Assembly: GCA_028279625.1 (NCBI GenBank)
Contig: JANQNM010000079.1
Location: 1-43,252, forward strand
Direction of reading: 5' to 3'
Length of the DNA stretch: 43,252 nucleotides
Source: Candidatus Nitrosopumilus sp.
Lineage (GTDB): Archaea; Thermoproteota; Nitrososphaeria; Nitrososphaerales; Nitrosopumilaceae
Shown in pieces: positions 1 through 43,252 of the stretch (positions are counted from its first letter, which is position 1; each line of letters begins with the position of its first letter). The position numbers and the translations under genes were made by a program. The notes below the pieces were generated by a model, which saw only the letters and a list, made by a program, of their open reading frames with translations, was not told the DNA's origin and made no database searches.

Positions 1-62
1 CAAAAATAGAAAATTTTCTTGCAAGTATAAATAGCGATTAGTGATTCTCAGAAATTAGGGAT

Positions 63-2135
63 ATGGCAATCAACCCTTTCACTCAGTTGGTATTTGATCT
101 GTTTATTTTATCAGCTGTAATTATCACTGCATATACTTGCAACTTTTACTATCTTGCATTTTTGTCAAGAAAAAGAAAAGATGTTTTGAAAACTGCTGAT
201 TTGGGAACCCCATCAATTACGATTCAACTGCCGATATACAATGAAAAGTATGTCGCAAAAAGACTAGTTGATTCTGTATGTAATCTGGATTATCCTAAAG
301 ACAAAATGAGAATTATGGTATTAGATGACTCTGATGATGACACTGTTGAACTTTTAGCAAATACTGTTGATGAATACCAGAAGAAGGGATTCAAAATTGA
401 ACATGTAAGACGTGGAACCAGAAAGGGGTACAAGGCTGGTGCATTAAAATATGCAATGCAGTCAACTGACACAGAACTTGTAGCAATCTTTGATGCTGAT
501 TTTATTCCTCCGACTTGGTTCCTAAGACGTGCTATTCCTCACTTTGCAAAATCAAACATCGGCCTAGTTCAATGTAGATGGGGACATGTAAATGAAAATT
601 ATTCTGCAATTACTCAAGCACAAGCATTAAGTCTTGACTTTCATTTTCTAATTGAACAAAAAGCAAAGAGTAATTCCCATCTTTTCATGAATTTTAATGG
701 TACGGCTGGAATTTGGAAACGTGATTGTATCGAAGATGCTGGTGGATGGCATACTGCTACTCTAGTTGAAGACCTTGATCTTAGTTACAGAGCACAGATG
801 AAAGGATGGAAATGTGTTTTCTTACCTGACATTGTAGTTGATGCAGAGCTACCTGTACAGATGAATGCTGCAAAAAGACAACAATTCCGTTGGGCTAAAG
901 GCTCTATACAATGTGCAGTAAAACTTCTAACTGATATTGTTATCAAACGCAAAATTGCAATCGAGGCAAAGATTCAGGCTTTCATTCAACTTACTCGTCA
1001 TATTGTTTATCCATTAATGTTGATTCAATTTTTGGCATTACCAATTCTGTTAGCAGGACAAGTTAATCTATATGTGGTTAGTTTTCTTCCTGCAATAACA
1101 ATTGCAACTTATCTTGCAATGGGACCTGGTGCGTACATTATGATTATACAAAGTATGTATCACAAGTCGTGGAAGTCAAAAGCAAAGATACTGCCTGCAT
1201 TACTAGTTTACAATGCTGGAATGTCTGTGAATAATACTGTAGCAGTATTTGATGCAGTACTTGGAAAAAAGAATGAATTCCTCCGAACTCCAAAGTATGG
1301 TGTTCTAAAGAAAAAAGATGACTGGAAGGACAATGCATACAATTTACCATTCTCCCAAGTGACACTTCTTGAAATTTTCTTTGGTGTTTATGGTATGCTG
1401 GGAATCTTTGTTTCAATATTTTCCAATAATCCTATCTTTGTACCAATAATTGCACTGCAAACAGTTGGATTCTTCTATATTGCTTACCTGAGTCTGTCCC
1501 ATACTCGATTTAAAAGAAATAAATCAAGTGTTAAACATGTAATGACCAAGAAAGAAAAGATGGCAAATAGAGTTTACAAGCTTTCCATGGTTGGTATTGT
1601 TGGAATAATTATTTTTGGAGGATTTATGGCAATTTACGGATATAGTGTTGATATCTATCCACTTGATAGAATCAGAGGCAATCTTGATGGAATTATTGGT
1701 TCATCTGATCCTGCTGCAATTCGTGCTCATCTAGTAGCAATTCAGGTTGACATGGATGGAATTATGGCAAATGATCTAATTCCTGAGAAGACTAATGCTG
1801 ATGGTGAACTAATCTCTAAAAACCCTGTTTGGTTATTCTCTACAGAATCTACAAACTTTGTTAGAATTCAAGAAAATCTAGACACAATGCTTGCAAGTGT
1901 TGATAAAATTTCTACGGTTCCAAAAGACAGCTCTGCATATCATACTGGAATGATGGATGTTAGTGATAGAGCTCTTCTTATCAAAACCAACATTATGGAT
2001 GCAACCCCATACATGTATGTCAGCGTTGCAAATCTAATGTTTACAACAGTTTGGATTGCTGCATTATTGGGAATTTTTGCTGCTTTGAAAAGAAAGAAAG
2101 AACAATTCAAAGAAGCAGACGACGTTGGCGTCTAA
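63..2135 (+). CDS. Family 2 glycosyltransferase, membrane (cellulose synthase-like)
   Basis: 690 aa; GT2 motifs DDSDDDT, DADF, and QQFRWAKG (QxxRW type); multiple C-terminal TM segments. Confidence 0.9.
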   Translation: MAINPFTQLVFDLFILSAVIITAYTCNFYYLAFLSRKRKDVLKTADLGTPSITIQLPIYNEKYVAKRLVDSVCNLDYPKDKMRIMVLDDSDDDTVELLANTVDEYQKKGFKIEHVRRGTRKGYKAGALKYAMQSTDTELVAIFDADFIPPTWFLRRAIPHFAKSNIGLVQCRWGHVNENYSAITQAQALSLDFHFLIEQKAKSNSHLFMNFNGTAGIWKRDCIEDAGGWHTATLVEDLDLSYRAQMKGWKCVFLPDIVVDAELPVQMNAAKRQQFRWAKGSIQCAVKLLTDIVIKRKIAIEAKIQAFIQLTRHIVYPLMLIQFLALPILLAGQVNLYVVSFLPAITIATYLAMGPGAYIMIIQSMYHKSWKSKAKILPALLVYNAGMSVNNTVAVFDAVLGKKNEFLRTPKYGVLKKKDDWKDNAYNLPFSQVTLLEIFFGVYGMLGIFVSIFSNNPIFVPIIALQTVGFFYIAYLSLSHTRFKRNKSSVKHVMTKKEKMANRVYKLSMVGIVGIIIFGGFMAIYGYSVDIYPLDRIRGNLDGIIGSSDPAAIRAHLVAIQVDMDGIMANDLIPEKTNADGELISKNPVWLFSTESTNFVRIQENLDTMLASVDKISTVPKDSSAYHTGMMDVSDRALLIKTNIMDATPYMYVSVANLMFTTVWIAALLGIFAALKRKKEQFKEADDVGV

Positions 2136-3661
2136 GAAATGTTTAATTCCTTTCTAATTTCATCTACAGCTCTTATTCCGTAGATGTCACGAATTTGTTG
2201 AATTCTGACTGCCTCTTTGAACATATCTTTGCCAATGGCATTTGTTAAAATTGAATAAACATCACTGAATCTAACTTCCCATTTGTCTGCGCAATCTAAA
2301 ATCTTACTTACTGCCCATTGTCTAACTTCATGAGGTAGTGGAATCTTCTCTCCAGATTCAATTGAGATCTTATCAAACAAATTCACAATATCTGCAGTTT
2401 GTGATGCCATATTCTCAAGTGTTTTTGCATCCCCATATTTTGATTCAGCATTCATTCTGATGTTTGATTGATATTCAGAAAGCTTTAGCAATGCCATCAT
2501 CTCCTTAGATGAATCACTTGATACTTTGTTTGTTACATTTTTGACTGATTGCATCTCTGAAAATAACTTTTCAGATTTTTTATGAAACTCTGCTGTAGAT
2601 GCATCTTGCCTTTTTAGAATGTCTGAAACAGAAGCAATTTTCTGCTCAATGTTATTTGTTTTATCAAAAACGTTTTGTTTGAAATTTGATACTTCTTCTT
2701 GAACTGATTTTAGTCCCTCACCTACAAATGCTGTTGAATCTGCCCTCTGTGAAAGTGAGCCTATCTCTGTTTCAATTTTATCAATTTTTCCTGCAAGATC
2801 CTTTATTGATTCTAGGCTCAAATTATCTGCTGAATTGGCTTTGGAGGCTATTGTCTCAAATTGTTGTTTAAGACCGTCAATTACTCCTCCCAACGAATCG
2901 ATTTTAGATGCTTTTGATGAAATAGCATCAATTGTTACTTTGATTGCATCTAATTCTGAATTTAGAGTTGAGGTTGATGAAACTCCTTCTGTAATTTTTC
3001 CAAGTTCTTGTTTAAGACTCTCAATTACTTGCGTTCCAGCTTCTAATTGAGAAGTTTTTCCAGATACTTGATCAATGCTATTTTTGAGTTTGTCCATTTC
3101 AGAACTAATCTCCAAAAATGAATCTGTTTTTCCTGAAACTTTTCTCAGATCATCTCTAACCTCATCAATTCTTTGTGCAATTTTGATAATCATTTGAGAG
3201 TTATTTCTTATCGAATTCACACTGTCTTCAACTTGTTGAGACAATTCTTGTGATTTTGATGATTTCTGTAACTCTGAAATTCTACCAATCTCTTCTTGTA
3301 ATTTTGCAGTCTGATCATTAATCTTACTAACTAAATTTGATTGGGTTCTAACTTGATTCAAACCAGCATACAGTTTTTGTGTGTCATCCTCAATGATATT
3401 GATTTGTTTTGATTGTTTTTGTATATGCTCTAATGTAGAAGCTAAAGTATCTATCATACCTTTCATAGAAACAAGAACTTTTTGGTTTTCCCCAAAAATT
3501 TTTGACATTACTTTAATCTCTTTTTGTAATGCTTTATTGGAATCAGAAACAGATGCTACTTTTTTCAATAAAACTGATGGACTAGGTTCTTTTTTTGTAA
3601 CTTTTTTTATTACTTTTTTTGATGGTTTAACAGTTTTTTTCTTTGCAGTTTTAGTAGCCAT
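2132..3661 (-). CDS. Coiled-coil protein, Lys-rich N-terminus, convergent with the glycosyltransferase
   Basis: 509 aa; long heptad-like Ser/Lys/Glu-rich region; 4-nt overlap with the 63..2135 stop. Confidence 0.75.
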   Translation of the reverse strand: MATKTAKKKTVKPSKKVIKKVTKKEPSPSVLLKKVASVSDSNKALQKEIKVMSKIFGENQKVLVSMKGMIDTLASTLEHIQKQSKQINIIEDDTQKLYAGLNQVRTQSNLVSKINDQTAKLQEEIGRISELQKSSKSQELSQQVEDSVNSIRNNSQMIIKIAQRIDEVRDDLRKVSGKTDSFLEISSEMDKLKNSIDQVSGKTSQLEAGTQVIESLKQELGKITEGVSSTSTLNSELDAIKVTIDAISSKASKIDSLGGVIDGLKQQFETIASKANSADNLSLESIKDLAGKIDKIETEIGSLSQRADSTAFVGEGLKSVQEEVSNFKQNVFDKTNNIEQKIASVSDILKRQDASTAEFHKKSEKLFSEMQSVKNVTNKVSSDSSKEMMALLKLSEYQSNIRMNAESKYGDAKTLENMASQTADIVNLFDKISIESGEKIPLPHEVRQWAVSKILDCADKWEVRFSDVYSILTNAIGKDMFKEAVRIQQIRDIYGIRAVDEIRKELNIS

Positions 3662-3722
3662 ATGGTTTGAGTTAAAAATATGATGATAAAAAAGTTAGGT
3701 CTAAAATAAAAAATGTAAAGAG

Positions 3723-3830
3723 TTACTTGTTTACAACTTTTGGGTCATGAAGTAACTCATGAAAGGTTTTTTCAACCAATCCGTTGGCTGTTTCAAGAAA
3801 ACCTCTTGAACAGAATTCACATTGAATCAT
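3723..3830 (-). CDS. Small CxxC/HxxxH zinc-finger-like protein (35 aa)
   Basis: Hand translation MIQCEFCSRGFLETANGLVEKTFHELLHDPKVVNK*; absent from ORF track (<60 aa). Confidence 0.6.
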   Translation of the reverse strand: MIQCEFCSRGFLETANGLVEKTFHELLHDPKVVNK

Positions 3831-3855
3831 ATAGTACGGTATAGTACCGTACTAT
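3831..3855. promoter_or_regulatory. Perfect inverted repeat ATAGTACGGTA-TAG-TACCGTACTAT, candidate operator
   Basis: 11-bp arms, 3-nt spacer, immediately upstream of the 3723..3830 start codon. Confidence 0.6.
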
Positions 3856-4093
3856 TAATAATCAGGTAATTACAACGTTACCAAATTTGCAGTCAGATAC
3901 CCCAGGTCATATCTCTACATTATGTTCAGTTGACCTAATCATCACTCTGCATTTTTGATAATTCAATGATAGGCATAAAGAGGTTAAAGATTTTCAAAAA
4001 ACGAGCCTATGTTCAATCTTTTCTTTTACGTATGACCACAGTTCTAGATTTTTAATCAGAAATCGTTTTTAAACAAATTTGTTAAATGATAAC

Positions 4094-5422
4094 ATGCAAA
4101 ACCTTCCACTTCAATTAGATTCAGGTGGAATTCAAAGCTCACTTAACAATACTGTTAGCAGTTTAATTGAACAGATTACTCCTGAACTGCCTCACACTAG
4201 TTTTGTTACAGATTTAGCTTTCATTATGATAATTGGCGCAGTTGTTACTCTTGCATTTTTTAAAATCAAACAACCCTTGATCATTGGATATCTTTTTGCA
4301 GGAATGCTGATTGGCCCCCTTTCACCATTTTGGTCTTGGGTGCTACCTGAAGGTGGGCCTTCTGCTGATGTGCTAGAAGGAGTTGGAATATTATCTGATA
4401 TTTCAGCGTTGAATCTTTTTGCTGAAATAGGAGTTATCTTACTTCTTTTTGTTATTGGTATCGAATTCCCATATGCAAAAATTAGAAGTATTGGGCGAGT
4501 TGCTGTAGGTGTTGGTACCATTGGACTGTTCTCTACTTTAGGAGTTATCTTCTATACTGCTACGGCTTTAGGATTGGAATTTATGGATGCTTTGTTTATT
4601 GCTGCTGCATTATCTATTTCCAGTACTGCAATAATTGTCAAGATTTTAGAAGATATGGGAAGAATCAAAAAAGAATCATCAATCCTTGTTTTAGGTATCT
4701 TAATTGTTGAGGACGTTATAGCAGTAATTTTGATTTCATCATTACAGTCTGTTGCACTGGTAGGTACTGTTTCAATTGAATCAATTATTGTTGTTGTCTT
4801 AGTTGCTACTGGATTAATTGTAGGAACTTTCACAGTTGGAACTCGTGTAATTCCTCCTCTAATTGATAGAGTTGCTGCTGCTGAACATCGTGAAATTTTA
4901 TTATTGAGTGTTTTAGGCGTCTGCTTTGGATATGCATTATTTGCAAATATTGTAGGATTATCCGTGGCTATTGGAGCATTTTTAGCAGGTGTTTTAGTTG
5001 CTGAATCAAAATCTGCTGAAGTTGCAAAACTTTTGTCTAGTCCAATTAAGGACATGTTTGTAGCCATATTCTTTATTTCTGTTGGAGCATTGATGGATGT
5101 ATCTCAACTTGAAAACTACATGTTTATTGCAATTGCCTTAATCGCCGTAGCTACAGGTATGAAATTTGGTGGAAATATGATTGGAAATATTCTGTTTAGA
5201 CAAAGACGTGGAAAAGCCTTACGCTCTGCATTTACGTTAGCTGCTCCACGAGGAGAATTCTCTATTGTTATTGTAAAAGCTGGTGTAGATATTGGTGCAG
5301 TTTCAGCATTCTTGTTCCCATTGATAGGTATAATCTCAATTATTACTGCATTTATTTCTCCATTTTTAGTTAAAGCTAGTGACAAAATTATTCCTGCATT
5401 AGAAGAGAAAGACGATGTCTGA
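4094..5422 (+). CDS. Cation/proton antiporter, CPA2/KefB-like
   Basis: Polytopic; GYLFAGMLIGP, SISSTAIIVKIL, GAFLAGVLVAES; ATG at 4094 preferred over the TTG at 4079. Confidence 0.88.
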   Translation: MQNLPLQLDSGGIQSSLNNTVSSLIEQITPELPHTSFVTDLAFIMIIGAVVTLAFFKIKQPLIIGYLFAGMLIGPLSPFWSWVLPEGGPSADVLEGVGILSDISALNLFAEIGVILLLFVIGIEFPYAKIRSIGRVAVGVGTIGLFSTLGVIFYTATALGLEFMDALFIAAALSISSTAIIVKILEDMGRIKKESSILVLGILIVEDVIAVILISSLQSVALVGTVSIESIIVVVLVATGLIVGTFTVGTRVIPPLIDRVAAAEHREILLLSVLGVCFGYALFANIVGLSVAIGAFLAGVLVAESKSAEVAKLLSSPIKDMFVAIFFISVGALMDVSQLENYMFIAIALIAVATGMKFGGNMIGNILFRQRRGKALRSAFTLAAPRGEFSIVIVKAGVDIGAVSAFLFPLIGIISIITAFISPFLVKASDKIIPALEEKDDV

Positions 5423-5846
5423 TGAATTAAAAAAACTATTGGAACAAGTTCATGATGGTATTACTACCTTTGATTTTGATGGAAAAAATACACCCTGTAT
5501 TGTAATTGAAGCTTCAAAATATGATGAGATATTATCAAAAGTTGCAGGCCAATCGTTTTCAGTTAATACTGATTTGAATATTTTACAAGATGGACTTGGA
5601 AATGTTTTTGTTGAACTTCTTTTAACTTTTTCAAAAGGAAATATTGTTGAAAAATTTCTTGTTAATGCAAAAACTGATCTTACATTCTTTCAAGCACTTG
5701 CCGAAACTTCTATGCTAGCATTATCTTCTCCAAAATCTCATTATGGGAAAGATAATGTGTTTATGATTCAGTTGCCAAGACCAGAAAAAGCACAAGATGC
5801 ACTAGAAATTATCAAAAATGCACTAATTCCAAAAAATCAAAAGTGA
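5415..5846 (+). CDS. Hypothetical protein overlapping the antiporter gene
   Basis: 143 aa, 8-nt overlap with upstream CDS suggests an operon. Confidence 0.65.
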   Translation: MSDELKKLLEQVHDGITTFDFDGKNTPCIVIEASKYDEILSKVAGQSFSVNTDLNILQDGLGNVFVELLLTFSKGNIVEKFLVNAKTDLTFFQALAETSMLALSSPKSHYGKDNVFMIQLPRPEKAQDALEIIKNALIPKNQK

Positions 5847-5849
5847 TGG

Positions 5850-5923
5850 TGCAGTCACCGGGATTCGAACCCGGGTCACGAACTTGGCAAGCTCGAATAT
5901 TAACCAAACTGTACTATGACTGC
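5850..5923 (-). tRNA. tRNA-Gly (GCC)
   Basis: Minus strand GCAGTCA...TTGCCAA...GGTTCGAATCC...TGACTGCA; acceptor and T stems pair; anticodon GCC. Confidence 0.93.
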
Positions 5924-5986
5924 AACGATCCTAGAGGCTGAATTTGGATATTAAACTGTTTTTAACTATTTCAAACAATCAGAAAT

Positions 5987-6250
5987 ATGGAAAAAATTCT
6001 CTTTGAAAAAATTGAACAAAAAATTCAAGAAACCATTTCAAATAAAGATGAACTTAAAGAATTAATTCAATCTCTATCTACCCTTGATAATTCTAAATCC
6101 TTTGGCATGGGAATTATTGTAGGCCGAATTTACAATTCATTTTACTATCAATCTAAAAGACTTCTTCAAAGAGAACCTACTAAAGATGAATTTGAAGAAT
6201 TTCTTGAATATTTGAAAACTAAGAAAGATGATTTAGAAAATCTATGGTGA
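5987..6250 (+). CDS. Hypothetical small protein
   Basis: 87 aa intact ORF in a gene-sized gap. Confidence 0.6.
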   Translation: MEKILFEKIEQKIQETISNKDELKELIQSLSTLDNSKSFGMGIIVGRIYNSFYYQSKRLLQREPTKDEFEEFLEYLKTKKDDLENLW

Positions 6251-6751
6251 TGGTTTATTCCAATCTAAAACTTTGATGGTTGGAGTTCCAGGAATTTTTA
6301 CACATGCTCCTTTGAGTGCTTTTTTTGCTGCAGCTAAATGCTCTTCTCCATTTACATACAATTCCATGATACATTGTCCCTTAACGACTCTTGCACCTAA
6401 ACTAACTGCTTTTCCCCATGATCTTCTCATTCCTTCTGAAATTCTATCTGCACCTGCAGTTGCAATCTGTTTATTTTCTCTTAACATGTTGTGTGGATAA
6501 ATTCTTAATCTTGAATAATAACCAGATTCACCTGTTGTTTTCTCTAAAGTCTTGTTTGCTGCCAATCTGGTTGACTCAATTGCCATGTGTCTAAGCTGAA
6601 TTTTTTCATTTAAACATAATTGTACACAATACTGATAAGTTGCTCTTTTTCCACCTTGGAATTTTGCAATTTTGATATTTGGCTTACCTTTGATGTACTC
6701 TTTTCTGGTAAACACTTGACCATTTCCTTGTCTATAATTTGCACCATGCAT
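6242..6751 (-). CDS. rpl10e: 50S ribosomal protein L10e (L16 family)
   Basis: MHGANYRQGNGQVFTRKEYIKGKPNIKIAKFQGG..., GADRISEGMRRSWGKAVSLGARV; start trimmed from the ORF-track 6814. Confidence 0.93.
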   Translation of the reverse strand: MHGANYRQGNGQVFTRKEYIKGKPNIKIAKFQGGKRATYQYCVQLCLNEKIQLRHMAIESTRLAANKTLEKTTGESGYYSRLRIYPHNMLRENKQIATAGADRISEGMRRSWGKAVSLGARVVKGQCIMELYVNGEEHLAAAKKALKGACVKIPGTPTIKVLDWNKPSP

Positions 6752-6849
6752 GATATCCTCAAACCAAAATCCCCATATTTTAACGGTTAGAAGGAATTTG
6801 TTCGTATATTCCAATGCTTATATGGAAATTCGTTGATTTTCACTTCATC

Positions 6850-7413
6850 ATGGAAGATACTCCTATTGTTAAAGGTCAAATGGTTTCAGATCAAGCCTGT
6901 ATTCTTGATAAGGATATGATTCATGAACTTGAACAAAAAGGATTTGGAGAATTAGAAAATGAGAAACTATTCTTAAAACAATTTGAAACTCTTTACTTGT
7001 TATACACCAATAAACTGGTCCTCAAAAAAGGCAAAAAACAAATTGATTTTGATTCTTTTATGAGCCTTTGTCAAAAATCAGACTATGAAATTCTTACCAA
7101 GTTTTTGATTTACAGGGACTTACGAAATAGAGGTTATGTTGTAAAAGATGGATTTGGATTTGGTTCTGACTTTAGAGTTTATGAGAGGGGGCAATTTGGT
7201 GAAAAAGGTGCTAAATTCCTAATTTTTGGTCTAAATGAAGGACAACAAGAAAAGATGGGTACTCTCCAAAAAAAGATTGAAGAAATTACCCAAATGGGAA
7301 AAGAGCCAATCATTGCAGTTATTGAAAGACGTGGAGAAGTAATCTACTATAAAATCAATAGAATGAATTTCTATGAAAATAAAGCTAGACTAGAAGAATC
7401 TTTTCAACTTTAA
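6850..7413 (+). CDS. endA: tRNA-intron (splicing) endonuclease
   Basis: YRDLRNRGYVVKDGFGFGSDFRVYERG...GAKFLIFGL; start MEDTPIVKG preferred. Confidence 0.9.
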   Translation: MEDTPIVKGQMVSDQACILDKDMIHELEQKGFGELENEKLFLKQFETLYLLYTNKLVLKKGKKQIDFDSFMSLCQKSDYEILTKFLIYRDLRNRGYVVKDGFGFGSDFRVYERGQFGEKGAKFLIFGLNEGQQEKMGTLQKKIEEITQMGKEPIIAVIERRGEVIYYKINRMNFYENKARLEESFQL

Positions 7414-8069
7414 TCTTGCATGACCCATTCTGATGAATACTTTAGGAGATTGTTTTCTTCTGCATACATGAAATCATAAACTTCAAGATATTTTGTCTTG
7501 TTTTCCCAAAGTTCCTCGAAATCTTTCATCTTTCTTTCAACTCTTGATTTATCATTCCATGAAGTAAAAACATCAACTGATTCAAAATCCCTTGTTTGAG
7601 TGGAAAATGATTCTCTTGATGTTCCTGTAAAAGCAACTGCTTGATCTTGCTCATCACGAAATATTCCAATTCTTTCTGAAAAAGAATTTGCAATTTGTTC
7701 AGAGTTTGGTATTGCAATTTTCAATTCCATCTGACCTTTGTCTACAATGTCTTGGAGTTTCTGAATTTTTGTATCTTTGATGAATCTCCCTTCAAACGAT
7801 TTTGTATATTTTTCAGAGAATAGTTTTGTAAAAAGTGTCAAATCAGAGGTTCTAAATCTATGACCTGTAATCATTCTCAGTTTTGCCTTTCCACCTGCAA
7901 AATTATCAAATGCCATTGAAATTGTAGCCAATGTTTGAATTGACAAAAAATCAACACATCTGTCATATTCTATACAATTACTAAGACAAGGAAAGAAAAA
8001 TTCTGCTACAATATCATTTCTATCTGAACGATACTCTTCTTTAAGTTCAAGATCTCTTAAGCCCAACAA
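7410..8069 (-). CDS. Phospholipase D-like domain protein, resembling the N-terminal domain of PLD-helicase proteins but without a helicase domain
   Basis: 219 aa; LRDLELKEEYRSDRNDIVAEFFFPCLSNCIEYDRCVDF resembles the N-terminus of PLD/DEAD proteins (from memory). Confidence 0.6.
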   Translation of the reverse strand: MLGLRDLELKEEYRSDRNDIVAEFFFPCLSNCIEYDRCVDFLSIQTLATISMAFDNFAGGKAKLRMITGHRFRTSDLTLFTKLFSEKYTKSFEGRFIKDTKIQKLQDIVDKGQMELKIAIPNSEQIANSFSERIGIFRDEQDQAVAFTGTSRESFSTQTRDFESVDVFTSWNDKSRVERKMKDFEELWENKTKYLEVYDFMYAEENNLLKYSSEWVMQD

Positions 8070-8110
8070 TATCTAATTCTGAATTTATTATTTAAAGAAA
8101 CAATTCAAAA

Positions 8111-8128
8111 TGCTCCCATCGGGATTTG
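8111..8128 (-). repeat. Distal attachment-site copy: 3' end of tRNA-Glu
   Basis: TGCTCCCATCGGGATTTG, identical to 41961-41978 inside tRNA-Glu. Confidence 0.85.
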
Positions 8129-8360
8129 TCAAATCGGTTAAACACTCCCTAGTTTTGTTTATAAAGAAATCATTTGATTCTAAAATTTCAAAATGTTTTC
8201 AAGTTTGAATTATAGACATTATTTTCTAACGTATTAGCCAAACCAATACCCGACAAACAGAGATTGGTCTGTGAACCCCATACTCTGGAATAATATTGAA
8301 TCCAATTGAAAATAATCCTGGACGTTCTTTAGAAGAAATTTTTAAAACTCCTTAAAGTTT

Positions 8361-8867
8361 TCATTTGATATTTCTCATATCATCAATCCAAATCTTATCA
8401 ACTGTTCTCTGGAAAATCCATTCTTGAACTTTAAAGTCTGTGACTTTTTTTCCTCTCCATTTTACAGTCATTGGAGCTCCGCCTGTTTTGATAATTTCAG
8501 CTGATACTTTGTTGACTGTTTCATCTAAAACATCTGTATTGCGAATAAACAAATTCACTTCACATTCATGATCAAAACCTGGCCAATGGGCAAACAAAGT
8601 AAGACACATCTCAGTATCTCTATGACCATGTTCTCCAAATGCATCTTTTTCTCCTTTTATTACTTTGAAATATCGTATTGGTTCGAATTTGGAATCTGTG
8701 TGACCTGGAATAAAGACATCATCTCCAAAATACTTCTCTTCTAATTGCCAATCTTTTAGATAATCTTGCAAGCGAGGGTCTATTTTTGCCTCAAAGTCCT
8801 TAAAACTTAGAAATGTAGACTTTGGAAATGCATCTTTGTTAAGATGTGTTTCATTTTCTGTGGTCAT
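8361..8867 (-). CDS. Hypothetical protein
   Basis: 168 aa; overlaps the upstream gene start by 4 nt (operon with 8864..9934). Confidence 0.65.
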   Translation of the reverse strand: MTTENETHLNKDAFPKSTFLSFKDFEAKIDPRLQDYLKDWQLEEKYFGDDVFIPGHTDSKFEPIRYFKVIKGEKDAFGEHGHRDTEMCLTLFAHWPGFDHECEVNLFIRNTDVLDETVNKVSAEIIKTGGAPMTVKWRGKKVTDFKVQEWIFQRTVDKIWIDDMRNIK

Positions 8868-9934
8868 TTTTTATTTGCTACCTGTGATGGGATTTTGATA
8901 CATCTCCATTGGATATTGTTATAGCATCGAAGTTTCCATTTGTCTTCTTTTTCATGTTTGAATAAAGACCACTGTTTCCATTTTTTAACAACCTTTGAAT
9001 CCTCTGAGCATTGTTTTTTAGGTTTGTCAGGCTCTGGTGTCTTTTCGCATTGTTCTTTGATCTCTTCATCAGTGAGCTCTTTTTTGAGTTCAGTATCTTC
9101 GTGTTTTGATGCCCAAAATAGTTTTTCAAGACCTTCTCCTTTGTCTTCTCCTAAGGAAAATTCTTTTTCTTGTTTTATGATCTTCCATCCTGTATAGTCT
9201 AGTTTATCTTCAGCAGCCCCAGTTGCTTTGGAGAGATTCTTTTTATCATTTTCAAGTAATTTTGCAGTGCTTTCCTGAATCTTTGGTTTGTCATCTGTTT
9301 TGATATCACTAGTTGCATCTTTCATAGATACAACTAATTTTTCAGTTAAAGTTACTTTCAATTTTAATAGTTCAACCATTTTTTCAAATGCTTGATCTTT
9401 GTTTGTACATGATTCAAAATCTTCATATAATTTACCAAAAAGTTTTCCAGACCAAATTGATACAAATTGCCATTCCATAAATGGTGCTAATAGTCTAGAT
9501 GCAACTCCTCTGCTTTGCTGAATTTTTTCAGCAGGTTTGTACAGCAAAAATCCAATGTCAATAACTCCTGCAGAACCAAAAAATACTGTTACCAGACCGT
9601 CCGTATCCTTTCCTGATATTGCCAAACCCATTGCTAGTGCAATTAATGCAATACCTACACCAAAACCAATCACATACATTATCAGAACAATATGAAATCC
9701 CTGACGGGTTCTATCCAATAATTTTTCTGAATAGTCTATTGATAACTCCGAAATTTTTCTAACGTATCTTGATTTTTTTGTTGCCTCTTTTACTTGCTGA
9801 ATTTCTTCTTCAGTTACATCTTCTCCTTGTTGTGTTTTATCAAATGTTTTATCAATTGATTTTTTAGCATCTTCGCCAACTGATAATTCTTTGATAATTG
9901 CTTTTATTTCCTCAAAAGTTTCAGAATCCTTCAC
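8864..9934 (-). CDS. Hypothetical membrane protein with charged C-terminal domain
   Basis: 356 aa; hydrophobic segments IVLIMYVIGFGVGIALIALAMGLAI and VTVFFGSAGVIDIGFLLY. Confidence 0.7.
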   Translation of the reverse strand: MKDSETFEEIKAIIKELSVGEDAKKSIDKTFDKTQQGEDVTEEEIQQVKEATKKSRYVRKISELSIDYSEKLLDRTRQGFHIVLIMYVIGFGVGIALIALAMGLAISGKDTDGLVTVFFGSAGVIDIGFLLYKPAEKIQQSRGVASRLLAPFMEWQFVSIWSGKLFGKLYEDFESCTNKDQAFEKMVELLKLKVTLTEKLVVSMKDATSDIKTDDKPKIQESTAKLLENDKKNLSKATGAAEDKLDYTGWKIIKQEKEFSLGEDKGEGLEKLFWASKHEDTELKKELTDEEIKEQCEKTPEPDKPKKQCSEDSKVVKKWKQWSLFKHEKEDKWKLRCYNNIQWRCIKIPSQVANKK

Positions 9935-10087
9935 ATCTTTTTTGAGACCTTTATTGCTTATATCTTATACTCATATGATAGTATAGTCATCGTTTAAGAT
10001 TTAGTCAATTTTGTAATTGTATACTGAAATTATTTAAAATGACACTCATATCATAATACTTTTCAACTAATTTGTTATGTACTAATC

Positions 10088-11152
10088 ATGTCTGAAATCA
10101 ACACAGTTTTTTGGAATATTCAAAATCTCTTTGATACCAAAGTATCTGATATTGCAGCTGATCTTGACTTTACTCCTGAAAAAGGATGGGATACAGAAAC
10201 AATGAATCAGAAAATTGACAATCTATGTGAAATAATCAATCAAATCCATTCCAAAAAACCAATCAGCCTTTTTGGAATGTGTGAGATTGAAAATGACTCT
10301 CTAACAAAAAAACTAATTCAAAAGTCTGATTTGGAAAATTTTGAAATAGTTCAAGTTGACAGTCCTGATTTTCGTGGAATTGACACTGCACTAGCATACT
10401 CTACTGAAATTTTTGAGTTTGTTGACTCTTCAAATTTTCTAGTACACTCTAGATATCCAACTCGAGATATCTTACATGTGATACTCAAAGTAAAAGAAAC
10501 TAAGACGCTTCTCCATGTGCTTGTAAACCACTGGCCTGCACGCCTGATTGGTACTCTAAAAAGCGAACCTATGAGGATTAATGCTGGAGACTATTGTGGC
10601 AGAATTGTTGACAGGGTTCTAAAATTCTCAAAAAAAGAATTTCTCAAACTTCCAAAAAATACCGAATCCACAAAAAAACTCAACAAGAGATTAAATCAAA
10701 ATATCATAATTATGGGCGACTTTAATGACGAACCCTTTGACAAAAGCATTGTAGAATATCTGCGAGCAACAAGAAACGAAGACAATATGGATGATGACTA
10801 TAGCGAAAACAGTTTTCCTGCTGCAAAAAAATATCTCAAAAAACAACCACATCTATTCAACTGTATGTGGAAGTTTCTAGATAATCCTGATACTGGTACT
10901 CATAGGTATACAGGAAATTTCTACAAAGGAGACCCACGACCTGTCAACACTTGGAATGTCTATGATCAATTCATCATATCACAGGGGTTGATGTATGGCA
11001 AAGAAAAACTGCAACTTGATTTGGATTCAGTTGAGATATTTACTGAAATCATGGCATCAGGAAGAATTGGTTATCCAAAAAAGTTTGACAAAAAGAAAAA
11101 GATGGGATACAGCGATCACTTTCCAATAGTTGCAACAATTTCTACACTTTAA
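10088..11152 (+). CDS. Endonuclease/exonuclease/phosphatase family protein
   Basis: MSEINTVFWNIQNLFD, GMCEIEND, VNHWPAR, IIMGDFNDEPFD, YSDHFPIVA. Confidence 0.85.
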   Translation: MSEINTVFWNIQNLFDTKVSDIAADLDFTPEKGWDTETMNQKIDNLCEIINQIHSKKPISLFGMCEIENDSLTKKLIQKSDLENFEIVQVDSPDFRGIDTALAYSTEIFEFVDSSNFLVHSRYPTRDILHVILKVKETKTLLHVLVNHWPARLIGTLKSEPMRINAGDYCGRIVDRVLKFSKKEFLKLPKNTESTKKLNKRLNQNIIIMGDFNDEPFDKSIVEYLRATRNEDNMDDDYSENSFPAAKKYLKKQPHLFNCMWKFLDNPDTGTHRYTGNFYKGDPRPVNTWNVYDQFIISQGLMYGKEKLQLDLDSVEIFTEIMASGRIGYPKKFDKKKKMGYSDHFPIVATISTL

Positions 11153-11155
11153 AAA

Positions 11156-11336
11156 AGAATTCAACAGTTGGCGATGGCACAACAATTGGTGATAATCTAC
11201 AATTGGAAAAAATGTCACAGTTGGTGATGGTGCAGTAATTGGAAACAACGTCACAATCAAGGCAGGTGCAGTAATTGCTCCAGGTGCCGTAGTTCCTGAT
11301 AGAACCACAATCCCTAAAAATGGAACATTTCCATAA
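11156..11336 (+). pseudogene. C-terminal remnant of a hexapeptide-repeat (left-handed beta-helix) protein, frameshifted
   Basis: KKNSTVGDGTTIGDN then, after a -1 shift near 11197, TIGKNVTVGDGAVIGNNVTIKAGAVIAPGAVVPDRTTIPKNGTFP*. Confidence 0.7.
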
Positions 11337-11376
11337 CCTGGCTTCTTTTTTTATTTTCTAATCCTGATTTCCTTGA

Positions 11377-11739
11377 CTATCTCAATAAAATGTCGTTTAT
11401 TGCTTGTTTGATATCATGAACATCAAATGGCTTGTAGATTATGATGTCCACTTTATACGAGTCAAGAAGTGCAGATTCTCCTGCCTTCAAGTCTCCTGTA
11501 ACTATGATTATTTTTGCATCAGGATCAATGTCTCTTATTCTCTCAATAGCGTAAAATCCATCATATTCAGGCATGAGCAAGTCAACAAAAATCACATCTG
11601 GACGATGTTTTTCATATAATTTTTCAGCATCTTGTCCGTTGTATCCCTTTGCAAGGACCTCTATGTTACAAAGCTCCAAAAGATCGCAAAACACATCAAC
11701 TATTTCCTTGTTATCGTCAATTACAACACAATTTACCAT
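11377..11739 (-). CDS. Response regulator receiver (CheY-like)
   Basis: 120 aa; VIDDNKEI, DVIFVDLLMPEYDG, IIIVTGD, IIYKPFD. Confidence 0.9.
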   Translation of the reverse strand: MVNCVVIDDNKEIVDVFCDLLELCNIEVLAKGYNGQDAEKLYEKHRPDVIFVDLLMPEYDGFYAIERIRDIDPDAKIIIVTGDLKAGESALLDSYKVDIIIYKPFDVHDIKQAINDILLR

Positions 11740-12022
11740 TATAATATTATCATACTTTAATACATTTAAACATGGTTTGAAAACAAAAGTTTTGAAAACT
11801 AGAATTTTGTATTTATTATATCTAAATTGTTCCTGAAACGGATTCGAGTCTCTATAGAGATCAATCTAAACATTCTTTTCGTTTTTTGGCAATCTATTAT
11901 TACAATTTTAATTTAATTTCAAAAATGATTCAAACCTTTACAGATTTGCATTTTTTTTCATTCCAAAAGATTTGGATAAAAATTGGAAAATTTGTTAAAT
12001 ATCAAAATTATCTAATTTTGTC

Positions 12023-12535
12023 ATGCAAAAAAATCTAATTGCAGTAATAGCAATAGTGGCAGTTGGTTCAATATCTGTATATGCTATTTCTCCTTACTTT
12101 ACAGAATCAACCGTAAATGAAGCATTACCAACTAGTGCAATTATCCAACCAACTGTCTCTTCAAATGACAAAATGATCGAAGACAAAATGATGGAAGAAT
12201 CTATTCCCATGTATTATGTTGGAGAATTCATTGGCGTTGGTGATGGAATTCATGATGCTCAAGGTGATGCATATACAATTCCGTTAGAAGATGGAAGTAA
12301 TGTTTTGCGACTAGAGAATTTTGAATCAACTAATGGCCCAGATTTGTATGTCTATTTAGCGACTGATAAAGGGGCATCAGAGTTCATCAATCTAGGCGAA
12401 CTAAAAGCAAACAAAGGAAACCAAAATTATGACATACCTGATGATACTGATCTTGGAAAATACAACAAAGTTTTGATTTGGTGCCAGGCATTTAGTGTGT
12501 TATTTGGAAGTGCCGAAATTTTACCTTCCCAATGA
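12023..12535 (+). CDS. DM13-domain secreted/membrane-anchored protein
   Basis: N-terminal signal/TM; GDAYTIPLEDGSNVLRLENFESTNGPDLYVYLATD...YNKVLIWCQAFSVLFGSAEI. Confidence 0.82.
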   Translation: MQKNLIAVIAIVAVGSISVYAISPYFTESTVNEALPTSAIIQPTVSSNDKMIEDKMMEESIPMYYVGEFIGVGDGIHDAQGDAYTIPLEDGSNVLRLENFESTNGPDLYVYLATDKGASEFINLGELKANKGNQNYDIPDDTDLGKYNKVLIWCQAFSVLFGSAEILPSQ

Positions 12536-13091
12536 TTTGAATGAATCATTTAGAGAGTTTTTTTCTTTTTTGTGCCAATTTTTAGCCCCAAAATGGCCGC
12601 TGGGTCTTCAGATTTGGTGCTTGTGTTATTTCGAATAACATACCGATGGTAATGTATCAAAACATGTAAACAATATTCAAGCAAATGAGAATAATTTTTT
12701 GAAACTGTCATCACCGCCTACCTTCACGATGACATTTCTTGTCTCATTTGCTAATTTTTTTACATTTATTTTGGAAAATTAAAACGAGGAACTATTGGAA
12801 AACAGATGATTACCTTCTCTGTTCATCTTCTTGCACGTTTTCCACTTCTCTATCTATCTGCCTCCTCAAAGTCTTCGCTTTGAATATCGACAGGTCTGAT
12901 AGTTTCCTCGTTAGAATAACTATGCAGAAATTAAATTTAAGTCAACTGTGGCATATTCCTAAAATTTATTCATATTTTCAATAAAATTTACACAACTGTT
13001 AATCAAAGAATTGAACTCCATTTTAGTTCTAAATTAGATTTTCACAACTAAGATTCACTAGGAAAATTCCTTTACATCCCATTTGATGCCT

Positions 13092-13223
13092 TTAGTCCAT
13101 CCACTTTCTGCTTCCTTCCAAAATTCCAGAATCTCCGTGAATTCTATCAATGTGTTTTGACAAATCTTCTTTGTTGTCAAAAATAGATTCACAGTATGGA
13201 CAGGTAGGTTTTCTTTGTGACAT
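13092..13223 (-). CDS. C2H2 zinc-finger mini-protein (43 aa)
   Basis: MSQRKPTCPYCESIFDNKEDLSKHIDRIHGDSGILEGSRKWMD*; not in ORF track. Confidence 0.75.
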   Translation of the reverse strand: MSQRKPTCPYCESIFDNKEDLSKHIDRIHGDSGILEGSRKWMD

Positions 13224-13601
13224 GTGCCCTTACTTTTGGTCAAAATAATCATTAAGTCTATTGTCGTTAATTATGTGAATATGGTTTACAAAAAAATTTG
13301 ATCTTTAAAGATTCTTTGTTTTTTACTATATTTTCTCCTATTTGTTCTATTTGCAATTTCTTTCGTCTGACTTGAAATCTTACTTTTCAATCATTAACTC
13401 CAAAACCCTCTCCATTTATCCAATTTTGTTGTTTAATGATGTTAATGATATTAATATCAATATCCTTAAGTTCAAATTTTTTAAGATTTTAGCATGGTTG
13501 GGAGATTAAAAAGAAGAGCGCATTCTAAAATCAAGTACAAGTTTGAGGATAATGAATTACGTATGGGAAATTCCTCCGCCCTGCCCAAGCTGTGATGTGA
13601 T

Positions 13602-13994
13602 ATGAATATTCAAGAATTCCATAATGCAAATTTTGAAGAAAAATGCAATCAAATTCTAGAGTATTCTGAGATACTGTTTGCAGGATTATTAGATGAACTT
13701 GGTTATCTTTTGGCGGGAGGATTCAAACCCCATGTAATTCCTCCAATTTCAGTTGAAAAACATCAAATCATTTGCAGTGAGATAGCATCACGTGTTTCAA
13801 AAAGAAAAAAATTTGATGCAGATCTTGGACATGTAAAATATTCTGCTTCAAGACGAGAAAATGTTGTAATAATGAGTTTTCCAATATCTGATCATGCGGT
13901 AATGGTACTTGCAGAACCGCATATCAACATTGACCGATTTGCGTTTAAAATTCTCTCAATATTGGGACGACAATGGGGTGAGAACGATGATTAG
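13602..13994 (+). CDS. Conserved thaumarchaeal-type hypothetical protein (DUF6659-like, from memory)
   Basis: 130 aa; ILEYSEILFAGLLDELGYLLAGGF...EIASRVSKRKKFDADLGHVKYSASRRENVVIMSFP. Confidence 0.65.
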   Translation: MNIQEFHNANFEEKCNQILEYSEILFAGLLDELGYLLAGGFKPHVIPPISVEKHQIICSEIASRVSKRKKFDADLGHVKYSASRRENVVIMSFPISDHAVMVLAEPHINIDRFAFKILSILGRQWGENDD

Positions 13995-14313
13995 AATTGA
14001 CGTATACTTGCCACATAATGACGTTATGGCAATAAGTGAAGGTCTTAAAAAAATTAATGTTGGAGGACTGACAGTCATAAAAAAACGTGGTCGTGGAAAA
14101 AATCCTCCTCCTGAAATACATGCTGGAAAAGGCTCTATGATTTTCACTCCGCAATTTACTGAAAAATACGTTCTTGAATTATTTGTGGATGAATCAAAAA
14201 AAGAAAAGGCAATAGAAATTATTCGCAAATATGCAACTAGAGGCAAACTTATGATTACTTCTAATGTTGAGATGGTAGATATTGCAACAGGCAACATCAA
14301 TGAAGATGAATGA
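13987..14313 (+). CDS. P-II-like nitrogen regulatory protein with atypical T-loop
   Basis: MIRIDVYLPHNDVMAISEGLKKINVGGLTVIKKRGRGKNPPPEIHAGKG...EKYVLELFV; ATG at 13987 overlaps upstream CDS by 8 nt. Confidence 0.75.
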   Translation: MIRIDVYLPHNDVMAISEGLKKINVGGLTVIKKRGRGKNPPPEIHAGKGSMIFTPQFTEKYVLELFVDESKKEKAIEIIRKYATRGKLMITSNVEMVDIATGNINEDE

Positions 14314-14363
14314 TTTTGAATAAGGAAATAAACATCATGAATTTTTTTATACAAAAATAAGAA

Positions 14364-14585
14364 ATGAATCAAATAGAATTATCCTGTGAAATTTGCAAAA
14401 AACAAGTAATGGCTGAAGTGTTAAAAAAGGAAAAACCTTTAGAACATTTGTCGTCTAAAACAGATTCAACTATTATTCAGTATGGTATCGTCCAGGTTCT
14501 TCCGCACCGAAGCAAAAAATTTGGAAACCTTTGCAAATTCAGTAACACGCAACTTAGAACAATTATTTCATTGAATAGAAAATAA
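14364..14585 (+). CDS. Hypothetical small protein with CxxC
   Basis: 73 aa; CEICKKQV; C-terminal half composition less convincing. Confidence 0.4.
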   Translation: MNQIELSCEICKKQVMAEVLKKEKPLEHLSSKTDSTIIQYGIVQVLPHRSKKFGNLCKFSNTQLRTIISLNRK

Positions 14586-14621
14586 AAATCTAAAAATACT
14601 AATTTTTATGCGTGACAATGT

Positions 14622-15059
14622 TTATTCTGTCCCTTTAGTGACTAAAACAGGACATTTGACATGTGTAAGTACTCCATTTGCAACACTTCCTAATACTAAT
14701 TTTTTAAAACCTGTTCTGCCATGTGAGCCAATTACTATCAAGTCAATACCATTGTTTTCAACATAAGACACAATTCCGTCTGAAGGAGAAGGGTTGTGAA
14801 TAATTTTCGTTGAGAGTCTTACTTTTTTGATATTTGCCATTTCTTCTAGATTTTTTACCATGTCCATTGCAGCAGTTTCTTCCTCATCCTGTATTTCTTG
14901 TAATCTTTCTAAGGAGATCCCTGCTGAATCCGATACATTTGATTGTATTACCGTCAAAACTATTAGTTCTGATTCAAATTTTTCTGCTATCTCTAATCCT
15001 TTTTCAAAGGCTTTTTGAGAATATTCTGAATCATCATAAGGAACTAAAATTTTTTTCAA
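14622..15059 (-). CDS. Universal stress protein (UspA family)
   Basis: ILVPYDDSEYSQKAFEKGLEIA...IDLIVIGSHGRTGFKKLVLGSVANGVLTHVKCPVLVT. Confidence 0.93.
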   Translation of the reverse strand: MKKILVPYDDSEYSQKAFEKGLEIAEKFESELIVLTVIQSNVSDSAGISLERLQEIQDEEETAAMDMVKNLEEMANIKKVRLSTKIIHNPSPSDGIVSYVENNGIDLIVIGSHGRTGFKKLVLGSVANGVLTHVKCPVLVTKGTE

Positions 15060-15290
15060 TATGTTAGAATAGCTGTTTTGGAATTTATACTATTAGCAAT
15101 TTTTCATGTTTAAGACTATCCTAATTTTATCAAATAAAGTCCGAAAAATCAGGCAAGAGTTGGACAATATTTTCTAATTAATTCTTAGAGTAAATCATCA
15201 AGAATTATTTTTCTACATTGTAACATTGATCGCAATACAAGATCATCTTTATTAGTTCTATTATTCTCATACCTCATGAGTTCATGAAAA

Positions 15291-15404
15291 ATGTCTAAAC
15301 GAGTAAAATGCCCTTATTGCAATATTACTTTGGTAGGTGAAGGATTCCTGCAAAGGCACTTGCGCACTATCCACAATCAGAAAATCATTTCAGAAACTGT
15401 GTGA
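15291..15404 (+). CDS. C2H2 zinc-finger mini-protein (37 aa)
   Basis: MSKRVKCPYCNITLVGEGFLQRHLRTIHNQKIISETV*; not in ORF track. Confidence 0.75.
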   Translation: MSKRVKCPYCNITLVGEGFLQRHLRTIHNQKIISETV

Positions 15405-15420
15405 TGTGTGTTTTTGAAAA

Positions 15421-15993
15421 ATGATTGATCATCTTGAAAAGGAATCAGGCCCATCGATTATCGTGATTAACGCTTCGTCATCAGGAATTGATGGCAATAC
15501 TGAAATCATTTTGAAAAAGATTTCAAATGATCTTGGATGCAGACATGTGTCTTTGAAAGATAACACATATGCTCAATTAAGAACAAAAATCAGTAATGCC
15601 AAAGGAATAATCATTGGTACTGGCACTTATTGGTCAAACTACTCTCATTATTTGCAAAAATTTCTAGAGGATGCAACTGATGATGAGCTAAGCGAGGTGT
15701 TTTTGGGAAAACCAGTTGCCCTAGTTGTAACCAACCAATCCACAGGCGGGATGAATGTAATCTCTAACTTGATGAGCACGCTAAATTTGTTAGGATGTCT
15801 GATTCCGCCTCTTTCATGTATTTTGTATTCCCAGTCTGTTCATGGTTCTACTAACAAGGATTTTTGGAGAATTGATGACTATAAGGTCATGTTACACAAC
15901 TTTTTGCAGTATGTTGATGATGACAAACAGCTAAGGGTATGGGATATTGACGATGAAAATTACAAAACCAAATGGATTACCAGCATAAAATAA
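15421..15993 (+). CDS. NADPH-dependent FMN reductase / flavodoxin-like protein
   Basis: IIVINASSSGIDGNTEIILKKI, AKGIIIGTGTYWSNYSHYLQKFLE, KPVALVVTNQSTGGMN. Confidence 0.8.
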   Translation: MIDHLEKESGPSIIVINASSSGIDGNTEIILKKISNDLGCRHVSLKDNTYAQLRTKISNAKGIIIGTGTYWSNYSHYLQKFLEDATDDELSEVFLGKPVALVVTNQSTGGMNVISNLMSTLNLLGCLIPPLSCILYSQSVHGSTNKDFWRIDDYKVMLHNFLQYVDDDKQLRVWDIDDENYKTKWITSIK

Positions 15994-16008
15994 CAGAATT
16001 CTTTTGAT

Positions 16009-16242
16009 TCATGTTGCAGCTTCAGAAAGTTTTTTGATGTGACTGGTGTCGTTTTTTGCTGCCAAGTTTAGTGCTTTTTGCATTTCATTTTTGTACTCTT
16101 CGACATTTTCTTCATCCTCCTTGATTACTTCACATTCAACAACAATCGGAAGCTTTTTGAAATTCTTGTATTGCTGATATGTTACTGTGCAAATGTAGTA
16201 TTCCTTATCTTCTTTGAATTTGTATTTAATCTGAAACGGCAT
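16009..16242 (-). CDS. Hypothetical protein
   Basis: 77 aa intact ORF MPFQIKYKFKEDKEYYICTVTYQQYKNFKK... Confidence 0.6.
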   Translation of the reverse strand: MPFQIKYKFKEDKEYYICTVTYQQYKNFKKLPIVVECEVIKEDEENVEEYKNEMQKALNLAAKNDTSHIKKLSEAAT

Positions 16243-16355
16243 TTTTATGAATACCTTGAGCTCATATTTAATTAATATCTTGAGTTCTTATCTGATTGTT
16301 AGAATCTAGAAAATGAACAAGTGTAAATCTGTCAGGATCTGAATAATCCAATTGA

Positions 16356-16916
16356 CTAGTAGTATGCCATCAATCCTTTTTCCTCAAGGGACACATGCAA
16401 GGAGTTTACTGCGCGGTAAACATCTTTTTCTGTCTTTGCTCCAGTACAGACAAGCTTTCCTGATGCAAAAACAAGAATGACAACTTTTGGGTCTAGCATT
16501 CTGTGAATTAGTCCAGGGAATTGCTCAGGCTCATACATGCTTCTTGGAAGTGTTCTTGCTGCTTTTTCCAAATGAACTTTGCCACCCAAGTTTATGGCAG
16601 CAACAATATTTTGAATGGTGACTATTGCATCATTTTTTATCTTAACCTTGCCGTCTCGTAACTGCTCTACTACTGTCTTTACAGCCCTCTTAGCCATGTC
16701 TTCTGACTTAGAACCAGTACATACCATCTTCCCGGTTCTAAACAACAGAGTGGCTGTCTTTGGTTTTTTTAATCTAAACACTGCACCTGGAAACTGTTCA
16801 GGATTGTACTCTACATCAGGAAATTTTTGTTGAATTTCATCAAGATTCAAATCTTGATTAATTGTAGCTGACGCTACAACATTTTCAATACTGACCATTG
16901 GTTTTGTCTGTGGCAT
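16356..16916 (-). CDS. tbp: TATA-box binding protein (TBP)
   Basis: Two imperfect repeats: VENVVASATINQDLNLDEIQQKFPDVEYNPEQFPGAVFRL...TGKMVCTGSKS and VQNIVAAINLGGKVHLEKAARTLPRSMYEPEQFPGLIHR...SGKLVCTGAKT. Confidence 0.96.
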   Translation of the reverse strand: MPQTKPMVSIENVVASATINQDLNLDEIQQKFPDVEYNPEQFPGAVFRLKKPKTATLLFRTGKMVCTGSKSEDMAKRAVKTVVEQLRDGKVKIKNDAIVTIQNIVAAINLGGKVHLEKAARTLPRSMYEPEQFPGLIHRMLDPKVVILVFASGKLVCTGAKTEKDVYRAVNSLHVSLEEKGLMAYY

Positions 16917-17126
16917 GATTGATTGTGTTGTAGGTTATTTTGAATTATTTATTTTTTGGTACAAATCTTATTTCTTAGAACGAGAAACTCATGTTTTTAT
17001 TAGCATGAATCAATCACTTCAAGTTTTGACTGATCTTTCAGAAAAGAATTTGAAAAACAGTGGAGAAAGATTAAAGGGTTAAACAAAATATCCTAGAAAA
17101 ATTTCTGAAACCAACACAATGAATAA

Positions 17127-17525
17127 TCATTGAAAAGAGAATGAATTTATTATATCTATTATCTCCTTTAGGATGACTTCATGAAAACTTCCACATTCTA
17201 AACTAATAAGAATAAGCCCTTCTTCATTAAATGGAATTGTTATTCTCTTGACTTTTCCATATTCTGCCATTGCGTATTTCGGAACGCCTAATTTCTCAGA
17301 CAACCTGACTCTACTTTTCCACCTCTGAATCGCATCTTCAATTGACCGCTCGGTTTCAGACTCGTCAAGCAATGCAGTAATTCCTTTTTTGATGTGACGG
17401 AATTTTTTTTCTTTGTGATATATCTCAACAAAGCGTACAGTCTCACTAATGTCCAAAATTGCATTGCCTAGAATGGAATAATCAATGTTTGTTTGCAAAT
17501 AACCCGATGAGGTTATGACGATCAT
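17127..17525 (-). CDS. Conserved thaumarchaeal-type hypothetical (distantly similar in layout to 13602..13994)
   Basis: 132 aa; AILDISETVRFVEIYHKEKKFRHIKKGI...RWKSRVRLSEKLGVPKYAMAEYGKVKRITIPF. Confidence 0.6.
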   Translation of the reverse strand: MIVITSSGYLQTNIDYSILGNAILDISETVRFVEIYHKEKKFRHIKKGITALLDESETERSIEDAIQRWKSRVRLSEKLGVPKYAMAEYGKVKRITIPFNEEGLILISLECGSFHEVILKEIIDIINSFSFQ

Positions 17526-17573
17526 AATATTAAAAGTTCGTCAGTTACAAAAAATACACGGTATGTGCAAAGA

Positions 17574-17735
17574 TCATGTAATTTTTTCCACTGATTCTAT
17601 GAGTTCATCTGAGCCAAAGTATTTCTTCTCCATACAGTTATTGCACACAAGCCAAACAGGTATGTGAATTCCTCCTTTGGCAGGTTTGTAGGTAACACGA
17701 AAATCCTGAATGTGGTTTTCATCACAAACATTCAC
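17574..17735 (-). CDS. Zinc-binding mini-protein (53 aa), GTG start
   Basis: VNVCDENHIQDFRVTYKPAKGGIHIPVWLVCNNCMEKKYFGSDELIESVEKIT*; GGAGG 9 nt upstream of GTG; not in ORF track. Confidence 0.6.
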   Translation of the reverse strand: MNVCDENHIQDFRVTYKPAKGGIHIPVWLVCNNCMEKKYFGSDELIESVEKIT

Positions 17736-18063
17736 TAGGTTATTCCTCCCAACGCAGGTCTGTTTTTGTGTCCACGAAGCATATGTGTATTTTTGATACT
17801 TAAGAAGATGTCAAAAGTTTCTTTGTTGGGAGTTATTCCAGTTTGTCTTTTTGAAACAATACAAAAAAATCAACAGAACGCATGTAATAAGAAAAAATTT
17901 CTGTCAAACATTCTCCTATTTTTGTACGTCTTGATATGAAACTCGAGAATGATAGAAAAACTATGGCGTGACTTTTCAAGACAATTGTGATGCAAGCGTT
18001 TGCCATGTTGGTTGTGATTTTTTAAAATGACATAGCGTTAAGTACCAAGACAATTAACTGGTT

Positions 18064-18315
18064 GTGGTTTTCATTTTATCTCCTATTCTTTTTGAAAGAA
18101 GGGGAGTTGAAAACTATTTGAAAGCCGAATTAGCATACAGAAACATTCCCAACATTGGTGGATTTGCATTTGTTTTAAATTATCTTTAATGGAATCTGTC
18201 GTTGCCAATGTTTTCATCTAAAGGTGCAGAAAGAAAATGGAGCGAGACAATGCAGGAATTTATGTTTTGTCTCAAAGTTAATACAGAAAAATTCCTAAAG
18301 GAGTTCAAAAACTAA
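18064..18315 (+). pseudogene. Possible decayed gene with one in-frame stop (TAA at 18187)
   Basis: VVFILSPILFERRGVENYLKAELAYRNIPNIGGFAFVLNYL*WNLSLPMFSSKGAERKWSETMQEFMFCLKVNTEKFLKEFKN*, continuous in one frame. Confidence 0.25.
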
Positions 18316-18396
18316 TTCTCAAGCGTGATCAATATCCAATAAACAGTATTTTGTGTGCTTGACAACCAAGAATAATCTTATTTTTTTCTTTGTGAA

Positions 18397-18651
18397 TTAA
18401 TCAACACTTAGGATTTTGGTATGGCTTGGATCCTTCTCGACGATAACCTTTACCTTTGTCCTTATCGAATTGATAAAAGTCTCTTTACATGCAACACTGC
18501 AAAATTTTTCATCTTCTTCAACCTTCTTTTCACAATTCATGCATTTTGATGCCAATTTAGCCTTCCTTTTCTGGACATTTTTTGAATAATTTATACTGTA
18601 CAGAGATTCTGAAAAACGGTAATCTGTCTGTGAGCCAAACATGTTTCCCAA
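18397..18651 (-). CDS. Small zinc-finger (FCS/DUF2116-like) protein
   Basis: 84 aa; CMNCEKKVEEDEKFCSVACKETF. Confidence 0.65.
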   Translation of the reverse strand: MGNMFGSQTDYRFSESLYSINYSKNVQKRKAKLASKCMNCEKKVEEDEKFCSVACKETFINSIRTKVKVIVEKDPSHTKILSVD

Positions 18652-19078
18652 AAATGGCTCAAGATTTATAGGAACTGACTCTAGAAAATTTTTGATTTTA
18701 GAAAAGGATTGGATGAGAAACTTTCATGAATAAGCAAGATAACTCAGTTTCTCACCCTCTGTGGACGTAAGACTGATTCTGATAGACACATAGAGGTTAA
18801 AACAAGACTGGTACATTTGAAGATAGTACTAGTATAAACACAAAACGTGACAATCATGTTTTCTATTTTGATTCAAACCTTCCTCTGTTGAAAACAAACC
18901 CGTACCTCTCAATGATAAAAGAAACCATGCTTAACTGTGTCCGTCATTGTTACCAAAAGAGGCACAAGAGGTACTAGATTTTATTAATAATCTGTATGAT
19001 GGTACGTTGCAGCCTGATTTTTCAGATGTCGAGATCTGTTTGGATATTATAAAATTGGGTTGAAAATCATCCAATAGC

Positions 19079-19483
19079 ATGGCAGACATTTTCACTCCGA
19101 AAAAAAGATCTTGGGTGATGTCCAGAATCAGGGGAACCAACACAAAAATTGATTTGCAAATGAATGAAATTCTCAAGGGCTTGGGATTTGCATATAGCAT
19201 GTATCCTAAGATGAAGGGAAATCCTGACTTTATACTTGAGGAACAGCGGATTGCAATTTTCTGTGACGGTGATTTTTGGCACGGATACAATTATCAAAAA
19301 AAGAAAAAACCATCAAAAAAATACTGGAGAGATAAGATAGAGACTAACATGGAAAGAGACACACGAATCACTCGGAAACTGAGAAGAGAAGGCTGGTCCG
19401 TTCTAAGATTTTGGGAGCATGACATTGAAAAGAGGACTGGAGTGTGCATTGACAGGATTATTGGAAAGATATTGGAGAAATGA
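19079..19483 (+). CDS. vsr: Very short patch repair endonuclease (Vsr)
   Basis: MADIFTPKKRSWVMSRIRGTNTK...KGNPDFILEEQRIAIFCDGDFWHGYN...IETNMERDTRITRKLRREGWSVLRFWEHDI. Confidence 0.93.
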   Translation: MADIFTPKKRSWVMSRIRGTNTKIDLQMNEILKGLGFAYSMYPKMKGNPDFILEEQRIAIFCDGDFWHGYNYQKKKKPSKKYWRDKIETNMERDTRITRKLRREGWSVLRFWEHDIEKRTGVCIDRIIGKILEK

Positions 19484-19660
19484 ACCCTAGGTTGAACACT
19501 GATTGGTTGTGGTTGGGACAATCCTTCTGTAGAAAATATTTGAGAGAATGCAATCTCAATTACAAATAGTATCGAGATTCTGGCTTTCATTTTCTATTAG
19601 GGGCAATTCAAAACAAAAGATCAGAAGTACTTATGAATGAAGAAATATAGAATTTTTTAA

Positions 19661-19978
19661 ATGACAAAGATTGATTGCGCACAAAATATCGAACTTGAAA
19701 AGGAATTAACAAAATTTCTACATGAACGTAACTATTCAACAAAACAAGAAAACGAATTGCTAATTGTAAATGAAAAACTATCAAAATCAGTACTGGAACT
19801 GTTTCTCCAGGAGACACACCGAACAAAGCACAAAATCATGCTTGTTGAGCCTGATTGTTTTTTACTTGCAATTCCGGTTAAAATGGAAGACATCGGGTTA
19901 GAAACATGTGAGTTTTGTGGATATACTAGCCACCCTGATCTAGTAAGTGTACATAGAAGATCTCATCAAGCTCTTTAA
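19661..19978 (+). CDS. Hypothetical protein with C-terminal C2H2-like finger
   Basis: 105 aa; CEFCGYTSHPDLVSVHRRSH. Confidence 0.65.
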   Translation: MTKIDCAQNIELEKELTKFLHERNYSTKQENELLIVNEKLSKSVLELFLQETHRTKHKIMLVEPDCFLLAIPVKMEDIGLETCEFCGYTSHPDLVSVHRRSHQAL

Positions 19979-20021
19979 AAAATCAGGACTCAAGTTTATT
20001 GGGATTTGAACTAAAGACAGA

Positions 20022-20150
20022 ATGCTTTATGAGGTTCATCTGCAAAATGGGAATATGTTCATAGAGTGTATCTGTACATGTTCCGACAAATGCAAAGATG
20101 GCTGTAAATGTAGTTGCAAAATTGGATGTAAATGCAAGTATGAAAACTAG
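20022..20150 (+). CDS. Metallothionein-like Cys-rich mini-protein (42 aa, 9 Cys)
   Basis: MLYEVHLQNGNMFIECICTCSDKCKDGCKCSCKIGCKCKYEN*; CxCxC and CxC clusters; stop overlaps next gene in ATGAAAACTAG. Confidence 0.75.
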   Translation: MLYEVHLQNGNMFIECICTCSDKCKDGCKCSCKIGCKCKYEN

Positions 20151-20697
20151 AAACAAAATCATAATCATTGCAGTTTTATTGTTTGTAATTCTTGATTTGC
20201 CTTTCTTTACCTCAATAACTGTAATTCATGATGTAATTCAAGTTTCTCATATCTTGCATTTTTGGAGTATTCCAATTGATACCCAAGTGACTGGAATAAA
20301 ACCAACATATCATGTAGGTGAGCAAATCAAGTTTACCGTATCTCACTATAACTTTGGCTACTATCAGGAATACCCGCAATATGAAATCTCAAAGGAAAAC
20401 GACAACATGCCGATAATTAATGGCGGTATGACAAATGATGGTCTTCATTATGGTCCCTTTACTGTTTTGACTATTTGGCCTGGCAACTGGCAAATTCATG
20501 AATACCGTGAAGACTACCTTGTAGACGAGAACGGGAACAGAGTTGACACAAAACCAACAGAAGGTTCTTGGAATACTGTCTCAGAGACAAAACCGATTTC
20601 ACTAGATGAACCTGGCAAGTATGCATTGCATGTTTACACAATGATACGAAATGGTGAAATTTCAATTCCTTTTGAGGTAATAGAAAATGAAAACTAG
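20140..20697 (+). CDS. Secreted/membrane hypothetical, cassette protein (MKTR...ENEN)
   Basis: MKTRNKIIIIAVLLFVILDLPF signal/TM; ends VIENEN*; ATG at 20140 preferred over ORF-track 20098. Confidence 0.75.
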   Translation: MKTRNKIIIIAVLLFVILDLPFFTSITVIHDVIQVSHILHFWSIPIDTQVTGIKPTYHVGEQIKFTVSHYNFGYYQEYPQYEISKENDNMPIINGGMTNDGLHYGPFTVLTIWPGNWQIHEYREDYLVDENGNRVDTKPTEGSWNTVSETKPISLDEPGKYALHVYTMIRNGEISIPFEVIENEN

Positions 20698-20698
20698 A
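20683..20698 (+). repeat. Gene-junction repeat GAAAATGAAAACTAGA
   Basis: Exact 16-mer; near-exact copies at 20139-20151, 20939-20953, 21754-21770, 22692-22707, 23794-23809. Confidence 0.85.
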
Positions 20699-20932
20699 CT
20701 TTTGGTAATTATCGGAATTGCATTGATGGTTGGTGGGTTTTCAGCAGTGATTTATTCGTCATATGTTCTGCTCCCTCCAGTTGAGCCGCCAGTGATGAAG
20801 CAAATGGAAGGGTTAGACTATGTTTTGTTAATGTACAAACAGGCATTTTTGCTCAATGGCATAATTGGAATATTTGTAACTGTGGCAGGAGTTGTTTTGT
20901 TTTGGAAAGAGAAAACCAGAAAGCAGACATGA
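20687..20932 (+). CDS. Small two-TM membrane protein, cassette protein (MKTR...)
   Basis: MKTRLLVIIGIALMVGGFSAVIYSSYV...GIIGIFVTVAGVVLFW; after its TGA the frame continues EKENEN*. Confidence 0.75.
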   Translation: MKTRLLVIIGIALMVGGFSAVIYSSYVLLPPVEPPVMKQMEGLDYVLLMYKQAFLLNGIIGIFVTVAGVVLFWKEKTRKQT

Positions 20933-20974
20933 GAAAAAGAAAATGAAAACTAGGCTTTATCACCAATACTAGAA

Positions 20975-21349
20975 TTATTTTCCATCCCAAGTACATGTAT
21001 CATGATTAAATGAGTGAGTGCTGTTTTCGATTTTTTTATCAGGCGCAAACCCTCCAGGAGTACAAAACTCAACGTACGGGTTTAGATCAGAACCTTGGCT
21101 TTCTTTGGGAACATTACAACCTGCAGCCTTGGCTCTTCCTATCTGACTATTTTCTGGCGTCCAATAATCATTTGCACCATCTTTTCGTAGAATTTCAGCA
21201 CAAGACATTTCATTCATCTCTAGTCTTTCAAGTTCTGCATTGGGAAATACTATGTTGAACTTATACACTAATGCAACTGAAAAAATCAAACTTGCTGAAA
21301 CTAAACATACTATTGGAATAATCCAAAAACGAAGAGCATCCTCTTCCAT
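20975..21349 (-). CDS. Membrane-anchored hypothetical protein
   Basis: 124 aa, N-terminal TM then Cys-containing region. Confidence 0.65.
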   Translation of the reverse strand: MEEDALRFWIIPIVCLVSASLIFSVALVYKFNIVFPNAELERLEMNEMSCAEILRKDGANDYWTPENSQIGRAKAAGCNVPKESQGSDLNPYVEFCTPGGFAPDKKIENSTHSFNHDTCTWDGK

Positions 21350-21523
21350 GATGTGATATAATGGATACTCTATTTATTGGCTTGAATTTTGACTCACTAT
21401 AAAAAGACGAAACATGCAAATAACCACAATTCTATTATTTTCAAAATTGTATCAATCTGTTTTGTCTAAAATTTGATGTGATCGATTCGAATTCTTTATG
21501 AGCTTCCCAAATTCATTTGATAC

Positions 21524-21757
21524 ATGAATGTGTATGTAAGAAAGGAAGTTCAGGCATTTGAGTATGTTTCTTTTACTGAATTCAAAAAAGAAAAAGATTT
21601 GGAGTTTTGTTGTGAGAAATTTAGAAAATATTGTGCAATAGTCGGTTCTTGGAGTGACAAAATAGGCAAATTCTCATTAGTTGAAGATAACAAATTGATA
21701 CCAATTGATTATTGTCCTTTTTGTGGGGAGAAAATAGAATACATTACTGTGGAATAA
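21524..21757 (+). CDS. Small protein with C-terminal CPFC motif
   Basis: 77 aa; IDYCPFCGEKIEYITVE*; frame continues NEN* after its TAA. Confidence 0.6.
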   Translation: MNVYVRKEVQAFEYVSFTEFKKEKDLEFCCEKFRKYCAIVGSWSDKIGKFSLVEDNKLIPIDYCPFCGEKIEYITVE

Positions 21758-21758
21758 A

Positions 21759-22706
21759 ATGAAAACTAGAATTTTACCTGTATTTGTTATTTCATTTATT
21801 TTGTTTGTTCCATTATTTGCCGAAAGTGTAAGAATTCCAGTTTCTAATGACGAATTGTTTGATTATCATGATTTTATTGTTCTTGGCAATATCTATGATG
21901 TAAAAATATCTGGCCAATTCATTGAATATCATATTGATATTGAGGAATTAGTAAAGCCCGATTCTTTTGGGAACGATTCTGTTATTGCGTTAGGATGTAA
22001 CCCAAATAATTCTAGAGTGGGCGGTGGTTGCCCTGTCTATGAAGAAGGTCAAAGAGGCTTGTTCTTAATATCAGAACGTGATGGGGAACTTTACTTAGGC
22101 GAGTCTCGTGTTTTAGATGTAAAGTGTACTGCACAAGAGTTTCTCTCATCCTACAGAGGACTAAAACCTAACATGCTTTTGACGCAAGACGGGCAGTCTG
22201 ATGTATTTTTTACAGGAAAACCCCTTTTCATTAATTACGTTGTAGATAACTTGAATATGACAAAATATGATTATTTTGTAAAACTAGGATCACACAAGAG
22301 CGGCATTAGTCCCTTTAGTTTTTCTGAAGTTGTAAATGGAACTATGCCTGAATGTAAAAGATTTGAAACAGTTAACGTCTTTTTTGTACCCACCATAATG
22401 GGCACATATGGTTTTAGCTCAGATTATGACACCGGTAGCTTTAGCTTTTACGGAATTGCAATCATTGATCATGGAACAAATCCGCGACAACAAAGTGATG
22501 CCGGAATCAAAGCACAAGACATTTGGTGTAAGGAGAATCTGTTTTTGATACTAAAAAATGACAACACCAAAGCTCGCTATGACAACCATCCTGCATGTGT
22601 TTCAAAAGACACTATTCCAAAACTAATCGAGCGTGAGTGGGGATATGTTCCTCAAGAAAGCAAATACGATGAATTTCTTGAAGAGAGTATGGAAAATGAA
22701 AACTAG
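21759..22706 (+). CDS. Secreted hypothetical, cassette protein (MKTR...ENEN)
   Basis: MKTRILPVFVISFILFVPLFAES signal; ends SMENEN*. Confidence 0.75.
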   Translation: MKTRILPVFVISFILFVPLFAESVRIPVSNDELFDYHDFIVLGNIYDVKISGQFIEYHIDIEELVKPDSFGNDSVIALGCNPNNSRVGGGCPVYEEGQRGLFLISERDGELYLGESRVLDVKCTAQEFLSSYRGLKPNMLLTQDGQSDVFFTGKPLFINYVVDNLNMTKYDYFVKLGSHKSGISPFSFSEVVNGTMPECKRFETVNVFFVPTIMGTYGFSSDYDTGSFSFYGIAIIDHGTNPRQQSDAGIKAQDIWCKENLFLILKNDNTKARYDNHPACVSKDTIPKLIEREWGYVPQESKYDEFLEESMENEN

Positions 22707-22845
22707 AACATTGATAATAATTGCAATAATCATCCCTGTTGCAGGATTTACGATCTACACGTCAGGTGCATTTACTCCATTACACTCAGATCTCTCAGAA
22801 TGTTACTACACTGATGGCCAAAGCAATACCCCCAACCATGCATAA
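22696..22845 (+). CDS. Short (possibly truncated) cassette protein
   Basis: MKTRTLIIIAIIIPVAGFTIYTSGAFTPLHSDLSECYYTDGQSNTPNHA*. Confidence 0.6.
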   Translation: MKTRTLIIIAIIIPVAGFTIYTSGAFTPLHSDLSECYYTDGQSNTPNHA

Positions 22846-23004
22846 TTGTAGATGGATGGTATGACATGTTGCAAGAATCCTCAATAAAGATGATACATCT
22901 TGAATTAGTACAAAATTTTGAGTAGTGTTTTCAATAACGCCTTATCGTTTTCATTTTTTGTACTCAGCGTCATGTTTAATAAAAAAACAACTACTGCCAT
23001 TACT

Positions 23005-23808
23005 ATGCTCAACAAAAAAATTATTTCAGTAATTGCCATAATCATTATAATTGGAATTAGTTTAGCTGCTGTTGATTTATTTTCTAACACTGAATCTCAA
23101 TCGCTAGTCGTAGAGGACTCTGATACACTAAAAATAACTGGAAAATACGCCAAAGAAATTTGTAATGTGATAGAAACTCCTTGTCCTGAAAATGTAGAGT
23201 TTGATGGTACTGCTGGACCAAATAATTCCGTTGAATACAAGTATGCCAGCAAAAAATCAATTTATTATTTTAAGATATTAGACCAACAACTAGAATTTAT
23301 GGGGAAAAAATTTGTTGATGGGGAATGGCAAGTTGTTGCTGATGAGTGGACTGTTTTGATAAACGGAGATGACTCATACCCTATAGAAACATTTTCTGAA
23401 ATTACATTTGAGAATGATTATGATGAATATGGATTAAAAATTAACTTTGTAGAACTAAGAGAAATTTTCCCAAACAATTCGGTGCCTAGATATGACACAC
23501 AACATACTGCAACTGTTGATAAGAATTCCATGTATACCGTAGTTAGCGAAATTCAAAATCGAGATGATATTGAAAAGGATTTTTTCTATGAAGTGATACT
23601 TGTTGCACCCAATGGAGATGTTGAAACATCTAAGGATAAGGAAACTATCTTACCTTATGATACAATGTTAGTTGATTCAGGAGGAAGTAGAATGTATCCT
23701 GGAGAATACGCAGTTGAAGTGTATCTTTATGAGCATCGTAGTGTACGTGATCAAGCAATACCTGTCTCCCAAGTTTGGTTTCTAGAAGAAAAAGAAAATG
23801 AAAACTAG
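23005..23808 (+). CDS. Membrane-anchored hypothetical protein ending EKENEN
   Basis: MLNKKIISVIAIIIIIGISLAAVDLF anchor; ends EEKENEN*. Confidence 0.7.
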   Translation: MLNKKIISVIAIIIIIGISLAAVDLFSNTESQSLVVEDSDTLKITGKYAKEICNVIETPCPENVEFDGTAGPNNSVEYKYASKKSIYYFKILDQQLEFMGKKFVDGEWQVVADEWTVLINGDDSYPIETFSEITFENDYDEYGLKINFVELREIFPNNSVPRYDTQHTATVDKNSMYTVVSEIQNRDDIEKDFFYEVILVAPNGDVETSKDKETILPYDTMLVDSGGSRMYPGEYAVEVYLYEHRSVRDQAIPVSQVWFLEEKENEN

Positions 23809-24142
23809 AGTTCAAACCTATTGGAGTTCAGACATGCAAACTTGTTAGGATTCGAATGTTGAGTCTAAAGGGACGTGTACTTTTCTGGGTTTTAATTTAG
23901 ACCCATTTTGTGCCTAAAAACCAATACTCGTAAAACGATGATTGGTCTATGAGCCACAACTGAGAAAATTAGTAACTTATTTGAATTTTAAAAATTCTCG
24001 GAGAACTTTGGCTGCACCAGAATGATCACATGCCTCTAACCTGTCAATTAGGTAAGAATCATTCAGATTCGAACCAAAGATTAGGAAAAGTCTAGAACAT
24101 ACGATTATCATTAGCACTTGTTTTTGGAATTCGTTGAAAGAG

Positions 24143-24502
24143 CTACATTAATTGAACATATGAGAGACGGTTATTCCAGGGATCCTTGAAGTCAAAATAC
24201 CTTACTGTTCCTTCAATATTTACAATGTCCTCTATGTTAGAAGTAAGATTCTTTGCAAGCTTGTGTGATGTTTCAATATCTTCTGTCTCAAAGCGAATAA
24301 TCGATGACTCGCCACCAAGTTTAAGATAATCAGTGTCATCAAGTTGTAGCCATACATTGTCTGTTAATTTCAATTCAATTGTTCCTGGTGCAGGTTCCAT
24401 TACTTCGATATTTTCTCCTAGTAAGGATTTGTACCAGATAACGGCCTCCTTAACATCCTTAACTGCAATTCCAATCGTTATGCCTTTAATTTTTTGATTC
24501 AT
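24143..24502 (-). CDS. VOC (glyoxalase/bleomycin resistance) family protein
   Basis: GITIGIAVKDVKEAVIWYKSLLGE...RYFDFKDPWNNRLSYVQ. Confidence 0.8.
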   Translation of the reverse strand: MNQKIKGITIGIAVKDVKEAVIWYKSLLGENIEVMEPAPGTIELKLTDNVWLQLDDTDYLKLGGESSIIRFETEDIETSHKLAKNLTSNIEDIVNIEGTVRYFDFKDPWNNRLSYVQLM

Positions 24503-24620
24503 AATGAATTCTTCTTATTTAATAATTACAAGTCCCATATTTAAAAAATGGATTTTGTTTGTAGTAATGTTGTTATAAAATTGCTGATATCTTGTTTTAT
24601 TACAATTTTGTATAGACCAA

Positions 24621-24705
24621 CTGAATCTCCATAGAATTGAATCCTTACAGACCCAGACTATATCTGAACTAAATTTAGTCCCTCATGGGAAATTTTCTCT
24701 TTGGT
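24621..24705. repeat. Dispersed intergenic repeat, copy 1
   Basis: Shares ...TTGAATCNTTACAGACNCAGACTANATCTGAACTAAATTTAGTCCCTCATGGG... with 31648-31732. Confidence 0.8.
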
Positions 24706-24842
24706 TCCAATCTCTAATGTTTACTAATTCGCCAGAAAATGCTGTCCTAAATTTTACATAATTTTTTGATTTATGTATAAATCACTGTTATTGTTTTATT
24801 ATATGAAAAATATTTAAAAATGTATTATGCTATGAATATCAT

Positions 24843-26372
24843 ATGCACATAATTCTAACAACTCCCCCAGAATATAGAGATCTGACTACACCTGCACAAG
24901 TTCTTGGGCCTCCTATTGGCTTATTGTATATGGCATCTTATGCAAGACATTATGGTTATCTGAAAAAAACAAATTCAACTATTGAAATCTATGATGCATT
25001 CACAGAACACATCAAACATGAACAATTTGTAAGAGACATCATTGAAAAAAAGCCGGATGTCATTGGAACTACAGTAACTTCACGAATGTTTCTAGTTACT
25101 ATGTCTTGTTTAGCTAGAATCCATCATGCATTACCTGAAACAAAAATTGTTTTAGGTGGTATACATCCAACATTTACGGCAAAAAAAATAATCGAAACAT
25201 TTCCATTTGTTGATTGTATAATAAAAGGTGAGGCTGAAAAATCATTTTCTGAATTACTGTTAGCATATTACAACAATGAAGATGTTTCTAAAGTTAAGGG
25301 AATAACTGTGTTCAAAAATGGATTGTTCATTGATAACGAACCTGATACCATGAAAAATCTTGATGAGATACCATTTCCTGCACGCGATTTAGTGGATAAT
25401 GTACGTTATGGATACACCTGGAATGGAGTTGATTTGACTTATGGAAAATTTACGGCAATTGTTACATCACGAGGATGTCCATTCACATGTAAATTTTGTA
25501 CAAATTGGATGTTTGCAAATAGGAGTTTAAGAGTTCGATCAATTGAGAACATAATTTCTGAACTTGAATTGCTTCAAGCAGAAGGTTACAAATCATGTGT
25601 CATAATTGATGATATTTTTACGTTTGATAAAAAAAGAGTTATCGAATTGTGCAGACAGATTAAAGAGAAAAAGATTAATCTTGTATTTTATTGTGAAGGA
25701 AGGGTAGACTCTAATGATCCAGAGATGTTCAAAGCTATGAAAGAAGCTGGATTCTCATCCATCATGTTTGGAATTGAAAGTGGTTCGCAAAAAATCTTGG
25801 ATCATTATCAAAAAGGAATAAAACCTGAAATCACAAAATTGGCCGTAAAAAATGCTAAAGACGCAGGACTTCATGCAATTGGAGCATTTATTATTGGTGC
25901 AATCCCCGAAACGAAAAATGATGTAAAAGAAACACTGAAACATATTCATGAACTAGAACTTGATGGGTTGGAAGTAAACGCATTAGGTATGGCTCCTTGG
26001 GATCCATTATATCAAAAAATAGAATACGAGAAAAAAACAAAAGAACATGATTGGATGCGAGATCATTTGGTGTCTGAATATTATGATAATTTCACGCAAG
26101 AAGAATTAGCAAAATACGTTGAGGATGCGTACTATTCTTTTTTCAGAATTGGGATATTAAATAATATCAAAAAAATGGCTCGTGGATTTTTCAATCATCC
26201 AGATGCACGTCACGCAATCTTGCGTTGTATTTTTAATTATAATGCATGGAAAGTTGCCAAAGAAGGCGGGAAACCAACTCACAAAATTGAAGAAATTTTG
26301 ATGAATGGAAATGATTTAGAATTTATGGATGAGAAACATCTTAAGAAATTAATGATTGAGAGCAAAAACTAG
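24843..26372 (+). CDS. B12-binding-domain radical SAM protein
   Basis: N-terminal cobalamin-type domain (VLGGIHPTF...IIKGEAE), CPFTCKFC, FGIESGSQKIL. Confidence 0.9.
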   Translation: MHIILTTPPEYRDLTTPAQVLGPPIGLLYMASYARHYGYLKKTNSTIEIYDAFTEHIKHEQFVRDIIEKKPDVIGTTVTSRMFLVTMSCLARIHHALPETKIVLGGIHPTFTAKKIIETFPFVDCIIKGEAEKSFSELLLAYYNNEDVSKVKGITVFKNGLFIDNEPDTMKNLDEIPFPARDLVDNVRYGYTWNGVDLTYGKFTAIVTSRGCPFTCKFCTNWMFANRSLRVRSIENIISELELLQAEGYKSCVIIDDIFTFDKKRVIELCRQIKEKKINLVFYCEGRVDSNDPEMFKAMKEAGFSSIMFGIESGSQKILDHYQKGIKPEITKLAVKNAKDAGLHAIGAFIIGAIPETKNDVKETLKHIHELELDGLEVNALGMAPWDPLYQKIEYEKKTKEHDWMRDHLVSEYYDNFTQEELAKYVEDAYYSFFRIGILNNIKKMARGFFNHPDARHAILRCIFNYNAWKVAKEGGKPTHKIEEILMNGNDLEFMDEKHLKKLMIESKN

Positions 26373-26650
26373 TTTATTTTCGACCCATTTTGTGTCCAAA
26401 AAAGGTTCAATCCTCTAGGATTTGAATCCAAATATAGTTTTTCAACAAGTTCTTTTCTTTTTGGAATGCCAGTAAATATGATTTCATCATTTTTGATTAC
26501 TGCAGGAGCTGTAAATACTGGAAACTTTTCTAAAATTTTGTGGTTTTTTGTAATATCTACTACCTCAAAATCTACGCCAAGTTCATCTAACATTTTTTCA
26601 ATTTTGTCACATCCCACACAGCCTTCTGATGTAATAACTTGAATTTTCAT
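26369..26650 (-). CDS. Thioredoxin/glutaredoxin-like protein
   Basis: MKIQVITSEGCVGCDKIEKMLDELGVDFEVVDI...FPVFTAPAVI. Confidence 0.8.
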   Translation of the reverse strand: MKIQVITSEGCVGCDKIEKMLDELGVDFEVVDITKNHKILEKFPVFTAPAVIKNDEIIFTGIPKRKELVEKLYLDSNPRGLNLFWTQNGSKIN

Positions 26651-26656
26651 TGTGCT

Positions 26657-26794
26657 CTACTCTTTGACAAACTGTTTTGGGTTCATTTCAAAAGCCATCT
26701 TGCAAGATGCACAACAAAAATGATAAACTTTACCTTTGTATTCAGCAGCATCGTTTTTTTCTGATACTTCCATACCGCAGACTGGATCTATCAT
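26657..26794 (-). CDS. YHS-domain mini-protein (45 aa)
   Basis: MIDPVCGMEVSEKNDAAEYKGKVYHFCCASCKMAFEMNPKQFVKE*; not in ORF track. Confidence 0.85.
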   Translation of the reverse strand: MIDPVCGMEVSEKNDAAEYKGKVYHFCCASCKMAFEMNPKQFVKE

Positions 26795-26841
26795 AACATG
26801 TCTTCGTGTTTCAGATTTTTAACTGTATTTCTACTAACATT

Positions 26842-26859
26842 GAATAGTGTAAACTATTC
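26842..26859. promoter_or_regulatory. Imperfect palindrome GAATAGTGTAAACTATTC, candidate operator
   Basis: 16 of 18 positions symmetrical; in divergent intergenic region between YHS and P-type ATPase genes. Confidence 0.5.
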
Positions 26860-26942
26860 CACTAATTCGATAGTTGTACCATTTCTTTAATCTAAAAACT
26901 TTCACGTGATTTAAGAGTAAGAAAATCACAATAAAAATAGGA

Positions 26943-29375
26943 ATGAAAGGATCGGAAACAAAACAAAATGCAAAGACTGTCTTAAAAATTGGAGGAATGC
27001 ATTGCGCTGGTTGTGTGAATATTATTCAAAACAAACTATCTGAAACTCAAGGTGTTGAAAAATGTGAAGTAAACTTGGGTTCTGAAAAAGCAGTTTTAGA
27101 ATATGATCCAGAAATAACAGACATTACAAAACTTGAGAATGCAATAAAGAGCACTGGATACAAAGTTGTTTATGAAAAATTTACTCTGTCGATTGAAGGA
27201 TTATCTGATTCAAGCGATGCTCATCAACTTGAAAAGAAACTCAAATCTATTCTTGGCATAAAGAATGCATCTGTAAATTATGGAAACTCTCAAGCCATTA
27301 TTGAGTACAATTCTGTATTGCTGTCTCTTGCAGATATTAGAAGATGCGTTGAGGATTTGGGCTACCACATTGTTAGTGAAGATATTTCCTCTTCTGCAGA
27401 AGAGATAGAAGCCAAAAAAACTAAAAAATTACTTGTAATTGGTACTCTCTTTAGCATTCCAATAATCTTGTTTGGTCATTTTGGTGCTCACTATCTATCC
27501 TTGCCGCTGTCAGGAACTCCTGAGAGTGTCTACATTTCTTTTGCATGTGCAACTATCGTCCAATTCTTTGTAGGGAGAAGGTTCTATGTTGGTGCATTCA
27601 AGATTGCAAAGATGAAATCTGCAAATATGGATACATTGATAGTTTTAGGAACAACTTCTGCATTTGTCTTTAGTGTATACCATACATTTCCAACTGTAGT
27701 CTTTGAGCATATCCATTATAGTGCAACTGCCATGGTTATTACGTTCATTTTACTTGGTAAATTCCTTGAAAATAAAACAAAAGGAAAGGCATCTTCTACA
27801 ATCAAAAAACTACTTGAACTTCAACCAAAGGTTGCACTTGTCAGAAAAGATGGTGTTGAATCTGAAGTCCCAGTTGAATTATTACAACAAGGAGACGTTG
27901 TAATAGTAAAACCTGGACAAAAAATTCCCGTAGACTCTGAAATAATTGATGGTGTATCAACTGTTGATGAATCTATGGTAACAGGTGAATCTGTACCTGT
28001 CACAAAAAAGACAAACGATTCTGTAATTGGTGGAACAGTTAATCAAGAAGGCTCTCTTACTATCAAGGTTTCAAAAACAGGAAGTGAATCCTTTCTATCT
28101 CAAGTCGTCTCATTAGTTGAAGATGCCATGGGCAAAAAACCTGCACTGCAGCAGATTGTCGACAAGGTTGCAGGGAGATTTGCATTTGCAGTAATGGGTA
28201 TTGCACTTGTGACTTTCATCTCGTGGATGATAGGTGTACCTGGAGAGACTATGACTGCACTAATTCCAACTGTAGCTGTTTTGGTTGTTGCATGTCCTTG
28301 TGCATTAGGTTTGGCAACTCCTACTGCGATAATGGTTGGTATGGCAAAGGCTGCACAAAATGGTGTCATTTTCAAGGGCGGACCTAGCTTGGAATTATTA
28401 TCTAAAATCAACACAATTGTTTTTGATAAGACAGGAACATTAACTGAAGGAAAACCAAAAGTTACAGATGTTATTACCGTAAATGAAATTGCAGTTGTTG
28501 GTGGAAACACTTCAAACAAAAATTCACTTTTAGAGATTGCTGCATCCGTCGAAAGAAAATCAGAACATCCTCTTGCTCGCTCTTTGGTAAACTACGCAAA
28601 AGAAACTGGAGTTACAATCAATGAACCTTCTATGTTTGTTTCTGTTTCAGGAAAGGGCGTCAAAGCAAAATATAGAGATCAAAACGTTATGGTCGGTAAA
28701 AAAACTATGATGGAAAAAGAAGGAATCAGTTTAGACAAAGTTTCAGAGCAAATTCATCAATTAGAAAATCAGGGAAAGACAATCTCACTTATTGCTATAG
28801 AAAAAGAACTTGCAGGAATCATTGCGTTTTTAGATACTCCAAAACCCTCTGCAAAACTTACAATCAAACACCTAAACGAAAAAGGAATTGAAGTAATCAT
28901 GCTTACAGGAGATAATGAACTTACAGCATCCACTATTGCAAAAGATATTGGAATTAAGAAAATTCTTGCAAATCTTATGCCTTCAGAAAAGGTTGATGCA
29001 ATTGTCAGTCTTCAAAAAGAAGGAAAAACTGTGGCAATGGTTGGAGATGGAATCAATGATGCTCCTGCACTCTCGCAGTCTGATGTAGGAATTGCAATTG
29101 GCAGTGGTACTGACATTGCCCTTGAGTCAGGAAATGTCGTATTGGTTCGTGATAACCTTGTTGATGTATTATCTGCTATCGAAATAAGCAAGAAAACACT
29201 TAGAAAAATTAAACAAAATTTGGTCTACGCCTTTGCATACAACACTGCACTTATCCCAGTTGCAGGCTTTGGCCTGCTTTATCCAGCATTAGCTGGATTG
29301 GCAATGGCTGCAAGTTCTGTTTCTGTTGTATCCAGCTCATTAATGCTCAAACGTTGGAAACCAAAATTTAGCTGA
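26943..29375 (+). CDS. copA: Copper-type P1B ATPase with two HMA domains
   Basis: MHCAGCV HMA domain plus a degenerate second HMA; CPCALGLATP, DKTGTLTEGKP, GDGINDAPALSQSDVGIAIG, SEHPLA. Confidence 0.95.
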   Translation: MKGSETKQNAKTVLKIGGMHCAGCVNIIQNKLSETQGVEKCEVNLGSEKAVLEYDPEITDITKLENAIKSTGYKVVYEKFTLSIEGLSDSSDAHQLEKKLKSILGIKNASVNYGNSQAIIEYNSVLLSLADIRRCVEDLGYHIVSEDISSSAEEIEAKKTKKLLVIGTLFSIPIILFGHFGAHYLSLPLSGTPESVYISFACATIVQFFVGRRFYVGAFKIAKMKSANMDTLIVLGTTSAFVFSVYHTFPTVVFEHIHYSATAMVITFILLGKFLENKTKGKASSTIKKLLELQPKVALVRKDGVESEVPVELLQQGDVVIVKPGQKIPVDSEIIDGVSTVDESMVTGESVPVTKKTNDSVIGGTVNQEGSLTIKVSKTGSESFLSQVVSLVEDAMGKKPALQQIVDKVAGRFAFAVMGIALVTFISWMIGVPGETMTALIPTVAVLVVACPCALGLATPTAIMVGMAKAAQNGVIFKGGPSLELLSKINTIVFDKTGTLTEGKPKVTDVITVNEIAVVGGNTSNKNSLLEIAASVERKSEHPLARSLVNYAKETGVTINEPSMFVSVSGKGVKAKYRDQNVMVGKKTMMEKEGISLDKVSEQIHQLENQGKTISLIAIEKELAGIIAFLDTPKPSAKLTIKHLNEKGIEVIMLTGDNELTASTIAKDIGIKKILANLMPSEKVDAIVSLQKEGKTVAMVGDGINDAPALSQSDVGIAIGSGTDIALESGNVVLVRDNLVDVLSAIEISKKTLRKIKQNLVYAFAYNTALIPVAGFGLLYPALAGLAMAASSVSVVSSSLMLKRWKPKFS

Positions 29376-29403
29376 AAAATATTAAAAAAAGTAAATTTGC
29401 TAT

Positions 29404-29520
29404 TTACTTTTTATTTGCTGCACAGTTGCAATCAGGACCACAGGTACATACGCCTGTACTACTACATTGACAACCTGCGTCTATGCAACCTTCGCTGTTC
29501 ACTGAACATCCACAAGACAT
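29404..29520 (-). CDS. Metallothionein-like Cys-rich mini-protein (38 aa, 9 Cys)
   Basis: MSCGCSVNSEGCIDAGCQCSSTGVCTCGPDCNCAANKK*; adjacent to the copper ATPase. Confidence 0.8.
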   Translation of the reverse strand: MSCGCSVNSEGCIDAGCQCSSTGVCTCGPDCNCAANKK

Positions 29521-29680
29521 ATTCTTACTATGCAAATCTCCTATTTAACAAATTATTATACTTCTCATTTATGAATACTAGAATTCCTTCTTAGTTTGGC
29601 AACTGTACCAGTTTTTCTAGAAATTTTAAAAAATTTGATTTCGCATCTAACTATAATAATCATAAAACGAAATAAGAAAT

Positions 29681-31090
29681 GTGAGTGAACAAAAAGAAAC
29701 ATCTGTTACAAAAAAAACATTGGTGTTTATTTTATTTGGTTTGTTCTCTGTAATTTTTGTAGGTGTGATTTTTTCATTTACAACTGAGCTTAGTCCTGAA
29801 GCTAGTCAAAATTACACTTTTTCATCTTGGTTAGTTCTTGCATATACTGCAGGACTTTCTATGATTATACTTCCGTGCACTCTTCCTTTTGTTTTCATGA
29901 TCGTTCCAATGACTGTGAATAAAGGATTGAAAAGAGGATTGTTAACTGCATCTTTGTTTGGTGCAGGTCTTATCACAACATTGACACTTTATGGAGGAGG
30001 ACTTGCATATCTTGGGCAAATTACAGGTATCAATACATTATCGACTTGGTTGATGTTGGCTGCAGGAATTATCACTTATGCATATGGTCTTCATAGAATT
30101 GGTTTGGTAAAGATTCCAACCCCATCTTACTCTGGCACTCCTGGCTTTATGAAAAATCGAGGTGACTTTTCTAAAACATATCTTATGGGAGTTTTGGTGG
30201 GTAATGCAGGGGTTGGATGTACTAATCCTTTGTTCTACTTGATGTTGTTTTACATAATGGGTTCTGGTGATCCAATTTCAGGAATTTCACTTGGTTTTGT
30301 TCATGGTGTTGGCCGAGCAATTCCATTGGTTTTAGTTGCAATACTTGCCATCATGGGATTTAATCCAACAAAGGGATTGATTGCAAAGAGACAAAAAATT
30401 GAAAGAGCAAGTGGTTATCTTCTTATCATAATTGGTTCATTTTTGATCATAAATTCTACCAATGAAGGACAAGCTTGGTACATGAATACTGTTTTGCATA
30501 CTGTTTGGAATGATATTGTTGATGCAACAGGAATGTCTGAAAATTTGAAAATCTTCATGATGCCTGGAGTAGATCATTCCAAAATGGGACATGAAAGTGT
30601 ACCTTCTGATGCCCTAATCAAACTAACATCTCAAGAAGATTGGCGTGTCTACTTTTGGTGGGAGCCTGGGGGAGTCATTGGTGTTGACAAATCAAATGAC
30701 TTTAACATGATGTTTCATGAACCTATTACAAACATCATGCTTGAGAATGTAAAGTATGACATGACTGTTTATCTCAATGGCGAACTTTTAGATTCCAAAC
30801 AGGGATTATTTACTGAGACTGGACATGTAGTACATACAATGACATTTCCTGAAAGAGGTTCTGCAAGAGTTTTGATACATAATATTGATGGAGAAACTAC
30901 CCAAGCAACATTTTCATTTCAAGTAGCTCCTGAGGCAAAATCTATCTATAGAGAAGGTGGCACTCAATTTCTATTTCCATTAGAAATGGTTCCTGTGTTT
31001 ACTGCATTAATGATTGTAATACCTATCGTAATCTCAAAAGTTAAGAACAGGACACAGGAAGGTTCAACTGAGCTAATTTCTAACAAGTAA
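29681..31090 (+). CDS. CcdA/DsbD-like transmembrane protein with extra C-terminal domain (GTG start)
   Basis: AYTAGLSMIILPCTLPFVFMIVPMTVNKGLKRGLL...LVGNAGVGCTNPLFYLMLFYI. Confidence 0.75.
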   Translation: MSEQKETSVTKKTLVFILFGLFSVIFVGVIFSFTTELSPEASQNYTFSSWLVLAYTAGLSMIILPCTLPFVFMIVPMTVNKGLKRGLLTASLFGAGLITTLTLYGGGLAYLGQITGINTLSTWLMLAAGIITYAYGLHRIGLVKIPTPSYSGTPGFMKNRGDFSKTYLMGVLVGNAGVGCTNPLFYLMLFYIMGSGDPISGISLGFVHGVGRAIPLVLVAILAIMGFNPTKGLIAKRQKIERASGYLLIIIGSFLIINSTNEGQAWYMNTVLHTVWNDIVDATGMSENLKIFMMPGVDHSKMGHESVPSDALIKLTSQEDWRVYFWWEPGGVIGVDKSNDFNMMFHEPITNIMLENVKYDMTVYLNGELLDSKQGLFTETGHVVHTMTFPERGSARVLIHNIDGETTQATFSFQVAPEAKSIYREGGTQFLFPLEMVPVFTALMIVIPIVISKVKNRTQEGSTELISNK

Positions 31091-31549
31091 TACTGGACAA
31101 GGTGCAATCTCAGAAATAGCTCTTGCAATGCTTCCAAGTGCTTGAATCTTTACTAATCCTGTAAGGCCGTGACTACCTATGACAATAAGATCGTACTTTC
31201 CTTTTTTAGAAAATTCAATTATTTTCTCAATTGTATTTCCTTCTAAAATTTTGTATTCAGCAGCAACATTTTCTTTTTTTGAATCATTTACTATGCTTGT
31301 GAGACTTTTCTTTAGATCTATCCTAATGGCACAGACTGTTTTATGAAATTCTTTTTGGACCTTTTTGTCATTTGTCAGAATACCTAAAATCTTTGAAGGT
31401 GGAGGATTAGTCCCACTTGGCACTACTGTAATAAAAGAAATTCTTGCATCAAATTTTTTTGCTATGGAAATAGCTTTTTTGGCTGCTTTTTTTGAATAAT
31501 TTGAACCATCAAATGGCACAAGAATTTTTTTGATGTCTTCATTTGTCAT
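31073..31549 (-). CDS. Universal stress protein (UspA family)
   Basis: KILVPFDGSNYSKKAAKKAISIA...YDLIVIGSHGLTGLVKIQALGSIARAISEIAPCPVLLV. Confidence 0.93.
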   Translation of the reverse strand: MTNEDIKKILVPFDGSNYSKKAAKKAISIAKKFDARISFITVVPSGTNPPPSKILGILTNDKKVQKEFHKTVCAIRIDLKKSLTSIVNDSKKENVAAEYKILEGNTIEKIIEFSKKGKYDLIVIGSHGLTGLVKIQALGSIARAISEIAPCPVLLVRN

Positions 31550-31647
31550 ACTAGACTAAAACACATGATTTCCTATTAAGGAAAATTGAAATTATCAACA
31601 TTGAATATTGTGTCTATCTGCATCCGTTTTTAACTCCAAAATGGTAT

Positions 31648-31732
31648 CTGAATTCCCATGGAGTTGAATCATTACAGACTCAGACTACATCTGAACTAAA
31701 TTTAGTCCCTCATGGGGAATTTCTGATTGGTT
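31648..31732. repeat. Dispersed intergenic repeat, copy 2
   Basis: About 90% identical over ~70 bp to 24621-24705. Confidence 0.8.
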
Positions 31733-31865
31733 AAACTCTCTGAATGTACGAATCTGTCAAGATTTGAATTACTGAAGATCCCCCTCAGGATAAATTGGTG
31801 AGAATGAGATAAAAGAAAATGACAAATAGAAAACATTAATTCAAAACACAATTAAATAAATCATT

Positions 31866-32462
31866 ATGGGAATTGATCCTAATGTAGTGATATCTTCTAT
31901 TGCAATTATTGTAGCCATAGGTGGAATTATAATGACAGGCATATTGACTAGAAATTCAAATAAACTAACACAACAATCTAATGAATTACTAGAAATAGAA
32001 TTAAAATCAAAACTACGTCCAATGTTTAAACTTATTTTTAATCTAGTTTCTCCACAACATAATGAACATTTGATCACTTTTGATGTAGACATAAAAAATT
32101 ATGGAACAGTTCCAGCAAGAAAAATCATAACTAAATCTAATAAAACAAACAATACACATCTAATTGAAATAACAAAAGAAAATGATGAATTAACAACATC
32201 CTTTCCGATAGGAACAATTCAAAATGAAGGATCTGTAAGATTTGTACGAGAGATAGAGAAAACTGAACAAATCCCTATGTGTTATTTCATCTGGTTTGAA
32301 TATTATTATCTTGATAAAAAAGAAGAAACTGTAGTACTATGTACAATTAATCAAAAAAATTGGGCTGACGTTCAACAAAAATGGTTTATTCAAGAAGACA
32401 TCGATGAAGCCAGACAAGAATGGAACAATATTCGAACTGGCAAACGTTCTGCTTCTATTTAA
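31866..32462 (+). CDS. Hypothetical protein with N-terminal TM
   Basis: 198 aa; VVISSIAIIVAIGGIIMTGIL then beta-rich region. Confidence 0.7.
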   Translation: MGIDPNVVISSIAIIVAIGGIIMTGILTRNSNKLTQQSNELLEIELKSKLRPMFKLIFNLVSPQHNEHLITFDVDIKNYGTVPARKIITKSNKTNNTHLIEITKENDELTTSFPIGTIQNEGSVRFVREIEKTEQIPMCYFIWFEYYYLDKKEETVVLCTINQKNWADVQQKWFIQEDIDEARQEWNNIRTGKRSASI

Positions 32463-32711
32463 CACAACTATTCTATTACCACTATATATGCCCATACAAC
32501 AATTCATGAAATTATTTTCTTCTTTGTTTCTTAAAGATCAAATCTGCCAAGGTTTGATCTGCTCAACATGTATGAAATAGATTTCATATTTAGACGAAAA
32601 ATATGGAAAGATTATCGTGTTTTATGATTCAACAAATATTGAATCATGATTACTAAATACAACTTAAGTTCGGGCAAATAATCAAAAATTTATTAGCACA
32701 GTCTTCAAGGT

Positions 32712-33401
32712 TTGTTTAATATGGTCTCATTTGATGAATTGAATAAAAATGACAATACTCTGGTAATGCATTATACAACTACTTTACTAGATTCTGATCC
32801 CACTCTGATAACAGGAATATCTATTAAAATTCTTAATGAAGAACAAACAGATGCTATTGCCACTGATGATGAAAAAGAGAATCTACAATGGTTACTAAAT
32901 TATCTTAAAGAAAAACAAAATTATAAAATTATTACCTGGAATCAAACTTCAGAAAAATATGGACCTCTTCACATTATATCTCGTTGTAAAGAACATGGTT
33001 TAGATTATGAATACATTCAAGTTAATAATTTTATTGACCTAGACGAAATGCTCAATGAAGAATATGGGAAACCATATCTCAAATGTCCTCGAAATATAAT
33101 GAGTTCAAAATTCATTACATTAGCTAATAAAAATAATATTACCATCACAGATGCACAACCAGGATTAATGGAAATTATTCTTTACTATCAAAAAAACTAC
33201 AAATCAATCAAATCTTCGGTTTCACGAAAAACCAAAATCCTTTCACATATTCTTGAATATCAATTAAAAGGAGAACTAAAAGTAGATTGGACTCAGAAAA
33301 GAATAACAAAATTTCTAAAAAAGAAACGAGTAATTGGCCCAACAGTTATAGCTATCCTAATATCTGCCCTTTTTTTAATGATTGATAGAATATTTCCTTA
33401 A
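32712..33401 (+). CDS. Hypothetical protein with C-terminal TM anchor; possible ribonuclease H-like fold
   Basis: 229 aa; KIITWNQTSEKYGPLHIISRCKEHGLDYEYIQVNNFIDLDEM; C-terminal VIGPTVIAILISALFLMIDRIF. Confidence 0.65.
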   Translation: MFNMVSFDELNKNDNTLVMHYTTTLLDSDPTLITGISIKILNEEQTDAIATDDEKENLQWLLNYLKEKQNYKIITWNQTSEKYGPLHIISRCKEHGLDYEYIQVNNFIDLDEMLNEEYGKPYLKCPRNIMSSKFITLANKNNITITDAQPGLMEIILYYQKNYKSIKSSVSRKTKILSHILEYQLKGELKVDWTQKRITKFLKKKRVIGPTVIAILISALFLMIDRIFP

Positions 33402-33468
33402 TTTTTAAAATTTAGTAATGTGGAACCTCAACATAATAGAAGGAGAAATAGGTGTACTCTAAAAAGCA

Positions 33469-33927
33469 TTGAACCGAAATAAATTAAAAAAATATCAATT
33501 AATTAACTTTTTAAGTTATTTAATATACGGAATATCCTTTTTTGGATTTTCGTATATAATTATAACACAGGTTAGATTCTATTTAAGAGAATTTCTACAG
33601 GTTAACGATGCAGACATTCTAATAATTTTTCAGCTATTGGGAGTTCTTTTGTGGATATCTATTCTTACAAATTTTTCAGCTAGAATTTATCATCACTGTA
33701 ATGAATTTCTTTTTAATATATTATATCATAAAAAAATTATGCCTATGAATGATAATGATAAAAAACATGCAATTATGGTTACACGGATGTTTGCCACTGC
33801 ATTTATTGTAGTAGGTTATACATTTGCTTTAGAATCTGTTGATTATTTTCTTTACGACAATGATTTATTATGTTTGAGATTCAATGATTCGGTTTCATCC
33901 TTTGAAGTGTTGACTTGTTTGATATAA
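33469..33927 (+). CDS. Hypothetical multi-TM membrane protein (TTG start)
   Basis: 152 aa, three hydrophobic segments. Confidence 0.6.
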   Translation: MNRNKLKKYQLINFLSYLIYGISFFGFSYIIITQVRFYLREFLQVNDADILIIFQLLGVLLWISILTNFSARIYHHCNEFLFNILYHKKIMPMNDNDKKHAIMVTRMFATAFIVVGYTFALESVDYFLYDNDLLCLRFNDSVSSFEVLTCLI

Positions 33928-34113
33928 TTATTCTATAAGAAATCTTCAAAACCATACTTTGGAATAATTTGCCAAAACTAGTAAAGAATACAAGTGAGAG
34001 AATTTTTAATTAAATAAATTATCTTCTTTTCCAATTTATTTTTCTTATGTTCTTTTTGCGATCAACAATCAATAGGTTTGAATCATTTTTGAATTTGGAT
34101 AAGATTTGGAAAT

Positions 34114-34524
34114 TTAGTTTGATTTATCGTCTTGATTAGGTTTGGACGACAAGATAATTCGTAATTCCTTCAAATTTTTTCTAAACAAACTATACCCTAA
34201 AAATGAACAAATTACTCCTGAAACTACTCCAATTAACATCAAGTCTTGAAATGCGTAATTCATAGAGGTTGCAGGTAGAGTTTGAATATAGAATAAAGTA
34301 GGAATAGAATTAACAAATTGTGCAATCGCTAAAACGCCTAATACTACTGCAAGTCCTAAAGAAGGAATAGAAGTAAGAAGTATGATTTTTTCCTTATGAT
34401 TGTAATTGGATAATTTTTTGTTAAGAAATTGTCTATAACCAGAAAGAGTGAAAGGTAATTGCAATAATGTAATAACAGAAGCAATTAAAGCAATAATCCA
34501 AAGATTATCTTCGAACATATTCAT
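34114..34524 (-). CDS. Hypothetical multi-TM membrane protein
   Basis: 136 aa, three TM-like segments. Confidence 0.65.
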   Translation of the reverse strand: MNMFEDNLWIIALIASVITLLQLPFTLSGYRQFLNKKLSNYNHKEKIILLTSIPSLGLAVVLGVLAIAQFVNSIPTLFYIQTLPATSMNYAFQDLMLIGVVSGVICSFLGYSLFRKNLKELRIILSSKPNQDDKSN

Positions 34525-34817
34525 GTTTCACAAATATCATAAATAAGATTTTAGCAATTTTTCCATGTTTTACACACAAATCATGGAATTTTTTTCCGAA
34601 TTCGAATCTTCAAGATTTGAACATTAATTCTCTTATGGAGTTGCTAATTTGGTTCAAATCTCTAAGCATTAAAGGAAATAATCTATAGTTCAAAATACTA
34701 GATTTATCAACGTAATTCTCTTGTTTGATAAGATGTATGCTTCTAGTACATGGTGATGAAACTTAGGCACGGATTAGATTGGATCCTTAAAATATGTATT
34801 TTGTAATATAATAAAAA

Positions 34818-35699
34818 ATGTCCGAAGATATGAAAAAAAAATTCGAATATGACTTTGAAGCATTTGGTATTGCTATTAGAGAAGAGGAGTTTAAAGAAGC
34901 AAATATTTTTGCTAATAGAATTATGAGCAATGCATACCTATTGGACGGAAAAGATTTTGGAGTTCTTGGTCACATATTAAAAGAAGTTGCAAATGACGGT
35001 ATCAATATATTACAATCAAAAGAACCAAAATTGATTAAAGAATACACACAGAATTCCATAGAATTTTTTGGAAAGATTACTAAAATGATTGAAACTGATT
35101 CAATTAATTTAAAAAATGCATGGAATAATTATTCGGATCATCAAGATAAGACTAAATTATTATTTATGTCTCCGGCAGAATCAAAAGCATATCAAAAAAC
35201 AGACAAAAGCCTATCAAATAAAGTGATTAAAAAATTAATGGAACTTTTAGAAAAAGAGATACAAATTCTAGCGTACAGACCCAATAATTTTTTCCTAGGA
35301 ATGTTAAATGAAATAGGAAGAGTATCTAAAGTAAATGGATTGTATGCATATGATGAACACTTTGTGTCGTTATTGAGGATGATTCAAAAAATAGATGATT
35401 ATGTTAAACAAACATCGTCTGGAAGTGATTTTGTTACTCGTTCAAAAAGAGAAACAATTCAATTAACAGAAAAAATTATTCAAGTATACAAGTCCATAGA
35501 TTCCAAAAATCAACAAGATGAAAAAATTAACGAATTATTGTGGATTTTGATAAAGATTTGGAGAGCATACTTCATTAAGTTTATGGAAGTTGGTCAAGTT
35601 AATTATTCGATGAAAGAAGAACAGGTACCTGGAGATCCTGAGAGATCTAAGTTGGTAGATGAGATTACTAAATATATAGAAAAAGAAATCGGAGTGTAG
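34818..35699 (+). CDS. Hypothetical helical protein
   Basis: 293 aa; 3-nt gap to next gene, operon. Confidence 0.7.
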   Translation: MSEDMKKKFEYDFEAFGIAIREEEFKEANIFANRIMSNAYLLDGKDFGVLGHILKEVANDGINILQSKEPKLIKEYTQNSIEFFGKITKMIETDSINLKNAWNNYSDHQDKTKLLFMSPAESKAYQKTDKSLSNKVIKKLMELLEKEIQILAYRPNNFFLGMLNEIGRVSKVNGLYAYDEHFVSLLRMIQKIDDYVKQTSSGSDFVTRSKRETIQLTEKIIQVYKSIDSKNQQDEKINELLWILIKIWRAYFIKFMEVGQVNYSMKEEQVPGDPERSKLVDEITKYIEKEIGV

Positions 35700-35702
35700 T
35701 AG

Positions 35703-36629
35703 ATGAACCTCGAAGTTATTTTAAAAGATGAAATTGCAAAAAATCATGCTCAATTTTTAAATGCACCAAAAAATACCCAGAAAATACTTGTTAAGAAATT
35801 GATAAAAGAAGCAGTTTCGACATCTCTTAAAACAATAAAACTCCCTCCATTGAAAGATGCATTTCAGCAGAGGATTGATGAATACAAATACAATCGAAGA
35901 AATCAACAATATCGCCGAAAACACAAATTACCAAATTATGAGCTTCTGGAGAGATTATACAAAATACAAAATAAAGATGTAAAAACGGATCGAACAGATT
36001 TCTTTTTGCAGAGAATAAAGATCGATTATGCATCGCTAGGAAAAAGGATTATGGATTTGGTATCAAATACGGAACGAAAAACTCACATTAGTTATGGAAA
36101 TTATTCCAAAAACCAACTTCCAAAAGAATCATGTTTCTTTAAATTTTATGAAATAGACCAAACAATATTTGAATCTGAAAAAGGTACAAGGAATGAAATA
36201 ACTCGTTTTAAATACAAACTGTTGGATCCAATTCACAAATCATTACTAATCTCAGAAAAAACAAACATGAAAACAATACAAAGTGCGGACTCGATAAAAC
36301 AAGGATTTACAGAAAATCTGTTTGTATTATATGATTTACAATCATTTCTAAATTTTGTGAATGTGTTAGAAGAAAGATCTAAAACAGACATAGTATTAAA
36401 TGATACAAAAAATTATGCATTTGATGTATTGAAAGAATATTATTTTGAAATTTTCAAATCGCATGGACATCCAATAACAAAAGAAAATACAATGGAATAC
36501 ATTTTAGAAAATGATGAGTTCAGAATACTTTCAGAGGAAAATCCATTAACGCAGGGATTTACCATGCTTTTAGCAAACTCTATACAAATCCCAGACATAA
36601 TTGAGTTAATAGAAAACGAACACTGTTAG
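35703..36629 (+). CDS. Hypothetical protein
   Basis: 308 aa; directly follows 34818..35699. Confidence 0.7.
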   Translation: MNLEVILKDEIAKNHAQFLNAPKNTQKILVKKLIKEAVSTSLKTIKLPPLKDAFQQRIDEYKYNRRNQQYRRKHKLPNYELLERLYKIQNKDVKTDRTDFFLQRIKIDYASLGKRIMDLVSNTERKTHISYGNYSKNQLPKESCFFKFYEIDQTIFESEKGTRNEITRFKYKLLDPIHKSLLISEKTNMKTIQSADSIKQGFTENLFVLYDLQSFLNFVNVLEERSKTDIVLNDTKNYAFDVLKEYYFEIFKSHGHPITKENTMEYILENDEFRILSEENPLTQGFTMLLANSIQIPDIIELIENEHC

Positions 36630-36632
36630 AAA

Positions 36633-37043
36633 TTATTTAAATTTGTAATCCAAATTTGTTTTTGCAACAATTCTACAAATTATGATGAAAAGTTGATTGA
36701 TATCAGTGGAACCATTTTTAGTTAGTTTTGAAAGATGTTTGAATCCCTTATGCATTGCTTTTACAATTAGTGATTTATCAATAATCTGTAACGAAATTAT
36801 ATCACGTTCATGAGGAAAGAGTCCTCCCCTGTCTAATCTATGTTCAACAGAGATTACAGATTGAGCAATTTTTCGACCAAGACATTTTTGAAAAGCAGTA
36901 TATTGATCAAGATATTTTTCTTTTTTGAGTTGATTATTGGTGCATTTCATCAAAGTATTTCCAAGAAGTTCGCTTTCATAATAATCACCTAAAATATCAG
37001 AAGTGGCATTTACAAATTCAGATTCAGAGTTGGATAAAAGCAT
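36633..37043 (-). CDS. Hypothetical protein
   Basis: 136 aa; convergent with 35703..36629. Confidence 0.6.
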   Translation of the reverse strand: MLLSNSESEFVNATSDILGDYYESELLGNTLMKCTNNQLKKEKYLDQYTAFQKCLGRKIAQSVISVEHRLDRGGLFPHERDIISLQIIDKSLIVKAMHKGFKHLSKLTKNGSTDINQLFIIICRIVAKTNLDYKFK

Positions 37044-37058
37044 AAGAAATAGAAATAG

Positions 37059-37463
37059 CTAATCAGATAAATTTTCTTCTATGTTTTTTACAGGACGTGT
37101 TAATAGCCCCATAGAAATTCCAATTGAAGGTAGTGCTCCAAATTGAATAATCTGAAGTAAAAATGACTCAAAATTGATAAAATCGGGAGAATTAGGTAAA
37201 GAAATTAAACCAAATAGGGACAAAATTACAAGAGCAGTAAAGTTTCCGCCTATGATTGATGTAAGAAATATTGAAAAAAAGTATTTGATTTTTTTCTGAG
37301 AAGAATAAATAGATACAAAAGAAACTATGGTTAACATCACCAGAGTCAAAATTAGAACCTCGCTTATAGACATTGAAGAAAATACCTCTTCAATGTCCTT
37401 GTTAACAACAACCTCGACAAGGCCTATTATTATAGGCAAAAAAATTACTATAATTTTATGCAC
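37059..37463 (-). CDS. Hypothetical membrane protein
   Basis: 134 aa with four hydrophobic segments. Confidence 0.65.
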   Translation of the reverse strand: MHKIIVIFLPIIIGLVEVVVNKDIEEVFSSMSISEVLILTLVMLTIVSFVSIYSSQKKIKYFFSIFLTSIIGGNFTALVILSLFGLISLPNSPDFINFESFLLQIIQFGALPSIGISMGLLTRPVKNIEENLSD

Positions 37464-37550
37464 AATACCTTCTATAGTTATTCATATATGAATTTCAATA
37501 TAAAGTAGGAATATTAGAATAATCATGATTTTTCTAGAACAATAACATAC

Positions 37551-38177
37551 CTATCTCTGAATGTCGTGGCTACTGTCAAAAATATCGTATAATTTTTTTT
37601 GTCTGTATATTACGAGCGCTACAAAGACAGCTATTGCACTGCCTCCATACATATACATGAATTCTGGCCTATCATCATTCATAGAATCTATTGAAAATGA
37701 GATAAGCACAGCAATAATTAGCAATAGAAAATTAAATTGTGTGTTAAAATATGCAAGTTTTCTTTCTCTACTATAATTTCTCTGACGATATTTCTTGTTA
37801 AATATTATTGTCAGCATCAAACGAATTCCTAAAGGAAGCATGATTACTCCATAAATAAAGTCAATTATCAATAACTGAATTTTTGGTTGTATTTCTTGCT
37901 TCATCTCATCACTTAGTGAGATATAATCCGTAATGCCCTGACTATCAAACTCTGCTTTTAGTCCAAAAGCTAAAACTAAAGCAATGATTCCTGTGATAAT
38001 CATTGATGATGCAACTGTAGATTTGAAAGCATCATGTTCTATCAGCCGGTTTATTGTACGCATATGGAATTTTAATCTAGATTGACTTTTGATTGTTACT
38101 AATCTTGTAATTTGTAAATTTCTAACATAGACAATCAATCGTTTTGATAAATTATTTTCTAATATCTTAAGATACAA
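37551..38177 (-). CDS. Hypothetical membrane protein
   Basis: 208 aa with four hydrophobic segments. Confidence 0.65.
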   Translation of the reverse strand: MYLKILENNLSKRLIVYVRNLQITRLVTIKSQSRLKFHMRTINRLIEHDAFKSTVASSMIITGIIALVLAFGLKAEFDSQGITDYISLSDEMKQEIQPKIQLLIIDFIYGVIMLPLGIRLMLTIIFNKKYRQRNYSRERKLAYFNTQFNFLLLIIAVLISFSIDSMNDDRPEFMYMYGGSAIAVFVALVIYRQKKLYDIFDSSHDIQR

Positions 38178-38235
38178 CTTAATTCTCTCATAGAGACTTA
38201 CGGTTTAGTTCAAATCTCTTTGAAGATTAAAAAAT

Positions 38236-38373
38236 CTATAACTCTGCATCGGTCTTAAGATACAATCGATCATTTTCTTCTACAAAAATTATTGAATCTC
38301 CGTTTTTGAGATCATATTTTTCTCTAACTTTCTTGGGAATTGTAATTTGATACTTGTAGGTAATTGTAGTCAT
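38236..38373 (-). CDS. SpoVT/AbrB-type swapped-hairpin DNA-binding mini-protein (45 aa)
   Basis: MTTITYKYQITIPKKVREKYDLKNGDSIIFVEENDRLYLKTDAEL*; not in ORF track. Confidence 0.82.
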   Translation of the reverse strand: MTTITYKYQITIPKKVREKYDLKNGDSIIFVEENDRLYLKTDAEL

Positions 38374-38473
38374 TCCTAAAATTTCATTTTTTGTTCCTTT
38401 CAATTCTTTTTCCCCTTACTAGTATGAAAAGTAAGTAAGATTGATTAATTAGACCAAGGAAAGTAAGGAGAAT

Positions 38474-39691
38474 ATGGAAAATAAGGTAAAATCAAGTTTA
38501 TTTTTACTAATTTTTTTCATAGCAACAACTCCAATACTATCATTTGCAGATGATTCTGAGATAACCATTGTTCCAGCAGCAGGTTCTGGCGCTCCCGGAT
38601 GTGAAAAAACTGCAGACAAGTGTTACATCCCATATGCAGCATCAATTGGAGTTGGCAGTACTGTAATTTTTTCAAACATTGACACTGCTGCTCATACGTT
38701 CACATCTGGAAACCCTGATGATGGTGCCAATGGGATATTTGATACGGGCATGGTGATGGCAGGAGGTTCGTTTTCTCTAACATTTGACAAAGAAGGAACC
38801 TACAACTATTTTTGCATGCTACATCCTTGGATGACAGGAGTCATTCTTGTTGATGACAACTATTCTCAAAAGCCAAAGTATTCAGACATACATCTGTTCA
38901 CTGACAAGGAATCTTACACAGAAGGTGATACAATCAGGATATTTGGAACTGTGTCAAATAACTTGGGAATGGACATGAGTCTTGTCATAGAAAAACCAGG
39001 AGCAAAAATAATTGCAATTGAACAGCTTGACGTAAAACCAAACAACACATTTGAGACCCATATCAAAATCGGCAAGACATTTGATGTGGATGGTGTTTAC
39101 TCTATCAAAGTGCAATATGGTTCTGAAAATGCAGACTTGGTTGCATTTGAATTTCATCAACTAACCAGAGATACCGTGCCACCGTTGTTGCTTGTACCAT
39201 CTGACATGCTAATTGAGACACTTGATCAAAAAGGAGTGATAGTAGAGTATTCTGTAAAGGCAATAGATGATGTTGACGGAGTATTGGAATCATTTTGCAA
39301 TCCCTCATCTGGAAGCATGTTTCCAGTCGGAGATACAATGGTAACTTGTCAGACATTTGACAATTCTGGCAATGACGCATACAAGTCATTTAGAGTCACA
39401 GTCCAACTTGATGTATCATCTCCTATAATTCCTGACTGGATAAAGGAGGTTTCAGGATTTTGGTGTAATGATGAAATCAATGATGACTCTTTTGTAGAGG
39501 CAATACAGTACCTGATTGAAAATAACGTGATTCATGTGCCTTTGGATTATAATTCAAGCACAAAATCCTCTCAAATTATTCCTGATTGGATAAAAAACAA
39601 TGCATGCTGGTGGTCTGAAAATTTGATCTCAGATGATGACTTTGCCTCTGGACTGGAATATCTGGTAAGACAGGGCATAATTTCTGTGTAA
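38474..39691 (+). CDS. Secreted cupredoxin (plastocyanin-like) plus HYR-like domain
   Basis: Signal peptide; AAHTFTSGNPDDG...GTYNYFCMLHPWMTGVILV copper site; TVPPLLLVPSDMLIETLDQKGVIVEYSVKAIDDVDG. Confidence 0.88.
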   Translation: MENKVKSSLFLLIFFIATTPILSFADDSEITIVPAAGSGAPGCEKTADKCYIPYAASIGVGSTVIFSNIDTAAHTFTSGNPDDGANGIFDTGMVMAGGSFSLTFDKEGTYNYFCMLHPWMTGVILVDDNYSQKPKYSDIHLFTDKESYTEGDTIRIFGTVSNNLGMDMSLVIEKPGAKIIAIEQLDVKPNNTFETHIKIGKTFDVDGVYSIKVQYGSENADLVAFEFHQLTRDTVPPLLLVPSDMLIETLDQKGVIVEYSVKAIDDVDGVLESFCNPSSGSMFPVGDTMVTCQTFDNSGNDAYKSFRVTVQLDVSSPIIPDWIKEVSGFWCNDEINDDSFVEAIQYLIENNVIHVPLDYNSSTKSSQIIPDWIKNNACWWSENLISDDDFASGLEYLVRQGIISV

Positions 39692-39771
39692 ATCCTAGAT
39701 GTTTGTGCCTTACCATCTTTTTTAATCTTAATCAATGATACCAAATTTTGCATCTATTGAGATTTCTATTC

Positions 39772-39831
39772 TTGAAAAAAGATAGCGTAAGAATTTTTTA
39801 TAAATAAAAATAATTTATAAATTAATTCTTG
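39772..39831. repeat. 60-bp AT-rich box, copy 1
   Basis: TTGAAAAAAGATAGCGTAAGAATTTTTTATAAATAAAAATAATTTATAAATTAATTCTTG. Confidence 0.9.
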
Positions 39832-40175
39832 CTCATCGATGGGACCTAATGAAACAATGAATAGGCACAAATTCAAAGAATCATTTTCATTGATATGTCA
39901 TTGATAAGGTTAAATGAATCATTAATGGTTTTGCTCATGCCTAATCAGTTCATCATTAATGACCATTAACGAACTGAATTGCATCCCTTGTGGGATCGAG
40001 GCTAATTCAACTAAAATTCATTGATAATGGCATCAATGAATCATTAATACAACAATGAATAGGCACAAATTCAAAACATTATTTGCATCAATGAATCATT
40101 AATGAAGCATCTATTGAGATTCTTTTGCAAGCATACAAAAGATACAATGAATTTGTGCCTGTCAAAATTCCATCC

Positions 40176-40235
40176 TTGAAAAAAGATAAACTGAGAATTT
40201 TTTATAAATAAAAATAATTTATAAATTAATTCTTG
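40176..40235. repeat. 60-bp AT-rich box, copy 2
   Basis: TTGAAAAAAGATAAACTGAGAATTTTTTATAAATAAAAATAATTTATAAATTAATTCTTG; differs from copy 1 only in a short window after GATA. Confidence 0.9.
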
Positions 40236-40503
40236 TCCATAGATACAGTATCGATACAACCTTGCTTCGGCACAAATTATCACCCTTGCTGGTGTCGATA
40301 CTAAAAAGATAGGTAAGGTATGGGTAAGAGATGGTAAGATCTTAGCAGCTGTAGAATCAAGGCTAATTCGATTAAAGATGGCATATCTTGGCAAAACCTT
40401 GGTAAGGTATGACAAGATCTTACAAAAGATGCTGTATCCTTTGAGTATCTTCTTGTAAGGATAGAAAAGATAGAATGAATATGTGCGTACAAAAATTATA
40501 TCC

Positions 40504-40579
40504 TTGAAAAAAGATAGAGTGTGAATTTTTTATAAATTATTTCGGATTTTTTATAAATTAAATTTTTTATAAATAATTC
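40504..40579. repeat. AT-rich box, copy 3 (rearranged)
   Basis: TTGAAAAAAGATAGAGTGTGAATTTTTTATAAATTATTTCGGATTTTTTATAAATTAAATTTTTTATAAATAATTCTAG. Confidence 0.75.
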
Positions 40580-41916
40580 TAGTTTGTAACAATACTATTT
40601 GGTTTGTTTTTTGTGTATTCTATTTTATCAAAAATATCCTCAAAGTATTCTTTTAGGTATTCATCAACAATTGATTTCAAGTCTCCGTAACCTTTGTTGT
40701 CGTTCTCAAGCTTGACTTGCCTTTGCTCTAGGATCTTGATCTTTTCTTCTAGTTGCTTCTTTTCATTGTTCTCTTGTTCTTCTTTCTCTATTGCAGTCTT
40801 CAAACTTAGAGGCTTTCCGCATTTGGTGCAAAGTTTGGCATCATAGGAGTTTGGCAAATCACAAATTTTGCAGATTCTCGGCTTGTTGACCAAATCTTCT
40901 CCTTTGGCACTTGATATTCCATAGTGCTTGAACATGGCCTCCTCAACGTCAGAATTCATCATGTGCTCGTATCTTCCAGGCATCTTTGAACCTGATGACC
41001 ATCCGTATCTCTTCTTTTGTAATGACTCTGTTAGAAACATTCCTGTCTTTGTTGCACCAGTATGGCGGAATAGATTTGGCCAAACTCTTTTGTGGATTTG
41101 TGCAACATCGCAAATTCTCTGCAATCTCTTTCTCATTGCATGATATGACCAAGCTTGTCCAAATTTTTTCTCATCCATTGCAATCCATAGTGGTGATTCA
41201 GGATCAGAATTATTTGGATGCTTGTCAAAGTATGACGCCAAGTCTGGTACACATTCAATTACTCTGACTGGTCTTGGGCCTGTTTTACCATCAACTACAA
41301 TAACTGCTCCTCTGTCATCAAACTTTACATGTTTAATTTGACGACTCAGGATTTCTCCTGGTCTGCAAGCCAAATCTGAAAATGTGTGAACAAATGCTCT
41401 GTCTCTGAGATTCTCGCCACATGCTTTGAGCAATGAGTTCTTTTCAGCTTCTGTGATAAGCATATCTGCAGTAAGATTCTCTCTAGGTTTTCTGATTCTA
41501 ATCCAAGAAGTCTCTGTTGGATCCCCTACTTGTTTTTGGTCCCTTGAACCACGCTTCATCCATCTGTAGAAATTTTTTAGAATTTTTTTGTGGTCTGAAG
41601 TCGTGTTTGTTTCTTGTCCACCTTTGCTGAATTTCTTGTTAAAATTATACACTAATTCTTCAATATCTTCTTTGCCTGTATTTTCCCAATCTTTGTTTAG
41701 CATTCTTGAAAGAGAAAGTAAAGTTACAAGAATCTTTGAGCGTCTTGCATCAGATAATGATTCGTTTACCAAGACACGGTCAAATTTTTTGATTAATCTT
41801 ACATTATTTTCATTCAGGTCTTTTTGCATCAATGCAAAGGTTCTGGTGATGATTCTGTCATAGTTGTACAATCTGATCGAGTTTGAATTTGAGGCTGAAA
41901 TCTGCTGTTTTGACAT
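40579..41916 (-). CDS. Tyrosine recombinase/integrase with C-terminal zinc ribbon and coiled coil
   Basis: DLACRPGEILSRQIKHVKF, NLFRHTGATKTG, MPGRYEHM; CKICDLPNSYDAKLCTKCGKPL; next to tRNA-Glu. Confidence 0.9.
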   Translation of the reverse strand: MSKQQISASNSNSIRLYNYDRIITRTFALMQKDLNENNVRLIKKFDRVLVNESLSDARRSKILVTLLSLSRMLNKDWENTGKEDIEELVYNFNKKFSKGGQETNTTSDHKKILKNFYRWMKRGSRDQKQVGDPTETSWIRIRKPRENLTADMLITEAEKNSLLKACGENLRDRAFVHTFSDLACRPGEILSRQIKHVKFDDRGAVIVVDGKTGPRPVRVIECVPDLASYFDKHPNNSDPESPLWIAMDEKKFGQAWSYHAMRKRLQRICDVAQIHKRVWPNLFRHTGATKTGMFLTESLQKKRYGWSSGSKMPGRYEHMMNSDVEEAMFKHYGISSAKGEDLVNKPRICKICDLPNSYDAKLCTKCGKPLSLKTAIEKEEQENNEKKQLEEKIKILEQRQVKLENDNKGYGDLKSIVDEYLKEYFEDIFDKIEYTKNKPNSIVTN

Positions 41917-41960
41917 TCTTGCATATAATAGACAAGGGGGGATTTAAACCAGAATGATAG

Positions 41961-42035
41961 TGCTCCCATCGGGATTTGAACCCGAGTCACTGCCTTGAGA
42001 GGGCAGTATGCTTAACCGGACTACACTATAGGAGC
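41961..42035 (-). tRNA. tRNA-Glu (CTC)
   Basis: Minus strand GCTCCTATAGTGTAGTCCGGTTAAGCATACTGCCCTCTCAAGGCAGTGACTCGGGTTCAAATCCCGATGGGAGCA; cloverleaf stems pair. Confidence 0.94.
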
Positions 42036-42103
42036 TTGATAAAAAACAAATCCAATCTCAATTTAAAGGAAATGTTTTGACTTTGCATCGTTTGTAAAAA
42101 TTT

Positions 42104-43030
42104 GTGAGTTTCTTCCTTTATAGAAAATTCACATTATTCAACTATGTGGATATTTACAAACTTATTGAAGAACAGAATTTAAGAAATTTTCCAATTGGAA
42201 TTGGTGGTTGCAAAAATTCTGATCATACTTTTGATTCATGTGGAACAGATATTGTTGTTTTTGATGAAACATCAGTTCCAAATAAGATCCTCAAAATTGA
42301 AAATGATTTTTTTGTAATTCACCATGCATCATTATCTGAAACAAATTCAAAAAAACTCCTGCAATATGACAATCTCCAGATTATTCAAGATGAATCTTGG
42401 GAATTACGTATGTTTTTATCAAAAATCAATGAAAAACGTTCTTCGTTATTTTCAGATTTTGCAAAAAATTGTTTAATTGAATCTCTTTTTTGCTGCCAAA
42501 AAACAAAAGAAGCAATTGAGAATTCAGATGTTTTTGCTCCCTGTTGGCAAAAATGTGCATCATACTATTTGGCAGATGCTATTTCTGCTCTGAATAATCA
42601 AAGACCTAGTCCTTCTCACATGTTAGATATGCTTAGAAAATTTGAAAAGAATTCAGTAAATGAGCATATCTCTGTTGCAACTCAAACAATAGGTATTGAG
42701 AGAGCTATTCCTACTTTGCTTGAACGCATGTTAAAATCTACAATTGGTTTTTCAGATTTGGTTGAAAAAAATAATCATTCCCAAATGATTCAAAAAAAAC
42801 ATGATTACTTTGTAAAAAATTCCATGTTATCTGATTGCTATTTTTACTTGGGATATATCAACAAAGAAAATTTTCTTAGAATCAAAGATACTCTAAATAG
42901 AAAACAAGATCTGTTTCATATCTTAAAGATTGCTTTTGATGTGGGGGCTGACTCAAATGATTTAATACTTCAATCTGAATCTGTAAAAAATTCAGTCAAT
43001 TCCATTCTGAAAATAATTTCCACTAAATAA
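42104..43030 (+). CDS. Hypothetical protein
   Basis: 308 aa intact ORF; several Cys (SLFCCQKTKE, APCWQKCASYY). Confidence 0.7.
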   Translation: MSFFLYRKFTLFNYVDIYKLIEEQNLRNFPIGIGGCKNSDHTFDSCGTDIVVFDETSVPNKILKIENDFFVIHHASLSETNSKKLLQYDNLQIIQDESWELRMFLSKINEKRSSLFSDFAKNCLIESLFCCQKTKEAIENSDVFAPCWQKCASYYLADAISALNNQRPSPSHMLDMLRKFEKNSVNEHISVATQTIGIERAIPTLLERMLKSTIGFSDLVEKNNHSQMIQKKHDYFVKNSMLSDCYFYLGYINKENFLRIKDTLNRKQDLFHILKIAFDVGADSNDLILQSESVKNSVNSILKIISTK

Positions 43031-43136
43031 TTTGTTGGAAAAAGTTTAGTACATTTTATTAAGATTCAAAAAGTTTGTAATAATTTTCTACATTCATGTA
43101 CTAACCTTTTAAAACAAGTAATTCTAAATGTACAAT

Positions 43137-43252
43137 ATGTCAGACGCAGCATGCGGTTGTGCAGCACAAGCAGAAAATAATACTGAATGTGATTGCGCAA
43201 TGCAAGGAGAATGTTACTGTGACGCTACATGTGATTGTAAAGCAGATCTTTG
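43137..43252 (+). CDS. Metallothionein-like Cys-rich protein, truncated by window end
   Basis: MSDAACGCAAQAENNTECDCAMQGECYCDATCDCKADL... Confidence 0.75.
   Translation, partial: MSDAACGCAAQAENNTECDCAMQGECYCDATCDCKADL

Follow-up and report, generated by a model that had tools for sequence, protein, structure and literature searches.

Integrons and CALINs, including those of archaea, are tandem, same-strand arrays of apparently promoterless cassettes, mostly without an assigned function, that are shuffled and laterally transferred (PMC9668308). The archaeal VARTIG loci of Thermococcales consist of an upstream gene and changing downstream genes that are swapped between species; Ig-domain proteins are central to these modules, and the region reported is diffuse, at about 600 nt, with no defined junction described (PMC8416519). 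In the Vpma (vsp/vsa-type) switching of surface lipoproteins in Mycoplasma, recombination sites are located at the 5' ends of surface-protein genes (at -72 to -1, upstream of the start codon), a locus-encoded Xer1 inverts the DNA and switching activates one gene in a given cell (PMC2268961). Thaumarchaeal integrated mobile elements (CIEs) move as a block at att sites, and integron counterparts among thaumarchaeal mobile elements could not be excluded and might await discovery (PMC6563490).

Here we describe arrays of marine ammonia-oxidising archaea in which dozens of unrelated exported-protein genes are joined by one 11-letter joint (ATGAAAACTAG, the core). The arrays have the tandem, same-strand and apparently promoterless organization of integrons and CALINs, as well as their mostly unassigned gene content, shuffling and lateral transfer. 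By contrast to these systems, no attC hairpin, attI or IntI was found among the arrays scanned, the crossover core is at the start codon and upstream stop codon, and the cassettes encode almost only exported proteins. Similarly to VARTIG, these archaeal loci have an upstream gene followed by changing genes that are swapped between species; unlike VARTIG, unrelated genes are delimited here by a precise junction of 11 bp, the upstream (anchor) genes encode short Cys-rich proteins rather than Ig-domain proteins, and no Ig-domain family was detected among 69 cassette representatives. The location of the site at the 5' ends of surface-protein genes is shared with Vpma, but the units described here are tandem, on the same strand and exchanged between species, with no shared local recombinase gene conserved beside the family. 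The array under study lies inside an integrated element of the CIE type (tRNA-Glu target, tyrosine integrase), yet cassettes move singly at ATGAAAACTAG and not as a block.

An array of core-joined genes in a Nitrosopumilus genome

The window, i.e., the whole stretch of 43,252 nt of Candidatus Nitrosopumilus sp. DNA that was analyzed, was found to contain the following features.

8111-41978, no strand assigned: integrated mobile element containing the array, with 18-bp direct repeats at 8111-8128 and 41961-41978
19990-20047, plus strand: leader or promoter-like element, inverted repeat GTTTATTGGGATTTGAAC and then CTTTATGAG
20022-20150, plus strand: leading gene of array 1, a 42-aa Cys-rich metallothionein-like ORF ending YEN-stop in core 1
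20140-20150, plus strand: core 1, exact ATGAAAACTAG
20140-20697, plus strand: cassette 1 (MKTRNKIIIIAVLL...), predicted exported protein of 185 aa ending ENEN-stop in core 2
20687-20697, plus strand: core 2, exact ATGAAAACTAG
20687-20932, plus strand: cassette 2, 81-aa two-TM protein
20943-20953, plus strand: core 3, array-terminal site with 9-aa stub
20975-21349, minus strand: convergent 124-aa membrane protein at the array end
21524-21757, plus strand: anchor gene, 77-aa Cys-rich CPFCGEKIEY protein
21759-21769, plus strand: core 4, exact ATGAAAACTAG
21759-22706, plus strand: cassette 3, predicted exported protein of 315 aa with a WING-49 domain, ending ENEN-stop in core 5
22696-22706, plus strand: core 5, exact ATGAAAACTAG
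22696-22845, plus strand: cassette 4, 49-aa ORF (MKTRTLIIIAIIIP...)
23005-23808, plus strand: predicted exported protein of 267 aa without a core start, ending ENEN-stop in core 6
23798-23808, plus strand: core 6, array-terminal, with a 16-aa stub that runs into an inverted-repeat element (GTTCAAACC...GGATTCGAA)
40579-41916, minus strand: tyrosine integrase of the mobile element, beside tRNA-Glu(CTC) at 41960-42035

Exact copies of ATGAAAACTAG were located at 20140, 20687, 20943, 21759, 22696 and 23798, all on the plus strand and within 3.7 kb, while an exact-match scan detected none on the minus strand. When up to 3 mismatches were allowed, the 16-mer of the junction was matched 13 times in the window compared to 2.4 expected from shuffled sequence (largest shuffle, 7). 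The tandem units joined by a shared core, as proposed in a first-pass annotation, were thus confirmed. At 20140, 20687, 22696 and 23798, the TAG of the core also serves as the stop codon of the upstream ORF (YEN-stop or ENEN-stop); the upstream ORF stops 13 nt earlier at site 20943, and with TAA at -4 at site 21759. The MKTR ORFs downstream of the six cores are, in order, 185, 81, 9 (stub), 315, 49 and 16 (stub) aa. Genes of 80 aa or more therefore begin at three of the six sites and the 49-aa ORF, probably a truncated remnant, at one; two are trailing 'empty' sites.

The leader of the window was found to match leaders upstream of other arrays (profile match, E=7.8e-4), and homologues of the 124-aa membrane protein are also convergent at array ends elsewhere (loci L038 and L043). 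Cassette 1 had no match in Pfam or NCBIfam, relatives of cassette 2 at other loci had different neighbours, and the predicted fold of the 77-aa anchor protein had a low mean pLDDT (59.5). The 18-bp direct repeats of the mobile element are identical to the tRNA-Glu 3' end and, together with the integrase gene, flank the region, as in elements integrated at tRNA targets. No tRNA-att element was found in the seven regions checked around other arrays. In an empty-site comparison, none of the other 95 genomes matched the radical-SAM neighbour of the window locus at E<=1e-150.

Distribution and conservation of the core

The host genome (1.47 Mb) harbors 13 exact 11-mers, six in the window, four in a second array (contig C60) and three as single copies. 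About 156 copies of the 15-mer GAAAATGAAAACTAG were distributed over 38 of 96 Nitrosopumilus genomes, compared to 0 for the reversed control; every genome compared represents a different species. The core was limited to Nitrosopumilus, Nitrosarchaeum and Thaumarchaeota records in a search of 85,488 species, and site tables revealed the sites within one array to be on the same strand. These genome and genus counts speak against the 16-mer being equally common elsewhere or out of phase. The Thr codon of the core was ACT in about 156 cases and ACA, ACC or ACG in 19, and this rarity of Thr-wobble variants reveals that the core is under nucleotide-level constraint. Viral carriage of arrays was considered and rejected, as each of 27 IMG/VR matches to a 17-mer was single and in phage-like genes without array context. 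A literature search, mostly outside of subscription journals, retrieved no paper with the core in such a sense and none on such arrays.

Exchange of units at the core

Shared DNA blocks between loci were found to start and end at the core, as seen in about 30 base-level alignments. Block ends were at the core in 39% of cases at >=90% identity, 13.4% at 80-90% and 8.4% at 60-80%, compared to 0.9-1.3% for random positions. About half of the high-identity block ends were away from any core; thus, other recombination acts too. A single 700-bp cassette, 95-97% identical between copies, was detected in four contexts unrelated to one another, and a one-insert indel bounded by ATGAARACTAG distinguished genomes G055 and G005. 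None of 52 homologous core junctions kept the downstream neighbour, compared to 27 of 157 non-core junctions, and the anchor gene of the window, with close homologues in 10 other genomes, is followed by a different gene in each of the 11. Cassettes were 95-98% identical between species with rpoB only 85-90% identical, and units were 91-92% identical between genera. Taken together, these comparisons establish, at the level of sequence, the units, their core, the breakpoints, the scrambling of order and the lateral transfer between species and genera, and bear out the earlier suggestion that unrelated units are joined by, and recombine at, a start/stop overlap held in common.

The TAGAAAATGAAAACTAG sequence holds stops in all three frames (TAG at -6, TGA at +1 and TAG at +8), and every one of these is in use: across loci, the upstream stop was at +8 in 49 gene pairs, +1 in 50 and -6 in 24, and the anchor gene at 21524-21757 always stops just short of the core. 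An incoming unit would thus be terminated, and the next gene restarted, whatever the frame. The first-pass annotation had taken ENEN as the universal upstream reading and earlier stops as decay of an ancestral ENEN junction; neither was upheld, as ENEN is one of three stop phases that are all used.

Proposed explanation and alternatives

We infer the mechanism and function of this shuffling as follows. The explanation that we favor, and consider somewhat better than even, is that exported-protein cassettes are laterally exchanged by recombination at the 11-bp start/stop core without an array-specific integrase. The window array is one of many such arrays in Nitrosopumilaceae. A unit extends from one ATGAAAACTAG to the next, with ATG AAA ACT AGA (MKTR) as the putative charged start of a signal peptide or N-terminal membrane anchor, an exported-protein body otherwise unrelated among units, and a GGAG-like presumptive ribosome-binding sequence plus (T)AGAAA before the next core. 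Units appear promoterless and are placed behind a leading gene or leader, with gaps of -11, -4 or +3 nt, the classes observed between gene pairs at the core. Crossover inside the core, as the comparisons show, inserts, removes or replaces whole units. The short core may act with general or short-homology recombination of incoming DNA, integrated elements may be one vehicle for units, translation may be coupled across the junction, and cassette exchange may diversify the cell surface, e.g., against viruses or competitors. For homologous recombination of the RadA type, 11 bp is a very short length.

Breakpoints this precise are also compatible with a site-specific enzyme. A dedicated, so far unrecognised recombinase acting on ATGAAAACTAG, perhaps with cassettes as circles in the manner of integrons, though through another enzyme and another site, is the strongest alternative, although we judge it unlikely. 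Crossovers inside the 11-bp core, exact conservation of core nucleotides, the one-insert indel and the trailing empty sites at array ends, as predicted by insertion of a site plus unit, would all agree with such an enzyme. By contrast, all junctions have only 11 bp in common, with neither inverted arms nor a hairpin, variant cores work too, and many arrays occur per genome without a fixed insertion platform. Furthermore, searches for PF00589, PF00239 and integrases revealed no family of recombinases that the array-bearing genomes share. Serine recombinases (PF00239) were not detected in 17 genomes. Tyrosine recombinases were rejected as the array enzyme, as array-bearing genomes encode PF00589 proteins of several groups; G005 and G055 have one such protein each, and these two are from different groups and match over just 104 aa at 28%. 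Genomes G003, G008 and G028 lack both the sites and PF00589 hits.

Conservation of the core merely as a good translational-coupling or start sequence that marks gene ends, with units moving otherwise, is already disfavored and improbable. The core does combine a start codon, a stop codon and a signal-peptide start with a GGAG-like sequence ahead, and 99% of the 196 core-start genes encode a hydrophobic N-terminus. Synonymous variants that keep MKTR are nonetheless rare, identity starts and stops at the core base by base, and the core is kept at gene-less stubs (among sites gathered by exact match).

An origin of the units from one paralogous family by ordinary tandem duplication and divergence is already refuted and has very little probability left: an MKTR(L)LIII start is held in common, but the 69 cassette representatives share only MKT(R) at 6% mean column identity, with no full-length homology. 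The bodies between junctions are thus unrelated, as originally claimed, and not full-length paralogues. They match different families (DUF192, Amt, amicyanin, WING-49) or none, include zinc-finger bodies without a signal peptide (L022:1505 and L074:2858) and are scrambled in order.

A classical (archaeal) integron or CALIN array is almost certainly not the answer, since the tandem same-strand promoterless cassettes exchanged laterally as units look alike (PMC9668308) but the attC core pair (RYYYAAC...GTTRRRY) was present in 0 of 150 junctions, no hairpins or excess folding stability were detected at these (MFE -8.3 compared to -8.9 for the control), and the best of ten integrases near arrays or in array-bearing genomes scored 34.7 bits against the integron-integrase cut-off of 265.

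Implications

The arrays behave like an integron counterpart but with a different kind of site, a cassette system that differs from known bacterial integrons. They may constitute a new class of archaeal gene cassette, in which the recombination core is the start/stop junction itself, used via a so far unrecognised recombination activity; we advance this tentatively, at slightly short of even likelihood. If true, operons of exported proteins would be built and laterally exchanged by means of an 11-bp site that terminates any upstream gene whatever its frame, lets translation start again and codes for the beginning of a signal peptide. The process is made testable by the site, which could serve to capture uncharacterised surface proteins and may offer a natural template for assembling genes independently of frame. 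In the ocean, Nitrosopumilus-type archaea rank among the most abundant organisms, and much of their flexible genome is composed of unexplained genes. The junction explains how part of this flexible genome is assembled, with exported-protein genes as modules with standard ends.

Distribution and conservation of the junction

The 11-bp core ATGAAAACTAG, which ends one gene and starts the next (MKTR), was found in exact form at all six window sites where a recurrent junction had been annotated at first pass (20140, 20687, 20943, 21759, 22696 and 23798, all + strand). The enrichment check likewise bore this out, with 13 matches to the 16-mer (≤3 mismatches) detected in the window compared to 2.4 expected. 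Outside the window, this 1.47-Mb genome has seven further exact 11-mers, including four in a second array of tandem units (contig C60), where a zinc-ribbon protein terminates QNEN-stop inside the first core and the following gene terminates KIENEN-stop inside the second.

With one genome sampled per species, 38 of the genus's 96 genomes carried GAAAATGAAAACTAG (reversed control, no match), as did 57 of 252 genomes and 7 of 22 genera across the family (control, 2 matches). The genus copies, about 156 when summed over the table, were clustered; three site-dense regions of 35-50 kb carried 15-18 sites apiece. A longer form of the junction, searched against 85,488 species, returned 14 stretches, all from Nitrosopumilus, Nitrosarchaeum or unclassified thaumarchaeal or archaeal MAGs. 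By contrast to the ~156 copies with T at the threonine wobble position, GAAAATGAAAACVAG (V = A, C or G, the other wobble bases) was matched 19 times across this set of 96 genomes (reversed control, 8). The wobble base is nearly fixed: what is conserved at the junction is DNA, not protein. Core variants occur within loci, e.g., ATGAAGACTAG.

Shuffling of units at the core

Blastn block ends were scored within -10 to +19 of the core in 119 loci (1.10 Mb, 277 ATGAARACTAG sites). Picking loci by exact core biases exact-site counts but leaves the breakpoint, neighbour and wobble results unaffected, and core retention in stubs (short ORFs after an array-terminal core, without a full gene) is in part a product of this choice. 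Cassettes were called as mechanical ORFs. At ≥90% identity, 21 of 54 block ends (39%) fell at the core, compared to 13.4% at 80-90% identity, 8.4% at 60-80% and 0.9-1.3% of random positions. In base-level alignments, identity begins at or just before ATGAAAACTAG and stops at ATGAAAACTA(G). One 700-bp unit, 95-97% identical between copies, was shared by G056, G055 and (in two copies) G011, although the sequence flanking it on either side was unrelated, and a 999-bp insert in G055, missing from G005, had ATGAARACTAG at both edges. Ten more genomes carry a close homologue of the 77-aa Cys-rich gene at window 21524-21757, each with a different gene 3' of it. The downstream neighbour was kept in 0 of 52 homologous pairs with core junctions compared to 27 of 157 pairs without cores. 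Taken together, these comparisons show that units are shuffled at the core, as the first-pass annotation had proposed.

A second Cys-rich gene (66 aa), 3' of an HTH gene, is followed by changing genes across genomes (L046, L050, L057 and L061; fam5, fam21).

Units have also passed laterally between species and between genera: array blocks reached 97.4% identity between G011 and G055 (rpoB region, 86.5%), 98.1% between G055 and G046 (85.0%) and 91.8% between G038 and G134, a genome of another genus (86.2%). The 98.1% block spans 1162 bp (L050:10650-11811 and L071:8013-9174) and ends away from any exact core.

Stops in three frames and unit products

TAGAAAATGAAAACTAG carries TAG at -6, TGA at +1 and TAG at +8, and upstream ORFs end at all three stops, with gaps to the core gene of -11 (49 gene pairs), -4 (50) and +3 (24). 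Thus, the upstream ENEN-stop originally described holds as one phase out of three, not as a general rule. Tails in the -4 class include WRKRK after a C-terminal membrane segment. A GGAG(A)-like sequence lies about 12 nt ahead of the start. In the C60 array, a unit beginning MKTRYKIIIGVSIPAV (L001:4259) continues the reading frame of the membrane protein 5' of it (L001:3843-4721, - strand; ESKP-MKTRYKIIIGV at the fusion point), which is what insertion of a unit into an open frame would give.

Of 196 core-start genes, 99% have a hydrophobic N-terminal segment, compared to 33% of the remaining ORFs in these loci, and 29% of core-start genes have a hydrophobic C-terminal segment as well. The unit bodies are indeed unrelated, as first noted, since 69 representatives of different families had only MKT(R) in common. 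Pfam matched six families, one representative each (DUF192, DUF6438, ammonium transporter, BNR, DUF4367 and DUF4362), WING-49 occurred in seven representatives, and a PADLOC search of cassette products gave no match. Some units encode zinc-finger proteins that lack a signal peptide (L022:1505, L074:2858); thus, the common part is the core, not the signal peptide.

Carrier element and neighbouring features

The window array sits within a 33.9-kb integrated element (8111-41978). An 18-bp repeat matching the tRNA-Glu 3' end marks each boundary of the element, and its tyrosine integrase adjoins tRNA-Glu. No comparable tRNA-bounded element was found in seven other array regions; thus, the element is one vehicle, not the rule. 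Its cargo, by sequence, looks copper-related:

26943-29375, P-type ATPase
29404-29535, Cys-rich protein
29681-31090, DsbD-like protein

A Vsr-type mismatch endonuclease (19079-19483; Pfam E=9e-22) lies immediately 5' of the array. A leader element, the inverted repeat GTTCAAACCTGTATGGATTTGAAC then GATTAGAACACTTTATGA, recurs 5' of many genes as well as where arrays begin and end, and is possibly a promoter with a regulator site. Copies include:

window 19990-20047
L018:1107-1186
L056:5839-5918
L067:2493-2417

Mechanism

We favour a model in which cassettes are exchanged when incoming DNA recombines at the core through short homology; second to this, a dedicated enzyme of a kind not recognised may act on the core. 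A search for a tyrosine recombinase shared among array-bearing genomes found none, PF00239 was absent in the 17 genomes searched, and integrases near arrays or in array-bearing genomes (n=10) scored far under the integron integrase model. No attC pair was detected at junctions, and folding stability was without excess (150 junctions). As a universal adapter, the core would stop any upstream frame, restart translation and begin an exported protein. Translation may be coupled at the core, and the cassettes may diversify the cell surface.

What the first reader, a model, noticed from the sequence alone, without database searches (positions are those of the whole stretch)
39700..40580. Non-coding modular array with module-specific palindromic words beside the integrase
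Three copies of an AT-rich box (TTGAAAAAAGATA...TTTATAAAT-AAAAATA-ATTTATAAA...) separate two modules with common scaffold pieces (GGCACAAATT, GGCTAATTC, GATAnAATGAATnTGTGC). Module 1 (~39832-40175) is built from CATTGATA and TCATTAATGA words; module 2 (~40236-40503) from GGTAAGGTATG and TAAGATCTTA words. TCATTAATGA and TAAGATCTTA are both perfect 10-bp palindromes. The same scaffold carrying different palindromic words suggests iteron or arm-type protein-binding arrays (integrase/excision or replication origin), or a structured RNA locus.
Basis: partly seen in the sequence, partly recalled or inferred. Interest (0 to 1): 0.78.

Follow-up and report, generated by a model that had tools for sequence, protein, structure and literature searches.

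The report
Integrase-linked noncoding word arrays in archaea
Right after the gene for a DNA-integrating enzyme, marine archaea carry noncoding blocks that keep one fixed framework but spell different self-matching DNA words in each block; related blocks follow the enzyme's tail rather than its catalytic part, which points to an undescribed genetic element whose job is not yet known.

Summary
Interval 39700-40580 is the most self-repetitive 881 bp of the window (9-mer self-match score 290; shuffle maximum 39). It lies between an integrase stop codon and a convergent cupredoxin gene, at the tRNA-Glu end of a 33.9-kb integrated island (8111-41978).

It is not an isolated oddity. Related word arrays follow the stop codon of many Nitrosopumilaceae tyrosine integrases: 19 of 68 downstream flanks are repeat-rich (z>=4), against 1 of 56 upstream flanks. 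At least two scaffold classes recur in many genomes. Each scaffold carries module-specific words in self-complementary order: word and complement match within a module, not between modules (class C, 12 modules, p<=1/20,000; class A, 12 modules, p<1/20,000). Two modules with an 88%-identical leader have exchanged their words in concert.

Array class follows the integrase's C-terminal helical tail (20/20 tail-similar pairs share a class, 10/10 where catalytic bodies are unrelated), not the body or the target tRNA.

I read it as an undescribed cis-acting element co-inherited with the tail, probably acting with it through folded hairpins. The pattern is shown; folding, binding and function are inferred. 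No wobble-pair bias was found, so RNA is not favoured over DNA.

The parts
8111..8128 (.). Distal attachment-site copy TGCTCCCATCGGGATTTG (island left end)
   Evidence: 18-bp direct repeat of the tRNA-Glu 3' end; empty site joins 8128/8103 to 41961 in several relatives and in own-assembly contig C67
39700..39785 (+). Probable 3' remnant of a further truncated module, next to the cupredoxin gene stop
   Evidence: 64% match to the module-1 3' end (D1) and shared GCATCTATTGAGATT (D11)
39772..39830 (+). Box 1: TTGAAAAAAGATA plus TTTATAAAT-AAAAATA-ATTTATAAA
   Evidence: same box in G041, G006, G011 and others
39832..40175 (+). Module 1: words CATTGAT/ATCAATG/CATTAATG; GGCACAAATT at 39864 and 40062, core GATCGAGGCTAATTC at 39994, AATTTGTGCC at 40150
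   Evidence: fold z -4.0 (-5.3)
40176..40234 (+). Box 2
40236..40503 (+). Module 2: words GGTAAGGTATG/AAGATCTT; GGCACAAATT at 40269, core AGAATCAAGGCTAATTC at 40353, GAATATGTGC at 40477
   Evidence: homologous modules in G041 (74%), G006 (74%), G011 (66%)
40504..40577 (+). Box 3 cluster: TTGAAAAAAGATA and three TTTATAAAT, abutting the integrase stop codon
40579..41916 (-). Tyrosine integrase, 445 aa: catalytic body, zinc ribbon about 349-371, C-terminal tail
   Evidence: Pfam PF00589 E 2.7e-5, 24.4 bits, below the 27.1-bit cut-off; PDB profile best hits XerA/XerC-like
40582..40803 (-). Sequence encoding the C-terminal helical tail (residues 372-445) that co-varies with array class
   Evidence: one predicted helix 372-436 in a low-confidence model; tail-array association
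41961..41978 (.). tRNA-Glu 3'-end copy of the attachment site (island right end)

Best explanation
The array is one case of a family of noncoding, modular elements placed directly after the stop codon of tRNA-targeting, Xer-like tyrosine integrases on islands of Nitrosopumilaceae. Each module has a conserved scaffold (class A: GGCACAAATT, AGAATCGAGGCTAAT, TTTATAAAT boxes; class C: TATAGG, AGGCRYGAAATT, a second AGGCRYG) and a module-specific word set in fixed self-complementary order (class C: W, W', W, W). The array and the integrase's C-terminal helical tail are inherited together and have been joined to unrelated catalytic bodies. Proposed mechanism (inferred): within a module, W' pairs with one or another copy of W, folding the RNA or single-stranded DNA into alternative hairpins that display the conserved motifs to the tail and so switch or assist integration versus excision. 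Words would diversify because they must match inside a module but not between elements. Shown: the module grammar, word-specific complementarity, concerted word change, tail-array association, island context. Not shown: transcription, folding, tail binding, effect on recombination.
For: Word arrays lie 3' of integrases, not 5'. Word complementarity is module-specific: class C W'~5' arm z 5.7, W'~downstream words z 4.5, same-sense and cross controls null; class A left~right of core z 5.8, and z 5.0 with one member of the closest family kept. Class C spacing is constant (about 31 nt, then 54-55 nt) while words differ. L063 and L207: leader 91/104 identical, word blocks 15/27 and 32/66, motifs 10/11 and 9/10, the words changed consistently on both complementary sides. 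Tail-similar pairs share array class in 20/20 cases, 10/10 with unrelated bodies (permutation p 0.00025); body-similar pairs with different tails share it in only 4/41. Integrases about 80% identical to the window's and sitting at the same tRNA-Glu carry class A, class C or no array.
Against: Both strands fold equally well (mean z -3.26 and -3.30). Non-Watson-Crick positions show no G-U excess (G.T 5, A.C 5), so RNA folding is not favoured. Predicted full folds differ between modules; only the hairpin around the core recurs (by eye). G055/G406 (class A) and L040 (class C) have tails unlike others of their class, so the pairing is not one to one. A few class C modules lie away from an intact integrase: L192, L206, and L208, which is a weak match. 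Tail-array linkage could reflect mere adjacency. Array classes were assigned by hand from boxes and motifs.
Confidence: 0.38

Rival explanations
1. Double-stranded DNA binding-site array: words are sites for word-specific DNA-binding proteins (iteron, partition or excision sites) and the AT-rich boxes are melting or arm-type sites. No folding is involved.
For: Words are often perfect palindromes; no strand preference; AT-rich boxes next to repeated words resemble iteron origins; box type follows the integrase tail.
Against: Modules of one array need different binding proteins although one integrase is present; no Rep-like protein among ten island proteins searched in Pfam; the fixed orientation W, W', W, W with constant scaffold spacing is not needed for simple site arrays.
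Confidence: 0.27
2. Free-standing noncoding RNA family (regulator or antisense) that tends to travel at integrase 3' ends but acts on something else.
For: Class C modules without an adjacent intact integrase (L192, L206; L208 weaker); covarying alternative pairing partners.
Against: No G-U excess; no common promoter-like sequence seen by eye across classes; array class follows integrase tail; no Rfam match.
Confidence: 0.17
3. Mutational by-product: hairpin-templated mutation and slippage homogenise words in non-functional AT-rich DNA between genes.
For: Words are low-complexity and self-complementary; some modules (window module 2) are eroded.
Against: Scaffold motifs and exact spacings are conserved between genera and between modules with different words; strong downstream/upstream asymmetry; coordinated word change inside a conserved scaffold.
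Confidence: 0.1
4. Integron- or shufflon-like cassette array in which the integrase recombines the TTTATAAAT-7 bp-ATTTATAAA boxes and shuffles modules.
For: Boxes look like inverted arms around a 7-bp spacer; module family order differs between G041 and G011/window.
Against: The same boxes occur with integrases of unrelated catalytic bodies; the mapped att site of the window island is the tRNA-Glu 3' end, which does not contain the box; class C arrays have no such box.
Confidence: 0.06

Closest known systems
Lambda-type attP arm sites and accessory sites of tyrosine integrases
   Same: Repeated short sites beside an integrase gene on an integrated element; a separate integrase domain may recognise them
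   Different: About 1.4 kb from the core on the far side of the integrase gene, module-specific self-complementary words, linked to a C-terminal tail rather than an N-terminal arm-binding domain
IS110 bridge RNA
   Same: Noncoding sequence next to a recombinase gene with a conserved frame and variable loop words
   Different: Integrase here is a tyrosine recombinase, not a DEDD one; words do not track the target: window, L040 and L042 share tRNA-Glu but not words
Integrons, including archaeal integrons (PMC9668308)
   Same: Tyrosine recombinase next to an array with variable palindromic units
   Different: Array lies 3' of the integrase, modules hold no cassette genes, boxes occur with unrelated catalytic bodies
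Iteron plasmid origins
   Same: AT-rich stretch plus repeated words, different words per replicon
   Different: Words occur as word and complement in fixed order; no initiator found; several word sets in one element
Thaumarchaeal integrated mobile elements (PMC6563490)
   Same: Xer-like integrase, tRNA target, att direct repeats, cargo genes
   Different: That survey, and the review of archaeal tyrosine recombinases (PMC8371274), contain no occurrence of 'non-coding' or 'noncoding'

Membership tests
tRNA-targeted integrative element (genomic island) | Integrase next to a tRNA, direct att repeats, empty sites in relatives | tested here: met
   18-bp repeat at 8111 and 41961; empty sites in G004, G022, G068 and others and in own contig C67
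Tyrosine recombinase (Xer-like) | Phage_integrase domain and similarity to Xer proteins | tested here: met
   PF00589: 24.4 bits (below the 27.1 cut-off) for the window protein, 43.2 bits for its G006 relative; XerA best PDB hit by profile
Arm-type attP sites | Sites within a few hundred bp of the recombination core | tested here: not met
   Array begins about 1.4 kb from the tRNA core, beyond the integrase gene
Arm-type attP sites | Bound by the integrase | not testable with these tools
   No binding assay; tail-array association only
Integron | Cassettes 5' of and divergent from intI, with coding cassettes | tested here: not met
   Array 3' of the integrase; no + strand ORF of 60 aa or more in the window array
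Integron | attC sites with R'/R'' boxes and an IntI-specific patch | not tested
   Not searched for systematically
IS110 / bridge RNA | DEDD recombinase with guide loops matching target and donor | tested here: not met
   Tyrosine recombinase domain; same tRNA target with different words
Iteron replication origin | Cognate initiator protein and replication activity | tested here: inconclusive
   No Rep domain in ten island proteins searched in Pfam; activity not testable
Known RNA family (Rfam 15) | Match above gathering score | tested here: not met
   Only tRNAs reached the gathering score in window 37-43 kb and eight related loci
Structured RNA in general | Strand-specific pairing with G-U tolerance | tested here: inconclusive
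   Covarying partners exist but no G-U or strand bias

The most novel reading that the evidence does not exclude
A new kind of recombinase partner: a cis-encoded nucleic acid with a conserved frame and a fast-changing self-complementary code word, read together with an exchangeable C-terminal tail of a tyrosine integrase, so that each mobile element carries its own private lock and key controlling its integration and excision.
Probability: 0.25. Interest if true: 0.92.

Novelty: categorically new. Interest (0 to 1): 0.74.

Why it matters
If the association holds, many archaeal integrases come with an unrecognised nucleic-acid partner, and an integrase would be a two-part device: a catalytic body that sets the target tRNA and a tail-plus-array cassette that can be swapped between bodies. 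The concerted word change inside a fixed scaffold is a striking pattern of coordinated evolution that can be tested directly. It also gives a simple search rule (look 3' of integrases with helical tails) for more cases.

Tried and rejected
Viral collections: A1 profile gave no integrase relative; the class A core gave one match, in a GC-rich contig without other scaffold features (chance by inspection); the class C motif gave 28 matches without word arrays; the class A box gave none. No near match in phage records. Exact core search in the genus also hit two coding or unrelated places (L028, L029), rejected by reading. R-M recognition-site reading of the words: four-base palindromes recur (GATC, CATG, AGCT, ATCGAT), but with so few possible AT-rich ones this is no evidence. 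Target-guide reading: rejected because integrases at the same tRNA-Glu carry different words. A consensus RNA fold for all modules could not be made; full folds differ. RNAalifold on six class C modules returned one short helix, W' with the second downstream word. Permutation with only five class C modules was weak for the downstream words (16/120) and became clear with twelve. Tail-array correlation over all pairs by simple shared k-mers was weak (Spearman 0.17); the class-based test was the informative one. Repeat score in L061 comes partly from a coding histidine/methionine repeat, not an array. A test whether modules of one array avoid each other's words was inconclusive (three arrays only).

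Full report
SETTING. The window is contig C24 of a genome grouped with Nitrosopumilus (relatives named). An 18-bp repeat of the tRNA-Glu 3' end, TGCTCCCATCGGGATTTG, lies at 41961 and at 8111. In relatives (for example G004, G022, G068) and in contig C67 of the same assembly, sequence matching the left of 8128 joins directly to the tRNA. The window therefore holds a 33.9-kb integrated island, 8111-41978. Its integrase gene (40579-41916, minus strand) starts 45 bp from the tRNA. The array follows the integrase stop codon and ends at a convergent cupredoxin gene (38474-39691).

THE OBSERVATION. The interval scores 290 in a 9-mer self-match test; 300 dinucleotide shuffles reach at most 39, and no non-overlapping window of this length comes close. 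Module 1 folds better than shuffles (z -4.0; -5.3 against a second set of shuffles), module 2 does not (z -1.4). No Rfam family matches it.

IT RECURS. DNA search in 95 genomes of the genus found arrays homologous to this one in G041, G006 and G011, and weaker ones in G055 and G050. All sit directly after an integrase stop codon. A profile of those integrases collected further ones. For each I scored 700 bp after the stop and 700 bp before the open frame: 19 of 68 downstream flanks reach z 4 or more against 1 of 56 upstream flanks. One downstream case (L061) is partly a coding repeat. Reading the sequences showed several scaffold classes: class A as in the window; class B (G016, G055:C5, G050:C39) with boxes like TTTATAAAACATYGAAGACG and AGCTGTTTT words; class C with TATAGG and two AGGCRYG motifs. 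Class A also occurs in another genus of the family (G406).

GRAMMAR. In class C the motifs keep their spacing (TATAGG to AGGC about 31 nt in four of five modules and 27 in the fifth; AGGC to AGGC 54-55 nt) while the words change: CCAACC, CTAACTAACC, TCACATCACA and so on. The order is W - TATAGG - W' - AGGCRYGAAATT - W - W - AGGCRYG, the last two copies 12 nt apart in the first six modules. A covariance model of six modules found more; three of those (L206, L207, L208) are weak hits (E 4e-4 to 2e-3) that I accepted after reading the sequence. With twelve modules, W' is complementary to its own 5' arm (z 5.7, 0/20,000 permutations) and to its own downstream words (z 4.5, 1/20,000), not to those of other modules; same-sense and cross controls are null. 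In class A, sequences left and right of the core are module-specifically complementary (z 5.8; z 5.0 with one member of the closest family kept; 0/20,000 both times). The clearest case is L063 (a second array in the window's own genome) against L207: the leader is 91/104 identical and the motifs 10/11 and 9/10, but the word blocks only 15/27 and 32/66, and the words have changed consistently on both complementary sides.

TAIL, NOT BODY. Integrases with about 80% identity to the window's, all at tRNA-Glu(CTC), carry class A (window, G011), class C (G058, G032) or no recognisable array (G008, G015). They differ in the C-terminal tail, which in the window protein is predicted as one helix (372-436) after a zinc-ribbon region; the model is of low confidence overall (mean pLDDT 55.8). 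Over 17 array-bearing integrases, 20 of 20 pairs with similar tails share array class, including 10 of 10 with unrelated bodies, against 4 of 41 pairs with similar bodies and different tails (permutation p 0.00025). Pairs are not independent and classes were assigned by hand, but the pattern is plain: window and G041 have unrelated bodies (normalised similarity 0.02) yet share 111 array 10-mers where 5 are expected. G055, G406 and L040 show that one class can go with unlike tails, so the pairing is not strict.

RNA OR DNA. Both strands fold equally well (mean z -3.26 and -3.30 over 27 modules). Among the non-Watson-Crick positions of the best helices, G.T and A.C are equal (5 and 5). RNA is thus not favoured over single-stranded or double-stranded DNA.

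WHAT IT IS MOST LIKELY. A cis-acting partner of the integrase tail, with alternative pairing of W' to several W copies as the working part. One-to-many pairing would explain why all copies of a word change together. Binding, folding and effect on recombination are inference. The main rival is a duplex DNA binding-site array. An integron-like array is unlikely because the same boxes serve integrases with unrelated bodies and the mapped att site does not contain the box.

KNOWN WORK. The survey of thaumarchaeal integrated elements (PMC6563490) and the review of archaeal tyrosine recombinases (PMC8371274) contain no occurrence of 'non-coding' or 'noncoding'. Eight literature searches gave no description. 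Subscription papers and preprints were not searched, so novelty is as far as these sources go.

Noticed in passing
window 8111-41978: A 33.9-kb integrated island at tRNA-Glu with clear empty sites in relatives; contig C67 of the same assembly holds an empty site with 91%-identical flank, suggesting mixed strains in this genome bin.
   Followed up: partly
window 16356-16916: The island carries an intact extra TATA-binding protein gene (TBP, Pfam E 1.6e-58), unusual cargo.
   Followed up: no
L003 1930-2090, L042 3085-3190, L045 and L046 about 500 bp after the integrase stop: Degenerate tRNA-like stretches (GGTTCAAnTCC plus CTCTTAA or a CTCTCATAGAG hairpin) lie beyond several arrays; neither ARAGORN nor Rfam calls them.
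   Followed up: partly
L192 (G040:C96 about 11.2 kb), L206 (G068:C71), L208 (G091:C1): Class C-like modules without an adjacent intact integrase; L208 is a weak match.
   Followed up: partly
L093 and L097 (G064, G047), downstream of the integrase: High-GC genomes with near-perfect palindromes of about 40 bp (TACCCGCAAAnnnTCATAGAGCTCTATGA...TTTGCGGGTA) repeated after the integrase; possibly another array class.
   Followed up: no
L074 (G016:C10) and L076 (G050:C25), downstream of the integrase: Arrays of other words (GAGTGTGAGAGAGCGAGAG; GTAGCTACAGCT) with AGGCAC motifs, not fitted to the three scaffold classes.
   Followed up: no
window 8361-9934 and 31866-38177: Most island proteins searched here have no Pfam match, including neighbours of the array side.
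   Followed up: partly
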